From Verrucomicrobiia bacterium (GTDB lineage: Bacteria > Verrucomicrobiota > Verrucomicrobiia > Limisphaerales > UBA11358), in contig JARLJW010000018.1 of NCBI GenBank assembly GCA_031290985.1, positions 1-64,000 on the forward strand: a stretch of DNA of 64,000 nucleotides, read 5' to 3'. The notes under the pieces were generated by a model. The model saw nothing but the letters and a program-made list of their open reading frames with translations, was not told the origin of the DNA and did no database searches. Below, one piece after another: positions 1 to 64,000 of the stretch (position 1 is the stretch's first letter; each line of letters opens with the position of its first letter). The translations under genes and the position numbers were made by a program.

Positions 1-1
1 C

Positions 2-298
2 ATCTTTTACACGCTCACCGCTCCCATGATGAAGATTCCCCGGTCGGATGCCGCCCGGCAGTTGGCCGCGCTGTTGCAGCAGTCCGGCTTGGAAGTGGAG
101 AACCGGAGCCGGGTTTTTGACATTCTCGCGCTTTGTGAAACGAAGAACATTGATTACGGCGACGCCGCGCTGATTGTCCTGGCTCAAGGTGCGGTGCAGG
201 AGCTTCTTTCCTACGACCAGGATTTCCGCAAGGTGCCGGGAATCACCGCTTTTTCACCTTTGGATTGGCTGCAAAAGGGGCGGAAGCTGCTCAAATAG
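2..298 (+). CDS. PIN-domain protein (VapC-like), C-terminal part
   Basis: The reading frame is open to the left edge of the window, so this is the C-terminal ~98 residues of a longer protein. The visible part fits the second half of a PIN-domain ribonuclease: a helical stretch (SDAARQLAALLQQSGLEVEN), then a segment with acidic residues (NIDYGDAALIVLA) and an LSYDQDF motif that would supply the last acidic residues of the metal site, ending in 'vPGITAFSP'. PIN nucleases of this size are usually VapC toxins. The partner antitoxin, if any, would lie outside the window to the left, so toxin function is inferred from the fold alone. The in-frame ATG at 26 lies inside the domain and is unlikely to be the true start. 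Confidence 0.7.
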   Translation: MFYTLTAPMMKIPRSDAARQLAALLQQSGLEVENRSRVFDILALCETKNIDYGDAALIVLAQGAVQELLSYDQDFRKVPGITAFSPLDWLQKGRKLLK

Positions 299-321
299 CC
301 ACCCGCAGAGGAGTCATGCGC

Positions 322-352
322 CAAAAAAAGAAGCCGCCGTTGCCGGCGGCTT
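322..352 (-). terminator. Rho-independent terminator of recA
   Basis: On the minus strand a perfect 9-bp stem (331-339 with 344-352, AAGCCGCCG/CGGCGGCTT) with a 4-nt loop is followed by a run of seven T (complement of 323-329). It lies about 50 bp beyond the recA stop codon, the expected place for its terminator. Confidence 0.88.
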
Positions 353-401
353 CCGATAATCCAAATGCGTGGGCGCGAGACGCCCCGCCAGGCTCGGGCG
401 C

Positions 402-1532
402 CTACTTCTTGGCGCTTTCCGCCACGGCGGCGGCGGCGCGTTTTTCCATGATGAGATCGACGATCTTCTTCGCCAGCTCGGGCTTTTCCTCGAGCGCCTT
501 CTTGGCGGCTTCCCGGCCCTGGCCGATGAGCGCACCGTCGAATTGCAGCCACGCGCCTTTTTTATCCACCGCGCCGCATTCGATGCCCACGTCGAGGATG
601 CTGCCTTCCTTGTCGATGCCGTGGTTGTAGATGATGTCGAACTCCGCTTCCGCAAACGGCGGCGCGACCTTGTTTTTCACGATCTTCACGCGGGTATGGT
701 TGCCGTAGACGTTGCCGGCGGCGTCTTTTAACTGGTCCTTGCGGCGGATGTCCATGCGCACGCTGGCGTAGAACTTCAGCGCCTTGCCGCCGGGCGTCGT
801 TTCCGGGCTGCCGAACATGACGCCGACTTTTTCGCGCAACTGGTTGGTGAAAATGCACGTTGTCCGGGACTTGCTCAAGATGGCGGTCAGCTTGCGGAGG
901 GCCTGCGACATGAGGCGCGCCTGCATGCCCATCGTGGCCATGCCCATCTCGCCTTCGAGTTCCGCCTTGGGCACGAGCGCGGCGACGGAATCGATGACGA
1001 TCACGTCCAGGGCGTTGGAGCGGGCGAGCGTTTCGCAGATGGTCAGCGCCTCTTCGCCGCTGTCCGGCTGGGAGACGAGCAGATCATCCAGGTTCACGCC
1101 GAGTTTCTTGGCGTAGCCGGGATCGAGCGCGTGTTCCGCGTCAATGAACGCCGCGAGGCCGCCGGCCTTTTGGGCGTTGGCGATGACGTGGAGCATCAGG
1201 GTGGTTTTGCCGGAAGATTCCGGGCCGTAGATTTCCACGACGCGTCCGCGCGGCAAGCCGCCGACGCCCAGCGCGAGGTCGATGGACAGCCCGCCGGTGG
1301 GGATGACCTCGATCTTGGTCTGCGCCCGGGCATCGCCGAGGCGCATGATGGCGCCGTCGCCGTAGGCCTTGTGGATGCTGGAGATGGCGGCTTCGAGCTC
1401 GCGATCGCGCGCGGCGGTGGCCTTGGTTTCCAGGGCGGTCTTCTCGGCCTTTTCGGCGGCTTTATCAGCGCCCTTGTCAGCGGCCTTGTCGGTGGATTTT
1501 TCGGTAGCTTTTTCAGCAGATTTTGCAGCCAT
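402..1532 (-). CDS. recA: Recombinase A (RecA)
   Basis: RecA forms the ATP-dependent filament on single-stranded DNA for homologous recombination and triggers SOS self-cleavage of repressors. The 376-residue protein has the Walker A motif GPESSGKTT, the DAEHALDP segment, Walker B ([12 protein letters not shown]), the L1/L2 loop region ([40 protein letters not shown]) and the normal C-terminal domain. The first ~45 residues are an unusual low-complexity extension made of short Ala/Lys/Asp/Glu blocks ([18 protein letters not shown]) ahead of the conserved '[19 protein letters not shown]'. No clear Shine-Dalgarno precedes the ATG; the leader is A/T-rich. Transcribed alone, with its own terminator. 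A 25-bp inverted repeat lies about 160 bp upstream, but I cannot say whether it is an SOS operator. Confidence 0.98.
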
Positions 1533-1692
1533 AAATTTTTTTGATTGGTTTTATATTGTGGGCGCGACGGTAGAGAACTTTTTAGCAATAGTCAAATTCT
1601 GGATGCTCGCGTTTTGAATCCAGGTTTTGTTTGGTTGCGACCTGTTTTTGCCTTCCGTTTTTTTATTTTTCATGACGGCATCGTAGCAGGGT

Positions 1693-1717
1693 CAGTTGGA
1701 CAAAGGCTGTCCAACTG
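1693..1717. repeat. 25-bp inverted repeat upstream of recA
   Basis: Arms CAGTTGGAC (1693-1701) and GTCCAACTG (1709-1717) are perfect complements separated by 7 bp. The repeat lies 161-185 bp upstream of the recA start. It could be an operator or a small hairpin; there is no T-run to make it a good terminator. Confidence 0.6.
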
Positions 1718-1760
1718 AATATTTATTTTTGGGGGTTAAATTGCCGGCAATCTGGGCGCA

Positions 1761-1841
1761 CCATCGCGGTAAACGAGAGCGCGTTGGTTAGCAATCGCGG
1801 CGCGCGCGGAGCGACGCGCCCTACCTCCGTTGTTGCAATAT
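1761..1841. repeat. Dispersed GC-rich repeat, copy 1
   Basis: This stretch matches 17661-17760, sharing 'gttagcaat.gcggcgcgcg', 'gagcgacgcgccctacc' and an AT-rich 'caatatt' tail. Both copies carry GGCGCG and CGCGCC on either side of a short centre, so each can fold back. Copy 2 has about 18 extra bases in the middle. It looks like a REP-type intergenic element. Confidence 0.65.
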
Positions 1842-2163
1842 TAAGTGGTCCGTGACGCGAACAATTCGAGGACGAGGACGAGGAGGATTGACGGGCGGGG
1901 AGAACGAAGCCAAAACGAAGCCAAATTTTGAGGGTTTCTATGGGGCTTTGATGGACTGAGGAAATATTGCAAGTTGTTTTATTTTAATATTTTGTAAATT
2001 TATATGGCGTGAGGCGTGGGGTGGGCGCGGGCCGGGGAAAATTACAGAACGAAGCCAATTTGAAAGTGGCGGGTGACGGGGGACGAATGACGAATGACGA
2101 ATGACATTTTTTTGGGTGAAATTGCCAAAAATCCGGGCAGGGAGGCTTACGGAGTGCGACCAC

Positions 2164-2259
2164 CCCGGCCGCAGCAATTTCCAAAATGCGGGGGGCTTCC
2201 GTACATTTCATGCGGCCTGATTGACGAGAGTTGCTGCGCCCGGGGACGGGCGCACTCCG
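2164..2259 (-). repeat. 3'-end hairpin repeat, copy 1
   Basis: About 95 bp, strongly similar to 44163-44253. It contains a perfect 8-bp hairpin TGCGCCCG/CGGGCGCA (2235-2242 with 2247-2254). Read with the neighbouring minus-strand gene, the hairpin begins 13 bp beyond the stop codon of the subtilase gene. The second copy has the same geometry beyond another minus-strand gene, so a role in 3'-end formation or mRNA stability is likely. Confidence 0.75.
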
Positions 2260-2267
2260 GGGCTGGA

Positions 2268-5200
2268 TCACGGCATGACTTGCACGCGGTAGAAACCCGT
2301 CTTGCCGTTGTTGGTGGCGGTGAAGGTCATGGTGGGATTGTTCGAGGCCTGCCACCATGCCGTGACTGGCTGCCAGCCGAGGAGGTTGCTCGAGATATTG
2401 ACCTGATACAGCCGATTGGTGACGACCGGCCACTGCAACTGGATCAGGCCGCCGGCCTTTTTATTTTCGCCCGTGAAATATAACCGCGAGGCCGCGTTCG
2501 TGGGGTCGGTGCCGGCGATGAACTCGGCGTAATCCGTCATGCCGTCGTGGTCCGTGTCGGTTTTTTGCGTGCGGTTGGTGGAGAGGGTGCCAAATTTTTC
2601 CATTTCCCAGGCGTCGGAAATTTTGTTGTTGTTCACATCCGGAAAATCGTAGTTGCCGGTAAAGTTCAGCGTGCCGCCGGCGGCCAGGGTGTTGGTCTGG
2701 TCCGGCGGCGTTTGATAATACTGCACGTCTCCGAATTCCACGAGGTACTGGCCGGCGGCCAGATTGCTGATGGTGACGGACGGGGCCACGCCGGTCTGGA
2801 CGGGAATCGTGCCAATGGGCGAGACGGCGGATAATGACCACGTCCCTTGGCCGAGATTTTTGGTGATGTGAATTTTTCCGGCGGCGGGGACACCGGTAAT
2901 GCCCACGTCATCCACCAGCCAGCCGTGGCCTTCCAATCCTAAATAAAACCAGACCACCTGTATGGTTTGACCAGCATAGGGAGTCAGGTCCACGGTTTCC
3001 TGCTCCCAGCCACCAGACGCCATTCCGGAATAGTCAACCAAGGTGGCGACAGCGATGGGCGGCGTTGCGCTGTTGGTGCTGATGCCGAGCTGTCCGGCCT
3101 CCAAGCCCGAAGTAAAATCGTAGCTGCTCTCAAAGGTCAGGGTCGCCGTGCTGACGCCGGAAAGGTCGATCACCGGGCTGTACAGAAATGAACTGGCCAG
3201 GGTAGACGGGGACTGGCCATTCAAATTGCTGCCCCAGGCATTCGTGCCCGAATAGGCGCTGGTCTCCAAACCATTGTTGGGTTTGCCCAAGGTCCAATTG
3301 ATGTCTGAGCCGGAATACGGCACCACCGACCAGCCGGGCGCGCCGCCCTCCAAATCATCAAACCACGGCGGGGCGGGCGCCTTGAGCGTTTGGAACGAAT
3401 ACAGATTCCCGTGATTGTCATCCACCGTCGTGTTGCCCGCGGCATCCGTGCTCACGACCTGGTAATAATACACCCGGTTCGCCGCGAGCCCGGTGATGGT
3501 CAGCGCGTGGTTGGTGACCAACTGGCTGGCGTACACCACGCGATCCGGCAGGGGCGATTCGCTGTATTGCACCGAGGAATCCGCCGGCTTCGACGTCCGC
3601 CACGTCACGAGGGCGTTGGCAAAATCCGTGACGGACGCGACCTGGGAGATGACCGGCGGCACGGTGTCCACCGTGGCGGTGGCGGTGACGTTGCTGCCGT
3701 TGGAGGCGTCGAAATAGGTTGCCGTGAGGGTGTCGGCGTTCTGCACGCGCAACTGGTTCGTGCCCGCCACGCCCGCCACCAGCGTGATGAAGCCGTGGAA
3801 CAATCCCGGGTGCGTGGTTTCAAACAGCGTCACGGTCGTGCGGTTGGTTCGCGAACTGGCACCGAAGGTGACCGTGGTCTGGCCGGTGCCCGCGAGGTCC
3901 GAATCGCCGACCTCCACCGTCGCCACGGCGTTGGTCGTGTAGAATGCGCTGTCGAGATGAACCACGCCGATGCCATTCAGACCGGGAACGAGGAACTGGA
4001 TGACATTCCGCATAAAGCTGACCGCATTGTTCGGCGCGGCACCATTCGTCGGCATGGTATCCAAGGGATAGGATAAAAACACCACGCGTCCCGGGCTGTC
4101 CGCCCCGACGGCGGGAAAACTCATGCCGCACGGCTTGCCGGAAACCGATTCGAGCGTAATGGGCGTGGCCCCGCTGGCCGGGGTGAACGTGTCGGAAAAA
4201 TCCGGCCCAAAGACATCGCCGATGCCGTCGTCGAAGATGGGATAGCTGGTATAATCCAGGGTTTGGTTCAAGCCGCTGGCCAGCGTACCTGGTGCGCCGA
4301 GGATCGCCGGCACACCAAAATCTTCATCGCCGTCCGGGTTGGGTTCGGGCGGGGCGGGATTTTCTATGAAACCGCCGACTTGCAAAACGTTCTGCCGGAA
4401 AGGCACGTCACCCAGTTCCGTCAAGATGTTCAACGAGGACATGAAGAACGCGCCGCCGCCGTTCAAGTAACTCTGAATCATGAACTGTTGCTTGGGGTTC
4501 AGCGTGTTGTTCGTGGCCGTGGGGTCGGGCAGGCCGTCCGTATCCAGCCCGTAGTACACGATGTCGTCGGTCGTGCGCCAGATAACCACCGGGAACGGTT
4601 GCAAGTCGGCCAGTTGGGGGGAACCGCCGCGCGTGTTGACCTTCCAAAAGCCGAAGGACACGCCGGCCGCCGCCAGGACATTGGTGTAACTGCCGTCCGG
4701 AATAACCGTAGCGCCGTTGGCCTCTTCCGCAGTCGTGTCATAATCATCCACCAGCAGCACCGTGGGCGTGGCCAGGCCGGTGAAGGTAAAATCCGCACCC
4801 GAATTGTTGTTCGTGCCGCTGTTGCCGGCGGCATCGGTGGCACCAATGAGAAAATAATACGTCTTGCCGGGAATCAATCGGGTCAATTTCACGCTGTGGC
4901 TGGTGACGAGCGCGGTATTGGTGACGGCGAGGTTGAGATTGGCGCTATTCGTGCCGTAGCGGACCAGCGACGTGGCCGGTTCCGTCGTCGTCCAAGTGAT
5001 GGTCAGCACGCCCAGATCGGTGGTCACGCCCACGCTGGTGATGCTGGGCGGAATAAAATCGCCCACGGCGGTCGCGCTGCGCTTGACGGCTCCGGCATCG
5101 ATGTAGTCCACCTCCAGCGAATCGCCGTTGGCAATCTGGAGCTGACCGGCGCCCGCCGTGCCCGTCACCGTGGCGACGGTTCCGGTGAACGCCCCGTAAT

Positions 5201-7478
5201 TCCCCGCCGCATGCAGCACATTCGTCAGGGAGCGATGGGCGGTGAGATTGGTCACGAGCACGCTGACGGTGTTGGAGGCGGCGCGGGCGGCATCCAGCAC
5301 GAGCATCTGCATCACGCCGGGCGCGGAGTAACTTGGACGGTCCAGCAGGATGAGTCCCTGGCCCGGCCGCGCGAGGTCGCCGGAAGAGACCAGCGCAAAA
5401 TCCTGGTCGATGGCGGCCGTATTGGTCAGCGCATCCTGCACAATTTTCGTGCCGCGCACGCGCACTTGATAATCACCGGGCGCGGGGGCGGTCAGGTAAA
5501 TGCCCTCCACATTGTTCAACTTGTCGGGCGTCGGCGCGTTGGGCACGGATTCGCCGGCTCCGAATTGGTTGCCGCGATAAAGCGTGCCGTCCGGCGCGAC
5601 GACTTCGAGATCCAGGTCGTTCACCAGCGCGGGCAGCGCGCCGGGAAAGCCGGGAACGTCCGTGTAGGCCAGCGTGACCTTCAAGGGCTCGCCCGCGCTG
5701 CGGACAAAGATGTGCTGCGTATACACCTGCCCGTTGGTGAGCAGCGTGGTCTGGTCCACGTATTGATACGCGCGCGGTGCCGTGGTGAAATTCGTAGTGA
5801 TGATGTTCACCAGGTTGATGCGGCCCCAGCCTTCGTCATTGTTCGGCACGGGGCCGGGCCCGCCGTTGGACTCGTCGAGTTCATCGGCGGAATTGATCAG
5901 CGCCGCTTTCACGAGCGCTGGTGAGGGCACCGCATTTGTGTGCGTGGCCTGATAAAACTGCACGAACACGGCCGCCGCGCCCGCGGCGTGCGGGCCGGAC
6001 ATGCTGGTGCCGCCCATGAACACGTAAAAATCATCAATCGGTGACCAGGCTATCGCATCCTCGTTCGGCGCGGCGCGTGACGCGGCGGAGGCGATCCACG
6101 AGCCGGGCGCGACGAGGTCCGGCTTGATGCGCCCATCCGCGCAGGGGCCGCGGCTGGAGAAATCCGCCATCGTGTCGATGCCGTCCGCGTACAGGCCGTA
6201 GGTCTGCGCGAGCGTGCCGGGAACATTTTCGGAAGCGCCCGTCGCAATCACGTTTTTGGCGCCCGCCGGGCTGCCGATGGTCTGGGAGGCCGGCCCGGCG
6301 TTGCCGGCGGAGAATTCCAAGATGTAGGGCTGGTATCCCGGCGTGCCGGCGTCGGCATCGCGCACCAGTTCGTCAAACTGCGCGCAGTCGGTGTCGTAAT
6401 CGCCCTGGACATCGTTGCCCCAGCTATTGGAACCGATTTTTGCGCCGTGCCGGACGGCATCGTGCGTCAGGGTTTCGTCGCTGGTGAAATCGACCTCGTT
6501 CGCGTCGCTGTCAAAGATGCGTTCGACGTAGATGCTCGCACCGGAGGCGACGCCGAGACCGTAGAACGTGCCAAAGTCAGGATCCGTCTCGCCGGTGGCT
6601 GCGTTGCCGGCGACGATGCCGGCGCAATGGGTGCCGTGGCCGTAGCCGTCCGAACCGTCCGTCAACGGCGAATAGAATTGAAAGCCGGTCACGCGGCCGA
6701 GCAAATCGGGGTGCATCGTGTTGGTGTCGCCGGTGTCCAGCCCGGTATCCGCCACGCAGACGGTCACGCCGGAGCCGTCGAAGCCGAGCTGTTGCGTGAC
6801 GGTGCGGGTGGCGACCTGACCGTCGTCGCCGCCGACAATTTTTGACGCGGCTTCATCCACCAGCTTGCGTTTGGACGCGCGCTCGATCCAGAGCACGGCG
6901 GGGGACTGCGCCAGCGCCGTAAGCTGGCCGGGCGACAGTTCCCCGCGCAGGATGATGCCCTGGCGCAGATGGCTGGTGTTGTACAGGACGAGCAGGTGCG
7001 ACTTCACGGCGGCGAGTTCCGCCGGGGTGGCACCGGGTGAGAGGAGGATGTTTACATTGACCGTCTCGTTGCTCTGCGCGGCTTTCGGGGCAATTTCCGC
7101 GAGGCGGGACTGGATCTTGTGCCGGGTCTGGTACGGTCCGATCCAATGGACATAGTTCAACGCGCCGACGGTTGCGGGCGATACTTTTTCGAGCCGGGCG
7201 ATAAAGGCGTCTTCCGGCACATAGCGGATCAGCTCGACGCCCAGGCCCTTGAGTTCCGTGCGCTGGTCCGGTGCAAGCGGGCCGTTGAATTGCAGGAGAT
7301 AGAGGCCGGAGACCGCCGTCTTGGTGTGCAACTGGCCGGCCAGCATGGCGCGGTTGGTGCCGGAGGCGGTATCAATGAGTTCATTGCGCAGGCGGATGGG
7401 TTTCGGCTGGGCAAGGGCGGCCACCGTGAACCCAACGGAAAATAGGGCAAATAAAATGAGGCAACGGGTCGAAAACAT
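2268..7478 (-). CDS. Giant exported subtilisin-like (S8) protease with Fn3-type modules
   Basis: About 1,736 residues from the ATG at 7478; a GTG four codons earlier is possible, but MFSTRCLILFALFSVGFTV gives the better signal peptide. After an N-terminal region resembling a propeptide comes a peptidase S8 domain with Asp in VADTG (~244), His in GHGTHCAG (~281), the oxyanion Asn in SAGNAG (~393) and Ser in GGTSMSGPHAAG (~492). Next are a P/pre-peptidase-C-like region, at least two fibronectin-III-like modules (TYYFLIGATDAAGN; YYYQVVSTDAAGN), an inserted ThuA/PKD-like region (LLVDDYDTTAEEANG), an immune-inhibitor/MAM-like beta module (WFDDLEGGAPGW) and a C-terminal tail with a calcium-type DTDHDGMTDYAEF motif. 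Probably secreted and degrades protein outside the cell. No conventional sorting signal is evident at the C-terminus. Confidence 0.92.
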   Translation of the reverse strand: MFSTRCLILFALFSVGFTVAALAQPKPIRLRNELIDTASGTNRAMLAGQLHTKTAVSGLYLLQFNGPLAPDQRTELKGLGVELIRYVPEDAFIARLEKVSPATVGALNYVHWIGPYQTRHKIQSRLAEIAPKAAQSNETVNVNILLSPGATPAELAAVKSHLLVLYNTSHLRQGIILRGELSPGQLTALAQSPAVLWIERASKRKLVDEAASKIVGGDDGQVATRTVTQQLGFDGSGVTVCVADTGLDTGDTNTMHPDLLGRVTGFQFYSPLTDGSDGYGHGTHCAGIVAGNAATGETDPDFGTFYGLGVASGASIYVERIFDSDANEVDFTSDETLTHDAVRHGAKIGSNSWGNDVQGDYDTDCAQFDELVRDADAGTPGYQPYILEFSAGNAGPASQTIGSPAGAKNVIATGASENVPGTLAQTYGLYADGIDTMADFSSRGPCADGRIKPDLVAPGSWIASAASRAAPNEDAIAWSPIDDFYVFMGGTSMSGPHAAGAAAVFVQFYQATHTNAVPSPALVKAALINSADELDESNGGPGPVPNNDEGWGRINLVNIITTNFTTAPRAYQYVDQTTLLTNGQVYTQHIFVRSAGEPLKVTLAYTDVPGFPGALPALVNDLDLEVVAPDGTLYRGNQFGAGESVPNAPTPDKLNNVEGIYLTAPAPGDYQVRVRGTKIVQDALTNTAAIDQDFALVSSGDLARPGQGLILLDRPSYSAPGVMQMLVLDAARAASNTVSVLVTNLTAHRSLTNVLHAAGNYGAFTGTVATVTGTAGAGQLQIANGDSLEVDYIDAGAVKRSATAVGDFIPPSITSVGVTTDLGVLTITWTTTEPATSLVRYGTNSANLNLAVTNTALVTSHSVKLTRLIPGKTYYFLIGATDAAGNSGTNNNSGADFTFTGLATPTVLLVDDYDTTAEEANGATVIPDGSYTNVLAAAGVSFGFWKVNTRGGSPQLADLQPFPVVIWRTTDDIVYYGLDTDGLPDPTATNNTLNPKQQFMIQSYLNGGGAFFMSSLNILTELGDVPFRQNVLQVGGFIENPAPPEPNPDGDEDFGVPAILGAPGTLASGLNQTLDYTSYPIFDDGIGDVFGPDFSDTFTPASGATPITLESVSGKPCGMSFPAVGADSPGRVVFLSYPLDTMPTNGAAPNNAVSFMRNVIQFLVPGLNGIGVVHLDSAFYTTNAVATVEVGDSDLAGTGQTTVTFGASSRTNRTTVTLFETTHPGLFHGFITLVAGVAGTNQLRVQNADTLTATYFDASNGSNVTATATVDTVPPVISQVASVTDFANALVTWRTSKPADSSVQYSESPLPDRVVYASQLVTNHALTITGLAANRVYYYQVVSTDAAGNTTVDDNHGNLYSFQTLKAPAPPWFDDLEGGAPGWSVVPYSGSDINWTLGKPNNGLETSAYSGTNAWGSNLNGQSPSTLASSFLYSPVIDLSGVSTATLTFESSYDFTSGLEAGQLGISTNSATPPIAVATLVDYSGMASGGWEQETVDLTPYAGQTIQVVWFYLGLEGHGWLVDDVGITGVPAAGKIHITKNLGQGTWSLSAVSPIGTIPVQTGVAPSVTISNLAAGQYLVEFGDVQYYQTPPDQTNTLAAGGTLNFTGNYDFPDVNNNKISDAWEMEKFGTLSTNRTQKTDTDHDGMTDYAEFIAGTDPTNAASRLYFTGENKKAGGLIQLQWPVVTNRLYQVNISSNLLGWQPVTAWWQASNNPTMTFTATNNGKTGFYRVQVMP

Positions 7479-7615
7479 GCTGGGCTTCACTTGTTATAAC
7501 TAATCCGTTTTGGCACGCGGAGCAAGCGACTTTGGCCAGTTAGAAGGGCTCCTTTTATCTCCGGCCCTATTTTTTCCTCGTGCCGATGACCCGCAATCGC
7601 CCATCATCTCTCGTC

Positions 7616-8761
7616 ATGCCGCGCACGGTTTACTTTGATTACAACGCCACCACCCCGCTTGACCCGGAGGTGCGCGCGGCGATGTTGCCGTTTTTGGACG
7701 GTATTTGGGGTAATCCTTCCAGCGTGCATCACATCGGACGCAAGGCGCGGGCGTTGCTGGATGATGCCCGCGACCGGGCGGCTAAATTCCTAGGTGCCAA
7801 GCCGAGCGAAATCATCTTCACGAGCGGCGGCACGGAAGCGAACAATCTGGCCATTTTTGGCACTGCGCGGATGCTTAAGGGCAAGGGGAAGCACCTCATT
7901 ACGTCAGCCATCGAGCACCACGCCGTCCTTCAATGCTTCGATTATTTGGAGAAAAACGAAGGATTTACCGTAATTCGGCTTCCCATTGACGTTAACGGAC
8001 GCGTTTCTGTGGCTGATTTAAAGAATGCCATCCGTTCAGACACGGTGCTGGTCTCCATCATGGCGGCTAACAACGAAATTGGCACCTTGCAGCCCATCGC
8101 GGAAATTGGCGCGGTTTGTCGGGCGCGAAAGGTGGCGTTACACACCGATGCTGTCCAGTGGTTCGGCAAGGAACCGCTGGATACGATCGGGCAGTTCAAC
8201 GCCGACCTCGTTTCTGTCTGCGGCCACAAATTTCACGGGCCAAAAGGCGCTGGCTTGCTGTACATCAAGTCGCCGTTGCATCCGGATCCGATCTTGTTCG
8301 GCGGCGGACATGAAAACGAACGACGCGCCGGCACGGAAAACCTGCCGGCGATCATCGGATTGGTGGCCGCCTTGGAAAAACATGTAAAACCGCCGGTTTT
8401 TGACCGGGCCAAGTTAAAACCGCTCGCGGATCAACTGATGTCCACGGTGGTAAAGATTCCCGGCTGCGAACTGGTGAGCCCGCGCGAGGCTTCGCTGGTC
8501 AATACCGTGGCTTTCACCGTGCGCGGGTCGGACGGCATCGCTTTGATGGCGGGATTGGACATGGAAGGCATCTGCGCCTCGTCTGGTTCGGCGTGTTCGG
8601 CGGGTTCCCTGGAGCCCAGCCACGTGGTTTTGGCGCTGGGCAAACTGGAAGCCGCCAATTCGCTGGTCCGCTTTTCCCTCGGCCGCGATTCCACGGCCGA
8701 AGAGGTGGATTTTGTCTGTTCAGTTTTGCCGGAAGTGGTCCGGCGCGCACAACGTGGCTGA
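7616..8761 (+). CDS. Cysteine desulfurase, NifS/IscS type
   Basis: A PLP enzyme that takes sulfur from L-cysteine as an enzyme persulfide for Fe-S cluster and thio-cofactor assembly. About 381 residues from the ATG at 7616, which puts VYFDYNATTPLDP at the N-terminus as in the family; GTG 7580 and ATG 7586 upstream are less likely. The PLP lysine is in CGHKFHGPKG, the cofactor-binding region includes TSGGTEANNLA and EHHAV, and the catalytic cysteine lies in SSGSACSAGSLEPSHVV, the extended-loop form of group I (NifS/IscS). No iscU, nifU or other Fe-S gene is adjacent, so the acceptor is unknown. It may also supply sulfur to the Fe-S and molybdenum enzymes encoded further along, but nothing here proves that. 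Confidence 0.93.
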   Translation: MPRTVYFDYNATTPLDPEVRAAMLPFLDGIWGNPSSVHHIGRKARALLDDARDRAAKFLGAKPSEIIFTSGGTEANNLAIFGTARMLKGKGKHLITSAIEHHAVLQCFDYLEKNEGFTVIRLPIDVNGRVSVADLKNAIRSDTVLVSIMAANNEIGTLQPIAEIGAVCRARKVALHTDAVQWFGKEPLDTIGQFNADLVSVCGHKFHGPKGAGLLYIKSPLHPDPILFGGGHENERRAGTENLPAIIGLVAALEKHVKPPVFDRAKLKPLADQLMSTVVKIPGCELVSPREASLVNTVAFTVRGSDGIALMAGLDMEGICASSGSACSAGSLEPSHVVLALGKLEAANSLVRFSLGRDSTAEEVDFVCSVLPEVVRRAQRG

Positions 8762-8785
8762 TTTGATGCCAGACGATTGTGAATG

Positions 8786-8815
8786 AGTTGTTGATAGTAC
8801 CAACAACTTTGACTT
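8786..8815 (+). terminator. Possible terminator after the cysteine desulfurase gene
   Basis: Inverted repeat AGTTGTTG (8786-8793) and CAACAACT (8801-8808) with a 7-bp loop, followed by TTGACTTTT. It begins 24 bp after the stop codon. The stem is A/T-rich and the T-run is interrupted, so this is only moderately convincing. Confidence 0.4.
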
Positions 8816-8897
8816 TTAAATTTGTCTGGTGTCGTTACCTTGAAGTTGTCGCCGCTCCCGGGAACTGTTTTAATGAGCGCACGATTGAACGTTAGAA

Positions 8898-8925
8898 GTT
8901 GTTAGGCTTGTTCACCGGATATAAT
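8898..8925 (+). promoter_or_regulatory. Possible dnaN promoter
   Basis: A perfect -10 hexamer TATAAT lies at 8920-8925, 46 bp upstream of the dnaN ATG. The -35 region is weak (GTTGTT/TTGTTA around 8898-8904, spacing 15-17 bp). Assigned on the -10 match and position alone. Confidence 0.5.
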
Positions 8926-8971
8926 ACGGATAGTTTTTCTTTAAAGAGAAGATACATATTAAGCACCGCAC

Positions 8972-10081
8972 ATGAAAATTACGATCGCCAAAGACCAGAT
9001 CATCGCCGGCCTGCAGGCTGTTCAAAACGTTGTCAGCACCCGCACCACGCTGCCGATCCTTTCCAACGTGCTGCTGCGTGCCGCCGAAGGGAAACTCGAA
9101 TTTACCGCGACGGACCTCGATGTCACGGTCGCCTGCTCCGTCGAGGCGAAGGTGGAAAAGCCCGGCGCCACCACCGTGCCGGTGAAGAAACTATTCGGCA
9201 TCGTGCGCGAACTCAACGGCGGCGAGATCGAGATTGAAAGCGACGAAAAGAACGTCACCAGCATCCGCAGCGGCGGATCGTTTTTCAAGGTCAACGGCCT
9301 GAGCGCCGAGGAATTTCCGCCGCTCCAGAACATCAAGGACGACAAGAAAGTTTCGCTCTCGCAGGAGACCATCCGCGCGATGCTCAAGAAGACGTCGTTC
9401 GCCGTCTCCACGGACGAATCCCGCTATGTGCTCAACGGCATTTACATCAGCCTCAAGGACGGCAAGATGACGCTGGTCGCCACCGATGGCCGCCGGCTGG
9501 CGCTGGTGGATGAGGAAGTGGAAATTACCGAAAAGAGCTTCGGCGAATTCATCGTCCCGGCCAAGGCCGTGAATGAATTGAACCGCCTGCTCCAGACCAC
9601 GGGCGATGTGGAACTGAAATTCGGCGAGAACCAGGCCTCGTTCGCGCTCAAGAACGACAAGGGTTTTTCCGTGCTGCTCGTCACGAAGTTGATCGAGGGC
9701 AATTACCCGAACTACCGGCAGGTCATCCCCGGCGAGGCCAAGGAACGCATTCCGCTCGGCCGGGAGGAACTGCTCCAGGCCCTGCGCCGCGCCGAGATTA
9801 TGACCAGCGAGAAGGCCAACTCCGTCAAGCTCACTTTTGGCAAGAACACGCTCGCCATCACCGCCAATTCGCCGGAAGTCGGCGAAGCGCGCGAAACGCT
9901 CGCCGTGAACTACAAGGGCAAGGAGATCGCCATCGCCTTCAACCCGCGCTATCTCATTGACCCGCTGGCCGCGCTGGCCGAGGACGAGGTGTTCATCGAA
10001 TTGATCGATGAACTGAGCCCGGGCGTCTTGAAGATCAACGGACCGTTTCTGTATGTGGTGATGCCGATGCGGTTGAGTTAA
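8972..10081 (+). CDS. dnaN: DNA polymerase III beta subunit (sliding clamp)
   Basis: 369 residues, the usual length for the ring-shaped processivity clamp that tethers DNA polymerase III to DNA. The N-terminus (MKITIAKDQIIAGLQAVQNVVSTRTTLPILSNVLL) and the three repeated clamp domains are intact, with typical segments FTATDLDVTVACSV, YVLNGIYISLKDGKMTLVATDGRRLAL and the C-terminal GPFLYVVMPMRLS, which forms part of the partner-binding pocket. dnaN often sits next to dnaA and recF near the origin. Here it stands alone between a NifS-type gene and a VOC gene, and I see no DnaA-box cluster, so this is probably not the replication origin. It has its own promoter-like sequence and a strong terminator. 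Confidence 0.97.
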   Translation: MKITIAKDQIIAGLQAVQNVVSTRTTLPILSNVLLRAAEGKLEFTATDLDVTVACSVEAKVEKPGATTVPVKKLFGIVRELNGGEIEIESDEKNVTSIRSGGSFFKVNGLSAEEFPPLQNIKDDKKVSLSQETIRAMLKKTSFAVSTDESRYVLNGIYISLKDGKMTLVATDGRRLALVDEEVEITEKSFGEFIVPAKAVNELNRLLQTTGDVELKFGENQASFALKNDKGFSVLLVTKLIEGNYPNYRQVIPGEAKERIPLGREELLQALRRAEIMTSEKANSVKLTFGKNTLAITANSPEVGEARETLAVNYKGKEIAIAFNPRYLIDPLAALAEDEVFIELIDELSPGVLKINGPFLYVVMPMRLS

Positions 10082-10098
10082 ACAGTTTTTAGAACCAG

Positions 10099-10131
10099 CA
10101 AGGCGCGGAGCAATCCGCGCCTTGTTTGTTT
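10099..10131 (+). terminator. Rho-independent terminator of dnaN
   Basis: A perfect 11-bp stem CAAGGCGCGGA (10099-10109) with TCCGCGCCTTG (10114-10124), closed by a GCAA tetraloop and followed by TTTGTTTAT. It begins 17 bp beyond the dnaN stop. Confidence 0.9.
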
Positions 10132-10184
10132 ATCGGGATAAAAAAAGTGCCGCTTGGTGAGGAGTGAATAAAAAGCAGAAAAAA

Positions 10185-10556
10185 ATGAACGCAACCACGC
10201 CACAAATTAACCTGGTGGTTCTACGTTCGCCGGACATCGAGCGCGCCGCGACGTTTTACCGCGCGCTGGGGCTCGCCTTGACACGTCACGCGCATGGCAC
10301 CGGGCCGCAGCACTACGCAGCAGAGGTCGCGGGCATGGTGTTCGAGATTTATCCCCAGACCGCCAAATCATTGCCCACCACCGGCACGCGCATCGGCTTC
10401 AAGGTCGAGGCCGTGGATGAAGTTGTCCGCCGGCTCACAGAAATCGGCGCGGAAGTAATCACGCCACCGGCGGACTCAGAATGGGGCCGGCGCGCGGCGG
10501 TCAAAGATTTGGACGGGCACACGGTCGAGCTCGTCACGCCAAAAACGATGGCATGA
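10185..10556 (+). CDS. VOC-superfamily (glyoxalase/bleomycin-resistance-like) protein
   Basis: About 123 residues from ATG 10185; a GTG at 10164 is possible but lies right against the GGTGAGGA sequence that would be its ribosome site. A single vicinal-oxygen-chelate domain: beta strand plus DIERAATFYRALGL, a central KVEAVDEVVRRLTEIGAEVI, and C-terminal 'WGRRAAVKDLDGHTVELV' with the usual metal-ligand Glu near the end. VOC proteins include glyoxalase I, ring-cleaving dioxygenases and drug-binding proteins, so the substrate cannot be named. It stands alone after the dnaN terminator. Confidence 0.85.
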   Translation: MNATTPQINLVVLRSPDIERAATFYRALGLALTRHAHGTGPQHYAAEVAGMVFEIYPQTAKSLPTTGTRIGFKVEAVDEVVRRLTEIGAEVITPPADSEWGRRAAVKDLDGHTVELVTPKTMA

Positions 10557-10623
10557 CGCAGGCAAAGGCGGCGAGATAAAGTGAGGCGCGCGCCATACTG
10601 CGGCACGGCGCGCGACCGTCAGG

Positions 10624-12021
10624 TCACTGCAAAGAGCGAGCCTCAATCGTGGCAGTCAAAATGACCGGCGGCGTTGAAATTTCAGCCCAATGCCAGCCCG
10701 CCAGGAGAATGACCGCCGGCAGCGCGTGCCAGAGCAGCCGGTCCAGCGAGGTTGCCAGAAGCATCGTCAGGTTCCAGGGCGTCACGCAATAGACCAGCGC
10801 ATAGGTCAACAGGTGCAAGCCCAGCAGAAGCCACATGGCTAAAACCGGCGGTCGCAGAAAGGCCCGCCGGCCCAGCCAGGCCAGCGCGCCGGTCATGAGC
10901 GCCAGCCAGCCCCAGAGGCTGGAATTGGTGAGCTCAAAAAACATCGCCCAAAAAATTTGTTTTAGCTTCGGCAGGTTGGTGATCAGTTGGGAGGATAATA
11001 ATTTAGAACCGTAATTTTCATGAGTGCGCGGCAGGGAGTGGCTCCAGAAAATCCAGGCGCCATCGACCACCAGGAGGCCGGCAAAAAAAACAACGGCGCC
11101 AACCCAGGCCCGTTTTTGAAAAGAACAAACCGAAAAAAACAGGAGCACCAGGCCGTTGATGAGCGCCAGCGCCAGACCTTCATTTTTGGTGAACGCGGTG
11201 AAGGCGCTGAACAGGACGGACAGAACGAGGTCATCCCGCTGCCGCCGGTCGAGCCAGCGGGCCGCAAAAAAAATGCTGCCGGCATAAAACATCGCCAGCG
11301 GAAGATCCGCGCAACCGGTGCCGCCAAACCGGAGAAAAGCCGGCAACCAGGCCAGCAGGGCACACAGGCACAACGAGGGCAGGCGGGGAAGTTTCCAGCG
11401 CAAGCCCAGATAAACCAGCGGCAAGATCAGGACATCCAGAAAAACCGAGACCAGCTTTCCGGCCTGATCGTCCACCGCCCCCATGGCGGCATAAGCGCCC
11501 GCCGTCAGGAACGGCAGCAGCAAGGGATAATCCAGATGACTATAGCTCAAGGTCAGGTCATGGAAATAGGCTGGTGCCGGGTGCAAGGCTTCGTGTGCCA
11601 GCACCTTGGCCTTGAAGCCCCAGATGGCGAACGCATCCCAATCCACCAGCGGCACGGCGAGGCTGCCCGCCGCCAGCAAACCGACCGCCCCCAGGATCAT
11701 CACCCCGGGCAGGAGACACCAAGCATCGCTTTTCGTCCAGATGAGGGGAACGTTCAAGCGCGCGAGCCGCCGAAATTTGGCCAGCAACAGCAGGCCGGCC
11801 AAAGTGGTGAAGCCGATGGCGCCCAGCAAAATTCTGGAGGGGGCAAACCCAACGAGCGAAAGCCAAAATAACAGCAAGCCCAAAGCGCCCGCGCCAAGGG
11901 CGGGGACGAGCCCAAACAATTGAGCGACCGTCACCCGGCCGGAAGCATCAATGATGGAGAAAAGGAAATATCCGAGCGTCACCATCAACAACAGATAAAG
12001 GCAGCAAAAAGTGAGCGCCAT
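10624..12021 (-). CDS. Multi-spanning membrane protein, possible lipid-linked glycosyltransferase
   Basis: About 465 residues from the ATG at 12021, which overlaps the TAA stop of the upstream gene (TAATG), so the two are translationally coupled. Roughly ten to twelve hydrophobic segments run through the whole protein (for example FCCLYLLLMVTLGYFLF, LGAVGLLAAGSLAVPLV, AMWLLLGLHLLTYALVYCV). A loop with DWDAFAIWGFKAKVLAHE near the first third resembles the acidic loop of GT-C/PMT-type glycosyltransferases, but no family signature is decisive. It may elongate or modify a surface polysaccharide together with its partner. Function uncertain. Confidence 0.7.
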   Translation of the reverse strand: MALTFCCLYLLLMVTLGYFLFSIIDASGRVTVAQLFGLVPALGAGALGLLLFWLSLVGFAPSRILLGAIGFTTLAGLLLLAKFRRLARLNVPLIWTKSDAWCLLPGVMILGAVGLLAAGSLAVPLVDWDAFAIWGFKAKVLAHEALHPAPAYFHDLTLSYSHLDYPLLLPFLTAGAYAAMGAVDDQAGKLVSVFLDVLILPLVYLGLRWKLPRLPSLCLCALLAWLPAFLRFGGTGCADLPLAMFYAGSIFFAARWLDRRQRDDLVLSVLFSAFTAFTKNEGLALALINGLVLLFFSVCSFQKRAWVGAVVFFAGLLVVDGAWIFWSHSLPRTHENYGSKLLSSQLITNLPKLKQIFWAMFFELTNSSLWGWLALMTGALAWLGRRAFLRPPVLAMWLLLGLHLLTYALVYCVTPWNLTMLLATSLDRLLWHALPAVILLAGWHWAEISTPPVILTATIEARSLQ

Positions 12022-12593
12022 TAGTCGCCTCCAATTTTGGTTTTCGCCCCGGAAAGCGGCTCCCATCGGGGTGCCAGCGGCCGGCCGGCCGCATCGAACC
12101 CCAAGGTCAGGACGGAATGCACGGCGTGCCTTGCCAGCCATGCTTGATCAGGAACAAAGGCGATGCCCATCAGATTCCAGCCGCCATTGATGATCGTGTC
12201 CGGCGGGGCAACCAGAGCGCGCCGGGGATACAAGTTGTAGGCGGTCCGAAAATACCAGGCGGAGAGGAAAAATTCGTGGTAGTCGGAAAAACTATGGGCG
12301 GCTTCGGCGTCGGGATTTATCCGGGGGCAGCCGACCAGCTTGATGAAAACATTGCCCGCCCCAGACCGGGCGGCGAAGTCGTCGTAATCTTGGTAGGGGG
12401 CCAGCGCCGCGGCGGGATTCTTCAGCCGAGCCGGGATGGATTTCAGCGCCGCATCCGGCCGGGATTGCAGCCAGCAGAGTTGGGCCAGAGTCAACAGAAC
12501 GATCGCCCACGCAGCGAGGTTGGAAGTTTTGGCGCCGGCAAAAAATAATTTATTCAAGGGGTTCTCCAGTCTATGGTAGTTCGCCTGGCCCAT
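12021..12593 (-). CDS. Hypothetical single-span membrane-anchored protein
   Basis: About 190 residues from the ATG at 12593 (MGQANYHRLENPLNKLFF); an open frame extends to 12704 but would begin inside a GC hairpin at 12704-12720. One hydrophobic segment (AAWAIVLLTLAQLCWL) near the N-terminus would anchor a C-terminal domain of about 140 residues outside the membrane. That domain has aromatic-rich segments such as SFSDYHEFFLSAWYFRTAYN. I do not recognise the family. Its stop overlaps the start of the multi-spanning protein gene (TAATG), so the two probably act together. Confidence 0.6.
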   Translation of the reverse strand: MGQANYHRLENPLNKLFFAGAKTSNLAAWAIVLLTLAQLCWLQSRPDAALKSIPARLKNPAAALAPYQDYDDFAARSGAGNVFIKLVGCPRINPDAEAAHSFSDYHEFFLSAWYFRTAYNLYPRRALVAPPDTIINGGWNLMGIAFVPDQAWLARHAVHSVLTLGFDAAGRPLAPRWEPLSGAKTKIGGD

Positions 12594-12703
12594 GCGAATC
12601 AACAGCGCGGCAAGGTTAGCCCGCCTCCCAAGGCAGTCAACTAGAAGAGAACGATAAAACAGGGTGGAAATGGGCCGGCCACCGGCAGCAACCCAGCGGC
12701 TCA

Positions 12704-12720
12704 CCCCGCAGTCTGCGGGG
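12704..12720. repeat. GC hairpin
   Basis: CCCCGCA (12704-12710) and TGCGGGG (12714-12720) form a 7-bp stem with a 3-nt loop. It lies about 50 bp beyond the stop of the small exported-protein gene on the minus strand. There is no T-run, so a terminator role is weak. Confidence 0.5.
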
Positions 12721-12772
12721 CGCTTCCGGTCATCAAAAACGCCCGGCAGACAAGTTTATGAAATCAGCGGCG

Positions 12773-13072
12773 TTAACGACCCACCGACAACACACAGAAT
12801 TGCGCCTCGTGCGTATCCGGGTTCCACGAAGTAGCAGCGCCATTATGCCAGCCCACGATCTGGGTCCACGGGCGTGAACTGACGTTCCCCACCCGGTTGA
12901 TGGGGGTCTGTTCCTTGGTCACCGGCTGGTTCACATCCAGAGGCGTAAAAGCCTTGATTTTCGGTTTTTCAACCTGGGTGCTGGCAGCGGAAAGGTTTGG
13001 TTGTTGCTGAGCCCAAGCGACAGTCTGGAGCGTCGCCACGGCCAGCGCCAGTAATGTGACTATAGTCTTCAT
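12773..13072 (-). CDS. Small exported protein of unknown function
   Basis: 99 residues with a clean signal peptide (MKTIVTLLALAVATLQTVAWAQ, cleavage likely after AWA). The mature part is about 77 residues, with a Pro/Lys/Thr-rich linker (KPKIKAFTPLDVNQPVTKE) and a C-terminal segment (RPWTQIVGWHNGAATSWNP) ending in FCVLSVGR. No family recognised. It stands alone; the hairpin at 12704-12720 lies downstream. Confidence 0.65.
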   Translation of the reverse strand: MKTIVTLLALAVATLQTVAWAQQQPNLSAASTQVEKPKIKAFTPLDVNQPVTKEQTPINRVGNVSSRPWTQIVGWHNGAATSWNPDTHEAQFCVLSVGR

Positions 13073-13385
13073 GCCGCAACCTCAACCCGGTTCCGGCCGC
13101 CGTCAAGTGACAGTCAGATCCAGGGTTGGTCCCTGCCAATGCCAGTTTCAACGCCTGGAGCGAAAGATTGATGTCCAAAATAAAGGCCATCAACGATCGG
13201 CACAGCGACCTGAGGCACCCCGTGAACACCACGCCCGGCCAGTTCGCGCCGGAGGCTGCGCGCGCGGCCGATGGCGTGGTGTTCGAGCGCATGATTTACC
13301 CTTAAGAGTAATTGAAAACGACCAGGGGCGGGTAGAAAATTGGTGACAGCATAAACCCCGGCCATGGGCGGCCATAAACAAAACA
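13073..13385. other. Intergenic region, nothing recognised
   Basis: This 313-bp spacer separates the divergent small exported protein (minus) and the pseudopilin (plus), so promoters for both are expected here. I could not pick out a convincing -10/-35 pair, repeat or RNA. The overlapping short frames have no credible start or domain. Confidence 0.5.
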
Positions 13386-14165
13386 ATGAGCAATCAGAAA
13401 TCAAAAAAATCGCCGGGATTCACGTTGATTGAATTGCTGGTGGTCATCGCCATCATCGCCATTCTGGCGGCGATGTTGCTGCCCGCGCTCGCCAACGCCA
13501 AAGAGCGGGCCAAACGCATTTCCTGTTTGAATAATCTGCGGCAACTGGGGGTAGGGATGACGGTCTATGCGGGTGACTATCAAGATAAAGTCATGCCGCT
13601 GTCCACCGGCGCGGGGACGCCGTGTCCCTATATCTTGGATGATCCCGGCGCCCAAACGACCAAGGCGGTCGGTCTGGTGATGGTGACGAATGCCGCGTCC
13701 GTTTGGGCATGTCCAAACCGCTTGGGCCTGCCTTTTTGGGACGCGACGTACAGCCAGTGGGACATTGGGATCTGCTATTTTGGCGGCCTGCCTTCCTGGA
13801 AAAATCAGAGCGGCACCTTTACCTCCCACAGCCCGGTGAAACTGGCCAACAGCAAGCCGTATTGGGTTTTGGCGGGCGAAAGCCTGCTATGGAATGGCAG
13901 TGCCAGCCGTTGGATGTCGCCCGCGGATGAGACGGCCGGCCGGCCGCCCCTGTATCACAACATGCCACCCCATCCCAAGGGAAACAGCCAGGTTGCGGAT
14001 GGCGGGAACGAAGTTTTTGCCGATGGTTCAGCGGCGTGGGAGAAGTTTGAAAAAATGTACCGGCTCTACCGCTTCAGTGGGGTTACGGCCACCGACATTT
14101 ATCTTTATCAAGATGCTTCGGACTTCGAAAGCACCCTGGTGGCGGCATTGCCAAACTTGAAATAG
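13386..14165 (+). CDS. Type II secretion-like pseudopilin (prepilin N-terminal cleavage domain)
   Basis: 259 residues. The N-terminus has a short basic leader, then the prepilin peptidase site and hydrophobic helix [19 protein letters not shown] (cut after Gly, with Glu at +5). Next are the '[16 protein letters not shown]' segment and a C-terminal stretch '[24 protein letters not shown]' related to the H-X9-DG motif of the large planctomycete/verrucomicrobial pseudopilin families. Such genomes encode many of these proteins; most stand alone and have no proven role in secretion. No pilus or T2SS assembly genes are adjacent. Confidence 0.88.
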
Positions 14166-14334
14166 GGCAGTCTATCCCGCCCGGCCACTTTGTGAACCGG
14201 AAGCAAAACGGCAGGGAAAAATCTCAAATTAAGCCCTGCCGCAAGAATTCCAGTTCCAACCTTTCACCGGCTCGCAAGATGAACGGCGTGCGGGTCGTGG
14301 TGGAGCGTCCGGAGCACGGCGGCTTCAGGAGCGC

Positions 14335-15477
14335 TTACAACTTCACCCACTTGCCCTTGGCCGAAGATTCTTCCACCGCCGTGAGGACGCGCTGATTTTT
14401 TAACCCATCTTCGAAAGTCGGATGCACGGGCTTGCCGTCGGCGCAGGCGTTCACGAAATCGGCGACGGTGTGGACGAACGTGTGTTCGTAACCGATGCCA
14501 TGGCCGGGCGGCCACCAGTTCGCCACGTACGGTTGGACGCCGTCGCGCTGGGTCACGATGATGTCGCGGAAGCCTTGGCGGTCTTTCGGATCGTCGCCGT
14601 TGTAATACTTCAGCCGGTTCATGTCTTCGAAATCGAAGAAAATGGAACCATTGCCGCCGTTGATTTCGATCTCGATGTGGTTGCGGCGGCCGGGGGCGTA
14701 GCGGGTGGCTTCGAGGTTGGCCATCACGCCGTCCTCCATCCAGCCAAGAAACGCGGCGGAGTCAGGCGCGGTGACCTTGCCGAGCTGGCGCTTGCCCTTG
14801 GCCAGGAGGTCGGCGCGCGGCCGTTCCGGCACGAACGTGTGGACAATGCCGGAAACCGAGGTGAATTCACCGACAAGATAACGCGCGAGGTCGATGATGT
14901 GCGAATTGATGTCGCTATGCACGCCGCTGCCGCTGGTCTCCTTTTGCAGCCGCCAGTCGAGCGGAAATTCGGGGTCGGCCAGCCGGTCCTGGGCGTAGCG
15001 GGCGCGGAAATGATGGAGGCGGCCGAGCGCACGCTCCTCCAGCATGCGCTTCGCCAGCGCAATGGCGGGGATGCGGCGGTAATTGTGGCAGACCATGTGG
15101 ACGCGCTTCGATTTTTTGGCGGCGGCGAACATGGCTTCGCATTCCTGCAAGTCGCGGGCCATGGCTTTTTCGCACAGGACGTGCTTGCCGTTCTTCAGCG
15201 CGGCGATGGCGATTTCGGCGTGGGTGAAGGTCGGCGTGCCGATGTCCACGATGTCGATCAACGGCGATTCCACCACTTCCCGCCAGTCGGTGGTGGCGAA
15301 CTGCCAGCCCAGCTTCGCGCGCGCGGCGTTCACGCCGTCGGCATCGCGGCCACAAATGGTGTGCATCTCAAGGTTGGCCTTGAGGTCGAAAAACTTCGGC
15401 GCCTGCCGCCACGCGTTCGAGTGCGCGCGGCCCATGAATTTGTAGCCGATCAGCCCGACACGAAAAGTTTTGGCCAT
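14335..15477 (-). CDS. Gfo/Idh/MocA-family NAD(P)-dependent oxidoreductase
   Basis: 380 residues. N-terminal Rossmann fold with GLIGYKFMGRAHSNAW, then DIVDIGTPTFTH and GKHVLCEKAMARD, where the usual EKP is EKA. The C-terminal domain carries VCHNYRRIPA and SGSGVHSDINSHIIDLARYLVGE, the position of the catalytic Asp/His pair. These enzymes oxidise or reduce cyclic polyols and sugars. Gene families of this kind are expanded in Verrucomicrobiota, and the substrate cannot be read from the sequence. It is transcribed away from lpxD across a 65-bp divergent spacer. Confidence 0.92.
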   Translation of the reverse strand: MAKTFRVGLIGYKFMGRAHSNAWRQAPKFFDLKANLEMHTICGRDADGVNAARAKLGWQFATTDWREVVESPLIDIVDIGTPTFTHAEIAIAALKNGKHVLCEKAMARDLQECEAMFAAAKKSKRVHMVCHNYRRIPAIALAKRMLEERALGRLHHFRARYAQDRLADPEFPLDWRLQKETSGSGVHSDINSHIIDLARYLVGEFTSVSGIVHTFVPERPRADLLAKGKRQLGKVTAPDSAAFLGWMEDGVMANLEATRYAPGRRNHIEIEINGGNGSIFFDFEDMNRLKYYNGDDPKDRQGFRDIIVTQRDGVQPYVANWWPPGHGIGYEHTFVHTVADFVNACADGKPVHPTFEDGLKNQRVLTAVEESSAKGKWVKL

Positions 15478-15542
15478 AAAAAGTAGAGGTTGAACTGGAT
15501 GCTTTCGGCTTTATAGTAAGCCGCAACAAGCAAGTCAATGCA

Positions 15543-16556
15543 ATGACTCTCACCACGTCAGAAATCGCAAAACAACTCGACGGCGAAGTCCTGGGCGACC
15601 CCGAGGCGCGGCTGACCGGCTTTGCCAGCGCGGACCAGGCCAAACCGGGTGACCTGACCTTCGCCGATACGGCGGAATATTTCACCGCCGCCGAAGCCAG
15701 CGCCGCCACCGCCGTCATTGCCGGCAAGGAGTTTACATCGGCGACGAAGGTGATCATCCGCGTGGCAAATCCCCGCGTGGCCTACGCGAAAGCCGTGGCC
15801 CTATTTTTCCCGGAACCGGAGCCGGCCCCGGGCATCCACCCGACGGCGGTCGTGGCAAAATCCGCCCAGATCGACGCCACGGCGCACATCGGCCCGCATT
15901 GCACCATTGGCGAGCGGGTCAAGATTGGCGCCCGGGCCGCGCTGCTGGCCGGCGATCATGTGGGCGACGATTCGGTCATCGGCGACGGGACCAAGCTGTT
16001 CCCGAACGTGACGCTCTATCCCCGCACGCAGATCGGCAAACGCGTGCGGATCCATTCCAGCGCGGTGATCGGCGCGGATGGTTTTGGTTATGTTTTTGAC
16101 GCGGGCTTTCACCGCAAGGTGCCGCAGATCGGCCATGTGGTCATCGGCGACGATGTGGAGATCGGGGCGAATTCCTGCGTGGACCGCGGCGCGCTCGGGG
16201 CCACGGTCATCGGCCGCGGGACGAAGATCGACAACCAGGTGCAGGTGGCGCACAACGTGCAGACGGGGGAGCATTGCCTGCTGATCAGCCAGGTGGGCAT
16301 CTCGGGCAGCACCAAGCTGGGCAGCTACGTGGTGATCGCGGGCCAGGCGGGCCTTGCCGGGCATCTCAAGATCGGCAACCAGGTGACCATCGGCGCGGCC
16401 GCCGGCGTGATGACGGACATTCCGGACGGCGCAAAATACCTGGGCGTCCCTGCGCAGCCGGACCGGGAATTCAAACGGCAGGTCATCGCCATCCAACGGC
16501 TGCCGGATCTAATCAAAAGATTTGCCGCGTGGGAAAAGAAAATGGGCGGGCAGTGA
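15543..16556 (+). CDS. lpxD: UDP-3-O-acylglucosamine N-acyltransferase (LpxD)
   Basis: 337 residues. LpxD adds the second hydroxyacyl chain from acyl-ACP to UDP-3-O-acylglucosamine in lipid A synthesis, so the organism makes lipopolysaccharide. The N-terminal uridine-binding domain (~1-100, GFASADQAKPGDLTFADT) is followed by a left-handed beta-helix of hexapeptide repeats (~105-300: IDATAHIGPHCTIGERVKIG and so on). The catalytic histidine is in QVQVAHNVQTGEHCLLISQVG, and the C-terminal helix (EFKRQVIAIQRLPDLIKRF) closes the trimer. No other lpx gene is in the window. Its 3' end overlaps the most upstream possible start of the AraC-type gene. Confidence 0.96.
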   Translation: MTLTTSEIAKQLDGEVLGDPEARLTGFASADQAKPGDLTFADTAEYFTAAEASAATAVIAGKEFTSATKVIIRVANPRVAYAKAVALFFPEPEPAPGIHPTAVVAKSAQIDATAHIGPHCTIGERVKIGARAALLAGDHVGDDSVIGDGTKLFPNVTLYPRTQIGKRVRIHSSAVIGADGFGYVFDAGFHRKVPQIGHVVIGDDVEIGANSCVDRGALGATVIGRGTKIDNQVQVAHNVQTGEHCLLISQVGISGSTKLGSYVVIAGQAGLAGHLKIGNQVTIGAAAGVMTDIPDGAKYLGVPAQPDREFKRQVIAIQRLPDLIKRFAAWEKKMGGQ

Positions 16557-17547
16557 CGACCTAGATTTTTTCAAATTGAACGCCAGTTCTCCAACGCAAA
16601 CATCCCAGCGCGGTCCAGCCCAGTTCAGCGAGGCCGGGGCGTGGCGTGATGTGGGCAAGGGCTGGCAGCCGCTCTTCGGCAATTTTCAAGGCGCGGGCTA
16701 CAGCATCGAGTGGCACGATTTTTTTGCGAAGCAGGAGATTGACTGGGGCGCCAGCTTTCATCCCGGCTGCGTGGAGCTGTGCCTGAACCTCGACGGCCAC
16801 GGGTTTGTGGAGGGGCGAAACGGCCGCACGGAGCTCACGCCCGGCACGGCGGCGTTTTACCACCGCAAGGCCGCGCCGCTGAACGCCTGGCGCACGATCA
16901 ACGAGCAGCACCAGTTTCTGACGGTGGAATTTTCCTGCCCGTTCCTCGCCAAACATCTGGCGGGCATGGAAGGCGTGCTGCATCCCATCGCCCGGGCGGC
17001 GATTGAGGAGTGCCCGTGCGACTACGTGGCCAGCAGCACCGTGCGCCTCGGGGCGGCGCAGCAGCAGCTCATCGCCACGCTGCGGCAGCCGCCGGTCTAT
17101 GCGGCCGCGCAACCGTTGTGGTATCAATGCAAGGCGCTGGAACTGGCGGTCACCTTCCTGCTCCAGCCGCCGCCGGAAAAGGAGCTGTTCTGCACCCGCC
17201 AGCAGCGGCTGGCGCAGGAACGCGTGGAGCAGGTGATTTTTTTGCTGAAGCAAAATCTCGCCGAGCCGCCGTCGCTGGAGGAAATGGGAAAAAAGATCGG
17301 ATGCAGCCATTTTTACCTGAGCCGCATTTTTTCCGCGCAGACCGGCCACACCATCACGCAGCATCTCCGCCAGTTGCGCCTGGAGCGCGCGGCGGAACTG
17401 CTCAAGGCGGGCGACCATAACGTCACCGAGGCCGCGATGGAAGTGGGCTACAACAGCCTGAGCCATTTCAGCGCGGCGTTTCACGAGACCTTTGGGAGCT
17501 GCCCCGGCTTGTATCCGCTGAAGACGCCCGCGCAGAAAAACGGCTGA
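16522..17547 (+). CDS. AraC-family transcriptional regulator
   Basis: Up to 341 residues. The C-terminal ~100 residues are a clear AraC double helix-turn-helix: PPSLEEMGKKIGCSHFYLSRIFSAQTG for the first and HNVTEAAMEVGYNSLSHFSAAF for the second, with the conserved GYNSLSHFSAAF. The N-terminal part is a cupin-like sensor domain. The start is uncertain: no ATG lies near the beginning; the frame opens with TTG at 16522 inside lpxD, and another TTG lies at 16576, past the lpxD stop. Co-transcription with lpxD is possible. The target genes are unknown. Confidence 0.88.
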   Translation: MPRGKRKWAGSDDLDFFKLNASSPTQTSQRGPAQFSEAGAWRDVGKGWQPLFGNFQGAGYSIEWHDFFAKQEIDWGASFHPGCVELCLNLDGHGFVEGRNGRTELTPGTAAFYHRKAAPLNAWRTINEQHQFLTVEFSCPFLAKHLAGMEGVLHPIARAAIEECPCDYVASSTVRLGAAQQQLIATLRQPPVYAAAQPLWYQCKALELAVTFLLQPPPEKELFCTRQQRLAQERVEQVIFLLKQNLAEPPSLEEMGKKIGCSHFYLSRIFSAQTGHTITQHLRQLRLERAAELLKAGDHNVTEAAMEVGYNSLSHFSAAFHETFGSCPGLYPLKTPAQKNG

Positions 17548-17660
17548 ACTGCAAACCTCCGCTCATTTTTCGGAACGATCCGGAGGTCTTCAATTTCCGG
17601 TGGCTGGTAGAGCAGTTCTTGGCAGGATTGGCACAGGCAGGGGAGTGTCATTTCTGCGTG

Positions 17661-17760
17661 CCGTCACGGTGAACCAGCGTGCGTTCGTTAGCAATAGCGG
17701 CGCGCGGTCCGAGCCGGACTGGCAGGAGCGACGCGCCCTACCCGCCGCTGTGCCAATATT
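17661..17760. repeat. Dispersed GC-rich repeat, copy 2
   Basis: Matches 1761-1841, with an extra block of about 18 bases (around 17707-17724) in the centre. It lies in the spacer between the convergent AraC-type and AEC transporter genes. Fold-back arms GGCGCG/CGCGCC are kept. Confidence 0.65.
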
Positions 17761-17794
17761 TAGTTTAATTGCCATATTTATGGCGGGCGTCGTC

Positions 17795-18775
17795 TTAAGT
17801 GACGGGCAGCAGGTTCGCAAAATATTCCCCAAAGCGGATCCACAACGGGATGGTGACCAAACCCAGCAGGGAAGTTCCCAGGGCCACCTGCAAGGCCGTC
17901 CGCGCGTCGCCGCCGTAGTGCCGGGCCAGCACGATCGGCAGCACCGCCGAGGGCATCGCGCCCTGGAGCACAAGGACGCGCTTCAATTCAATGGAACAGG
18001 GCAGGAATCTCGCCAACAACAGGAAGATCACCGGCAGGAGAACCAGCCGCACGAGGGCGGCCACGGCCACCACCCGCGGGGCGCGCCCGCCCCGCGCAGC
18101 GCTCAAGTGGTCGGCCACGACGGCTCCGATGAGCAGCAACGCCAGCGGAATCGCGCTCTGGCCAAGCCAGTGAACCATGGTTAGAACCGTGGTGCCAAAG
18201 AACAGGAACAACGGCGGCGGCGTGAAATGCAGCCCGATAAAATTCAACATCAGCGCCAGCAACAACGCGGCGAGCGGCGCATTAACAAACCGCTTCCAGC
18301 CGCCGGAGAATCCCCCGCCGGAGACGACCGCAACCCCCAGCGTCCACATGGCCATCTCCGTACCGACATTGTGAACGAACAAGACGCCCGTCGTGCCCGG
18401 ATCAAACAGGGTGATACACAACGGGATCGTCAGGTAGGCATAGTTTTGCAATCCGGTCAGGAAGGCAAACGTCCGCTGTTCCGGCGGACTGGTCAGGCCG
18501 GTCAAAGGCGCGAACAGACGGGCGACACCGATGCCCACGACCACCATGCCGAAGCCGAGCAGCGGCGGCAGGAGCAGATTGGCCGGCTGTCGCAACGCCG
18601 GGTTGCCCAGCACGGAATCAAAGATGAGCGAGGGCAGCAGGAGATTGATGGTCAAGCGCATCAAGCTCTGGTCGGCGTCCGCCGAAAGCCAGTTGCGCCG
18701 CCGGAGCCACAGGCCGATGCCCATGATGCCGAACACGGGCAGCACGGCCGTCAAAACAGTAAACCACGAATTCAC
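17795..18775 (-). CDS. AEC-family (auxin efflux carrier-like) transporter
   Basis: 326 residues with about ten hydrophobic segments in the 5+5 layout of the AEC family. It shows the typical opening VLPVFGIMGIGLWLRRRNWLS, 'LTINLLLPSLIFDSV', a central 'FLTGLQNYAYLTIPL' and the C-terminal 'LQGAMPSAVLPIVLARHYGGD' with the conserved Met-Pro in the second half. Bacterial members export or take up organic acids such as malate or malonate; the substrate here is unknown. It is transcribed in the same direction as the metal locus but separated from it by a nested palindrome at 18885-18947, so it is probably a separate unit. Confidence 0.9.
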   Translation of the reverse strand: MNSWFTVLTAVLPVFGIMGIGLWLRRRNWLSADADQSLMRLTINLLLPSLIFDSVLGNPALRQPANLLLPPLLGFGMVVVGIGVARLFAPLTGLTSPPEQRTFAFLTGLQNYAYLTIPLCITLFDPGTTGVLFVHNVGTEMAMWTLGVAVVSGGGFSGGWKRFVNAPLAALLLALMLNFIGLHFTPPPLFLFFGTTVLTMVHWLGQSAIPLALLLIGAVVADHLSAARGGRAPRVVAVAALVRLVLLPVIFLLLARFLPCSIELKRVLVLQGAMPSAVLPIVLARHYGGDARTALQVALGTSLLGLVTIPLWIRFGEYFANLLPVT

Positions 18776-18884
18776 GTGACAGATGAAACCATTTTTTGGC
18801 CGCAGAATGAATCAAAACCTGAAGGACCAGGCGCCGGGGATGCATTTTGATGCCGTCCTTCAAAGCGGGGGCGTCGGCGAGTTT

Positions 18885-18947
18885 GGAGTTCCGCCTTTAG
18901 GCGGCCCAACGCGTCATTTCACCTGAACCGCCTAAAGGCGGAACTCC
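18885..18947. repeat. Nested palindromic repeat between cusA-like and AEC genes
   Basis: Two 20-bp arms (18885-18904 and 18928-18947) are perfect reverse complements separated by 23 bp. Each arm also holds its own palindrome CCGCCTTTAGGCGG (or its complement). It can fold as one long hairpin or two small ones and lies about 75 bp beyond the end of the RND pump gene. A terminator or REP-like element. Confidence 0.8.
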
Positions 18948-19021
18948 GAACAAGGACAGTGTCAAGATGCGCCAGGCGCCGGGCGGAAGCCGCAGGCCCG
19001 GCGCTTTTGAGCCGGCGGCGG

Positions 19022-22000
19022 TCAGGCTGATTTCTTCAATTCCCGCTCCCGCAGCCAGCAAAAAATCACCGGGGTCACGATCAGGATGTGGACGAGGCTG
19101 CTCAACATGCCGCCGATCACCGGGGCCGCGATGGGCTTCATCACCTCCGCGCCGGTGCGCGAGCTCCACAAAATGGGGAGCAGGCCGGCCACGATCGTGG
19201 CGACCGTCATGACCTTCGGCCGCAACCGCAGGCGGGCGCCATCCTTCACCGCCTGGATCAGGTCCGTCCGCGTAAAGCGGTCGCCCTGGGCGGCCATTTT
19301 CTTTTTCACCGCTTCGTCCAGGTAAACCACCATGACCACGCCGGTCTGGATGGCGGTGCCAAACAGCGCGATGTAACCAACCCACACCGCCACGCTGAAG
19401 TTGTAGCCCAGCCACCATTGCAGGAACACGCCGCCGGTCAGCGCGAAGGGCACGGCGAGGATGACGTGCGCCGCCTCTTTGAAACTGCCGTAAACGACAT
19501 AAAGCAAAATAAAGATCACGAACAGCGCCGCCGGCACGATCAGCCGCAGGGTGTTCTGGGCGCGGATCTGGTTTTCGTACTGGCCGCTCCATTCAATGGT
19601 CATCCCCGGCGGCAGGGAAATTTCCCTGGCGATGCGCGCCTGGGTTTCCTGTACGAAGCCCGCGAGATCGCGGCCGGACACGTTGGCCTGCACGAAAACG
19701 CGCAGCCGCCCGTTTTCACTGGCGATTTCACTGGGCCCGACCTCGCGCCGGAGGGTCGCGACCTGGGCGAGCGGGATGAATTTGCCATCGCCCACCGGCA
19801 CGGGGAGATCACCGAGGCGCTCGATGTCATCGCGCTCGCTGCGTTGCACGCGCACCTGGATGGGCCAGCGTTCGCGGCCCTGGATGGCCGTGGAAACGTT
19901 CGCGCCGCCGATGCCGGACTCGACCAGGTCGAGCACGTCCTGCACCCGCAAGCCGTGATGCGACATTGCCAGCCGGTTCACCTCGATGTCGAGGTAGGGC
20001 TTGCCCTGCACGCGCGAAGCGGCCACCCCGACGGCGCCGGGAACCTGCCGCACGACGCGCTCAACTTCGAACGCTTCTTTCTGGAGCGTGTCCAGGTTGT
20101 CGCCCAGAATTTTAATGCCCACCTGCGCACGGATGCCGGTGCTGATCATCAAAATCCGGTTTTCGATGGGCTGCAAAAATCCGGGCACGTAGCCGGGCAT
20201 CTTGGACAATTTATCCTCGAGTTCGGTGATGAGTTTTTCCTTGGTCATGCCCGGCCGCCATTGGGATTCCGGTTTGAGCATGATGGTGGTCTCGATCATT
20301 TCGACCGGCGCGGGGTCGGTGGCCGTTTCGGAGCGGCCCAGCTTGCCGCCGACGGAGGCGACCTCCGGCGTCTGCATGATGGTGGCGTCCTGCCACGCCA
20401 TGATGCGCTTCACTTCCGTAAGCGACGTGCTGGGCAGCAGCACCGGCATGAACAGGAGGCTGCCTTCATTGAGCGTCGGCATGAATTCGCTGCCCATCCC
20501 GTGGGGGAGCTTTTCCGCGAGTTGTGGATGGTGGACGGCAATTTTTTCCACCAGCACGCGGGGCACGCCGAACGCCAGCGTCAGCGCCGCAATGACCAGC
20601 AGCAACGCGAGACCCACCACAGTTTTGCGGAAGCGCAACGCCAGGTCCAAAATGGGGTTGTAGATCGCCAGCAGAATTTTCATCAGCGGATTTTTATCCT
20701 CGGCATGGAACGGCCCGCGGATGAACGTTGCGCACAACGCGGGCACGAGCGTGATCGCGAGGATGGTCGAGCCCAGCATGGCGAAGGTTTTGGTGAAGGC
20801 GAGCGGATGGAACAGTTTCCCCTCCTGCCCGCCCAGCGCGAACACCGGGACGAACGCGAGGATGATGATGACCATCGCAAAAAAGATCGGCCGCCCGACC
20901 TGCTGCGCGGCCACGAGGGTGACCTGGAATGACTCAGCCTTGCTCAGCCGGCCGCCCTTGGCGTGTTCCGCCTGTTCACAGTGGCGCACCGCATTTTCCG
21001 CCATCACGATGCCCGCATCCACCAGCACGCCGATGGCGATGGCGATGCCGGAGAGCGACATGATGTTCGACGTGATGCCCAGGTGCTGCATCAGGATGAA
21101 CGAAAACAGGATCGAAAGCGGCAGCGGCAGCGTGACGATGAGGATGCTGCGGAAATGGAACAGAAAAATGATGATGACGACGGTGACCAGGATGATCTCC
21201 TCGGTCAGCGCGTGCTTGAGCGTGTCGAGCGTGCGCGAAATCAGGTCGCTGCGGTCATAAAAGGACTGGATGCTCACGCCCGGCGGCAGGCTGGGCGAAA
21301 TCTGCGCGATCTTGGCCTTCACATCACTGATGACCTGCATCGCATTCTCGCCGGTGCGCATCACCACGATGCCGCCGACGGCTTCGTGCCCGTTGATGTC
21401 CAGCGCCCCGCGCCGGAAATCGCCGCCGACCTGCACGGTCGCGACGTCCTTGAGATACACCGGCACGCCGTTGTTTTGCTGCAGCACGAGGTTTTCCAGG
21501 TCGTCCGTGGTTTTCACCAGGCCGATGCCGCGCACGACGAATTCCAGCCCGTTTTCCTCGATGACCTTGCCGCCCACATTCAGGTTGCCCTGTTTCACGG
21601 CGTCCATGACGGTTTGCAACGTCACGCCGCGGTCGCGCATCCGCAGCGAGGAAACTTCAATCTGATACTGCCGGACGAAACCGCCGAGGCTGGCGACTTC
21701 GGCGACGCCGGGGACGGAATTCAACTGATAGCGCACAAACCAGTCCTGGATGGAGCGCAACTGACCGAGGTCATAGCCGCCGTCCGGCGCGCGCGTGGGG
21801 TCAACGGCGAGATGATATTGATAAATCCAGCCGAGCCCGGTCGCGTCCGGCCCGAGCTGGGGCACGACGCCGGCGGGCAGCGTATCGCCGAGATAATTCA
21901 GCCGCTCGAGCACGCGGGAACGGGCGAAGTAATTGTCGATCTTGTCGTCAAAGATGATGGTGACGAGCGAGAAGCCGAACATGGAATTCGCGCGGACGGT

Positions 22001-22240
22001 CTTCACGCCGGCGAGGCCCTGCAAGTTGACCGAGAGCGGATAGGTGACTTGATCCTCGACCTCCTGCGGGCTGCGGCCCGGCCAGTCGGCGAACACGACC
22101 ACCTGGTTTTCGCTCAGGTCCGGAATCGCATCCACGGGCGTCTGATAAACCGCGCGCACGCCGAGCACGGCGAGCAGCGCGACGCCGCAGATGACCAGAA
22201 AGCGGTTGCGCAACGACCATTCGATGATGCGATTGATCAT
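19022..22240 (-). CDS. Heavy-metal efflux RND permease, CusA/CzcA type
   Basis: 1,072 residues, the usual length for the trimeric proton-driven inner-membrane pump of a Cus/Czc tripartite system. Family features include the N-terminal MINRIIEWSLRNRFLVI, DAIPDLSENQVVVFADWPGRSPQEVEDQVTYPL, GVKTVRANSMFGFSLVTIIF, the transmembrane segment with the family acidic motif (GIAIAIGVLVDAGIVMAENA), and twelve predicted membrane segments. Methionines at the Cu/Ag relay positions point towards Cus, but Czc cannot be excluded from sequence reading alone. The adaptor gene lies 4 bp upstream, so the two form an operon. No outer-membrane channel gene is present in the locus. Confidence 0.95.
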   Translation of the reverse strand: MINRIIEWSLRNRFLVICGVALLAVLGVRAVYQTPVDAIPDLSENQVVVFADWPGRSPQEVEDQVTYPLSVNLQGLAGVKTVRANSMFGFSLVTIIFDDKIDNYFARSRVLERLNYLGDTLPAGVVPQLGPDATGLGWIYQYHLAVDPTRAPDGGYDLGQLRSIQDWFVRYQLNSVPGVAEVASLGGFVRQYQIEVSSLRMRDRGVTLQTVMDAVKQGNLNVGGKVIEENGLEFVVRGIGLVKTTDDLENLVLQQNNGVPVYLKDVATVQVGGDFRRGALDINGHEAVGGIVVMRTGENAMQVISDVKAKIAQISPSLPPGVSIQSFYDRSDLISRTLDTLKHALTEEIILVTVVIIIFLFHFRSILIVTLPLPLSILFSFILMQHLGITSNIMSLSGIAIAIGVLVDAGIVMAENAVRHCEQAEHAKGGRLSKAESFQVTLVAAQQVGRPIFFAMVIIILAFVPVFALGGQEGKLFHPLAFTKTFAMLGSTILAITLVPALCATFIRGPFHAEDKNPLMKILLAIYNPILDLALRFRKTVVGLALLLVIAALTLAFGVPRVLVEKIAVHHPQLAEKLPHGMGSEFMPTLNEGSLLFMPVLLPSTSLTEVKRIMAWQDATIMQTPEVASVGGKLGRSETATDPAPVEMIETTIMLKPESQWRPGMTKEKLITELEDKLSKMPGYVPGFLQPIENRILMISTGIRAQVGIKILGDNLDTLQKEAFEVERVVRQVPGAVGVAASRVQGKPYLDIEVNRLAMSHHGLRVQDVLDLVESGIGGANVSTAIQGRERWPIQVRVQRSERDDIERLGDLPVPVGDGKFIPLAQVATLRREVGPSEIASENGRLRVFVQANVSGRDLAGFVQETQARIAREISLPPGMTIEWSGQYENQIRAQNTLRLIVPAALFVIFILLYVVYGSFKEAAHVILAVPFALTGGVFLQWWLGYNFSVAVWVGYIALFGTAIQTGVVMVVYLDEAVKKKMAAQGDRFTRTDLIQAVKDGARLRLRPKVMTVATIVAGLLPILWSSRTGAEVMKPIAAPVIGGMLSSLVHILIVTPVIFCWLRERELKKSA

Positions 22241-22244
22241 AAAA

Positions 22245-23114
22245 TCATCTCCCGGTGGTGAGCTGCGCCTCGGCGTCGATCAGCAGGCCGCCGTTGGTGA
22301 CGACCTTGTCGCCTTCGTCCAGGCCGTCGAGCACCTCGGCATAACTATCGCCGATGCGCCCGAGTTTGACCGGCCGCGCCTCATAGCCGCCGCCGCTCTT
22401 GTCCACATACACCATGGGCCCGCTGCCGCGCGAGATGATCGCGCTGCGCGGAACGGCCACGACATCCGGCGTGGCGGAGCGGATGTGCGACTCGGCGTGC
22501 AGGCCGTTGAAGAAGGCGTGGCCCTCGAAGCCCGGGACCTCGACGGGCGTTTCGGTGATCTGCGCGCGGATCTTGGTGCTGTCGCTCATTTCATCGAGCG
22601 TGCGGTCGGCAAAGGCTTCCGTGCTGTGCAGTTTTATCTGCGCGTGATAAACCCGGTCGGGCACGGAGGGCAGGGTGACTTCCATGGTCTGGTCGATCTT
22701 GATCCACGGCAGGTCGCGTTCATAAACGGTGAAAACAAACCACGCCGCCGTGGCGGAATTTTTCTGGATGCTCCCGATGACGTGCAAGGTGTGCACCACC
22801 GGGCGGCGGGAAACGGCCGCGGTCTTCACGTTGACGACCGTGACGCTGTCGGCATTGAGCACCACCATGTTTGTGTCGGTTGTGGCCCGGGCATCGCCTT
22901 CGTAGACCGGCACGAGGTCCATGCCGCAGATGGGGCATTTGCCCGGCTTGTCGGATTTGATCCAGGGATGCATGGCGCTCTGGTAGTACAGGATCTTACG
23001 CCCGGGTTGGGCGGAAGCCGCGCCGGCGGGGGGGGCGGGATGCGTTTTGAAATACCAGAACGCGCCCGCCCCGCCGGCGACCACGAGCAACAGCAGAAGG
23101 AATTTGGCTTTCAT
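22245..23114 (-). CDS. CusB-like efflux adaptor lacking the helical hairpin
   Basis: 289 residues, against about 400-500 for CusB-type adaptors. One N-terminal anchor (MKAKFLLLLLVVAGGAGAFWYF) is followed by a heavy-metal-binding domain (YYQSAMHPWIKSDKPGKCPICGMDLVPVYEG, residues ~43-73), a first beta-barrel strand (TLHVIGSIQKNSAT, ~112-125), then directly WFVFTVYERDLPWIKIDQTMEV, which normally comes after the lipoyl domain and hairpin. The C-terminal membrane-proximal domain is intact (VVAVPRSAIISRGSGPMVYV). So about 150-170 residues, covering both lipoyl halves and the alpha-hairpin, appear to be missing. It lies 4 bp before the pump gene and 13 bp after a small metal-binding protein gene. 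The hairpin normally reaches the outer-membrane channel, so docking must differ here. Confidence 0.88.
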   Translation of the reverse strand: MKAKFLLLLLVVAGGAGAFWYFKTHPAPPAGAASAQPGRKILYYQSAMHPWIKSDKPGKCPICGMDLVPVYEGDARATTDTNMVVLNADSVTVVNVKTAAVSRRPVVHTLHVIGSIQKNSATAAWFVFTVYERDLPWIKIDQTMEVTLPSVPDRVYHAQIKLHSTEAFADRTLDEMSDSTKIRAQITETPVEVPGFEGHAFFNGLHAESHIRSATPDVVAVPRSAIISRGSGPMVYVDKSGGGYEARPVKLGRIGDSYAEVLDGLDEGDKVVTNGGLLIDAEAQLTTGR

Positions 23115-23127
23115 AAACGGAATGGGT

Positions 23128-23388
23128 TCAGGGTTTGACGGCCGGGGCGGGCGCGCCGCAGCAGGACGCTCCGCACGGGGCAGAAGAGCCGCTGTCGGTT
23201 TCCGCGGTGGCCGGGACCAGCTTCATGCCGCAGAGCGGGCAATCACCCGGCTGGGCGACCTTGACCGACGGGTGCATGGGACAGGTGTAGTAAAGCGGCT
23301 TGGACGACGTATCCGCCGGGGACACGTGGCGGCAGGCCACACCAATGACCGCAACTACCAGCAATAAAAGGGCAATCTTAAGTTTCAT
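23128..23388 (-). CDS. Small lipoprotein with heavy-metal-binding domain
   Basis: About 86 residues from ATG 23388 (MKLKIALLLLVVAVIGVAC); the open frame begins at 23421, but the later start gives a lipoprotein signal with Cys in VIGVAC as lipid anchor. The mature part has the heavy-metal-binding domain YYTCPMHPSVKVAQPGDCPLCGMKLVP, with the same motif order as the N-terminus of the neighbouring adaptor, then a Cys-rich tail CGASCCG. It probably hands metal to the pump or traps it in the periplasm. First gene of the adaptor-pump operon. Confidence 0.82.
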   Translation of the reverse strand: MKLKIALLLLVVAVIGVACRHVSPADTSSKPLYYTCPMHPSVKVAQPGDCPLCGMKLVPATAETDSGSSAPCGASCCGAPAPAVKP

Positions 23389-23545
23389 AATTTCAAAGTT
23401 TATAAATTTTTCAGTTTCCAATCAGGCCGCGCGAGGCGCGGAAACGAACACCGGAGCTTTTGGGAGCTGAAGGGCGTGGTGAAAAGCGGGGAACCAGGCC
23501 TCACGCACCGGCGCAAGGCACACCACGGGCGTCAGCGGGGAAATT

Positions 23546-23890
23546 TCAGATGAGCCGGACGCAGATGCGCGCGTAGAGCGGCGCAGCGGCGGCGGCCAGA
23601 GAAGAAGAAACGGGCGGGACGAGCGAAGGAGTCCCGGCGGCGGCCAAAACCCAAACCACCGTCGCCGGGACCGGGGACAAAATCTGCTGTGAAGTGCTGA
23701 CGGAGGCGGCCTCCAACGGATTGGAATGCGAGGCGGGTGCCGTCCGGCAGCAGGCCATCTTGCCGCCGCAGCCGCAGTCTTGTGCCACCGGATTGGTGGG
23801 AGATGCGGAGGCGACCACCATCTGGCTCCCGAGGAGCAGCAGGGTGCATAAGATGGTCAGCGCAATCTTCACAGTAAAAATATCGTCCAT
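23546..23890 (-). CDS. Small exported Cys-rich protein
   Basis: 114 residues. Signal peptide or anchor (VKIALTILCTLLLLGSQMVVASA), then a short cysteine cluster QDCGCGGKMACCR at about 38-50, a Ser/Ala/Pro-rich linker and a second hydrophobic stretch (PATVVWVLAAAGTPSLVPPV). No family recognised. The cysteine cluster and the position in the metal locus suggest metal binding. A competing frame at 23532-23849 has no signal peptide and is less likely. Confidence is limited by the length and simple composition. Confidence 0.55.
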   Translation of the reverse strand: MDDIFTVKIALTILCTLLLLGSQMVVASASPTNPVAQDCGCGGKMACCRTAPASHSNPLEAASVSTSQQILSPVPATVVWVLAAAGTPSLVPPVSSSLAAAAAPLYARICVRLI

Positions 23891-23929
23891 CCGGCGGCTT
23901 GTGGCTGGCCGGATTTTGTCATTGGAACG

Positions 23930-24208
23930 TCAATTTTTGTCTGCCTTGTCCGCCGCGCGGATTTTGGCCATGTACTTTGCGGGGTCCTTGTCGAAATCCT
24001 TTTTGCAGGACTTGCAGCAGAGCTTCACTTCCTGATCTTGGTAGATGAAGACCAGGGGTTTGCCCATGTCGCCGTCCAGTTTCTCGCCGGAAACGGGGCA
24101 GGTGGTCAATTTGTCCGGCGTGGGGGTTTTGGCGTCTTCGGCGCGGACGGTGAGGGTGGCGGCCACGGCAATGGCGGCAAGCAGGAGGTATTGGTTGAGC
24201 TTTTTCAT
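23930..24208 (-). CDS. Exported YHS/TRASH-like metal-binding protein
   Basis: About 92 residues from ATG 24208 (MKKLNQYLLLAAIAVAATLTVRA, signal peptide cut near VRA-E). The mature part has TCPVSGEKLDGDMGKPLVFIYQDQEVKLCCKSCKKDFDKDPAKYMAKI, the YHS/TRASH layout with a Cys in CPVSG, then CCKSC, then F..DPAKY. Such domains bind copper or similar soft metals and are common next to Cus pumps. Probably periplasmic. The cysteines are all present. Confidence 0.82.
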   Translation of the reverse strand: MKKLNQYLLLAAIAVAATLTVRAEDAKTPTPDKLTTCPVSGEKLDGDMGKPLVFIYQDQEVKLCCKSCKKDFDKDPAKYMAKIRAADKADKN

Positions 24209-24385
24209 AGTTGTAATCGTTGTTTTTGTGTTCGTTTGAACCATCGGCTTACACCGGCGGGACAGAAACCCCGCAACAAATTTACAATTCCGGCTTAGCC
24301 GCCCTAAAGATACCCATTAGGGCCAAATACGCAAGCGGAGCGGGGAAAGTCCGCCAGACCGTGTGGAACTGACATTTCATCCGCT

Positions 24386-24429
24386 AAAAACACCAGCAGC
24401 CCGGGGTTGTTCCAACCGGACTGCTGGTG
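24386..24429 (-). terminator. Rho-independent terminator after the Cys-rich exported gene
   Basis: On the minus strand, stem CACCAGCAG...CTGCTGGTG (complement of 24421-24429 with 24391-24399), extended inside by partly paired CCGG blocks, is followed by TTTTT (complement of 24386-24390). It lies about 42 bp past the stop of the gene at 24471. Confidence 0.82.
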
Positions 24430-24470
24430 GGCTAAATCTTTGATCCAGCCGGTCGCTTGAGGCGGTGAAG

Positions 24471-24887
24471 CTATTTCTTGTCGTCTTCCATGCCCATGGT
24501 CGCGCCGCCATTTTTCTTCATCAGGCAGCAGGAGACCTCAGTGCTGCCGCAGGAATTGCAGGCATGCACCAGTTTGTTCACGGCGGCCTTGCCTGTGCCT
24601 TCGGTCTGGATGGTGGTGGAGCAGGTGGGGCACAGGTGTTGAACCAGCGTCTTCACCTCTTCCGGGTTCGATCCTTTGAACGTCTTGGTCACCACCGTGG
24701 CATAGGTGTCCTTGCATTTGGGGCAGGACATGATGATGGTGTCACCAGCCTCGACTTGCTGGAGGTCTTCCACTTTTTGGATGGGCCGGAGCAGTTGGGC
24801 GCCCTTGATCGGCTGCTGTGCCATCGTGAGATTGGGGAGCATGGCGAGGGCGGCGACCGTGGCGATTAACAGGGTTTTCATTTTCAT
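24471..24887 (-). CDS. Exported protein with zinc-ribbon-like cysteine pairs
   Basis: 138 residues from ATG 24887; a longer open frame upstream lacks a signal peptide and reads through the divergent promoter region. Signal peptide MKMKTLLIATVAALAMLPNLTMAQ. The mature protein has paired cysteines in CPKCKDTYATV, LCPTCST, ACNSCGS and SCC, plus a His in QHLCPTC. No named family is evident. The cysteine spacing suggests two metal-binding ribbons. It is the outermost minus-strand gene of the metal locus and has its own terminator. Confidence 0.75.
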   Translation of the reverse strand: MKMKTLLIATVAALAMLPNLTMAQQPIKGAQLLRPIQKVEDLQQVEAGDTIIMSCPKCKDTYATVVTKTFKGSNPEEVKTLVQHLCPTCSTTIQTEGTGKAAVNKLVHACNSCGSTEVSCCLMKKNGGATMGMEDDKK

Positions 24888-25195
24888 AACTGTATTCTTT
24901 AGTTGTTGGTTGGAGCGGGAATTCCCCGCGGATTGTTGTTTCACGTCTAAATACCCCGCGGGCGTTCGAACCACGCGAATGATATTCAGGGTGTCCGTGC
25001 CATCTTTCTGTCCGCGACGCACGGAATAAAACGGTGACCCATCGGGAAAGATTTTGCCATGGGGTGTAACCCGACCAAGGCCGGCGCTGACGCTGAACGC
25101 AAATATCCGGGCCGCACAAAAAACACCATTGGTAGCAGCGGACAAAACGCCAGAACAGCTCGAAACACAGGCAAAAACTGGAAATTTGCCTTGGC
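24888..25195. other. Divergent promoter region
   Basis: This 308-bp spacer separates the Cys-rich exported gene (minus) from the aspartyl protease gene (plus), so both promoters should lie here. No repeat, hairpin or clear operator was seen. Minus-strand open frames crossing it are extensions of the real gene and are not supported. Confidence 0.5.
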
Positions 25196-26065
25196 ATGTC
25201 AGTTGCGGCTCCCGGGGCTGTGCGGGTTTCGTTGAACATCCTTTGGTTGTGCTTCGCGGCATTCAGCGGAGCACAAGCGGCGGCTCCCTCTTCAGAAGCC
25301 GCCCTGCCGTTTGAATACGCCGAAGGCCTGTTGTGGGTGCAGATACAGGTGCCGGAGTCGGCGCGGCCGTTGAATTTTCTTTTTGATAGCGGGGCGGAAA
25401 TCAGCGTGATCAATGCGGACACCGCCGCCACGCTTGGGCTTTCCGGCGGTGAAAAAATCCAGGTGCAGGGCGTGCAGTCAGCCACGACCGGTCACTGGCC
25501 CGTCAAGCTGGCGGCGCGGGCGGGGAGCGTGGAGCTGCCGGCGAAATACCTGTCGCTGGATTTAAGCCAGTTGGCGCATGCCTGCAGTCGTCCATTGGAT
25601 GGGCTGCTTGGGGCCGACTTCATTCGAGGAAAGATTGTGGAAATTGATTTCCTGACCCACGAGCTTCATTTCCGCGATCAAATAGCCCTGGCGAAGACGG
25701 ACATAGATTTGCCGCTGAAGGCCTCCCGCAATTGTTTCTGCGTGCCGATCCGAGTTAACGGCCATAAGAAACAATGGGTGCGGCTGGATACCGGGTGCGT
25801 GACGGCGTTGCAATGGGTGACTGCAGATGCCGGCGTCAGCACAAAATCAGAAAAACCGGCAATTGGACTTGCGGGCCTGGCCATTCCGCAAACTCAAACC
25901 ACGGTTTCCCTGGGCGGAAAACAATTTGACCAAGTTCCCACGGGCATCCATCGCCTGGCCATTTTCGCCGGAGAGGCCGGTTTGCTGGGCAATGATCTGT
26001 TGACCCGGTTCAAAACGGTGACCATTGATACAAAGTCAGCACGAATCATCTTGAGCCCAATGTAG
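25196..26065 (+). CDS. Exported retropepsin-like aspartyl protease with two DTG/DSG domains
   Basis: 289 residues starting with a signal peptide (LNILWLCFAAFSGAQA). Two retropepsin-type half-domains lie in tandem: the first has NFLFDSGAEISVIN (~residue 60) and later GLLGADFIRGKIVEIDF; the second has WVRLDTGCVTALQW (~200) and GLLGNDLLTRFKTVTIDT. In retropepsins a homodimer supplies two Asp; here one chain could provide both, as in a pepsin-type single-chain enzyme. This is an inference from the duplicated motifs. Its target is unknown. It sits between the metal pump operon and the sigma-factor module, so it might process an exported or membrane protein of that system. Confidence 0.8.
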   Translation: MSVAAPGAVRVSLNILWLCFAAFSGAQAAAPSSEAALPFEYAEGLLWVQIQVPESARPLNFLFDSGAEISVINADTAATLGLSGGEKIQVQGVQSATTGHWPVKLAARAGSVELPAKYLSLDLSQLAHACSRPLDGLLGADFIRGKIVEIDFLTHELHFRDQIALAKTDIDLPLKASRNCFCVPIRVNGHKKQWVRLDTGCVTALQWVTADAGVSTKSEKPAIGLAGLAIPQTQTTVSLGGKQFDQVPTGIHRLAIFAGEAGLLGNDLLTRFKTVTIDTKSARIILSPM

Positions 26066-26233
26066 TGCCGGCCTTCGTTTCTTCGCACGCCCTCGTTTTT
26101 ACCGCGTTCCCGCCAGTGGATTACGCTGTTTTCGAGTAATTTAATTTTTTTTGAGGGGTTTGGCATTTACCGGGGTATTACAGGTATTCAGCGACGTAAT
26201 TAAGCGTCGCCTCAAAAAGAAAGAAAACTAAAT

Positions 26234-26575
26234 ATGAAATCCACAGTCCTCCTCCTCGGTGCGGTCGTTGCCACGTTCGCCATCACCACCTTTGCCACGG
26301 AACCGCTGCTTTCGCCGCGCGCCGCCGGCAATCAAATTAAACACGTGGCCGCAGTGGATGCCCCGGCCACCACGATCACTTACGTTGATGCCAATTCTGC
26401 GCTGCTCACGCCGCGCGCCGCCGGCAATCAAATCCAGGTGGTCAAGGGCGGGAACAACGACGTGAATGCCGCGTCGGCCTGCGCCAAGACGATGGGTGGC
26501 TCCCCGAAGCTGGTGGCTGAATGCACCTCGCACACCACGATGCCGGGTTGCGTGACGATCGCGCCGCTGAAGTAA
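26234..26575 (+). CDS. Small exported protein with PRAAGNQI repeats
   Basis: 113 residues. Signal peptide MKSTVLLLGAVVATFAITTFAT, then two imperfect repeats, LLSPRAAGNQIKHV (~26-39) and LLTPRAAGNQIQVV (~58-71), each at the end of a short hydrophilic block, followed by a domain with three cysteines (SACAKTMGG, VAECTSH, MPGCVTI). No family recognised by me. It precedes the anti-sigma/sensor/sigma module by about 95 bp, with a hairpin in between. A small inverted repeat GCGACG/CGTCGC (26191-26210) lies just upstream and could be regulatory. A target of the neighbouring ECF sigma factor is possible. Confidence 0.7.
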   Translation: MKSTVLLLGAVVATFAITTFATEPLLSPRAAGNQIKHVAAVDAPATTITYVDANSALLTPRAAGNQIQVVKGGNNDVNAASACAKTMGGSPKLVAECTSHTTMPGCVTIAPLK

Positions 26576-26627
26576 CCGGCGGATAACCAACCGGGTTGTC
26601 CCGGAATGAAAAAAGTGGTAAATAACG

Positions 26628-26653
26628 GGCGGCGGATGACCTCCGCCGCCTTT
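26628..26653 (+). terminator. Hairpin terminator between the repeat peptide and the sigma module
   Basis: A perfect 9-bp stem GGCGGCGGA (26628-26636) with TCCGCCGCC (26642-26650), 5-nt loop, followed by only three T. It lies 53 bp after the repeat-peptide stop and 20 bp before the anti-sigma gene, so it may terminate one unit or attenuate into the next. Confidence 0.6.
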
Positions 26654-26670
26654 CACCAAAGAAAGAAACC

Positions 26671-26973
26671 ATGAACTCCAACGATCCCAAACTGGGCGCG
26701 CTGCTGCGCGAGGCGCGCGTTTCACCCTCGCTGCCGCCGCGTTTTCAGGAAAATGTCTGGCGGCGGATTGAAGACGCCGAAGCCCCGGCCAGATCCGGAT
26801 CCTGGCTTGAGGCGCTGGCGGCCCTGATTCTGCGCCCACGGTTTGCCTATGTTGCGGCCACCGTGCTGCTGCTGGCCGGAGTGTCCGCCGGAACGCTGGA
26901 AGGGCGGCAGGCGGCCCGGCACGACGCGCAAATGAATTACCTCGCGGCGGTCGCGCCCCAGTCCCTGCGCTGA
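26671..26973 (+). CDS. Short membrane anti-sigma factor (CnrY-like position)
   Basis: 100 residues: a cytoplasmic N-terminal part of ~55 residues (LGALLREARVSPSLPPRFQENVWRRIE), one transmembrane segment (FAYVAATVLLLAGVSAGTL) and a short periplasmic tail. The layout is that of small single-span anti-sigma factors: the cytoplasmic arm holds an ECF sigma factor at the membrane. Clear sequence similarity to CnrY cannot be judged by eye. The call rests on size, topology and gene order: it is followed after 3 bp by a periplasmic sensor gene, and then by an ECF sigma gene, the order of cnrY-cnrX-cnrH. Confidence 0.72.
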   Translation: MNSNDPKLGALLREARVSPSLPPRFQENVWRRIEDAEAPARSGSWLEALAALILRPRFAYVAATVLLLAGVSAGTLEGRQAARHDAQMNYLAAVAPQSLR

Positions 26974-26976
26974 ACC

Positions 26977-27468
26977 ATGAAACGTTCGCTGCTCATCCTG
27001 CTGGGCGCGTTGACGCTGGGATCGGCGATTTTCGCCGGTTCCTATTTTGTCGCGCAGCGCACCACCAAGATGTGCTGTGCCAAGCCGGCCGATGACTTGA
27101 GCTGGCTGCAGGATGAGTTCCATTTGAGCGACCAGGAAATGGCGCAGGTCCGCGAGCTGCATGAAGGCTACATGCCGAAGTGCGCTGAAATGTGCGCGAA
27201 GATTGCCGCCAAAAAAAGCGAACTGGAAGCCAGCCTGGGCAACGGCACGAATCTCACCGCCGAGGCGCGCACCAAAATGGCCGAACTGGCGGACCTGCGG
27301 GCGCAATGCCAGGCGCAGATGCTCCAGCACTTCATGAGCGTCAGCCAGGCGATGCCGCCGGAACAGGGCCAGCGCTACCTGGCCGAGATGAAAAAGCTCA
27401 CGCTCGGCGATCACGAGCAGATGGAACAATCCATGTCCGGCGAAATGAGCCATGAGCATCGACATTGA
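26977..27468 (+). CDS. Periplasmic metal sensor, CnrX/ZraP-like (metal-resist family)
   Basis: 163 residues. N-terminal anchor (LLILLGALTLGSAIFAGSYFVA), then an all-helical periplasmic domain: DEFHLSDQEMAQVRELHEGYMPKCAEMCAKIAAKKSELEA, a second helical hairpin (EARTKMAELADLRAQCQAQMLQHFMSVSQAMPPEQGQRYLAEM) and a C-terminal Met/His tail (MEQSMSGEMSHEHRH). This matches the metal-resist helical-hairpin family (CnrX, ZraP, CpxP). Candidate ligands are MCC at the anchor, Cys in KCAEMC, His/Met in QHFM and the His tail. It overlaps the sigma gene by 17 bp, so the two are translationally coupled. Confidence 0.85.
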   Translation: MKRSLLILLGALTLGSAIFAGSYFVAQRTTKMCCAKPADDLSWLQDEFHLSDQEMAQVRELHEGYMPKCAEMCAKIAAKKSELEASLGNGTNLTAEARTKMAELADLRAQCQAQMLQHFMSVSQAMPPEQGQRYLAEMKKLTLGDHEQMEQSMSGEMSHEHRH

Positions 27469-28039
27469 CGCTGATGCGCAGGACCGGGGGGACATGGAAC
27501 GCCTGATGGCCGGGCAGGACACGGCGCTCAATGACCTGATGGAGCGCCACGCCACGCCGCTGTTTCATTTTCTCTGCCGCATGACGGGCAACGAGGACGA
27601 CGCGAACGATCTCGCGCAGGAAACGTTCGTCCGCGTGTTCAAGTCGTGCAAAAGCTACCGGACCGAACAACGTTTTTCCACCTGGCTGTTCACCATTGCG
27701 GCGAACCTGGCGCGGAACCATTTCCGCTGGCGGTCGCGGCACCCCAACCTTTCGCTTGATGCGGAGAATCCCGCAACCGAACAATCCCTCGGGAGCACGC
27801 TGCCGGCGAACACACCGACGCCCAAAGAGGCGGCCGTGGCCGGTGAACGCGCCCAGGCGGTGCGCGACGCGGTCAAGAACCTGCCGGAAGAAATGCGTGA
27901 GGCGATCGTGTTGTGCGAATGGGAAGAGCGGGGCGTGGCCGAGGCGGCGGCGATTTTGGAAACGACGCCAAAGGCCGTGGAATCGAGGCTTTATCGCGCC
28001 CGACAACTTTTGCGGGAGCGGCTCAAGAGCTGGCTCTGA
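27452..28039 (+). CDS. ECF RNA polymerase sigma factor
   Basis: 195 residues. Region 2: DLMERHATPLFHFLCRMTGNEDDANDLAQETFVRVFKSCKSY...STWLFTIAANLARNHFR. Region 4: VKNLPEEMREAIVLCEWEERGVAEAAAILETTPKAVESRLYRARQLLRERL. A rather long linker rich in Pro/Thr/Ala lies between the two. The start overlaps the CnrX-like gene. By analogy with CnrH it would be freed from the membrane anti-sigma factor when the periplasmic sensor binds metal, and switch on efflux genes nearby. The gene ends 17 bp from the convergent ABC-F gene. Confidence 0.95.
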   Translation: MSIDIDADAQDRGDMERLMAGQDTALNDLMERHATPLFHFLCRMTGNEDDANDLAQETFVRVFKSCKSYRTEQRFSTWLFTIAANLARNHFRWRSRHPNLSLDAENPATEQSLGSTLPANTPTPKEAAVAGERAQAVRDAVKNLPEEMREAIVLCEWEERGVAEAAAILETTPKAVESRLYRARQLLRERLKSWL

Positions 28040-28055
28040 GTGTGTGTGGAAAGGT

Positions 28056-29900
28056 TCAAGCGGCTGCCGCTTCCAGCGTGGCCAGTTCAGCCCCGGCGGC
28101 TTCCCACTCGGTGGTGGCGGCTTCCAGCCGGTCGGAAACGATCATCAACTCGCGGTTGATCTGCGTCGCGCGGCCACCGGAATGGTAGGTCTCCGGTTTT
28201 TCGAGTTCCGCCGCGTAGTCGCGCTCCTTGGCTTCGAGGTCGGCGATCTCTTTTTCCAGCGCGGTGATGCGTTTCTGGATTTCCTGTTTTTTGCGGGAGC
28301 GGGCCTGCCGCTGTTCGGCTTCGAGACGCTTTTGTTCCCGGCGGTCCGCCGCCGGAACCGCCGCCTTGCTGGCCACCGGGGCGAAACCGGAACTGGTCAA
28401 CGCCGCGCGCGCCGTCTGGGCGGTCTTGTCCAAATAATACTGATAGCCGCCGCCAAAATGACGCAACGTGCCCGCTTCAACGCGCACCACATGCGTGGAC
28501 AGGGCGCGGATGAAGTGGACATCGTGGCTGATGAAAACCAGCGTGCCCTGATACTGCTTCAAGGCCTCGATCAGCGCGTCCACGCTGGCGAGGTCCAGGT
28601 GCGTGGTGGGCTCATCCATGAGGAGCAGGTTGGGCGGATCGAGCAGCAGTTTCACCAGCGCGAGCCGGCTTTTTTCACCGCCGCTCAGGACGCTGACGGG
28701 TTTGTAGATGTCATCGCCACGGAACAGAAAGCTGCCCAGCACCGTGCGGATGGCCTGCTCGGTGATGCGTTGCGGCGTGTCCAGCGCCTCTTGAAACACG
28801 GTGTGCTTGGGGTTCAACATCGCCGCGCGATGCTGCGCAAAGTAGCCGTACTTGGCATTGTGGCCGAGCTTGTGGACGCCCGACTTTGGCTTGAGCACTT
28901 CGGCCAGCAGCTTCAGCAAGGTGGATTTGCCCGCGCCGTTCGGACCGACGAGGACGATGCGCTGGTCGCGTTCCACTTCAAAATCAATGCCGTCGTAGAT
29001 CAAGTTTTCACCGTAGCCAAACTTGATCTTTTCCAGCGTGATGACGCGCTGGCCACTGCGTTGCGGCTGCGGAAACTTGAAGCCCATGGTGGCCTCGTTG
29101 CTGTCCGGCATCACAACCATGTCTTCTTTGATGCGTTCGATCTGCTTGAGCTTGCTCTGGGCCTGCGAGGCCTTGCTCGCCTTCGCGCCGAAGCGGTCGG
29201 CGAACAATTGCAGCCGGTCGATGTCCCGCTGCTGCGCCTTCGCGGTGGCGATCATGATTTTCTCGTTGGCGGCGCGCTGCTCGAGGTAGCTGTCGTAATT
29301 GCCCGTGTAGCGCATGATGCGCGAGGCGCGCAGCTCGGCGATGTGGGTGCAGAGGTTGTTGAGAAATTCGCGATCGTGCGAAATCATCAGAATCGCGCCG
29401 GGATAATATTTGAGATAATCCTGAAACCAGATGAGCGTTTCGAGGTCGAGGTGGTTTGTCGGCTCGTCGAGCATCAGCAGGTCGGGCTCCTCCGCCAGCA
29501 ACCGCGCCAGGTGCGCGCGCATGATCCAGCCGCCGGACATTTCGCGGGCCGGCCGGTCGTAATCCGTGAGCTTGAAGCCGAGGCTGTTGAGGATTTGCTT
29601 GGCCTTGGCGACGAACTGGCCGTCGTGCTCGTGCTCGTGCGGCACGGCGATCTCCAGGACGGTTTCATTGCCCGCCGGCTCGCTTTCCTGGGGCAGGTAG
29701 CCCACGCGGGTGCCGCGGATGAAGGTGACGCTGCCGGCATCCGGCTCCTCTTTGCCGAGGATGATCTTGATGAGGGTGGACTTGCCGGCGCCGTTGGGCC
29801 CGGTGATGGCGATGCGGTCGCCCGCCATGATGTTCAAGGAAACATCATCGAATAATTCGCGGCCGCCGAAGGATTTGGAAAGTCCGGATACGTTTAGCAT
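28056..29900 (-). CDS. ABC-F family ATP-binding protein (Uup-like)
   Basis: 614 residues with two ABC ATPase domains and no membrane segments. First domain: Walker A GPNGAGKST, signature MSGGWIMRAHLARLL (an unusual SGGW), Walker B LLMLDEPTNHLD. Second domain: GPNGAGKST, LSGGEKSRLAL, LLLMDEPTTHLD. The linker between them (~235-300, QQRDIDRLQLFADRFGAKASKASQAQSKL) is the ABC-F interaction arm region. The C-terminal ~110 residues form a charged coiled coil (EQKRLEAEQRQARSRKKQEIQKRITALEKEIADLEAKERDYAAEL) as in Uup. ABC-F proteins act on the ribosome rather than in transport. Confidence 0.93.
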   Translation of the reverse strand: MLNVSGLSKSFGGRELFDDVSLNIMAGDRIAITGPNGAGKSTLIKIILGKEEPDAGSVTFIRGTRVGYLPQESEPAGNETVLEIAVPHEHEHDGQFVAKAKQILNSLGFKLTDYDRPAREMSGGWIMRAHLARLLAEEPDLLMLDEPTNHLDLETLIWFQDYLKYYPGAILMISHDREFLNNLCTHIAELRASRIMRYTGNYDSYLEQRAANEKIMIATAKAQQRDIDRLQLFADRFGAKASKASQAQSKLKQIERIKEDMVVMPDSNEATMGFKFPQPQRSGQRVITLEKIKFGYGENLIYDGIDFEVERDQRIVLVGPNGAGKSTLLKLLAEVLKPKSGVHKLGHNAKYGYFAQHRAAMLNPKHTVFQEALDTPQRITEQAIRTVLGSFLFRGDDIYKPVSVLSGGEKSRLALVKLLLDPPNLLLMDEPTTHLDLASVDALIEALKQYQGTLVFISHDVHFIRALSTHVVRVEAGTLRHFGGGYQYYLDKTAQTARAALTSSGFAPVASKAAVPAADRREQKRLEAEQRQARSRKKQEIQKRITALEKEIADLEAKERDYAAELEKPETYHSGGRATQINRELMIVSDRLEAATTEWEAAGAELATLEAAAA

Positions 29901-30450
29901 GGGAGAGAAAGTGAAACTTCAGAAACTCACAGGGACGGGCGCGCACCGCGCGGGAGGCGCGGATTGACCGGGAGACAGCGGGACGATTCCAAATTCATAG
30001 CCGTGCACTATCGCAAATAAATGAACGCGTTACAAGGCGGAGGGGATATTAATTGGGGGAGGTTCCGGGGTGGGGAACACAGCATGACTCCAGTTGTCCC
30101 GCCGGGGTAAAAGCAGTGCAGAAATCCATGCCAAGCAACAAGAAGGCCCTTACTTCAGGGTTCCCCGCTATTTTCGGTGGCAGGGTGAAGGGGGCCAAAG
30201 GATTGGCTTGCTCAACGTTGCTGCCCCAGCGCAAGTACTGGATCAGCTGAAATAAATTATAAGCAGAAAATATCACACACCGCATTGTTGCCGCGCAATG
30301 CGGTGTGTGAGTTTAAATATTCGACCCGTTTTGTCCAGTCAAATATCGACGCCATTCGGAAGACGAATACTTCGGGAGCGCAGGCAGCAAGTGCAACCAC
30401 CTCCCTCAAAACGTTCTGTGAACTACATCATCCCACCGAAAACAGCGAAC
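29901..30450. other. Intergenic region with a perfect inverted repeat
   Basis: This 550-bp spacer between the esterase and ABC-F genes (both minus strand) holds the inverted repeat at 30273-30310. One minus-strand frame at 30049-30285 is open, but I do not accept it as a gene: it has no signal, domain or ribosome site. No tRNA or riboswitch was recognised. Confidence 0.55.
30273..30310. repeat. Perfect 15-bp inverted repeat
   Basis: Arms TCACACACCGCATTG (30273-30287) and CAATGCGGTGTGTGA (30296-30310) match perfectly around an 8-bp centre. It lies 140 bp past the esterase stop. On the minus strand an A/T-rich stretch (ATATTTTCTGC) follows, so it could be a terminator; it could also be a protein-binding site. 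Confidence 0.75.
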
Positions 30451-31365
30451 CTATTTCATCGAACTATCCGAGGGAAACAGAAAGGTGAGCACATGTCCGG
30501 CGCGGAGGCGCCAGTAGAATTCGTTGTGCTGGCTGGTCTGCGCCTCGGCCCATTTATCGCGGCGCAGGCCGGTCTTTGCCAGTTCCGCCGGGGTAAGCGG
30601 TTGGGCGTCCGTGAACAGCTCGAAGTCCTGCCCGTGGTTGAGGCGGCGGAGTTCGGTGGCGACCTGTTTTGTCAGGGAACATCCGTCATCGCCGCCGGTA
30701 AAATCAATCACACCGGAATCGAGATAGAGGCGGAGCGGCTTGGGCGGGCCAATGCCGGGCTTTAACACGGCGTTCAGGAAATTGGTGTGCTCGACTTGAA
30801 ACGCGCCGGAGAGGCTGGCGGCGGCGCCAAAGGTTTCCGGATGCTCCCACGCGAGAATGACGCTGGCGATGCCGCCCAGCGAGGAACCCATGACAGCGGT
30901 GTTAGGCGCGTCGGGCAGCGTCCGGTAGGTGCGGTCGATCTGGGGCTTGAGTTCGGTGATGAGGAGAGCGGAGTAATTTTCAAAGGCCGTATTGGTGGTT
31001 GCATCCAGGGCGTGATGGCGGCCGCACAATTCGAGATAGCGGTCGCGGCTGCTGTCCACGGCGACCATGATGATCTCGCGCATCTTGCCGACGCGGGACA
31101 GTGCATCTGCCGTTTTATCCAGCTCCCAGTTGCCCCAGCCGAAGGCGATGTTGGTGCCGGCCGAACTGAAGACGTTCTGGCCGTCGTGCAGGTACAGGAC
31201 GGGATAACGGCGGTGTGGATCCGTGGTGTAGGACGGCGGGAGGTAGATGTGAAAGCTGCGCGGGGAGGGAAAAAGTCTTGAGGGGAGGTTGGTTTCCAGC
31301 AAGGCCGCGGAGCCGGGGGGCAAGAGCAAGAACATCAATAAAATGACAAAACGAAATAAGATCAT
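30451..31365 (-). CDS. Exported alpha/beta-hydrolase esterase (enterochelin-esterase-like)
   Basis: 304 residues with an N-terminal signal peptide (LFRFVILLMFLLLPPGSAA). The esterase-D/Fes-type fold is shown by RSFHIYLPPSYTTDPHRRYPVLYLHDGQNVFSS, the nucleophile elbow AVMGSSLGGIASV, then RLYLDSGVIDFTGGDD with the likely Asp, and the C-terminal His in RLRAGHVLTFLF. 'SQHNEFYWRLRAGHVL' resembles the family's 'H.e..W..rl'. It probably cleaves esters of a siderophore, sugar or plant polymer outside the cytoplasm. The acyltransferase gene ends 13 bp upstream in the same direction, so they may share a transcript. Confidence 0.85.
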   Translation of the reverse strand: MILFRFVILLMFLLLPPGSAALLETNLPSRLFPSPRSFHIYLPPSYTTDPHRRYPVLYLHDGQNVFSSAGTNIAFGWGNWELDKTADALSRVGKMREIIMVAVDSSRDRYLELCGRHHALDATTNTAFENYSALLITELKPQIDRTYRTLPDAPNTAVMGSSLGGIASVILAWEHPETFGAAASLSGAFQVEHTNFLNAVLKPGIGPPKPLRLYLDSGVIDFTGGDDGCSLTKQVATELRRLNHGQDFELFTDAQPLTPAELAKTGLRRDKWAEAQTSQHNEFYWRLRAGHVLTFLFPSDSSMK

Positions 31366-31378
31366 ACGCCGGCTGGAT

Positions 31379-32464
31379 TCATCCGATCATTTTGAATTTA
31401 GTCTTCAAACGCAGGCAGGGCCTTTCGATCAAATAATAAGACGGAATCGCCACCAGGAATGGCAGAATCACATAAGCCAGTTTTTGCCAAGGCAGGGGAA
31501 ATAGATGATATTCACGCAGGATGCAGACCAAGGGTTGGTGCCAGACATATAGTCCGTATGAGATTTGTCCAATATAGACCAAAACGGGATTTTCAAATAG
31601 TTTATGGAGCAGGCTGCCGGCAGTTCCCGCCAACTGGGTGATCAGAACCGCCGCCAGAGCGGAGTCCAAAAACCAACCGTAACACATCACCCAAGGGGCG
31701 AAAATTCCAAAGGTACCCAGGCCGGCCAGGCCGGCCGCCGAGATGACTCCGCAGAGGGTCGGTGCTTTAAGGAACCAGCGGCCCCGGGGCAGGCGGTTGG
31801 AAGTCAAAAGGACGCCGACAAAGCAGCCTAGCAACAAGGAATCCGCCCGCATTTCCGTGCCTTGGAAAATGATGGCAAGCCGCCGGGTAATTTCGGCATC
31901 GTACATGTACCAGGTCCAACGAAGCAGGGCCGACGCAAAAGCCCCCAAAAAGACCCAGTACAACAGGGACCGGCGGGAGGTTTTAAGCAACAGGAACGAT
32001 AAAAGCAGCGGCCAGATGAAATAAAACTGTTCTTCGATCGACAGCGACCAGGTGTGTCCCAAGGTGCCATCCCGGGGGAGCTCCAAAACGACCGCCCAAT
32101 TGGTGCTGTAGAAAAAAGCATACAACGCCTCAGACAATTCCCGCAGGGCCCGTTCACGGGGGTAGGCCAAAAAGGCAAAAATGATGAAGACCAAAAGCAT
32201 GGCCGACAGGGCCGGCAACAGGCGCAGCGCGCGCCGGAAATAAAAGAATTTAAGGCTGATCCGCCGGAAGGTGTCCCATTCTTCGATGAGCAGGCAGGTG
32301 ATCAAAAACCCGCTGAGAACAAAGAAGGTGTTAACCGCAATAAAGCCGAAGCCATTTCCGAGGATCTCAGCATGATGAAGCAGGACCAACATGATCGCCA
32401 CCCCGCGGAGGCCGTCCAGGCTGCGCCGGTAACCCAGATGAAATCGCGGTTCGGCAGTATTCAC
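31379..32464 (-). CDS. Membrane O-acyltransferase (acyltransferase family 3)
   Basis: About 361 residues from a GTG at 32464 that overlaps the lysS stop (GTGA), which places YRRSLDGLRGVAIMLVLLHHA near the N-terminus as in the family. The conserved RSLDGLRG/HH opening, 'FFVLSGFLI', the FYFRRALRLLPAL segment and 'HTWSLSIEEQFYFIWPLLL' are all present, with ten or so membrane segments. Family 3 enzymes put acetyl or other acyl groups on surface polysaccharides, peptidoglycan or lipid A. An ATG further upstream at 32530 lies deep in lysS and is unlikely. Coupling to lysS is unusual. Confidence 0.9.
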   Translation of the reverse strand: MNTAEPRFHLGYRRSLDGLRGVAIMLVLLHHAEILGNGFGFIAVNTFFVLSGFLITCLLIEEWDTFRRISLKFFYFRRALRLLPALSAMLLVFIIFAFLAYPRERALRELSEALYAFFYSTNWAVVLELPRDGTLGHTWSLSIEEQFYFIWPLLLSFLLLKTSRRSLLYWVFLGAFASALLRWTWYMYDAEITRRLAIIFQGTEMRADSLLLGCFVGVLLTSNRLPRGRWFLKAPTLCGVISAAGLAGLGTFGIFAPWVMCYGWFLDSALAAVLITQLAGTAGSLLHKLFENPVLVYIGQISYGLYVWHQPLVCILREYHLFPLPWQKLAYVILPFLVAIPSYYLIERPCLRLKTKFKMIG

Positions 32465-34257
32465 TTCGGCTTCAACTGCGGGAACAGGATCACGTCCCGG
32501 ATGCTCTCCTGGCCCAGCAACATCATGCACAGGCGGTCGATGCCGATGCCGATGCCGCCCGCGGGGGGCATGCCGTGTTCAAGCGCCACGAGGAAATCCT
32601 CGTCCAGCTTCTGCTGTTCGCCGCCGGCCTGATGTTCCAGCGTGGTGCGCTGGGCGATGGGGTCGTTCTGCTCGGTGTAACCGGGTGAAATCTCCTGGCC
32701 GTTGATGCAGCACTCGAAGACCTCGACGGAGGACGGGTCCTCGGCGGAAAGCTTGGCCAGCGGCACCAGTTCCTTCGGCAGATGCGTGACGAACGTCGGG
32801 TTGATCAGCGTCGGTTCGATGAATTTTGAAAACACGGCGTTCGTGACTTCAAAATCTTCAAATTCCTTGCCGATCTCCGCGCCCATGTCATACGCGCGTT
32901 TGCGCCGAACGTCGGGAGCGACGTCGAACCAGTCGGCCCCGGCCTTTTCGCGGACGAGGTCCTGGTATTTCGCGCGCTTCCACGGGCGGGTCAGGTCGAT
33001 GACCTTGGGCGTGGACAGTTTTTCGAGCGTGGCGACGGTGCTGTCAAACCGCACGGCGGCCGAGGCGAGGATGTCTTCGATGGATTTGTCACCGGTGGCC
33101 AGGTTCACCTTGTGCAGGCCGATGGTGCCAATGGCGGTCAAGATGGCGGTGATGGCGGCCTGGGCGATTGCCGAGGCGGGCTTCTTGCCAAGTTCATCCT
33201 GCGCGGCGACGAGGGCCGTGCGGGCGTCGCCGATGTTTTTGACGAAGGCGGCGGCGGTGCTGCCATCGGTGGCCTTGAGCAAGGTGCCGGTCATCGTGGT
33301 GGAAATCGCGTCCAATTCCTGCAAGGCATGTTGGATGGCCGCCTTGACGGGGGCGTCTTGATTGTGCTCGATGACCAGCGAGCCGACGACCTTTTGCGCG
33401 ACCGTGGTGATGAGCGACTCGACGGTCTCCATCATGGTCGCATAATCGCCGAACGCCTGATACGCCTCGAGCATGGTGAACTCGGGGTTATGCCGGCGCG
33501 AGAGGCCTTCGTTGCGGAAATTTTTCCCGATCTCGAACAGCTTGTCGATGCCGCCGACGAGCAGGCGCTTGTGGTAAAGCTCCAGCGCGATGCGCAGGTA
33601 AAATTCGCAACCGAGGGCGTTGTGATGCGTCTTGAACGGTTGCGCGGCGGCACCGCCGGGGATGGCCTGCATGGCGGGCGTTTCGACTTCAACGTAGCCG
33701 CGGCTGTGAAAGAACGCGCGGATCTCGTGGACGATGGCGCTGCGCTTGAGGAAAACATCCTTTACGGCGGGATTGGCGATGAGGTCCAGATAGCGCTGGC
33801 GGTAGCGGATTTCCGTGTCTTCGAGGCCGTGCCATTTTGCGGGGGGCGGGCGCAGCGATTTCGCAACGATGGTGAAGGACTCCAGCTTGATGCTCGGTTC
33901 GCCCGTCTTGGTGCGGAACAAGGTGCCGGTCACGCCGACGAAATCGCCGAGGTCGAGGTGCGTGAAGATGCTGAACTGGTCATCGCCCAGCGCGTTTTTT
34001 TGCGCGTACACCTGGATGCGGCCGCTCTGGTCGCGCACGTCCACGAAGATGGATTTGCCCATCTCGCGGTGCGCGGTGATGCGGCCGGCGACGGACACGC
34101 GGGTGCCTTCCGGGAGGGTGCCGGATTCGAACCCGCTGCGGGCGTCATGGCACTGGCGGTCCGGCGTGAATTTGTTCCGGAACGGGAAAATGCCCCGGGC
34201 TTCCAGTGATTTAAGCTTGGCGCGGCGCTGTTCGATGAGTGAATTCGTATCTTCCAT
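32461..34257 (-). CDS. lysS: Lysyl-tRNA synthetase, class II, with an inserted segment
   Basis: About 598 residues, roughly 100 more than the usual ~500. N-terminal OB-fold anticodon-binding domain (RVSVAGRITAHREMGKSIFVDVRDQSG), then motif 1 (RYRQRYLDLIANP, FFHSRGYVEVETPAM), motif 2 (FEIGKNFRNEGLSRRHNPEFTMLEAY) and motif 3 (GIGIGIDRLCMMLLGQESIRDVILFP). Between VVGSLVIEHN (~residue 300) and KVIDLTRPWKRAKYQDLV (~418) there is an Ala/Thr-rich stretch of about 115 residues not found in standard LysS; it maps to about 33010-33357. The frame and flanking motifs are intact, so the enzyme is probably active. The start is the ATG at 34257; a TTG two codons earlier is less likely. Confidence 0.95.
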   Translation of the reverse strand: MEDTNSLIEQRRAKLKSLEARGIFPFRNKFTPDRQCHDARSGFESGTLPEGTRVSVAGRITAHREMGKSIFVDVRDQSGRIQVYAQKNALGDDQFSIFTHLDLGDFVGVTGTLFRTKTGEPSIKLESFTIVAKSLRPPPAKWHGLEDTEIRYRQRYLDLIANPAVKDVFLKRSAIVHEIRAFFHSRGYVEVETPAMQAIPGGAAAQPFKTHHNALGCEFYLRIALELYHKRLLVGGIDKLFEIGKNFRNEGLSRRHNPEFTMLEAYQAFGDYATMMETVESLITTVAQKVVGSLVIEHNQDAPVKAAIQHALQELDAISTTMTGTLLKATDGSTAAAFVKNIGDARTALVAAQDELGKKPASAIAQAAITAILTAIGTIGLHKVNLATGDKSIEDILASAAVRFDSTVATLEKLSTPKVIDLTRPWKRAKYQDLVREKAGADWFDVAPDVRRKRAYDMGAEIGKEFEDFEVTNAVFSKFIEPTLINPTFVTHLPKELVPLAKLSAEDPSSVEVFECCINGQEISPGYTEQNDPIAQRTTLEHQAGGEQQKLDEDFLVALEHGMPPAGGIGIGIDRLCMMLLGQESIRDVILFPQLKPK

Positions 34258-34655
34258 AAGCAAGGCGGCGGGTATTAAAGCACAAAATCAGGGATGAAAC
34301 CAAGCAGCAAAACGGGGCGTTCAGGAGCGGAGCCAGCGAGAGAGGTTGCCGGCCCTGGCTGGTTTCATGGGAGGGGAACTTGGACGGAACGAATCAATGC
34401 AACCGCAGATGAACGGGTGAAAAGCGGAAAGCGGTAAACATTCAACATTCAACATTCAACGCCCAGCGGCGAAGGGCCACAATTTTGCAAATCAGGCAGA
34501 CAGCTACAGATGGGAACGGGCAAAAGGCAAAGGCAAGCGCAAGGGACAAAAGCGCACTATTGTTCTTCATGGTGTCATTCTGCATGTGCTGACGATAAAC
34601 GCGGCTTGCCTTGCCGGTCTTTGCGCCTAGGATTTGTGCTAGGCGAAAAACACCC
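34258..34655. other. Intergenic region between lysS and corA
   Basis: About 400 bp between two divergent genes. It contains one copy of the ATTCAACATTCAACG repeat (34418-34473) and a 7-bp stem hairpin CGCCTAG/CTAGGCG (34624-34645) that ends 10 bp before the corA ATG. No known riboswitch class was recognised. Confidence 0.6.
34418..34473. repeat. ATTCAAC-type dispersed repeat, copy 1
   Basis: Starts with TGAAAAGCGGAAA, then three tandem CATTCAA units, then CGCCCAGCGGCGAAG. The same order of blocks recurs at 47081-47129. On the minus strand both copies read LNVEC at the end of spurious frames. Confidence 0.7.
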
Positions 34656-35654
34656 ATGATCCGGTCATTTGCATTTACCACGGCGGGCAAGCTGCATACG
34701 AAGGACATCGAGCCTTTCCTGATGCCCACGCTGCTCGCGGACACGAATCTTTTCCTGTGGGTGGACCTCGAAAATCCCAACCAGGCCGAATGGAAGGAAG
34801 TGCTCGAGCAGATCTTCCACTTCCATCCCCTCTCCATTGAGGACTGTGTGCAGCCCAGCCCGTCCCCCAAGGTCGAGGAATATTCGCCCAAGGAAGGCGA
34901 CCTCTTTACGCCCTACCTGTTCATGGTCATCCATGCGGTGGATTACAGTCGCAAAGACGGCTGTTTTGGCACGAGCGAACTTGATTTTTTTCTCGGCAAA
35001 AACTTTCTGGTCACCTACCACGAAAAACCGCTGCGCAGCGTCACGACGGTGGAGGAACGCGCGGTGAACGGCACCCTGGGCATCGCCCGCGCGCCCGACC
35101 GGGTGGCGCATTCACTGCTCGACACGCTGGTGGATAATTACAAGCCCGCGCTCGACGAACTGGGCTTGGAGATCGCCGAGCTCGAACAGGAGGCGCTGCA
35201 AAAACCCACCAAGGAAACGCTCAACAAGATTTTACAGGTCAAAAAAGAGGTGATGCACCTGCGCCGGATCATCGGGCCGCAGCTCGCGGTGCTCGGCCGG
35301 TTCGCGCAGGGCGAATTCAAACAGGTCCGCCCCAAGCTGGTGCCCTATTTCCGCGACGTTTACGACGGGCTGTTCCATATCAGCGAACTGGCGCAGAGCT
35401 ACGCGGATTCCCTCACGGGCATCCTGCAGGTTTACCTCAACATGTCGTCTAACCAGACCGGGGAAGTCGTCAAGCTGCTCACCCTCATCACCGTGATCAC
35501 CACGCCGCTGATGATGATCGGCACCTGGTACGGGATGAATTTCAAGGACATGCCGGAGTTGGAATATCAGCACGCCTACCCCATCGCGGCCGGCGCCATG
35601 ATTTTGTCCACGGCGGCCACGTACCTGTATTTCAGGATGCGGAAGTGGTTTTGA
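34656..35654 (+). CDS. corA: CorA-type magnesium/cobalt channel
   Basis: About 332 residues from ATG 34656, which follows a small hairpin by 10 bp; an in-frame upstream start at 34611 would run through that hairpin. The large cytoplasmic N-terminal domain and long helix (DRVAHSLLDTLVDNYKPALDELGLEIAELE) are followed by two C-terminal membrane segments with the selectivity motif YGMNF (GTWYGMNFKDMPELEY). A pentameric channel taking up Mg2+ and Co2+. The hairpin CGCCTAG/CTAGGCG right before the start could affect translation; I cannot assign it to a known Mg2+ element. Confidence 0.95.
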   Translation: MIRSFAFTTAGKLHTKDIEPFLMPTLLADTNLFLWVDLENPNQAEWKEVLEQIFHFHPLSIEDCVQPSPSPKVEEYSPKEGDLFTPYLFMVIHAVDYSRKDGCFGTSELDFFLGKNFLVTYHEKPLRSVTTVEERAVNGTLGIARAPDRVAHSLLDTLVDNYKPALDELGLEIAELEQEALQKPTKETLNKILQVKKEVMHLRRIIGPQLAVLGRFAQGEFKQVRPKLVPYFRDVYDGLFHISELAQSYADSLTGILQVYLNMSSNQTGEVVKLLTLITVITTPLMMIGTWYGMNFKDMPELEYQHAYPIAAGAMILSTAATYLYFRMRKWF

Positions 35655-35668
35655 CCGGCACCCCGGCG

Positions 35669-37159
35669 TCAGCGGTGGAACCAGTTGTAATCGCTGGCGA
35701 ACACCGGCAGGTCCGTGGCGAGTTCCGACGCGAGCATGAAGGCGAGCAGCATCACGAGCATGAAAAACCGGGTGGTGGCCTGAAAGTTTTTCATCAGCCG
35801 GTCCAGCCCCGCCGCGAACAAGATCAAAAACGGGACCAACATCCCCAGCATCAAGCGGCCGGAGGTGAAATAGGGCTGCGCCCGCGAGGGATAAAAGCAG
35901 TCCTGAAAATCATATTTGACCGACAGCAGGGCGAAGAAGGCGAGCATGGCCACGAAGCACAGAAAGCCAAAAGTCACCGCCGCGCGCTGCTGCGTGGTAA
36001 AGCCGGAGCGCGGACGGAGCAGCGCCGCCAGCGTCAACGCCAGCGCGCCCAGCGTCAGCGCGGCATACGCCGAGTCCACGGCGGGATTGGCCAGCGGCCG
36101 GCGATGCCACAATTGTTCGCCCTGCCAGAAGGTCGCGAGGTTGGTTTTCAAAAAGAACCAGAAGCCCTGGGCGGTGAACAGCGGATGATGCAGCCATTCG
36201 CTGAACGGCTTGTGCGACCAGTTGAGGAATTTAATTTTCTGCGCCGTGCCGGTAAGGTCACCGAAGTTGGTCTGGCACCAGATCATCCAGGCGGCCATCG
36301 GCCCGGCGGCGCAAAGCAGCAGCAGCGCCAGCGGCCAAAGCGACGCGCGCAACCGTCCCCGCCACCACCAGCCCAAGATTTTCAGCCCCACGAACAAGCC
36401 CGCGACGGCAAGCAGCGGCAGATTGCTGAGCTTGGTCAGATAGGTGGCGGCCAGCGCGAGCCCGGTGGCGGCGGCGAGGCGCCGGCCGGGCATTTCCGTC
36501 CCCCAAAATTTCATCAACAGCAAGAATGCCGCGCCAAAGACCAGCGGTGAGAGGTTGTCGTTGTTCACCGTGTAAAAGGTGGTCTGGGGCAGGAAAGCGA
36601 TCAGCGCCGGCACCGCGACCTGGATAAAATCATTTTCGGGGAACAAATTTCTCGCCGCCACCCAGCCGAGCCAGACCAGGGCGAAGCTGAGCGGGACGCC
36701 CAAAAAACGCAGCCAGTAAAGCAGCGCGAGGCCGTCGAGGTTGAGCTGCTTGCCCAACTGCCACCAGGCGCCGGCGAGGCTGTAGTAAAGCGGCGGCTGG
36801 GAGGCTTCGTGGTTTTGAAACAGCGTCTGGTAGGCCAGCATTTTATCGGTCAGCCGGGCGCGGACGGAGGCGATGGGCTGCTGCCACGGCGGCGGGGCAA
36901 TTGGCCCACTGGCCTGCATATATTCCGGCGAATCATAGATGACGAGGAAAGGCACCGTATTGGAGTCCAGCAGCGTGAGCGTGCGCGGGACGTCCGCCCG
37001 CGCATAATGCAGGACGAGGTCGAGGTGCTGCTGTTCATCCACGACGCTGAAACACGGGAAGGCGGCGGTAAAAATGAAACTGTGCACCATCGCCAGGAGG
37101 CCGAGGAAAATAATAATTTTCCCCAGGGATCCGTTGGCCGGTTGGGTCACTTTATTCAC
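35669..37159 (-). CDS. Multi-spanning membrane protein, DUF2142-like
   Basis: 496 residues with about eleven hydrophobic segments. After the first (IIIFLGLLAMVHSFIF) comes an extracytoplasmic loop with VVDEQQHLDLVLHYA, the 'DE..H' motif of DUF2142/GT-C-like proteins, then a long loop with 'NHEASQPPLYYSLAGAWW'. DUF2142 proteins are found in polysaccharide gene clusters and are thought to be glycosyltransferases or polymerases using lipid-linked sugars. That role is an inference; no other polysaccharide gene is adjacent. It is convergent with corA, with a spacing of 14 bp. Confidence 0.75.
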   Translation of the reverse strand: MNKVTQPANGSLGKIIIFLGLLAMVHSFIFTAAFPCFSVVDEQQHLDLVLHYARADVPRTLTLLDSNTVPFLVIYDSPEYMQASGPIAPPPWQQPIASVRARLTDKMLAYQTLFQNHEASQPPLYYSLAGAWWQLGKQLNLDGLALLYWLRFLGVPLSFALVWLGWVAARNLFPENDFIQVAVPALIAFLPQTTFYTVNNDNLSPLVFGAAFLLLMKFWGTEMPGRRLAAATGLALAATYLTKLSNLPLLAVAGLFVGLKILGWWWRGRLRASLWPLALLLLCAAGPMAAWMIWCQTNFGDLTGTAQKIKFLNWSHKPFSEWLHHPLFTAQGFWFFLKTNLATFWQGEQLWHRRPLANPAVDSAYAALTLGALALTLAALLRPRSGFTTQQRAAVTFGFLCFVAMLAFFALLSVKYDFQDCFYPSRAQPYFTSGRLMLGMLVPFLILFAAGLDRLMKNFQATTRFFMLVMLLAFMLASELATDLPVFASDYNWFHR

Positions 37160-37193
37160 AGAGGTAAAAAGCTAGGGTGGAGGCGCGCAAAGC

Positions 37194-37667
37194 TCAAAGA
37201 AAATCCCACCGGGAAAACATCGCCGCCTGGCCGCAATGGCCACCGCGTTCATCGATCAGGTTCCAGACCGTCGCCTGCGTGATGCGGAAGCGCCGGCCGG
37301 TTTTGGAGATGCGGATGCCGGAATAGTCGTCGATGAAGCCGTTCGCCGTGACCGCCGCCAGCAACCGCGCGCGTTCCTCGCGGTTCGGCGCCTCGGCGGT
37401 GAGGCGCGAGGGGGTGCGCGTGAGCTCGTCCCACGACATCTCCCAGAGCTTGAGTGCCGTGGCGTTGCCGTAGTTCAAAACCGGGTCCGCCTCGGTGCCA
37501 TGGGAAACCAGCACGAACGGCGCGATAAATAGTTTTTCCGCGAACTCCGCAGGGGTGGTGCCCGGAGGCAGCCCCGGCAGCAAGTCACGGCCGGTCCAAT
37601 GTTTGAGGCTGCGCGCGAGGGTTTGCGCGTGGGCGATGAGCGAGGGGTTTTGCCAGATTTGATTCAT
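37194..37667 (-). CDS. MEKHLA-domain (PAS-related) protein
   Basis: 157 residues that cover the MEKHLA domain: SLKHWTGRDLLP, AEFAEKLFIAPFVLVSHGTEADPVLNYGNATALKLWEMSWDELTRTPSRLTAE and 'GFIDDYSGIRISKTGRRFRITQATVWNLID'. The domain is related to PAS ligand-binding folds and occurs in bacteria and plants; its ligand is unknown. The start overlaps the stop of the upstream gene by 4 bp (ATGA), so it is coupled to a basic protein of unknown function. Confidence 0.85.
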   Translation of the reverse strand: MNQIWQNPSLIAHAQTLARSLKHWTGRDLLPGLPPGTTPAEFAEKLFIAPFVLVSHGTEADPVLNYGNATALKLWEMSWDELTRTPSRLTAEAPNREERARLLAAVTANGFIDDYSGIRISKTGRRFRITQATVWNLIDERGGHCGQAAMFSRWDFL

Positions 37668-38143
37668 TTGCGGCTGCGAATCTTCCGGAAAAACTCACGG
37701 TTTCTTCCGGTTCCTAGAGAAATCCAGTAATGGTTCTTATCAAAATGAATATGGGAAATATATGCCTTTGGTGGGAAAAAGGTTTCCGCCCATTTTAAAT
37801 TTTCGGGATCATAATTTCCCGGGTTTTTGATATGCAATTTGCCAAATCGCACAATCACCACGCTGGCTTCGTCGGTAGCGACGACCATATATCGACTCGC
37901 CTGTTCCCATTGGCGGTAACGGAGGCCGGAAATGACTTGGGTGCGGGTATAGGTGACTTCCAGTTTTCCAAAGAGCGACTGCAGCCGCTTTTTCTTTCGC
38001 GGTGACACTTTTTTAGTCCAAGACCATTCTTTGAACGTCCGGGTCCGGTCTGATTTCCACGTTCCCAGCAGCCGCTTGTCAAATTTCGGGAAAACCGGAA
38101 TTTTTGGCTTTCGCGTCGCTTTACTTTTCGCAGTTCGATTCAT
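37664..38143 (-). CDS. Hypothetical basic protein
   Basis: About 159 residues from ATG 38143 (MNRTAKSKATRKPK); the open frame reaches 38344, but the extra N-terminus is low-quality and overlaps the alcohol dehydrogenase gene. The sequence is Lys/Arg-rich at the start, then KRLLGTWKSDRTRTFKEWSW and beta-rich segments (GKLEVTYTRTQVISGLRYRQWE, YMVVATDEASVVIVRF), with a C-terminal 'ISHIHFDKNHYWISLG'. The GTWKSD opening recalls small lipocalin-like domains, but this is weak. Codon use is more A/T-rich than in its neighbours. Coupled to the MEKHLA gene by an ATGA overlap. Confidence 0.65.
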   Translation of the reverse strand: MNRTAKSKATRKPKIPVFPKFDKRLLGTWKSDRTRTFKEWSWTKKVSPRKKKRLQSLFGKLEVTYTRTQVISGLRYRQWEQASRYMVVATDEASVVIVRFGKLHIKNPGNYDPENLKWAETFFPPKAYISHIHFDKNHYWISLGTGRNREFFRKIRSRK

Positions 38144-38169
38144 AAATCCGTGTTCGTCCCTGGTAAAAA

Positions 38170-39366
38170 TTATAACGCCAGTCTTAGCGTTGCCGCCAGT
38201 TCCCCGGGTGTGAGGACGATGGGATTCGCCTTCATGCTGCTGGCGTTGGCGGCTTTGGTGACAATATCGGCCACGTGTTCCTCGCGGATGCCATAAGCAC
38301 CGAGCTTGGGCACGGGCAGATCGGCGATGAGTTTTTGGATCCATTCCGCGCCGGCATCCGCCGTCGCGTTCGGGTTACCGGTGAGCAGCGTGGCGATGCG
38401 ATAATAACGTCTAAAGGCGTAACTGTTTTTATCGCGTTCACGCAGCGCACGCAAATTTGCAGCCATGACGTGTGGCAATAGCGCGGCGCAGACCGCTCCA
38501 TGCGGCGCGGGGAACATTCCGCCGATGGGCCCGGCGAAGCCGTGGACCGCGCCCAGTCCGGCGTTTGCCAGTGCGAGTCCGCCGAAGAGGCTCGCCAGCG
38601 CCATGTCCTCACGGGCGGCCTGGTTCTGCCCGTTGAAAACCGCGTCGCGCAGCGAGCGCGTCGCGCGTTGGATGCCCTCGAGGCAAAAATTATCCGTCAT
38701 CGGGTTTGCGCGCAGACAGACATAGGGCTCAATCAATTGGGTGAGCGCATCGAGGCCGGTGGAGGCGGTGAGCGCGGGCGGCAGGTCGTAAGTCAATTCG
38801 GGGTCAACTAATGCGATGCTTGGGAGCATCAGCGGGCTGCGGAGGCTTACTTTGACTTGGTGGGCGGGTGAAGCCAGCACGGCATTGCGGGTGACCTCGG
38901 CGCCGGTGCCGGCGGTGGTGGGGATGGCGATGAAGGGAGCCGGACGTTTCTTCAACGTCTGGCCGCCGCCGATGATCTCGAGATAATCGAGCAGCGCGCC
39001 ATCGTTGGTGATCATCGCGGCGATGGCCTTGCCGGCATCAATCACGCTGCCGCCGCCGAGGCTGATGACGAAATCGCAATTTTCGCTTTTTGCCCGGGCG
39101 ACGCCGTTTTCCACGGTGGCAAGCTCCGGTTCGCCGGGAACGGAAAAGGTGGCGGAGCTGAGGCCGGCCGCCGCGAGGCTGGCCAGCAATTTTTCCGCGC
39201 GGGCCGGGTTGCCACCGGTGACGACCAGTGCGTGCCGGCCGCAGCCTTTCACATTGGCGCCGGTGTGCTGGAGGGCACCCGCGCCAAAAATGATCCGCGT
39301 GGCGGTGGCGAATTCAAAGTTCATGTTAGTTTCAAAACGCCGGGCCGGAGGCCGGTGCTCCGTCAT
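38170..39366 (-). CDS. Iron-containing alcohol dehydrogenase (group III)
   Basis: 398 residues from an ATG at 39366 that overlaps the stop of the upstream ABM gene (ATGA); the conserved part begins at [16 protein letters not shown], so ATG 39324 is also possible. NAD-binding signature [38 protein letters not shown], and the iron-site region with [27 protein letters not shown]. The family reduces aldehydes or oxidises alcohols, and includes maleylacetate reductases; the substrate is not readable from the sequence. Coupled to the small monooxygenase, which suggests a short catabolic or detoxifying operon. Confidence 0.92.
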
Positions 39367-39662
39367 TTATCCGCCGGGAAAACGTCGTCATACTTAAAGC
39401 TGGTGCGGGTGGTGGCCATCATTGAAGCCACGGTGTCGCGCCAGACGGGGTAATGGGCGGTTTCCCGGTGCGCGGCTTGGGCGGCGGCATCGCGATAGAT
39501 TTCAACGAGCACGAAGCGCGCGGGGTCGTCGGCCTGTTGGAGGACATCAAAGCGCAGCACGCCGGGTTCCTGCCGGCTGGCGCGGGCGTTGAGCCGCGTG
39601 GCCGCCGTGAACGCCGCGACGCACTCCGGTTTCACCTGGATGTGGACGTGGACAATCAGCAT
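39363..39662 (-). CDS. Antibiotic biosynthesis monooxygenase (ABM) domain protein
   Basis: 99 residues from ATG 39662 ([18 protein letters not shown]). A single ABM ferredoxin-like fold: [46 protein letters not shown]. Members include quinone monooxygenases (YgiN), LsrG-type isomerases and heme-degrading enzymes. The coupling to an Fe-alcohol dehydrogenase (ATGA overlap) is a common pairing and suggests both act on a shared small carbonyl or quinone compound. A longer open frame upstream is not supported. Confidence 0.85.
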
Positions 39663-39740
39663 AAGTTCGTGATAACTGAATTTAAATCCGGGCACAAGTG
39701 TGCTGGCAAAGAAAATGCCCTTTGGTAAGCTGGCGCCAAC

Positions 39741-40634
39741 ATGGCTGCAAAAATTGTCATTCCCGAGGAACTGAAGAAGGAACTTCCGCCATCCAAGTGG
39801 GGGAAGATCCTGGGCGCAACGCCCATCATCATGACGGTCATCGCCACGATGCTTGCCGGCCTCGCTTCGAGCGAGATGACCAAGGCGCAATACGACCGCT
39901 CGGCGGCGGCCCAGCTCCAGTCCAAGGCGGGCGACCAGTGGAGTTATTTTCAGGCGAAAAAACTGCGCAGCGCCGTCGCGCGCAACTCGCTGGATCTGCT
40001 CGCGGCGACCGCCGCCGGCGGGGTGCCGTCGCTGGACGCCGCCGCGTTGGAAAGCGCCGATGCCGCGACCATCGCCGCCCTGACCAAGGGCGAAATCCCG
40101 GCCGCCATTCCGGCCAAATTTACCGCCGAGGTGCAAACCGCGCTGGAGGCCGTGGAAAGTTCCAAGCCCGAGACTGAAATTGCCGCCGCGCTGGCGAAGG
40201 TGAGCGACGCGACGCTGGCGGAATCACTCAGCGCAGCCCGGGAGGCGGCGGGGGCGTTCGACAACGCCACGAAAGGCATCAACAAGGCGTCGGACAAATT
40301 TGACGACAAGCTCATGGGCGGCGACCAGGCGTTGTTCCGCGGCTTCAGCGCGGGGCGGCTGCGCTACACGGCGGCGCGCTACGACACCGAGGCACGGCTG
40401 AACCAGTCGGTGGCGAGCATCTTGGAACTGCAGGTGCGCAAGGGGAACATCTCGGCGGAGAAGCACCACCGGCGCAGCGGCAAGTTTTTCATCGGGATGC
40501 TGGCGGCGCAGATGGCGGTGATCATCTCGACGTTCGCCATCGCCGCGCGGCAGAAGAACTTCCTGTGGTCCATTGCCGCCGCCGCCGGGGCGGCCGCGGT
40601 GTCGTTCTCGGTGTACGTTTATCTGTGTGTCTGA
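39741..40634 (+). CDS. Membrane protein with long periplasmic/coiled domain (DUF4337-like)
   Basis: 297 residues. N-terminal membrane segment ([20 protein letters not shown]), then a region with [38 protein letters not shown], as in DUF4337-type proteins ('dqWafyQaK'), an Ala/Glu-rich helical middle, and two membrane segments at the C-terminus ([39 protein letters not shown]). Function unknown. The last 16 bp overlap the convergent acyltransferase gene. Confidence 0.72.
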
Positions 40635-41734
40635 GGGCGGGAAAACTTCCGGTGCAGCCAGGCGCGAGCAGGCTGTTCGACGAGGAAATAGAGGAGCAGG
40701 GCCGCGAGCAGGATCAGCGCGATGTCCATGAGGAAAACGCCCGTGCGCACCGGCAGGGCGGCGCCGGCAAATTTTTGCGAGGGCAGGGTGACTTTCAGCA
40801 ACCGCTGCACCACGCCGTGGATAAGATAGATCGAGTACGAGATCTGGCCTAAAAAAACGCAACCGCGCAGGGCGAGCAGCCGCGAGAAAATTCCGCCGGC
40901 CTGCGCGAGGCCGAAAACCAGGAGGCCGGACGCCACCAATATCCCGGCATACGCGGGCCAGCCGCCGTGGACGGCGGCGAGCGAAACCGCCGCCAGCAGC
41001 AGGGCCACGCCGGCGGAGTCCAGATGCGGAAAGATTTTTTTGCCGGCGGCGAGCTGGCGGCGGCGCAGCTCCCACAGGAGCGCGCCGGCCAGGAAGAGCA
41101 GGCTGACCATGCTCAATTTCCATTCCGTGTGGACGGCCGGCTCCAGCGCCAGCACGGCGAGCGCGAGGGCGGCGACCAGGAGGTTTCCGCGCCGGGAAAT
41201 TTTTTTCAGCAGCCACGCCGCCAGCGGGAAGATAAACAGGTAGGCGAACCATTCCGCGCTGACCGACCAGTCGGGATAATTCCAGCCGGAAAAGTGCGGC
41301 GGCACCACGACCACGACCCAGTTGTGCAACATGAGGGCCTCCGGCAGCAGCCAGCGAAGCGGATACGCAGCATGATTGAAAGGCGCGCCGACGAGGGGGG
41401 CGGTGCAAACCAGCAGCCCCATGGCCGCCAACGCGGCGAGATAAGCGGGATAAATCCGGGCCAGCCGCAGGCCAAGAAAGCGCAGGTATTCGCCCCAGGA
41501 AAAAATTTCAAAACGGGCGCGATAGGTGTGCAGCAGGATGAACCCGCTGAGGATGAAGAACAGCGGCACCGCGTTGGCACCCGCCCCCATGAGCCAGTTG
41601 AGACCCGCGCTGGCCGGCAACAAGGTGTTCGTATCACCCATGAAATGCAGCGACACCACCCAGAACGCCGCGAAACCCCGCAAACCGGTCAACGCGGCCA
41701 ATGTTTCCGGCGGGGAGGCGGGGGAATCTTTCAA
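40619..41734 (-). CDS. Membrane O-acyltransferase (acyltransferase family 3), second copy
   Basis: 371 residues with the family opening LTGLRGFAAFWVVSLHFMG, 'VPLFFILSGFILLHTY', LRFLGLRLARIYPAYLAAL and 'PDWSVSAEWFAYLFIFPL', plus about ten membrane segments. It differs clearly from the copy at 31379-32464. It probably acylates a surface sugar or lipid. It is the last gene on its strand before the DUF1080 gene 50 bp away, and is convergent with the DUF4337-like gene. Confidence 0.9.
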   Translation of the reverse strand: MKDSPASPPETLAALTGLRGFAAFWVVSLHFMGDTNTLLPASAGLNWLMGAGANAVPLFFILSGFILLHTYRARFEIFSWGEYLRFLGLRLARIYPAYLAALAAMGLLVCTAPLVGAPFNHAAYPLRWLLPEALMLHNWVVVVVPPHFSGWNYPDWSVSAEWFAYLFIFPLAAWLLKKISRRGNLLVAALALAVLALEPAVHTEWKLSMVSLLFLAGALLWELRRRQLAAGKKIFPHLDSAGVALLLAAVSLAAVHGGWPAYAGILVASGLLVFGLAQAGGIFSRLLALRGCVFLGQISYSIYLIHGVVQRLLKVTLPSQKFAGAALPVRTGVFLMDIALILLAALLLYFLVEQPARAWLHRKFSRPQTHR

Positions 41735-41784
41735 GCGCGATTACAATGGCAGAAGACCAGTCCCGCTTCAATTGAGCAAACGGA

Positions 41785-42591
41785 TCAATCGAGCCGTTTG
41801 ACGCGGATGTTCTTGTAGTGGACCACGCTCTTGGGATCGTGGCCTTGCAGCGCAAAGGTTCCGTCCGCGAGCTTGCGGGTGAAGACTTTGCCCGGCTGCG
41901 CGCCGTCCGGCTCGGTGTATTCCAAGACGATGATGTCCTTGATCTTGACGGTGACCTTGTTGCCCTGCACGGTGATGTCCTGCGTGTACCATTCGCCGTC
42001 CTGGGCGGGGGTGTTGCCGAGGTTGGCCACGTCGTACAAGCTGCCGGTTTTTTTCCAATCGCTGTGGGTCACGTTCACCTGGCACTCAAAACCGTTCGTC
42101 GGCCAGCCCACGTCCTGATAGTGCGTGTGGAAATAAATGCCGCCGTTGGAATGCGGGCCGGTCAGGACGTCCACCTTCAGCTCGAAATTCTTGAACGGCT
42201 TCGGGTCGCCCACGTAGAAGATGTGGCAGCGGTCGCCGTGGGCGACCAGGGCGCCGTCCGCGATCGTCCAGGTGTTGGTGTGCTCGGTGGCGGTCTGCCA
42301 GCCGTCAAAGGTTTTGCCATCAAACAGGCTGGTGAAACCTTCCTCGGTCTGCGCGGAAGCGGCGCGGGCGAGGAGCAACAGGGCGGCAGCGGCGGCCAGA
42401 GCATTTTCAGAAATACTGTAGCCGTTCGGTTTGGCTGGAGGAAGGGGCGGTCTTTTTGGGTTTTGGCTTCGTTTCGGCTCAGTCACAGGGTTGCTTGGAA
42501 CCTGCTCCTTCGCCAAAGCCTCGCCAAAACCCAAAAATCCTCGCTCCGAACGGCTACAGTATTTCTTCAAACGCTCTAAAATTGATTTCAT
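41785..42591 (-). CDS. DUF1080 (3-keto-disaccharide hydrolase-like) protein with an inserted repeat peptide
   Basis: 268 residues. The DUF1080 domain (~85-268) is clear: GFTSLFDGKTFDGWQTATEH, NTWTIADGALVAHGD, 'FELKVDVLTGPHSNGGIYFHTHY' and a C-terminal 'GTFALQGHDPKSVVHYKNIRVKRL'. These concanavalin-like proteins cut 3-keto-glycosides and are expanded in Verrucomicrobiota. The N-terminus is odd: instead of a plain signal peptide, about 60 residues from a palindromic DNA element (42398-42577) separate MKSIL from the hydrophobic LAAAAALLLLARAASA. There is no alternative start after the insert, so either the insert is translated or the protein is badly exported. Start overlaps the stop of the PaaK-like gene (ATGA). 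Confidence 0.88.
   Translation of the reverse strand: MKSILERLKKYCSRSERGFLGFGEALAKEQVPSNPVTEPKRSQNPKRPPLPPAKPNGYSISENALAAAAALLLLARAASAQTEEGFTSLFDGKTFDGWQTATEHTNTWTIADGALVAHGDRCHIFYVGDPKPFKNFELKVDVLTGPHSNGGIYFHTHYQDVGWPTNGFECQVNVTHSDWKKTGSLYDVANLGNTPAQDGEWYTQDITVQGNKVTVKIKDIIVLEYTEPDGAQPGKVFTRKLADGTFALQGHDPKSVVHYKNIRVKRLD
42398..42577. mobile_element. Palindromic repeat element inserted in frame in a gene
   Basis: About 180 bp bounded by inverted repeats: 42398-42429 and 42546-42577 match at 29 of 32 positions, with a perfect 21-bp core (42409-42429 with 42546-42566, AGAAATACTGTAGCCGTTCGG and its complement). A second inner pair of 15 bp is also perfect (42453-42467 with 42523-42537). There is no transposase gene. 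The element keeps the reading frame of the DUF1080 gene open and adds about 60 residues (KYCSRSERGFLGFGEAL ... PAKPNGYSISE). It looks like a MITE or a Rickettsia-palindromic-element-like sequence. Confidence 0.82.
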
Positions 42592-43868
42592 GCCCCGACT
42601 TTATCCGCCGCCACGCGACAAGTCAGCCGAAATTTTCCCGAGGCCGCCGGGACGAGCGTGGTCATCGCCTCCGCCGGGATCGCGGTGCGGGTTTGTAACA
42701 GCGTGGCGAGGCGCGCGGTCACGGCGTTCAAGGTTTCTTCGGTCGGCGGGGTGGTGTCCGGGATGAAGCGGAGCGCGCCTTCACCGTCCGCATGTTGCCG
42801 CAGTTCGTAGTGGGCGATGCCCGCCGCGCCGGCGAAGCACTGGTCCACCTGCCACGTCGTGACGCGCGAGCCATCGGCGGCGGTCAAGGCATCACGGATG
42901 CGGCCGTGCACGATGAAGTTGTTCCCGTAGGGCTGCACGCGGCGTTCCGCGAGGTCGCCGATGCGATAGCGCAGCAGCGGCATGAAATCGTTGCTCAAGG
43001 TCGTGACCACGAGGTCGCCGATGTTGCGGGCGTCGAGGTCGGTGATCTCCAAAAAGGCCGTGTCGTAGCTCTGTTTCATCTCCCCGCGTTCGTTTTCCAT
43101 GAGCAGATGACCCGTCTCGGTCGAGCCGTACAGGTTGAACACCGGCACGCCGAACACGCGCGTCAAAATGTTCCGGTGCACGACGCTGGTGAATTCGTAG
43201 CTGCACAGAATGAACTTCAACGAGGGAAATTTGATCCCGCGCCGCTCGCAATACAGCGCGAACCACGCGGCATGGACCGGGTCGGCATCGAGAAAAACCG
43301 GCGACCACTCCGTGATCTCCTGCGCCATCCGCGCCAACTCCGCCTCGCTGATCAAAAAGGGCAGGCGCGCCAGGTTGACGAACAGGGACTGGTTGATGAC
43401 GCGCTGTTCGCGCGACATCCAGACCGTGGGGCAGGTCAGGCCGTTGCAGGAGGGCGAGGTGATGGTCGCGCGGCGGGCATCCGGAAATTCATCCAGAATT
43501 TTGGCCACGACGGCGTTCAGCCGCAGGGCGCGCTGTTCCTGCGCATCCCACCAGCCGCGCCCGAAGATGACCGGCAACCGGTCGGACGTGGTGCCGGAAG
43601 TGTGTTCCAGCTCGATGAGGTTTTGTTCCTGCAAGGCTTCGAGGGAGGCGGATTCGCCGAGGAAATTGCGCGGGAAATTTTCCCGCATGGCGGTTTTGGC
43701 GAGCAGCGGGAGTTTTTGAAAACATTCGGGGCCGGCCTCCTGACAGTCCGCCTGCGCGAGCAAGTCATGGTACAGCGGTGCTGCGCGCCAGCGCGGCAGC
43801 AGGGCGGCCAGTTGGGCGCGTTGACCCGCCTCATGGATGATTTCCGGTGTCGCCAGCATATCGGCCAA
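42588..43868 (-). CDS. Phenylacetate-CoA ligase-like AMP-forming enzyme (PaaK/CapK family)
   Basis: 426 residues. The adenylate-forming fold of the PaaK type: FQKLPLLAKTAMRENFP, the P-loop-like LEHTSGTTSDRLPVIFGRGWW, FNLYGSTETGHLL, 'GDLVVTTLSNDFMPLLRYRIGDLAERR' and a C-terminal domain (VHGRIRDALTAADG, VTTWQVDQCF). PaaK activates phenylacetate; CapK-like relatives activate other acids in polysaccharide pathways. No phenylacetate-pathway gene is nearby, so the substrate is open. Coupled by an ATGA overlap to the DUF1080 gene. Confidence 0.88.
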   Translation of the reverse strand: MADMLATPEIIHEAGQRAQLAALLPRWRAAPLYHDLLAQADCQEAGPECFQKLPLLAKTAMRENFPRNFLGESASLEALQEQNLIELEHTSGTTSDRLPVIFGRGWWDAQEQRALRLNAVVAKILDEFPDARRATITSPSCNGLTCPTVWMSREQRVINQSLFVNLARLPFLISEAELARMAQEITEWSPVFLDADPVHAAWFALYCERRGIKFPSLKFILCSYEFTSVVHRNILTRVFGVPVFNLYGSTETGHLLMENERGEMKQSYDTAFLEITDLDARNIGDLVVTTLSNDFMPLLRYRIGDLAERRVQPYGNNFIVHGRIRDALTAADGSRVTTWQVDQCFAGAAGIAHYELRQHADGEGALRFIPDTTPPTEETLNAVTARLATLLQTRTAIPAEAMTTLVPAASGKFRLTCRVAADKVGA

Positions 43869-44266
43869 TATACACTCGATTTTTCAAAAGCAAACCGCGT
43901 TCGCCCGCGGTTTTTACAGGGGGGATACTATAAAGTGCGTTCAAAGATGGCAGGACGAACACCTCTCCCCGACTCTCTCCCCATTTGGCCCCGGCCCCAC
44001 CAAACGCGGAGAGGGAGAAACGGTTGCCGCGTCCTGGCAAAAGGTGGCGTCTTGGTTCATGGGGTCAATGCGCGGAATCTTTTGGGGAAATCTCTCCCCG
44101 GCCCTCTGGGGAGAGGAACGCGTGGGGTTGTGTTCGTGAGGCGCGTTGGTCGCGGGTGTAATCCGGTCGCAGCAATTTACAAAGTGCAGGGCGGCTGGAC
44201 ATTTCACGCGGCCTGATTGACGAGGGTTGCTGCGCCCGGGACGGGCGCACTCCGCCAGCCGCGGGC
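43869..44266. other. Repeat-rich intergenic region
   Basis: About 400 bp with C/T-rich 'CTCTCCCC' blocks (43962-43984, 44092-44115) paired with nearby 'GGAGAGGG' to make hairpins, and the second copy of the 3'-end repeat at 44163-44253. No gene is credible here. Confidence 0.65.
44163..44253 (-). repeat. 3'-end hairpin repeat, copy 2
   Basis: Matches 2164-2259 over its whole length with few differences. The hairpin TGCGCCCG/CGGGCGCA is perfect (44231-44238 with 44242-44249). It begins 17 bp beyond the stop codon of the HtrA-like gene on the minus strand, the same geometry as copy 1. Confidence 0.75.
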
Positions 44267-45826
44267 TCATTTTTTTGCGTTCCAGACGGCGAGGGCGTCC
44301 GGTGAGCCCTGGGCGCGGACGCCGTTGTCCGTGAGGATGTCATCCGTGGCGGCCAGCATCTGGGCGCGGGGGAAAAGCATCGTCTCGGAGTACCGGCCGA
44401 AGCATGCAATGCGGATGAATTCATCTTTGGAATCGCGCAATGTTTCCACGAGATGTTTCAGGTTCTTCACCGGGATGCCGTTCACGGATTTTACCACCTC
44501 CGACCGGGGATTGGAATAGCCCTGGGCGAGCTTGTGTGGGAAAAAGGGCGAGGAAATGACGACGAGCCGCTCGCCGGGAAACGCCGGCTGATCCGCCAGG
44601 CGCGTGACCAGCGGGTTGCCGGCCGTGCTCTCGCGGGCCAGGAACGCGCCGGCATATTTTGTCCGCAGATAACCGCCGAGGAAATCCCCGGTCAGCTCGG
44701 AAAACACGAGCGGTCCGCAGATGAAATACGAAGGATAGGCGCCGCCGCCGAGTTCCGGAATCAGCCGGGGATACTCCGCCGACACCGGGAGGTTGATGGT
44801 CTGCTCCTTGCCGGCGCGGAAAATGGTGAGCGGAACGGTGCCGTTGGTGGCGATGTGCTGGATGTCATACAGGAAACTCACGCGCAGATCGCCGCCCACG
44901 CTGATCATGCCCTGGTCATCCACCGGGGCGGTGCCAATCTTGCTGATGACATCCCATTCTTTGAGCGGGTAGTCGTCATTGGTCTGGCGGGGCCGGTGCA
45001 CGACCATGCCCGCCGCGCCGGGCGGCAGGTTCAGGAACGACCGCAGCGCGGGATTTTCCAGCGTCTGCAAGGCATCATACATGGCCGGCTTGCCGTCGTA
45101 TTTGCCGTCCGCGATGTCCGCCAGGAAGAGGTCGATCTCCTCGTTGGGGATGATGTAACCGATGTTGTCGGCTTCATTCAAACGGCTGAAGGTGAGCCCG
45201 ATCATCTTGTCGCCCGCGACCGCCGGTCCGCCGCTGTTGCCGGGGTTGATGGCGGCATCGATCTGGATGCGCAGGCCGGACACGGGGTAGCTGTAGGCCG
45301 TGAATTCCACGCGCGAGACGATGCCCTTGGTGATGGACAGGCTGGTGCCGCCTTCGGGAAAGCCGTAGGTCAGGACCGTGTCCTTGATGCCCGGCAACAC
45401 GGTGGCCCGCGCGAGCGGCGCGTGCGTGTCGAAAAACTTCTCGTCATCGAGCTTCAACACCGCGAGGTCGATGCCCGGGGCGAGGTATTCCACCGTGGCG
45501 GAAATCTTGTCGCCCGCCTGGTTGGCCTGGATCTGCACCTGGCTGGCGTAATTGACCACATGCGCGTTGGTGAGGATGCGTTTGCCCTCGATCACCACGC
45601 CGCTGCCGGTCTGTTCCTCGGGCGATTGTTTGGTCCACGGCTTGTACAGATCGGGATAACGCACGGTGGAGAAGATTTTCACCACGGAATTCTCAATGAC
45701 GCCGGAGGCCGCGGTGGCGTTGGTGGTGACCGGCGTGGCCGGCGGTTCGGCCGCGGACACGGAGAGGCAGGTGAGCAAACAGGCACCGGCCAGCCACCGG
45801 CCGGCCCGCAGGGAGAGCAATTGCAT
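44267..45826 (-). CDS. HtrA/Deg-like serine protease with PDZ domains
   Basis: About 519 residues from ATG 45826 (MQLLSLRAGRWLAGACLLTCLSVSAA, a signal peptide); the frame opens 18 codons earlier. The trypsin-like domain has GSGVVIEGKRILTNAHVV (His), APGIDLAVLKLDD (Asp) and DAAINPGNSGGPAVAGDKMIGLTF (Ser), so all three catalytic residues are present. It is followed by two PDZ-type regions (GAAGMVVHRPRQTND...LKEWDVISKIGTAPV; SEVVKSVNGIPVKNLKHLVETLRDSKDE). Probably periplasmic quality control. The large C-terminal half and sequence style are closer to the Deg9/plant-type group than to E. coli DegP. A 3'-end repeat follows the stop. Confidence 0.9.
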   Translation of the reverse strand: MQLLSLRAGRWLAGACLLTCLSVSAAEPPATPVTTNATAASGVIENSVVKIFSTVRYPDLYKPWTKQSPEEQTGSGVVIEGKRILTNAHVVNYASQVQIQANQAGDKISATVEYLAPGIDLAVLKLDDEKFFDTHAPLARATVLPGIKDTVLTYGFPEGGTSLSITKGIVSRVEFTAYSYPVSGLRIQIDAAINPGNSGGPAVAGDKMIGLTFSRLNEADNIGYIIPNEEIDLFLADIADGKYDGKPAMYDALQTLENPALRSFLNLPPGAAGMVVHRPRQTNDDYPLKEWDVISKIGTAPVDDQGMISVGGDLRVSFLYDIQHIATNGTVPLTIFRAGKEQTINLPVSAEYPRLIPELGGGAYPSYFICGPLVFSELTGDFLGGYLRTKYAGAFLARESTAGNPLVTRLADQPAFPGERLVVISSPFFPHKLAQGYSNPRSEVVKSVNGIPVKNLKHLVETLRDSKDEFIRIACFGRYSETMLFPRAQMLAATDDILTDNGVRAQGSPDALAVWNAKK

Positions 45827-45873
45827 AAGTGTGGCGATGCTAAAGAACGCCCCGGATTGGCGCAAAGAAAATG

Positions 45874-46962
45874 TCACCACGCGCGGGCGTACTGCGGCGG
45901 GGGCGGCAGTTTGTGGCCGAGCGCCTTCGCGGCGTGCACCGGCCAGTAGGCATCGACGAGAAATTGCCGGGCGAGCAGCACGAGGTCGGCCTTGCCGCTG
46001 CGTACGATGTCATCCGCCTGCTTCGGTTCGGTGATGAAACCGACGGCGGCAGTCGGGAGGTTGGCACCGTGCCGCACTTTTTCCGCGAACGGCACCTGGT
46101 AGCCGGGCGCGACCGTGATCTTGGCGTCCGGCACCACGCCGCCGGAGCTGCAATCCATTAAATCCACGCCTTCGGCCTTGAGCAATTTTGCCAGCGCGAT
46201 GCTGTCTTCGATCTGCCAGCCGCCTTCCTTCCAATCGATCGCCGAGATGCGGACGGCCAGCGGGAGATGATCCGGCCAGACCCGGCGGACGGCCCGGGCT
46301 GACTCCAGCAACATGCGGGTACGGTTTTCGAAACTGCCGCCGTACTGGTCGGTGCGGTGATTGCTGAGGGGCGAGAGGAATGAGCTGAACAGGTAGCCGT
46401 GCGCCGCGTGCAGTTCCAGCCATTGAAAGCCGGCGGTCAGCGCCCGTTTGGCGGTGGCCACGAAATCATTTTGCACGCGGGCGATGTCCGCCGCCGTCAT
46501 GGAGCGCGGAACCTTGGTGAGATCGCCGCCAAAGGCGATGGCGCTGGGGGCGATGGTTTCCCAGCCGCCCTGCGCGGCGGACAGATGCGCGCCGCCGTTC
46601 CACGGCAGGGCGGCGGAGGCCTTGCGCCCGGCGTGGGCGATCTGGATGCCGGCGACTGCGCCGTGCGATTTCATGAACGCCGCGATCCGCGCCAGCGGTT
46701 CGATGTGCTGGTTCGACCACAAGCCGAGGCAGCCGGGCGTGATGCGGCCTTCGGGCGCGACCCCGGTGGCCTCCACGATGACCAGGCCCGCGCCGCCGAC
46801 CGCGCGCGACCCGAGATGCACGAAATGCCAGTCGTTTGCGAAGCCATCCGTGGCGGAGTACTGGCACATGGGCGAAACGCCGATGCGGTTGCGCAAGGTG
46901 ACGGAGCGGACGGTGAGCGGTGAGAACAGGTGCGGGCCGGGGTCCTTCAAATCATTTTCCAT
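45874..46962 (-). CDS. Old Yellow Enzyme-type NADH:flavin oxidoreductase (YqjM-like)
   Basis: About 362 residues from ATG 46962 (MENDLKDPGPHLFSPLTV); the open frame to 47103 runs through intergenic repeats and is rejected. TIM-barrel FMN protein with the YqjM marks: TLRNRIGVSPMCQYSATDGFANDWH (the Cys that tunes the flavin), GIQIAHAGRKAS, the substrate-binding His pair in WLELHAAHGYLFSSFLSPLSNHRTDQYGG, and ENRTRMLLE. It reduces activated C=C bonds of enals, enones or nitro compounds. Likely roles are detoxification or oxidative stress. It lies 48 bp upstream of the HtrA-like gene in the same direction. Confidence 0.93.
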   Translation of the reverse strand: MENDLKDPGPHLFSPLTVRSVTLRNRIGVSPMCQYSATDGFANDWHFVHLGSRAVGGAGLVIVEATGVAPEGRITPGCLGLWSNQHIEPLARIAAFMKSHGAVAGIQIAHAGRKASAALPWNGGAHLSAAQGGWETIAPSAIAFGGDLTKVPRSMTAADIARVQNDFVATAKRALTAGFQWLELHAAHGYLFSSFLSPLSNHRTDQYGGSFENRTRMLLESARAVRRVWPDHLPLAVRISAIDWKEGGWQIEDSIALAKLLKAEGVDLMDCSSGGVVPDAKITVAPGYQVPFAEKVRHGANLPTAAVGFITEPKQADDIVRSGKADLVLLARQFLVDAYWPVHAAKALGHKLPPPPQYARAW

Positions 46963-47080
46963 AAGGACGTAGTAAATACCGCCAGATGCACCGATGTGCA
47001 AGGGACGAAGTTTGCCGCGTGGTCCGGGGTACAGGCGTACGACCACCGAGGGATAGGCGAGGATGGAGGATCGAAAAAAA

Positions 47081-47129
47081 TGAAAAGCGGAAACACTCAA
47101 CATTCAACATTCAACGCCGAACGTCGAAG
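47081..47129. repeat. ATTCAAC-type dispersed repeat, copy 2
   Basis: TGAAAAGCGGAAA, then tandem ACTCAA/CATTCAA units, then CGCCGAACGTCGAAG: the same block order as 34418-34473. Directly after it comes 'GATTGACGGTATTGGCGTACGG', a motif that recurs later in this region. Confidence 0.7.
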
Positions 47130-47274
47130 AACCTGCGATTGACGGTATTGGCGTACGGGGCCGAGCGCGGGGCGAGGATGGAGAATTGAGGATGGAGGAT
47201 GGAGGATGGCCGGGAAACAAGCGAGCAAGAGGATGACGATGAGGAAGATGCCAATCCCGACCGAGCAGAAACTT

Positions 47275-47325
47275 AAATTTGAGAAAAGGCCAATGAAAAC
47301 GCAAAAATTAAACCAGATTAAAGCA
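47275..47325. repeat. A/T-rich direct repeat, left copy
   Basis: Reads AAATTTGAGAAAAGGCCAAT, then GAAAACGCAAAAATTAAACC, then AGATTAAAGCA. It is nearly identical to 47525-47585 apart from a short duplication in that copy. The base composition differs sharply from the surrounding GC-rich DNA. Confidence 0.75.
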
Positions 47326-47524
47326 TGAATGTTGCGGGTGGCGGGTGACGAGGAATGAGCGATAAGCATGCACCCCGTCCAAGTGTTGGCAGCATTGTTT
47401 TTTGGGTAAGGATGCTTTGGTGGCAAGCGAAAGCGGTGTCGCCGCTGCGCTCTGCCACCGCACTCCAAGACGCGGCGGGTTGGCGGGGGGGCGGGTGAGA
47501 AAGGTGTCCGTTTTGGACGATGGG

Positions 47525-47585
47525 AAATTTGAAAAAAAGCCAATGAAAACGCAAAAATTAAACCAAATTAAACCAAGTTAAAGCA
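47525..47585. repeat. A/T-rich direct repeat, right copy
   Basis: Same sequence as 47275-47325 with an extra ten-base unit (AACCAAATTA followed by AACCAAGTTA). The two copies flank about 200 bp of GC-richer sequence. Confidence 0.75.
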
Positions 47586-47651
47586 CCGGCGTACGGCCAA
47601 TATGAATGACAAAGCTCGAATGTCGAATGACGGTACTTGCGTACGGGTGCG

Positions 47652-47674
47652 TGCCGCACGGGCAACCGGGGGCA
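47652..47674. repeat. 23-bp direct repeat, left copy
   Basis: TGCCGCACGGGCAACCGGGG plus GCA, identical to 47919-47941, 267 bp away. It follows a GTACTTGCGTACGGG motif. Confidence 0.75.
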
Positions 47675-47918
47675 ATCATATGGGTGAATCAGGCCCCTCT
47701 CTCCGGCTCTCTCCCCGTTGGGCGGGGCGAGAGGGCATATATTGCATCGCGGGTTATCCGAGGAGGGCGGATGGTCCGGACGATTGCGTGCGGGCGACGT
47801 TCCTGCAAGGTACTTGCGTGCGGCCACCAGGCCTGCGCTCCGGCACCGGACCGGACGCTTATCCGGGTAAATCCGACCTAATCCGACCACGGAATTTTTT
47901 AAAAATATGTAAGGGCGA

Positions 47919-47941
47919 TGCCGCACGGGCAACCGGGGGCA
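47919..47941. repeat. 23-bp direct repeat, right copy
   Basis: Identical to 47652-47674. It lies 67 bp past the stop codon of the carbamate kinase gene. Confidence 0.75.
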
Positions 47942-48007
47942 CAATCAATTAATTGAAACATGAGGTCGATTCGCTTCAATCGCTCTGCGGCGGTCAGCCG
48001 GCCTGGC

Positions 48008-48946
48008 TCAAGGCACGACGCGCGTGCCGGTGCGTCCATCCACGGCCGCCGAAAGCACTTCCGGGCAGGTGATGACGGCTTCGCGGCCGCCACCTTGGAT
48101 GAACTGCAGGCAGGCTTCGATCTTGGGCAGCATGGAGCCGGGCTTGAAGTGGCCTTGGGCGAGGTAGCGCCGGGCTTCGGCCACGGTCAACGTGTCCAGC
48201 GCCTGCTGGTCCGGCTGCCCGAAGTTCAGGAAAACTTTTTCAACGGAGGTGGAGATGACGAGGAGGTCGGCGTTGATTTCCTTGGCCAGCACGGCGGAGG
48301 CCAGGTCCTTGTCGATCACCGCCGGCACGCCGCTCAACATGCCGCGTTCATTCGCGATCACGGGAATGCCGCCGCCGCCGGCGGCCACCACGACATAGCC
48401 GTGCTCGGCGAGGTGGCGCACGACTTTGGATTCAATGATGCGGACGGGTTTGGGCGAGGCGACGACGCGCCGCCAGCCGCGCCCCGCGTCCTCCGCCATG
48501 GTCCACTGTTCGATGCGCATCCGCTCTGCCGCCTGCTCGCGGGTGTAGAATTCGCCGATGGGCTTGGAGGGTTTGGCGAAGGCCGGATCGTTCTGGTCAA
48601 CGAGGGTCTGGGTCACGATGGTGGCGACGGACAGTTGGACATCGCGCCGGCGAAATTCGTTTTCCAGCGCCTGCTGGAGCTGGTAGCCGAGCGCGCCCTG
48701 GGTGTCCGCCACGATGGAATCCAGCGGGACCTGATGCAACCGGCCGCGCGAGTGCTCGCTGCGCAGCAAAATGAAGCCCACCTGCGGCCCGTTGCCATGG
48801 GTGATGACGATGCGATAACCGCGCTGCAGCAGGTCGGTGATGTGCCGCACGGTTTCCACCACGGCGGCGTATTGATCGGACACGCTCTGATGTTGCGCAT
48901 CCTTGATCAAAGAATTTCCGCCGATGGCGATGACAACGGTTTTCAT
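48008..48946 (-). CDS. arcC: Carbamate kinase (YqeA/ArcC-like)
   Basis: 312 residues, the normal length. Catalyses carbamoyl phosphate + ADP to carbamate + ATP. Amino-acid-kinase fold with VIAIGGNSLIK at the N-terminus, ITHGNGPQVGFILLRSE, VVAAGGGGIPVI, 'VPAVIDKDLASAVLAKEINADLLVISTSVEKVFLNF' and the C-terminal HFKPGSMLPKIEACLQFI. It ends the minus-strand arm of the 48-62 kb cluster and lies 9 bp after the threonine ammonia-lyase gene. With a YgeW-type transcarbamoylase in the same cluster, its likely job is to turn carbamoyl phosphate into ATP during breakdown of an N-carbamoyl compound, like yqeA in E. coli. Confidence 0.95.
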   Translation of the reverse strand: MKTVVIAIGGNSLIKDAQHQSVSDQYAAVVETVRHITDLLQRGYRIVITHGNGPQVGFILLRSEHSRGRLHQVPLDSIVADTQGALGYQLQQALENEFRRRDVQLSVATIVTQTLVDQNDPAFAKPSKPIGEFYTREQAAERMRIEQWTMAEDAGRGWRRVVASPKPVRIIESKVVRHLAEHGYVVVAAGGGGIPVIANERGMLSGVPAVIDKDLASAVLAKEINADLLVISTSVEKVFLNFGQPDQQALDTLTVAEARRYLAQGHFKPGSMLPKIEACLQFIQGGGREAVITCPEVLSAAVDGRTGTRVVP

Positions 48947-48955
48947 GGGCGGGTC

Positions 48956-50167
48956 TCAAGGGTCGCCGAGGACAAAGCCCGCGTGGGTCAATTTCTCGCG
49001 CACGATCATAATATGCCCGGCATCGCGCGTTTCGATGACGCACCGCACGCTGACTTTGGTGATGTCATCGCTCGAGAAGGCGCGGTCGTGGGAGATTTCG
49101 AGGATGCTGGCGCCGGCATCGGCCAGCAGGCTGGCAAACCGGGCGAGCCCGCCGGGCCGGTCGCTGATGGTGGCCGTGAAATGGTGGATCCGGCCGTCGG
49201 ACGCCAGCCCGCGCTCGAGCACGCGGCCGAGAATCGGCGTGTCGATGTTTCCGCCGCTCAACGGGAGCACCACGTTTTTCCCCTGCAGCTCGGGCAACAG
49301 GCCGGCGAGGCAGGCGGCGAGCGGCGCGGCGCCCGCGCCTTCCACGACGGATTTTTCCAGTTCCAGCAAACGCAGGATGGCGAGGGCGATTTCATGTTCG
49401 TCCACCTGCACGGTTCGGTCCACCAGTCCGCGGGCGATCTGGAAGGCGTTCCCACCCACCTGGGCCACGCTCAAACCGTCGGCGAGCGTCGGCTGGATAT
49501 CCACGGTCACCGGCTGTCCCGCCTGCAGGGCGGCGGTGAAACCGGCCGCGCGCAGAGGTTCGACGCCGATGATTTTTACGTCCGGCTTCAAGGTCTTGAG
49601 GGCCAGGGCCACCCCGGCGATCAGGCCCGCGCCGCCGACGGGCACGACCACGGCATCCACCGCGGGCACCTGCGCCGCGATTTCCAAGCCGAGCGTGCCC
49701 TGGCCGGCGATGATATGGGGATGATCGTAGCCATTGATGTAAGTCAGCTTCCGCTTGGCGGAAATGATGTCCGCCTCGGCGCGGGCTTCGGCCAGGTCGT
49801 TGCCGATGAGGATGACCCGCGCGCCGAACCGCCGGCAATTGGTCACCTTGGACAGCGGGGCAAAGCGCGGCATCACGACGGTCACGGGGATGTGGAGCAG
49901 TTGTCCGTGATAGGCGAGGCCGAGCGCATGGTTCCCGGCTGAGGCCGCGATCACGCCGCGCCGCTGTTCCTCCGGGGCCAGCAACGCCAGGGCGTTGCGC
50001 GCGCCGCGTTCTTTGAAACTGCCCGTGCGCTGGAGATATTCCAGTTTGCAAAAGATGTTCATGCCCGTGGCTTCGGACAACGGGATCGAGGGCGGACAGG
50101 GAGATTGGTAGACGTGACCCGCGATCCGTCCGGCCGCTTCGCGAATGTTTTGGAAAGTCACCGGCAT
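48956..50167 (-). CDS. Threonine ammonia-lyase (IlvA/TdcB-like) with ACT domain
   Basis: About 403 residues from ATG 50167 (MPVTFQNIREAAGRIAGHVYQSP); another in-frame ATG lies 15 bp earlier. Fold-type II PLP enzyme: YLQRTGSFKERGARNALALL with the PLP lysine, IAASAGNHALGLAYHG, VVVPVGGAGLIAGVALALK and the C-terminal PLP-phosphate region VLPLSGGNIDTP. The last ~70 residues form an ACT domain (SDRPGGLARFASLLADAGASILEISHDR). This is the short, single-ACT form typical of catabolic threonine/serine dehydratases. In this cluster it could deaminate threonine, serine or a related amino acid such as 2,3-diaminopropionate. It is divergent from the YgfK-like gene and 9 bp upstream of carbamate kinase. Confidence 0.9.
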   Translation of the reverse strand: MPVTFQNIREAAGRIAGHVYQSPCPPSIPLSEATGMNIFCKLEYLQRTGSFKERGARNALALLAPEEQRRGVIAASAGNHALGLAYHGQLLHIPVTVVMPRFAPLSKVTNCRRFGARVILIGNDLAEARAEADIISAKRKLTYINGYDHPHIIAGQGTLGLEIAAQVPAVDAVVVPVGGAGLIAGVALALKTLKPDVKIIGVEPLRAAGFTAALQAGQPVTVDIQPTLADGLSVAQVGGNAFQIARGLVDRTVQVDEHEIALAILRLLELEKSVVEGAGAAPLAACLAGLLPELQGKNVVLPLSGGNIDTPILGRVLERGLASDGRIHHFTATISDRPGGLARFASLLADAGASILEISHDRAFSSDDITKVSVRCVIETRDAGHIMIVREKLTHAGFVLGDP

Positions 50168-50307
50168 AGCATCACTAATCATCGCGCGCCGGAAGTTGTC
50201 AACCGCAGACAGGCGGCTTACCAAAATATGCTTAGCACTCGCCAAGAACCGTGTGGGGCGGGGGCCGCGCGGGGCTCAGATTGATGCTGCTAGATTAGCT
50301 GCAGGTT

Positions 50308-52794
50308 ATGAAGAACATTACCGGCTTCCTTTCCGCCGCCCAACTCCGGGCGGAACTCGACCGGTGTGTCTACTGCGAGGAAAAGCCCTGCCAGGAAGCC
50401 TGCCCGGCCCACTGCTCGCCCGCGGATTTCATCATGGCGGCACGGGCCGGCGGGAACCCGGATTGGCGCCGGTCGGCGGCGATGATCATGGGCTCGAATC
50501 CGCTGGGGTGGGTGTGCGGCGTGGTTTGCCCGGATTACTTCTGCATGCAGGCGTGCTCGCGGCGGACGTTTGACCGCCCGATCCAGATTCCGGCGGTGCA
50601 AGCGGCCATCCTCGAGCGGGCCGGCAAATCCGGGCCGGCAAAATTCCGGCTGGCGGAATCGAACGGCAAATCCATCGGCATCGTCGGGGCCGGGCCGGCG
50701 GGGTTGGGTGCGGCCAGCGTGCTGGCGCAAGCCGGTTACGAAGTCGTGCTTTATGAACAGCAGAAGCGCGCCGGCGGCGCGCTGAATCTGATTCCTGATT
50801 TCCGGCTGAAAAAATCGGTCGTCCGCGCGGACATCCGGTTTCTCAAACGCCTTGGCAAGGTCGCCATCAAGCATGGCCGGAGTGTGGCCGATCCGGAAAG
50901 TTTGCGGGCCAGGCATGATGCGGTCATTGTGTCCGCCGGCCTGACTGAGCCGGTCCGGTTGAACATTCCGGGTGAAGACCTCGCCTGGTCTTGGCAAGCC
51001 TGGCTGGAGAACCCGGGGCGGCTCAAACTCAAAGGCAAAAGGGTCGCCGTGCTCGGTGGCGGGGCGGTGGCGGCGGACTGCGCGACGACCGCAAAGCGTT
51101 TCGGTGCGGCGGCGGTGGAATTGATCTATCGCCGCCGGCAATCGGACATGCCGCTGACCCAATACGAGCGCGACCTGCTGCTGGGGCACGGGGTGGAGAT
51201 CACGAGTTGCAGCCAGGTGCTGGCCGTCGTTCATCGGGACCAACGCGTCACGGGCCTGCGTATCGCGCGGATGCTGTTGCCCGCCGGCAAGACGGCGCGG
51301 CCGGAGAATTTCGAGGTCAGCAAACAGGAATCACCGGTCTTTCGCGAATTTGATGTGGTGGTTTCCGCCATCGGCGGCCGGCCCAAACTGCCGGTCAAGA
51401 AAGCCCGGGGGATTTTCTACGCCGGCGACATGGTGCTCGGCGCGTCAACGGTGGTGGAGTCCGTTGCCAGCGGCAAGAACGCCGCCGCCGAGGCGGATGC
51501 GTACCTTCGCGGCGCGGCGCAGCCCAGGTTCAAAAACCGCGCCAAAAGCCGCGTTGTGCTGGCCGGCGTGCCGTTGCGCCCGGTTCCACTGGAAGCTGAT
51601 TTCTTTGGCCGGAAGATTCTTTCGCCGTTCCTGATCTCCGCCGCGCCGCACACCGACGGTTATGCGCAGATGCGCAAAGCCTATGAACGCGGCTGGTCGG
51701 GCGGCGTGATGAAGACGGCCTTCGACAACGTGCCGATCCACATTCCGGCCGGCTACATGTTCGCGCTGACGCGTTCAACCTACGGCAATTGCGACAACGT
51801 CTCCGGCCACCCGCTCGACCGCGTCTGCCGCGAAGTCGCGAAACTGGTGCAGGAGTTTCCCGACCGGCTGACGCTCGCCTCCACGGGCGGCCCGGTCACC
51901 GGGCGCGATGCGGAAGACCGGGCCGTCTGGCAGGCCAACACCCGCAAGCTGCAAAATGCCGGTGCCATGGGCGTGGAATACAGCCTCTCCTGCCCGCAGG
52001 GCGGCGATGGCACCCATGGCGATGTGGTTTCGCAAAATGCCGAACTGTCCGCGAAGATCATCGATTGGGTGATGGAAGCCAGTGACGACGACAACCCGAA
52101 GTTGTTCAAGCTCACCGCCGCCGTCACCGCCATCCACCCGATCATCCAGGCGATTCAAGAAGTCTTCGCGCGTTATCCGAAGAAGCGGGCGGGCGTCACG
52201 CTCGCCAACAGCTTTCCCGCGCTCGCCTTCCGCCCGGCCGCCGGGCGTCGTTGGGAGGAAGGCGTGATCGTCGGCATTTCCGGCGAAGGCGTGCTGCCGA
52301 TCAGCAATCTCACGCTGGCCAAGGTTTCCAGCACGGGCATCGCCGTCTCCGGCAACGGCGGCGCGATGTCCTACAAAGACGCCGCCAACTTCCTCGCCCT
52401 CGGCGCGCAGACCGTCCAGTTCTGCACCGCGGTGATGAAATATGGCCTCGGCTACGTGGATGAACTCCATTCCGGCCTGAGTTATCTCATGGAGGAACGC
52501 GGCTTCCACTCGGTGCGGGAACTCATCGGCTCGGCGCTGCCCAATCCCATCACCGACTTTGGCGCGTTATCAGCGACGAAGCAGTTGCCGCAAGTCGTCG
52601 CCGCGCTCTGCCAGCAATGCGGGAATTGCGCCCGCTGTCCGTACCAGGCCATCGTGCTGAACCGCCGCGGGGTGCCGGTCTTTGATCCGAGCCAGTGCGT
52701 TGGCTGCACGCTCTGCGCGCAAAAATGTTTTGCCGGCGCAATCTTAATGCGCGACCGCACGCCGCGGGAACTGGCGGCGCTGCAGGAAGGCTAA
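50308..52794 (+). CDS. Single-chain PreT-PreA / YgfK-like flavo-iron-sulfur oxidoreductase
   Basis: 828 residues, close to E. coli PreT plus PreA combined. Part 1 (~1-400) is GltD/PreT-like: an N-terminal Fe-S helical domain (DRCVYCEEKPCQEACPAHCSPADF; GVVCPDYFCMQACSR), an FAD motif GIVGAGPAGLGAASVLAQAGYEV and an NAD(P) motif VAVLGGGAVAADCATTAKRFGA. Part 2 (~425-745) is a dihydroorotate-dehydrogenase-like FMN barrel (GGVMKTAFDNVP, MGVEYSLSCPQGGDGTHG, LFKLTAAV, GIAVSGNGGAMSYKDAANFLALGAQTVQ). Part 3 is a ferredoxin tail (CQQCGNCARCPYQAI; CVGCTLCAQKCF). This is the order of eukaryotic dihydropyrimidine dehydrogenase. In the ygfK/ssnA clusters a related enzyme is thought to reduce the purine-type ring. 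The loop where animal DPD has its catalytic Cys reads DVVSQ. First gene of the forward operon. Confidence 0.88.
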   Translation: MKNITGFLSAAQLRAELDRCVYCEEKPCQEACPAHCSPADFIMAARAGGNPDWRRSAAMIMGSNPLGWVCGVVCPDYFCMQACSRRTFDRPIQIPAVQAAILERAGKSGPAKFRLAESNGKSIGIVGAGPAGLGAASVLAQAGYEVVLYEQQKRAGGALNLIPDFRLKKSVVRADIRFLKRLGKVAIKHGRSVADPESLRARHDAVIVSAGLTEPVRLNIPGEDLAWSWQAWLENPGRLKLKGKRVAVLGGGAVAADCATTAKRFGAAAVELIYRRRQSDMPLTQYERDLLLGHGVEITSCSQVLAVVHRDQRVTGLRIARMLLPAGKTARPENFEVSKQESPVFREFDVVVSAIGGRPKLPVKKARGIFYAGDMVLGASTVVESVASGKNAAAEADAYLRGAAQPRFKNRAKSRVVLAGVPLRPVPLEADFFGRKILSPFLISAAPHTDGYAQMRKAYERGWSGGVMKTAFDNVPIHIPAGYMFALTRSTYGNCDNVSGHPLDRVCREVAKLVQEFPDRLTLASTGGPVTGRDAEDRAVWQANTRKLQNAGAMGVEYSLSCPQGGDGTHGDVVSQNAELSAKIIDWVMEASDDDNPKLFKLTAAVTAIHPIIQAIQEVFARYPKKRAGVTLANSFPALAFRPAAGRRWEEGVIVGISGEGVLPISNLTLAKVSSTGIAVSGNGGAMSYKDAANFLALGAQTVQFCTAVMKYGLGYVDELHSGLSYLMEERGFHSVRELIGSALPNPITDFGALSATKQLPQVVAALCQQCGNCARCPYQAIVLNRRGVPVFDPSQCVGCTLCAQKCFAGAILMRDRTPRELAALQEG

Positions 52795-52798
52795 CCGC

Positions 52799-54130
52799 AT
52801 GCCCAACTCATTGCTCATCGAAAATGGAACGGTGCTGACCATGGGGAAAACCTCCAAGGTCCTCGCCGGCCATTCCGTGCTGATCCAGGACGGCTTCATA
52901 ACCAAGGTTGCGCCGAAGCAGGCCATCAAGAACTTTCGCGGCCGGCGCATTGATGCGACGGGCAAGGTTGTCTTGCCGGGGTTTATCAACGCTCACACGC
53001 ACTTCTACAGCAGCTTCGCGCGCGGCCTGAGCGGGGTGAAACCCGCGAAGAACTTTAACGAAGTCCTTAAAAACCTCTGGTGGCGGCTGGATTCGGCGTT
53101 GACCATCGAGGATTGCCACTACAGCGCGCTGATCGCGCTGCTCGATTCGATCCGCCACGGTACGACGACGCTCATTGACCACCACGCCAGTCCGCAGGCG
53201 GTGGCCGGTTCGCTGGGCGCCATCGGACGGGCGGTGGGCGAAACCGGTTTGCGCGCCTGTCTCTGCTATGAACTTTCGGGGCGCGACGGCGGACAAATCG
53301 CGCAGGCAGGCCTGGCGGAAAACGCGTGGTTCATCCACCAATGCCAGCAGCAGCATGACCTGCATGTGCAGGCGCTCTTCGGCCTGCACGCGTCGTTCAC
53401 CATTCCGGACGCCTTGATGGAGAAGGCCGCGGCCATCGGCCAGGCGTTGCACACGGGTTTTCACATCCATGTCGCCGAAGCGCCGGGCGATCAGGATTGG
53501 GCGTTGCGGCACAGCGGCCGGCGCGTCGTTGAACGGCTGAAGAAATTCGAAATCCTCGGCCCGCGCTCCATCGCCGCCCACTGCATCCACGTCAACCGGC
53601 GCGAGATGGACCTGCTCGCGGAGACGCAGACCGCCGTGGTCCACAATCCGCAGTCGAACCTGAACAATGCCGTCGGCATCGCGGATGTCATCGAAATGAC
53701 AAAACGCGGCGTGCTCGTTGGCCTGGGCACCGACGCGATGACCACGAACATGCTCGAGGAATTACGTGTCGCTCTCTGGGGGCAGCATCTGCGTGCGGCG
53801 AATCCGTCCGTTGGCTTTGGCGAGGTGACCGGCGCGTTGTTCGCGAACAACCCCAAAAACGCCGGCCGCATCTTTGGGCTGCGCTTCGGCGAGATTTGCG
53901 AAGGCGCGGCCGGCGACATCGCCATCTTTGATTATGACCCGCCGACGCCGCTGGAGAACGGCAACGTGTGCGGCCATCTCGTGTTTGGAATCTCCCAGAC
54001 GGAGGCGGACACCACCATTGTCGGCGGCCGCGTGTTGATGGAAAACCGGAGGCTCGCCTTGAACCTCGACGAAGCCCGCATCAATGCCCGCGCCCGTGAA
54101 CTGGCCAAAAATTTATGGAAAAGAATGTAA
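52799..54130 (+). CDS. ssnA: SsnA-like metal-dependent aminohydrolase
   Basis: 443 residues, matching E. coli SsnA in length. Amidohydrolase TIM barrel with the metal site GFINAHTHFYSSFARGL (HxH), a later FHIHVAEAPGD, IAAHCIHVN and the metal Asp in VLVGLGTDAMTTNMLEE; the N- and C-terminal beta domain is typical (GTVLTMG; GDIAIFDYDPPTPL). These enzymes deaminate or dechlorinate heterocycles; SsnA itself lies in the E. coli purine-type cluster with ygfK and xdhD. Position 4 bp after the YgfK-like gene and 2 bp before the YgeY gene supports the same pathway. The substrate is probably a purine or an opened ring product. Confidence 0.92.
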   Translation: MPNSLLIENGTVLTMGKTSKVLAGHSVLIQDGFITKVAPKQAIKNFRGRRIDATGKVVLPGFINAHTHFYSSFARGLSGVKPAKNFNEVLKNLWWRLDSALTIEDCHYSALIALLDSIRHGTTTLIDHHASPQAVAGSLGAIGRAVGETGLRACLCYELSGRDGGQIAQAGLAENAWFIHQCQQQHDLHVQALFGLHASFTIPDALMEKAAAIGQALHTGFHIHVAEAPGDQDWALRHSGRRVVERLKKFEILGPRSIAAHCIHVNRREMDLLAETQTAVVHNPQSNLNNAVGIADVIEMTKRGVLVGLGTDAMTTNMLEELRVALWGQHLRAANPSVGFGEVTGALFANNPKNAGRIFGLRFGEICEGAAGDIAIFDYDPPTPLENGNVCGHLVFGISQTEADTTIVGGRVLMENRRLALNLDEARINARARELAKNLWKRM

Positions 54131-54132
54131 CG

Positions 54133-55371
54133 ATGAAAACGAAAACCAAGAAGCAACCCACGACCCCGATAACCTATAAACTGATCCGCCAGCGCGCCAA
54201 GGCGATGGAGAAGGATACCACGCGCTTTCTCGCCGACCTGGTCCGCACCCGGTCTTTTTCCTCCAAGGAGAAGAATGTCATCGCCGTCATCAAAAAGGAG
54301 ATGCAAGACATCGGTTTCGACGGCATCCACATTGACGGCCTCGGCAACATCATCGGCCGCATCGGCAAAGGCAAGCGCGTGATCGCGTTCGACGGCCACG
54401 TGGACACGGTTTATCCCGGGGACTTGTCGGCCTGGAAGTTTGATCCGTTCAAGCCGTTCGTGAAGGCCGGGAAGATCTGGGGGCGCGGCACGGTGGATCA
54501 AAAGGGCGGTGTCGCCACCATGATCCATGCGGGCCGGCTCATCAAGGAACTCGCCTTGAACGATCAGTTCACCATTTTGTTCACCGCCACGGTCATGGAG
54601 GAGGATTGTGACGGCCTGTGCTGGCAATACCTGCTCAACGTCGGGAAGTTGAAGCCGGAACTCGTCGTCATCACCGAGCCGACGAACATGAACATTTATC
54701 GCGGTCATCGCGGGCGCATGGAAATCCGGGTCGAGGTGAAGGGCAAAAGCTGTCACGGCTCCGCACCCGAGCGCGGCGACAACGCGATCTACAAAATCGC
54801 CCGCATCGCGCTGGAGATTGAAAAGCTCAATAAACGGCTCAAGGGCGATCTGTTCCTCGGCAAGGGCACGGTCACGATTTCGGAGGTGAAGTCGTCATCG
54901 CCGTCGCTCTGCGCGGTGGCGGACGAGGCAAGCCTGCACCTGGACCGCCGGCTCACGGATGGCGAGACGAAGGCCAGCGCCATGGCCGAAGTAAAGGACG
55001 CCGCGAAGCGCGCCGGCTATCCGGACGCGAAGGTTTACGTGCTCACCTATGCAGAGGCGGCTTACACGGGCAAAGTTTACCCGACGGAAAAATATTATCC
55101 CACCTGGGCGCTGGAGGAGAAATCCCCGTATCTCAAGAACGCCGTCGCCGCCTACGCGGGCGTGCTCGGCCAGCAGCCGCTCGTGGACAAGTGGACGTTC
55201 AGCACGAACGGCATCGCGACCGCCGGCATGAAGGGCATTCCCACCTTTGGCCTCGGTCCGGGCAATGAAATCTACGCCCACGCGGCCAATGAAGCCTGCC
55301 CGATTGAACATTTGAGCGGAGCGGTGGCGTTCTATGCCGCGCTCGTGGCCAAACTGAATGGAAAGGTATAA
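54133..55371 (+). CDS. ygeY: YgeY-family M20 hydrolase
   Basis: About 412 residues from ATG 54133, 2 bp after the ssnA stop; a start at 54115 inside ssnA is less likely. M20/ArgE-DapE-type zinc hydrolase: IAFDGHVDTVYPGD (His, Asp), WGRGTVDQKGGVATMIHA (bridging Asp), TATVMEEDCDGLCW (Glu-Glu pair), LVVITEPTNMNIYRGHRGRMEIRVEVKGKSCHGSAPE, and the C-terminal metal His in NEIYAHAANEACPIEH. It fits the 'selenium-metabolism-linked' YgeY group found with YgeW, YgfK and SsnA. The expected job is to cut an amide or ureido bond in an intermediate of purine breakdown. It abuts the next gene (TAA then ATG with no gap). Confidence 0.92.
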   Translation: MKTKTKKQPTTPITYKLIRQRAKAMEKDTTRFLADLVRTRSFSSKEKNVIAVIKKEMQDIGFDGIHIDGLGNIIGRIGKGKRVIAFDGHVDTVYPGDLSAWKFDPFKPFVKAGKIWGRGTVDQKGGVATMIHAGRLIKELALNDQFTILFTATVMEEDCDGLCWQYLLNVGKLKPELVVITEPTNMNIYRGHRGRMEIRVEVKGKSCHGSAPERGDNAIYKIARIALEIEKLNKRLKGDLFLGKGTVTISEVKSSSPSLCAVADEASLHLDRRLTDGETKASAMAEVKDAAKRAGYPDAKVYVLTYAEAAYTGKVYPTEKYYPTWALEEKSPYLKNAVAAYAGVLGQQPLVDKWTFSTNGIATAGMKGIPTFGLGPGNEIYAHAANEACPIEHLSGAVAFYAALVAKLNGKV

Positions 55372-56616
55372 ATGAAAAAGTTCTTTTACCAGTGCAGCAA
55401 TTGCGGCAAGCACTACCAGCGTGACGAGGTGCGTTACCTTTGTCCGCTGTGCGCGCGGGACTATCGCCCCGGCGTTCCATTGATCGGCGTGTTGTCGGCG
55501 CGATTCGACTACGGCGCCATTCGTAAACAATTCCGGAAGGAAAAGCCGGATTGGAATCTGTTCTCGGCGGTCGAGGAAAAATTCTTTCCGCCGTTCCCTG
55601 TCGGCAACACGCCATTCTTCCAATCTGTCGCACTGGGAAAGGAAACCGGTTTCGACGATGTCTGGCTCAAGAACGACGGGCTGAATCCCAGCGCATCGCT
55701 CAAGGACCGCGCCTCGTTTCTCGTGGTGGCCGAGGCGAACCGGCTCGGGGAGAAAACCATCGTCGCCGCCTCGACGGGAAATGCGGCCAGCGCGCTGGCC
55801 GCGGTTTGCGCCGCCGCCGGCAAACGCGCGCTCATTTTTGTTCCCGCGAACGCGCCGAAGGCCAAGCTGGCGCAGATGATCCTCTACGGGGCGACGGTGG
55901 TTCCCGTGCGCGGCACCTATGATGACGCGTTCCGGCTCTCGCTCGAATACACCGCCAAACGCGGCGGGCTGAACCGCAACACGGCGTATCATCCGCTCAC
56001 CATCGAGGGCAAGAAGACCGTTGGCCTGGAAATCTGGCAACAGAACCACTGGCGCGTGCCGGACGTGATCCTGGTTCCCACCGGCGACGGCGTGATCATC
56101 AGCGGCGTCCACAAGGCGTTTTGCGATTTGAAGGCGGCGGGCCTGATTTCGCGGTTGCCGCGGCTCGTCTGCGTGCAGGCCGAGAAGTCGAACGCCATTG
56201 ACCATTACGTCGTGTCCGGCATCTACGAAAATGCGGTGAACCCGGACACGATTGCGGATTCGATTTCCGTCTCGATTCCCTCGAACGCGCATCTGGCGCG
56301 GCAGGCGATCCTCGACAGCGGCGGATTTTCCATCACGGTCAGCGATGCGGAAATTCTCGCCGGCCAGCGGATGCTCGCGGCCAAGACGGGCGTTTTTGCC
56401 GAGCCGGCCAGCTCGGCGGTGGTCGCCGCATTGAAGAAGTTGCGCGGTTCGCGGCGGATCGGCCGCCGGGACCAGGTTGTTCTGCTCATCACGGGCCACG
56501 GCTTAAAGGATGTCGAGAGCGCCCTGCACGGCCTCAGGCTGCCGTCCGCCGTCAGCCCAACGCTCGCGGCTGTCGAGGCGGCGTTGAAAGCCCGGGCCAG
56601 AAAGGAGCCAAGCTGA
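55372..56616 (+). CDS. Threonine-synthase-like PLP enzyme with N-terminal zinc ribbon
   Basis: 414 residues. An N-terminal zinc ribbon (FYQCSNCGKHYQRDEVRYLCPLC) precedes a fold-type II PLP domain: FPVGNTPFFQSVALGKETGFDDVWLKNDGLNPSASLKDRAS with the PLP lysine, IVAASTGNAASALAAVCAAAG, LVPTGDGVIISGVHKAF, and the C-terminal VVLLITGHGLKDVES. By motif it belongs with threonine synthases, which release phosphate from O-phosphohomoserine. No thrA or thrB gene is near. In the E. coli-type cluster the equivalent slot holds YgeX, a diaminopropionate ammonia-lyase, so this protein could be a functional stand-in. Stop and next start overlap (TGATG); GGAG lies just before the next start. Confidence 0.88.
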   Translation: MKKFFYQCSNCGKHYQRDEVRYLCPLCARDYRPGVPLIGVLSARFDYGAIRKQFRKEKPDWNLFSAVEEKFFPPFPVGNTPFFQSVALGKETGFDDVWLKNDGLNPSASLKDRASFLVVAEANRLGEKTIVAASTGNAASALAAVCAAAGKRALIFVPANAPKAKLAQMILYGATVVPVRGTYDDAFRLSLEYTAKRGGLNRNTAYHPLTIEGKKTVGLEIWQQNHWRVPDVILVPTGDGVIISGVHKAFCDLKAAGLISRLPRLVCVQAEKSNAIDHYVVSGIYENAVNPDTIADSISVSIPSNAHLARQAILDSGGFSITVSDAEILAGQRMLAAKTGVFAEPASSAVVAALKKLRGSRRIGRRDQVVLLITGHGLKDVESALHGLRLPSAVSPTLAAVEAALKARARKEPS

Positions 56617-58907
56617 TGTCGAAGCCGGAGGCCAAATGCTGGCGCAATGACGCTCACGCCAAGGTGACCGGCCGCGCGAAATTTACGGACGATCTCAAGT
56701 TCGTAAATGTGCTCCACGCCGCCCCGGCGTATTCCGGCCTGGTCCACGCACGCATCCTCTCGATTGACACCGGTGCCGCGGAGAAAGTTCCCGGCGTTGT
56801 GCGGGTGCTGACCGCGAAAGACGTGCCGGGCGTCAACCGGTTTGGCCAGATCATCCGCGACATGCGGATCTTTGCCGATGACAAGATCCGTTACGATGGA
56901 GATGTCGTCGCGATGGTCATCGCTGAAACGCGCGAAATTGCGATCCAGGCGGCGCTGCTGGTCAGAACGAACGCCGAACCGTTGCCGGCGGTGCTCGACC
57001 CGGAGGCGGCGATGCTGCCGGAGGCGCCGCTGGTCCATGAAAACCATGGCTCGAACATCGTCAACACGCATGTGGTGCGGCGGGGGGATGTGGCTGAAGG
57101 TTTCAAGCAGGCCGACTTCATCCTCGAGGAAAAATTTCAGACGCAGACCATCGAGCACGCCTACATGGAAACCGAAGCGGCGATTTGCGTGCCGCGTTCC
57201 ACGGACGGGGTCATCGAGGTTTACGGCAGCATGCAGCATCCGTTCAGCACGCGGCGCTTTGTGGCGGCGTGCCTGGGCGTGACGCTGGCGGAAATCGAGG
57301 TCATCGGCACGCCGATGGGCGGGGGCTTCGGCGGCAAGGATGACACGGCGGCCATCGTCTGCGCGCGAACGGCGCTGGCGGCGAAGCTGCTCGGCCGGCC
57401 GGTGAAGCTGGTTTATCGCCGCGAGTGGTCCATGCGCGAAAGCTACAAACGTCATCCATACCGGGTGCACTACAAGATGGGGGTGACCAACGCCGGCCGG
57501 ATCACGGCGGTGCAATGCCGCATCGTGGCGGACGGCGGCGCGTACTGCTCGGTCACGCCGTGGGTCACGTGGCGTTCGACCGTGCAGTGCTGCGGACCTT
57601 ACGTCGTCGAGCATGTCCAATGCGACACGTTTGGCGTTTACACCAACAATGTCGTCGCCGGCGCGATGCGGGGTTTCGGCTCGCCCCAGATGAACTTTGT
57701 CATTGAGCAGATGGTTGAGGTCGCGGCGCAACGGGCCGGCCTTTCCGGAATTGAATTTCGCCGCCGCAACCTGGTGCGGCAGGGCAGCGTGACGATCACG
57801 GGACAAAAACTCGATGGTCACACCGTCGCGATGGAGCAGGTGCTTAATGCGGTGCTGAAGGAAATCGACTACGAAACGAAGCTGAAACGCTGCGCGCATG
57901 GGCGGGGCGAAACGGATGAGCTCTACGGCATCGGGCTGGCCATGAGCTACCGCGGTGTGAGCCTGGGCGCGGAGGGCGTGGATTTCTGTGCGGCCATCAT
58001 CAACGCGCAGGCGGACGGCTCGATCCTGCTCGAGACCGGCATCCACGAAAACGGCCAGGGTTCGGACTCGGCGATGTCGCTGATCTGCGCCGCCGAATTG
58101 GGCGTGGACCTGAACCGCATCCGGTATCGCCGCGCTTCGACTTCGAACATTCCCGACAGCGGCACGACGGTCGCCTCGCGCGGCACCATCATGGGCGGCG
58201 GCGCGGTGACGCTCGCGGCGCGGGAGCTGAAAGCAAAGATAGCCGCGGCCTTCTGCAAACAGCTTGGCTGCGCGGCGGATGAAGTGCGGTTCAAGGACGA
58301 TTTTATTTGGGGCCGGGCGGATGGTGCGCGCATCGCTTTTGGCGACGCGATGCGGCAGATGTGGCAGTTGCAGCAGTTTCCGTTTACGTTCGCAACGTTC
58401 AGGGCGCCGCGCGTGAGCTGGGACGAACACACCGGCCAGGGCGACGCCTATTTCACGTGGGTTTACGGCTGCCAGGCGGTGGAACTGACCGTGAACAAAA
58501 AAACCGGCAAGGTGAAGCTGCTCAATGCCGTCGCCGCGCACGACGTGGGGCGCGCGGTGAATCCGGAAATGGTGCGCGGCCAAATCTATGGCGGCATGGC
58601 GATGAGCGCGGGCTACGCGCTGCATGAAGAGGTGAAGGCGACCGCCGGCAAAATGACCACGCTGAACCTTAACACCTATCGCATTCCCCGCTCGACGGAT
58701 GTGCCCAAGATGAAGGTGATTCTCGTCGAGAATCCCGATCCGGTTTCGCCCACGGGGGCAAAGAGCATCGGGGAACCGGCGAACGAACTCCTGGCCCCGG
58801 CGATCGCGAACGCCATCTTCCACGCGACCGGGCGACGCCATTGCTCGCTGCCCATCCGCCTGGGGGCGCTGCCTGAACCGACGGCTTGCGCGGAGGGCTG
58901 CCAATGA
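56616..58907 (+). CDS. Xanthine-dehydrogenase-type molybdenum hydroxylase, large subunit (XdhD/XdhA-like)
   Basis: 763 residues, the length of the Moco-binding subunit without fused Fe-S or FAD domains. Family motifs: DAHAKVTGRAKFTDDL, IEHAYMETEAAICVP, GTPMGGGFGGKDD, VVAGAMRGFGSPQMNFVIEQM, IHENGQGSDSAMSLICAAELGV and the C-terminal GAKSIGEPANELLAPAIANAI with the expected catalytic Glu. Hydroxylates a ring carbon of a purine or N-heterocycle using water. The gene overlaps its neighbours (TGATG upstream; ATGA downstream with the 2Fe-2S subunit). No CoxM/XdhB-type FAD subunit is present. Whether it carries selenium, as suggested for related E. coli genes, cannot be seen. Confidence 0.92.
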   Translation: MSKPEAKCWRNDAHAKVTGRAKFTDDLKFVNVLHAAPAYSGLVHARILSIDTGAAEKVPGVVRVLTAKDVPGVNRFGQIIRDMRIFADDKIRYDGDVVAMVIAETREIAIQAALLVRTNAEPLPAVLDPEAAMLPEAPLVHENHGSNIVNTHVVRRGDVAEGFKQADFILEEKFQTQTIEHAYMETEAAICVPRSTDGVIEVYGSMQHPFSTRRFVAACLGVTLAEIEVIGTPMGGGFGGKDDTAAIVCARTALAAKLLGRPVKLVYRREWSMRESYKRHPYRVHYKMGVTNAGRITAVQCRIVADGGAYCSVTPWVTWRSTVQCCGPYVVEHVQCDTFGVYTNNVVAGAMRGFGSPQMNFVIEQMVEVAAQRAGLSGIEFRRRNLVRQGSVTITGQKLDGHTVAMEQVLNAVLKEIDYETKLKRCAHGRGETDELYGIGLAMSYRGVSLGAEGVDFCAAIINAQADGSILLETGIHENGQGSDSAMSLICAAELGVDLNRIRYRRASTSNIPDSGTTVASRGTIMGGGAVTLAARELKAKIAAAFCKQLGCAADEVRFKDDFIWGRADGARIAFGDAMRQMWQLQQFPFTFATFRAPRVSWDEHTGQGDAYFTWVYGCQAVELTVNKKTGKVKLLNAVAAHDVGRAVNPEMVRGQIYGGMAMSAGYALHEEVKATAGKMTTLNLNTYRIPRSTDVPKMKVILVENPDPVSPTGAKSIGEPANELLAPAIANAIFHATGRRHCSLPIRLGALPEPTACAEGCQ

Positions 58908-59374
58908 AACTTTTCGTCAATGGAAAGGAAATCGAAGTGCCGGCCGCGGCGATGGAGAAACGCATCGTCGAGTTTTTGCGCGAAGACCTCGATCTGACCG
59001 GGGCGAAGAATGCGTGCGATATTGGCGCGTGCGGCGCCTGCACCATTCTGGTGAACGACGAACCGAGCCGGATTTGCATCAAGCTCGTGAAGGATTTTGC
59101 CGGCCAACGCATTCTGACCATCGAGGGCATGGCGGCGCCCGACGGCACGCTACACCCGTTACAACAGGCGTTTGTGGACTGCGGAGCGATCCAATGCGGC
59201 TACTGCACGCCCGGCATGGTCCTGACGGCGCACGCTTTCCTGTTGAAGCATCCCCGGCCGACCCGCGGGGAAATTCGCGCCGCAATTTTTAAGAACCTCT
59301 GCCGGTGCACCGGCTACCAGCAGATCATCGACGCGGTGGAGCAGGCCGCCCCCCATTACCAAAACCGGAAATAA
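58904..59374 (+). CDS. 2Fe-2S subunit of the molybdenum hydroxylase
   Basis: 156 residues from ATG 58904, which overlaps the large-subunit stop (ATGA). Two 2Fe-2S sites: the plant-ferredoxin type CDIGACGACTILVND near residue 38-52, with a further Cys in SRICIKL, and the helical type CGAIQCGYCTPGMVLTAHAFL plus NLCRCTGYQQIIDAVEQAA. This is the normal CoxS/XdhC form. Electrons pass from Mo through these clusters, usually to an FAD subunit. That subunit is missing here, so another acceptor is needed; the YgfK-like protein in the same operon, with its own FAD and Fe-S clusters, is a candidate. Confidence 0.95.
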   Translation: MKLFVNGKEIEVPAAAMEKRIVEFLREDLDLTGAKNACDIGACGACTILVNDEPSRICIKLVKDFAGQRILTIEGMAAPDGTLHPLQQAFVDCGAIQCGYCTPGMVLTAHAFLLKHPRPTRGEIRAAIFKNLCRCTGYQQIIDAVEQAAPHYQNRK

Positions 59375-59385
59375 TTTTAAAAAAC

Positions 59386-60552
59386 ATGAAGACACTGAAG
59401 AAACATCTGGATGAACTGAAGAAACTGAAACTGAACAGCCACGGGAAGGATTTCCTGCTGACCTGGGAAAAATCGGCGGACGATTTGCGGGCGGTGGTGG
59501 CCCTCGCGGAGCTGTTTTCGGAACTGCACCAGGCCGGCAAGTCGTTTCGGACCTTCGACACCGGGCTGGCGATTTCAATTTTTCGCGACAACTCGACGCG
59601 CACGCGCTTCAGCTTTGCGGCGGCGGCTAATTCGCTGGGGCTTGGCCTGGCGGACCTGGACGAGGGGAAATCGCAGATCGCCCACGGGGAAACGGTGCGC
59701 GAGACGGCGAACATGATTTCCTTCATGGCCGAGGTCATCGGCATCCGCGACGACATGTATCTTGGCGAAGGCAACAAATACATGCGCGAGGTTGCCGCCG
59801 CGGTGCAGGAAGGTTTTGAGCAAGGCGTGCTGCATCAGCGGCCCAACGTGATCAATCTGCAATGCGACATCGACCATCCGACCCAGGCGATGGCGGACCT
59901 GGTTCATTTGAAGCAGCATTTCGGTTCGCTCGAAAAGTTGCAGGGCAAAAAAATCGCCATGAGCTGGGCCTATTCGCCGAGCTACGGCAAGCCGTTGTCG
60001 GTGCCGCAGGCCATCATCGGCCTGATGACGCGGTTCGGGATGCACGTGACGCTCGCCCACCCGGAAGGCTACGGCTTGATTCCGGACGTCCTTGAGGTCG
60101 CGAAGAAAAACGCGGCGCAGAGCGGCGGGAAGTTCGAAATGGTGACGAGCATGGAAGAGTCGTTCCGTGACGCCGACATCGTTTATCCCAAGTCCTGGGC
60201 GCCTTACAGCGTGATGCAGCGCCGCACGCCGCTCCTGCAAAAGGGCGACCAGGCCGGACTGAAAGCGCTCGAGCAGGAATGTCTTGCGAACAATGCGCGC
60301 TTTAAAAACTGGGAATGTGACGCCAAAAAAATGAAGCTGACCCGCGGCGGCGAGGCGCTCTATATGCACTGCCTGCCGGCGGATATTTCCGGGGTCAGTT
60401 GCGCGCAGGGCGAGGTGTCGGCGGACGTGTTCGAAAAATGCCGCATCGCCACATATCGCGAGGCGAGCTTCAAGCCATTCGTGATCGCGGCCATGATTTA
60501 TCTGGCGCGCGTGAAATCACCCCTGGCGGCGCTGGGCAAACTCATCAAGTGA
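59386..60552 (+). CDS. ygeW: YgeW-type knotted carbamoyltransferase
   Basis: About 388 residues from ATG 59386, 11 bp after the Fe-S subunit stop. Aspartate/ornithine-carbamoyltransferase fold: carbamoyl-phosphate site FRDNSTRTRFSFAAAAN, INLQCDIDHPTQAMADLVHL, AMSWAYSPSYGKPLSVPQAI, and the C-terminal ALYMHCLPADISGVSCAQGEVS. The amino-acid side differs from the OTC 'DxxxSMG' pattern, as expected for YgeW, which is a knotted carbamoyltransferase of uncertain natural substrate. In the reverse direction it would release carbamoyl phosphate from an N-carbamoyl amino acid, feeding the carbamate kinase encoded on the other arm. Confidence 0.93.
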   Translation: MKTLKKHLDELKKLKLNSHGKDFLLTWEKSADDLRAVVALAELFSELHQAGKSFRTFDTGLAISIFRDNSTRTRFSFAAAANSLGLGLADLDEGKSQIAHGETVRETANMISFMAEVIGIRDDMYLGEGNKYMREVAAAVQEGFEQGVLHQRPNVINLQCDIDHPTQAMADLVHLKQHFGSLEKLQGKKIAMSWAYSPSYGKPLSVPQAIIGLMTRFGMHVTLAHPEGYGLIPDVLEVAKKNAAQSGGKFEMVTSMEESFRDADIVYPKSWAPYSVMQRRTPLLQKGDQAGLKALEQECLANNARFKNWECDAKKMKLTRGGEALYMHCLPADISGVSCAQGEVSADVFEKCRIATYREASFKPFVIAAMIYLARVKSPLAALGKLIK

Positions 60553-60569
60553 TTGGAGAAAGATCGACC

Positions 60570-62012
60570 ATGTCCAAAATCATCAAACGTCTGCAACCGG
60601 AAGTCATCAAGCGGTCAGCCGCGCGGTGCCGCGCGCGGGGCATCGTGCTCCCGACCTTCAAGCAACTGCGCAATCCCGAACTCATTCCCCCCGCCATCAA
60701 GCGGAAGTTAAAAGGCGTAGGGCTCTGGGACGTGAACCCGGTGAATCTTTTCCGGATCACGTGGAAGAACGACATAAAAACGGGCCTTTACGGAGGCGTA
60801 AATTATCTGGAGATTCCACCGGCCATCACCGGTGTAAAGGCGCGCGTCATCGGCCTGGTGGGAAAATATTTTCCGACCGGCGCGCACAAGGTGGGCGCGG
60901 CGTTTGGCTGCCTGGTGCCGCGGCTGGTGAGCGGCGAGTTCGATCCGGAGAAGCACAAGGCCGCGTGGCCTTCGACCGGGAATTTCTGCCGGGGCGGCGC
61001 GTTTGACTGCGCGGTGCTGGATTGCACCGCCATCGCAATCCTGCCGCAGGGCATGTCGCGCGAACGGTTTGAATGGCTGAAGAAAATCGGGGCGGAAATC
61101 ATCGCCACGCCCGGCTGCGAGTCGAACGTGAAGGAGATTTACGACAAATGCTGGGAGCTGAAGCGCGATCCCGCCAACATCATCTTCAACCAGTTCGAGG
61201 AATTTGGGAATCCGATCTTCCACTACAACGTGACCGGGCCGGCGATCCATGAAGTGTTTGCGTCGCTTGGCAAAAACCTGCGCGCGGCGGCCTTCATCTC
61301 CGCCACGGGTTCGGCCGGAACCATCGCGGCGGGCGATTACTTGAAGCGGATGCACCCGGCGCTGAAGATTGTCGCGACCGAGGCGCTGCAATGCCCGACG
61401 TTGTTGCAGAACGGCTTTGGTGATCACCGCATTGAAGGCATTGGCGACAAGCACATTCCATGGGTACACAACGTCCGCAACACCGACTGCGTCGCGGCCA
61501 TTGACGACGAGGATTGCATGCGTATCCTCCGGCTCTTCAACGAACCCGCCGGCCAGAAACAGCTCGCCGCACTGGGGGTGAAGGCGGATGAGCTGGCGTC
61601 GCTGCCGCTCGTCGGCATCTCCGGCATCTGCAACCTGCTTGCCGCGATCAAGACCGCAAAGCATTTTGAGCTGACTGAACGCGACGTGATCTTCACCGTG
61701 TTTACGGACTCGGCCGAACTGTACGGCTCGCGCGTCGAAGAATTAAAGCAGGAGCGCGGGGCCTACCTTGCAGCGGATGCCATCGCCGACTTCGCCGGGC
61801 CGCTGGCGCACCAAAGCGTGGATTACTTCAAGGAGCTTACCTTCCCCGAACGCAAGGCGCTGCATAACCTGAAATATTACACCTGGGTCGAGCAGCAGGG
61901 GAAACCTTGTGCGGAACTCAATGCGCAGTGGAACCCCGATTACTGGCGCGAGCTGTTTGAGGATGAAGTGAATTACTTTGATCAATTGATCGACCAATTC
62001 AATCAGGCTTGA
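60570..62012 (+). CDS. PLP-dependent cysteine-synthase/TrpB-like enzyme
   Basis: About 480 residues from ATG 60570, with a good ribosome site GGAGAAAG 10 bp upstream; a longer open frame from 60399 lies inside ygeW and is rejected. Fold-type II PLP enzyme with FPTGAHKVGAAFGCLVPRLVSG (PLP lysine), WPSTGNFCRGGAFDCAVLDC, FISATGSAGTIAAGDYLKRMHP, IVATEALQCPTLL and GISGICNLLAAIKTAKHFEL. Similar proteins, often called 'PLP-dependent protein subunit beta', occur next to ygeW/ygfK/ssnA genes. A role in beta-elimination or deamination, such as the diaminopropionate lyase step normally done by YgeX, is an inference. Last gene of the operon, followed by a hairpin. Confidence 0.87.
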   Translation: MSKIIKRLQPEVIKRSAARCRARGIVLPTFKQLRNPELIPPAIKRKLKGVGLWDVNPVNLFRITWKNDIKTGLYGGVNYLEIPPAITGVKARVIGLVGKYFPTGAHKVGAAFGCLVPRLVSGEFDPEKHKAAWPSTGNFCRGGAFDCAVLDCTAIAILPQGMSRERFEWLKKIGAEIIATPGCESNVKEIYDKCWELKRDPANIIFNQFEEFGNPIFHYNVTGPAIHEVFASLGKNLRAAAFISATGSAGTIAAGDYLKRMHPALKIVATEALQCPTLLQNGFGDHRIEGIGDKHIPWVHNVRNTDCVAAIDDEDCMRILRLFNEPAGQKQLAALGVKADELASLPLVGISGICNLLAAIKTAKHFELTERDVIFTVFTDSAELYGSRVEELKQERGAYLAADAIADFAGPLAHQSVDYFKELTFPERKALHNLKYYTWVEQQGKPCAELNAQWNPDYWRELFEDEVNYFDQLIDQFNQA

Positions 62013-62020
62013 AAAATGCC

Positions 62021-62052
62021 GCCGGGGTTCATCCGCGACCCCGGCCGTTTCG
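62021..62052 (+). terminator. Possible terminator of the forward operon
   Basis: Stem GCCGGGGT (62021-62028) with ACCCCGGC (62038-62045), 9-nt loop, followed by CGTTTCGG. It begins 8 bp past the last gene of the operon. The stem is strong but the T-run is short. Confidence 0.55.
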
Positions 62053-62180
62053 GCCCATGAATTGAAAATCCGCCATGATGCGGTATGCTCCAGCGCATGA
62101 CCCATGACCGGAATCGCGTCGTCTGCCATGGCTGCGCTTTTCCATTTCAGTTATATTGCGTCCGGCGGTCAAATCTCATC

Positions 62181-64000
62181 ATGAAATTATCCTATCGCAT
62201 GGCGTTAACGGGCGCATTCGCCGCTTGTAGTTGGTTGGGCCTGGGAGCCGTCAGGGCGCAAAGCAGCGCCACGTTGAGCGAAGACCAGACCCAGGCGACC
62301 ATGTCGGTCCAGCGGGAAGGCGATTTCCGCACGTATGAACTGACGAGCAACGCGGAATTGCGCGACGACCGTCCGCCGGACAAGCGGGTCGTATTTTCTG
62401 AAACCATTGGCCACGCCACGGTACGGACGGGCAACGTGATGTTTGACGGTCTGTATGCCATGGCGGTCCATGAGGCGGTGTTGAACTCGGTTCCGCAGAT
62501 CAAGGACGGCGCATATGGCAAGGGTGCGCCCCTCCAGCTTGAAGCCTATCAGACGGGCGAGTTTTGGACCTATGTCTGGACGCGGGATCTGGCGTACTCG
62601 GTGAACCTGGCCCTGGGCGGGTTTGATCCGCCGCGCGCGGTCAATTCGCTGTTGTTCAAAACCTCCGTTTTGAAAGCGTCCGTCGCGGGCGGCAACCGGA
62701 ACCAGATCATCCAGGATACGGGGTCAGGCGGAAGCTACCCGGTCTCCAGCGACCGCGTCGTCTGGGCGCTGGGCGCGAGCGAGACGATGAAGTACCTGCC
62801 GGCGGATGAGCGGGGAAAATTTCTCGCGCAGGTCTATCCCATCCTGCACGACACCATCGAACAGGACCGGCGGCTGGTCTTTGACCCGGTGGACGGGCTT
62901 TATCGCGGGGAACAGTCGTTTCTCGACTGGCGTGAGCAAACGTATCCGGGCTGGACGAAGGACAATGTCCTGCCGATAGCCATGTCGAAGGCGCTCTCGG
63001 TGAATGCGGCGGATTATTTTCTGCTGCAGACGGCGGCTGACTACGCGGGCCGCCTGGGGCGCAGCGATGAACAGTCCCGTTACCACCAATGGGCGGAGGC
63101 GCTGAAACCTGCCATCAATAATCATTTCTTCGATGCCAAGGACGGGCTTTACAGCACCTATCTGCTTTCGGATGGAATCAACGAAATCCGGGTCCATCGT
63201 TACGACTTGCTCGGCGAATCGCTGGCCATCTTGTGCGGCATCGCCAGCCCGTCCCGGGCGGAGATGATATTGCGCAGCTATCCCGTGGGACCGTACGGGC
63301 CATCCGTCGTGTGGCCGCAGGAACGAACCGTGCCGATTTATCATAACCAGGCCATCTGGCCGTTTGTCACCGCTTACTGGACGAAAGCCGCCCGCCAGGC
63401 CAACAGCGCGCAAGCCGTGGATCAAGGCGTCCAGTCGCTCGAACGGCAGGCGGCGTTTAATTTGTCGAACATGGAAAACTTCGACTTCGTTTCAGGAAAA
63501 GCGGCGGTCAAAGGCCAGGGCTTGAATGGTCCCGTCATTAATTCCCGCCGCCAGCTTTGGTCCGTGGCGGGTTACCTCTCCATGGTGCAAGATGTGGTCT
63601 TTGGGCTGGAAACGTCGTGGGATGGCATCCGTTTCCTGCCGTTCGTCACGGCCCGGATGCGCAACGAAACCTTTGCCGGCACCGACGTGATCGAGCTCCG
63701 CCAATTCAGCTATTGCGACGCGGTAATTTCTGTACGGGTGCACCTGCCGCCGACGAATGACGTCAGATCGGGCGTTTGCCGCGTGAGCCGCGTGGAACTC
63801 AACGGCCGGAAACTCGGCGAGGATTTTGCGACGCGGTCCACGTTGCAGAGTTCCAATCAATGGGACATCTATCTCGCCGCTCCCAAAGAGTCCGGAACGA
63901 CGGCGGCGTTGAGGCTGGTCGACATGAACAACGAGCGGGCGAGATTCGGCCCGGCGCAACCGGTCTGGGACGAAGCCCAACATGGCGGCATCACCATTGT
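62181..64000 (+). CDS. Exported six-hairpin glycosidase-like protein, 5' part
   Basis: The frame is open from ATG 62181 to the right edge (606 codons, no stop), so the C-terminus is missing. Signal peptide MKLSYRMALTGAFAACSW...GAVRA-Q. The middle is an (alpha/alpha)6 barrel of the glucoamylase/trehalase/GH63 kind: YQTGEFWTYVWTRDLAYSVNLAL, TGSGGSYPVSSDRVVWALGAS, DPVDGLYRGEQSFLDWREQTYPGW, WAEALKPAINNHFFDAKDGLYSTYL, VVWPQERTVPIYHNQAIWPF and SRRQLWSVAGYLSMVQDVVFGL. The glutamate/aspartate pair needed for catalysis would be among WTRD and the 'LDWRE' region, but I cannot fix the family. Periplasmic or secreted carbohydrate breakdown is likely. Separated from the purine-type operon by a hairpin and 168 bp. 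Confidence 0.78.
   Translation, partial: MKLSYRMALTGAFAACSWLGLGAVRAQSSATLSEDQTQATMSVQREGDFRTYELTSNAELRDDRPPDKRVVFSETIGHATVRTGNVMFDGLYAMAVHEAVLNSVPQIKDGAYGKGAPLQLEAYQTGEFWTYVWTRDLAYSVNLALGGFDPPRAVNSLLFKTSVLKASVAGGNRNQIIQDTGSGGSYPVSSDRVVWALGASETMKYLPADERGKFLAQVYPILHDTIEQDRRLVFDPVDGLYRGEQSFLDWREQTYPGWTKDNVLPIAMSKALSVNAADYFLLQTAADYAGRLGRSDEQSRYHQWAEALKPAINNHFFDAKDGLYSTYLLSDGINEIRVHRYDLLGESLAILCGIASPSRAEMILRSYPVGPYGPSVVWPQERTVPIYHNQAIWPFVTAYWTKAARQANSAQAVDQGVQSLERQAAFNLSNMENFDFVSGKAAVKGQGLNGPVINSRRQLWSVAGYLSMVQDVVFGLETSWDGIRFLPFVTARMRNETFAGTDVIELRQFSYCDAVISVRVHLPPTNDVRSGVCRVSRVELNGRKLGEDFATRSTLQSSNQWDIYLAAPKESGTTAALRLVDMNNERARFGPAQPVWDEAQHGGITI

Follow-up and report, generated by a model that had tools for sequence, protein, structure and literature searches.

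RUP of pneumococcus is a 107-bp intergenic repeat with TA targets, for which IS630-Spn1 is the proposed mobilizer (PMC2229807). Of the Rickettsia palindromic elements (RPE) first reported, nearly half lie in genes, and each RPE encodes a conserved peptide (PMC2229807, PMC10969869). MITE sequences fused in frame have been described for the enterobacterial RU-1/ERIC and the Yersinia RU-2/YPAL repeats (PMC2759123, PMC2229807), and the Correia/NEMIS repeats of Neisseria are TA-bounded palindromic MITEs of which one size class occurs in reading frames (PMC2229807). REP/REPIN sequences are 20- to 40-bp hairpins tagged with GTAG or CGTC and accompanied by a RAYT gene (tyrosine transposase) (PMC3733652).

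We analyzed a window of 64,000 nucleotides (the whole stretch of DNA under study) from a bacterium of the Verrucomicrobiota in which a palindromic element interrupts a DUF1080 gene. Like RUP as portrayed in the relevant passages of PMC2229807, the element is short, palindromic, and TA-bounded, has terminal inverted repeats (TIRs) in common with IS630-family insertion sequences (IS), and has no coding role. Compared by description, it differs from RUP in its length of ~180 bp, its structured and conserved interior, its host phylum, and three copies that lie in frame in signal peptides. It has in common with RPE the palindrome, the 100- to 150-bp class, and the tolerance of in-frame insertion into genes (PMC2229807, PMC10969869), but the Verrucomicrobiota element has few in-gene copies, no conserved frame, and IS630 elements with matching ends. 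In RU-1/ERIC and RU-2/YPAL fusions the MITE supplies the signal sequence, whereas here it separates the n- and h-regions of the host's own signal peptide, which is complete in orthologues. The Correia/NEMIS repeats, again compared by description, belong to another host group, and REP/REPIN sequences differ from the Verrucomicrobiota element in size and in its TA ends.

The first-pass annotation had placed a 180-bp palindrome at 42398-42577, with 32-nt terminal arms, a 21-nt core, and inner 15-nt arms, in frame inside the DUF1080 gene, where it adds ~60 residues between MKSIL and the signal-peptide core. Both the structure and the position were borne out (Table 1). The terminal arms are 91% complementary, with a perfect core, and the extent from TIR to TIR was refined to 178 bp flanked by CA and TA. 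Folded as its minus strand, the stretch 42390-42585 reaches -100.5 kcal/mol (z = -10.6; none of 200 dinucleotide shuffles was as good). An Rfam scan returned only a chance-level microRNA match (E 0.33), and a search of 42300-42700 for terminator-like or promoter-like sites found none. Another repeat-like stretch in the window, at 43960-44140 (LSPTLSPFGPGPTKRGEG / SPSPRLVGPGPNGERVGE in opposite frames), looks like a further palindromic repeat.

Table 1 Features of the DUF1080 locus, in positions of the window
Feature	Positions	Strand	Basis
DUF1080 gene with the insert (3-keto-disaccharide hydrolase-like), 268 aa	41785..42591	-	Translation, PF06439, orthologues
Hydrophobic core and ASA/Q end of the putative host signal peptide, directly after the insert	42352..42399	-	Translation, orthologue comparison
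CA at the junction on the downstream side in the gene; presumably an altered TA of the target duplication	42397..42398	.	Sequence
Terminal inverted repeat arm 1 (core 42409-42429)	42398..42429	+	Sequence, arm pairing
Probable IS630-type MITE, GAGC...GCTC, 178 bp	42399..42576	-	Sequence, arms, own-genome copies, flank statistics
Inner 15-nt arm TTTTTGGGTTTTGGC	42453..42467	+	Sequence, arm pairing; helix 3 of pair counts
Inner 15-nt arm GCCAAAACCCAAAAA	42523..42537	+	Sequence, arm pairing; helix 3 of pair counts
Terminal inverted repeat arm 2 (core 42546-42566)	42546..42577	+	Sequence, arm pairing
TA at the opposite junction, within the TTA codon of Leu 5	42577..42578	.	Sequence, flank statistics
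AMP-dependent ligase-like upstream gene; stop overlaps the DUF1080 ATG (ATGA)	42588..43868	-	Sequence, translation

The DUF1080 gene is open throughout the element and reads MKSIL, ~60 residues, and then AAAAALLLLARAASAQ. Its DUF1080 domain is complete, with a PF06439 match at residues 85-265 (E 1.2e-40). The upstream ligase-like gene has no Pfam match, and its NCBIfam matches fall below their cut-offs. DUF1080 matches at E ≤ 1e-30 occurred in eight of 49 genomes of the genus, own genome counted. Orthologues in four other genomes (G067, G016, G002, and G013) are 76-82% identical to the window gene, with the match starting only at residue 54-64, and have an ordinary signal-like N-terminus without insert, for example MKSIFAIAALSVCLARIAIAQ (G067) and MKYLLAAVTLAFLSVRLATAQ (G016). 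By eye, the end of the upstream gene is the same in G067 and G016. This comparison had been proposed as a check on the annotation: the N-terminus is not common to all orthologues, and the insert is therefore a gain in the window's lineage.

Nor is the element a single copy, the other outcome that would have told against the annotation. A whole-element search of the own genome found it in at least 29 distinct places among 30 loci fetched, 24 with both ends and five truncated, with weaker matches besides. The best other full-length copies in this genome are 87-89% identical to the window copy, and its closest relative (94%) lies in another species (G005), so several lineages of the element coexist. 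Within the order, 24 of 320 genomes carried the element at E ≤ 1e-8 (two candidates scored per genome); in a first genome set it was present in 13 of 59 at E ≤ 0.001, own genome included. A pattern for the conserved core matched 86 stretches among 84,980 species genomes; among the 80 matches listed, all were in Verrucomicrobiota MAGs or, in a few cases, in MAGs named only "bacterium," and the names included Verrucomicrobia subdivision 3, Limisphaerales, Pedosphaera, Verrucomicrobiales, Verrucomicrobiota, and Verrucomicrobiia. The same pattern matched no contig of IMG/VR. The short TIR pattern used alone was weak, with 37 own-genome matches within three mismatches against 51 for the reversed control. 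The element is thus short, multi-copy, bounded by terminal inverted repeats, and free of a transposase gene, as a MITE is. Among the papers listed in searches of the open-licence PMC literature, none described an element of this kind from Verrucomicrobiota.

The copies examined include 80 regions fetched from among the places listed in one of the searches, and the totals used below (143, 132, 128, 126, 115, 94, and 70) are deduplicated loci examined rather than all copies in the genomes. The set of 132 was drawn from 285 hits by requiring both ends, 400 bp of flank, and recognizable ends, and the set of 128 is the same set with one copy per locus identifier. An own-genome subfamily (L042, L045-L050, and others) has ~16 extra bases in the left part of the interior, cggtgccgatcatcgg-like and themselves forming a small inverted repeat, and two copies (L052 and L056) have one further insert in the element. 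In genome G168, many contigs (such as C98, C151, C154, C157, and C159) end within the element, which therefore probably breaks these assemblies up; the real number of copies is probably higher.

The ends of the copies point to a preferred target. Exact GAGC/GCTC ends were present in 70 of 94 full copies, with TA on the left in 49 of these, on the right in 52, and on both sides in 40. The base beyond the TA position was Y on the left in 63 of the 70 and R on the right in 63, giving a YTAR target. The two bases flanking the left and right ends agreed in 42 copies against 37 expected from re-pairing of the flanks, which is no excess, and no direct repeat was longer than re-paired flanks give. The YTAR preference accordingly rests on flank statistics, and the TA duplication is inferred: TA stands on both sides of 40 of 70 copies, there is no base-exact empty site, and the TA beside copies could belong to a longer TIR. 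IS630 elements duplicate TA and favor such palindromic targets. At a locus in G138 (of the genus of G140) that is orthologous to one G140 copy the element is absent, and the intergenic DNA is too diverged for an exact empty site. In the window, the CA at 42397-42398 was presumably once TA; if so, the net insertion amounts to 180 bp, or 60 codons, and the DUF1080 site before insertion would read ...ATTTTAGCC... with one TA.

Candidate mobilizers were sought as DDE_3 transposases in 59 relatives; 30 loci were fetched and scanned with an HMM of the element and, independently, for TA-bounded inverted repeats. A DDE_3 match was found in 31 of the 59 genomes and in six of the 13 that bear the element. 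Matching ends were found in two of the 30 loci (L223 and L224), starting TAGAGC...ACTGTAGCC, with element-HMM matches of E 1.1e-4 and 0.0045. These partner IS are ~1 kb long. In L224 the transposase is split over two frames that overlap; the second matches the NCBIfam IS630 model at 2.1e-37, above the cut-off, and the first falls below it. The overlap contains seven consecutive A (locus position ~1400), a run that recurs in L223 and is likely a programmed frameshift site.

Relatives of the second L224 frame occurred in 24 of 320 genomes at E ≤ 1e-30, and among 30 related transposase loci returned, 11 distinct elements had TAGAGC at both ends. On a profile of MITE ends, 16 such loci scored 21.6-38.2 bits per end, except for two ends at 7.9 and 15.3, compared with -56.1 to +2.6 bits for 14 other IS630 loci and an average of 30.3 for MITE ends, both sets having been chosen for recognizable TIRs. 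The 14 of the 30 related loci outside this scoring had no recognized TAGAGC pair (contig-end cuts, other repeats, and one duplicate). Within the order, TIRs are thus common to the element and to an autonomous IS630-family element. One genome, G140, has both the IS and the MITE; one MITE there lies directly against the IS, with a TA common to the two, and three of the genome's copies are 98% alike. Co-residence overall was at the level of chance, since only G140 and G160 were in both sets (24 of 320 each) with ~1.8 expected; the G160 transposase match is partial (92 aa), and no TIR pair was found with it. The window's genome (assembly 94% complete) gave neither a DDE_3 match nor a match to the partner transposase, so any mobilizer there is lost, unassembled, or different.

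Copies avoid coding sequence. Only five of 132 lie inside it, against 412 of 1,138 random YTAR sites (p 1.5e-17), with element flanks of up to 1,500 bp, random-site flanks of 1,200 bp, and gene context scored by codon log-odds rather than by a gene caller; the random sites were drawn, with elements unmasked, from 61 stretches, the majority of which had been fetched because they carry the element. Neighboring genes were convergent rather than divergent in a ratio of 42:9 for 126 copies, against 32:95 for 583 non-coding YTAR sites (p 2e-12). The control for orientation was initially random non-coding points, later replaced by YTAR sites away from copies, and the direction was the same. A landing preference for stop codons, striking at first, was explained by the YTAR target: 18 of 127 copies sit exactly on a stop codon, as do 68 of 726 non-internal YTAR sites, which is no significant excess (p 0.11). 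Among individual copies, L307 (G140:C47 near 73970) sits in the middle of a separate inverted repeat (CCACGGGTTT / ACCCGTGG) that may be a terminator hairpin. A gene that matches AbiEii (toxin-antitoxin) has L047 (G000:C89 near 2883) at its end, and its frame stops a few codons into the element.

Among 143 distinct copies, seven had a frame that crosses the element and continues for at least 80 residues in coding-like or hydrophobic sequence; this test misses inserts with fewer than 80 residues downstream, such as C-terminal ones. Three copies are clearly in frame in genes, and one more (L036) is possible. Besides the DUF1080 gene, the clean cases are a lytic transglycosylase of the window's genome (G000:C54:45614-46810), which reads MNYRWRMKY, element, SAVILMWLLVGRLASAQ, and a Reg_prop propeller protein of another species (G020), which reads MRR, element, LVFCVMVMFMAAGAFGA. 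For the transglycosylase, 19 fetched orthologous loci start matching at residue 59 or later, and the 11 that were printed have a hydrophobic start without insert. Six paralogues of the G020 propeller protein were fetched, and the four printed lack the segment. In all three clean cases the insert separates the n-region from the h-region of a putative signal peptide, and the net lengths, TA added, are 180, 180, and 168 bp. This suggests that the n/h junction is a safe harbor, the one coding place in which such an insert is readily tolerated and 55-60 extra residues would do least harm and leave with the signal, as judged from these three cases.

L036 was dropped as an in-frame insert in CarB (carbamoyl-phosphate synthase) when the second half of CarB was seen to start ~110 bp downstream of the element; it was kept as a possible case for its upstream open frame, an 87-codon stretch at a contig end that is duplicated at another contig end. 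No Pfam family matched this stretch, which may resemble a Mu-phage DUF3486 protein. The through-open frames of L145, L066, and L342 were judged by eye to be antisense or chance, and L154, L099, and L352, which scored as gene-internal, have net lengths not divisible by three. In these genomes the second half of CarB appears as a separate open frame, of 599-806 codons in the fetched loci (L216 / G000:C109 near 58,500; L186-L214). The ends of two own-genome contigs (L215, at the end of G000:C111, 63791-64051, and L216, at the end of G000:C109) are 92% identical over 253 bases of coding-looking DNA without Pfam match, a second repeat at which the assembly breaks.

The first-pass annotation had likened the element to RPE. 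That part of the comparison which describes a mobile palindrome in frame in a gene, with insert-free orthologues and many copies, stands; a kinship with RPE or a close likeness is not supported, given the avoidance of coding sequence, the absence of detectable coding selection, and the IS630-type termini. A selfish protein-coding palindrome of the Rickettsia kind, keeping a frame of its own for life inside genes, would agree with the palindrome, the size, and the in-frame insertion, and at least one of the six frames is indeed open in 99 of 128 copies (84 ± 5 in shuffles), two minus-strand frames being open in 68 and 49 copies against ~29. The copies are related, however, so that neither the open-frame excess nor the pairs used for N/S are independent, and the ratio of N/S to expectation was 0.74-1.22 over the six frames in 95 close pairs, with no detectable coding selection; the lowest value, 0.74, belonged to a frame used by none of the three in-gene cases, which occupy three different frames. 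Three-base periodicity was absent (p 0.39), and net length was a multiple of three in only 29 of 132 copies. Neither a large share of copies in frame inside genes (three clear and one possible of 143, with the coding share given above) nor a conserved encoded peptide or preferred frame was found, despite the excess of open minus-strand frames. We regard this coding interpretation as very improbable. On its sequence features, the element reads as an IS630-type MITE and not as an RPE.

The conserved interior bears on a different possibility, that the element is spread by IS630 but retained by use, its hairpin serving a nucleic-acid function at the 3' ends of genes, as a terminator, as a guard of mRNA ends, or as a protein-binding site. 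Across 115 aligned copies, most ten-base blocks of the interior were conserved at 0.85-0.96 compared with 0.74-0.79 for the inner TIR, the exceptions being the loop, at 0.67, and a single segment next to the right TIR, at 0.55. Two-sided paired changes numbered 150, against 60 in shuffles (none of 500 reached it) and 20-47 in slid controls; these counts come from 34 of the 115 copies, chosen below 86% identity, and lean towards the window copy, from which the structure was drawn, while RNAalifold alone misses the middle helix. The convergent-neighbor excess also fits a 3'-end role, but avoidance of promoters yields the same bias, the share of copies on stop codons is not significantly above that of YTAR sites, and the scan of 42300-42700 gave neither terminator nor promoter. 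G-U pairs are rare in the inner (middle) helix, which would fit correction of the arms at the DNA level as well as RNA. We consider retention by use rather unlikely. Somewhat less doubtful, though still on the unlikely side, is that translation begins anew from an internal start codon, within the element or beyond it, which would make the insert effectively a 5' leader. The -100 kcal/mol hairpin directly after the DUF1080 ATG would favor a restart, as would the in-frame GTG and TTG in the window element and the in-frame ATG in the element of each other clean case; yet the frame remains open, and the overlap of the DUF1080 ATG with the upstream stop makes coupling likely.

Taken as a whole, the best explanation is in our judgment a MITE mobilized by IS630 that inserted at TA and was tolerated at the n/h junction of a signal peptide. 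We hold this to be probable, with confidence reduced because IS and MITE share genomes only at the chance level. The element would be non-autonomous and mobilized in trans by an IS630-family (Tc1/mariner-like) transposase recognizing the common TA/GAGC...GTAGCC ends, with insertion at TA within YTAR. In the DUF1080 gene, the target would have been the Leu codon TTA after MKSI; the frame stayed open because the element and its TA together span 180 bp and the frame needed is free of stops in this copy. The insert would lengthen the n-region of a Sec-type signal peptide, and cleavage after ASA would remove it and leave the mature enzyme unchanged. Most surviving copies lie outside genes, chiefly where two genes converge or precisely at a stop codon. 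Insertion at a stop codon is, from the sequence, harmless because TA plus GAGC rebuilds TAG. A broader joint reading seems doubtful to us: that signal-peptide n-regions are a general landing zone in Verrucomicrobiota, the 55-60 residues going with the signal, and that the conserved, covarying hairpin core is a functional nucleic-acid device carried to gene 3' ends by IS630 transposases of changing TIR type.

The element is a new family of IS630-type MITE in Verrucomicrobiota, of a kind that is itself known. It raises the questions whether the hairpin, in which most of the interior is more conserved than the inner terminal repeats, itself serves a function and how often mobile DNA lengthens signal peptides in this order. 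Outside Rickettsia, it is a clear example of a mobile palindrome that resides in frame in genes that look intact, with insert-free orthologues and a named likely mobilizer family, and its recurrent position at the n/h junction offers a simple reason why some in-frame inserts survive.
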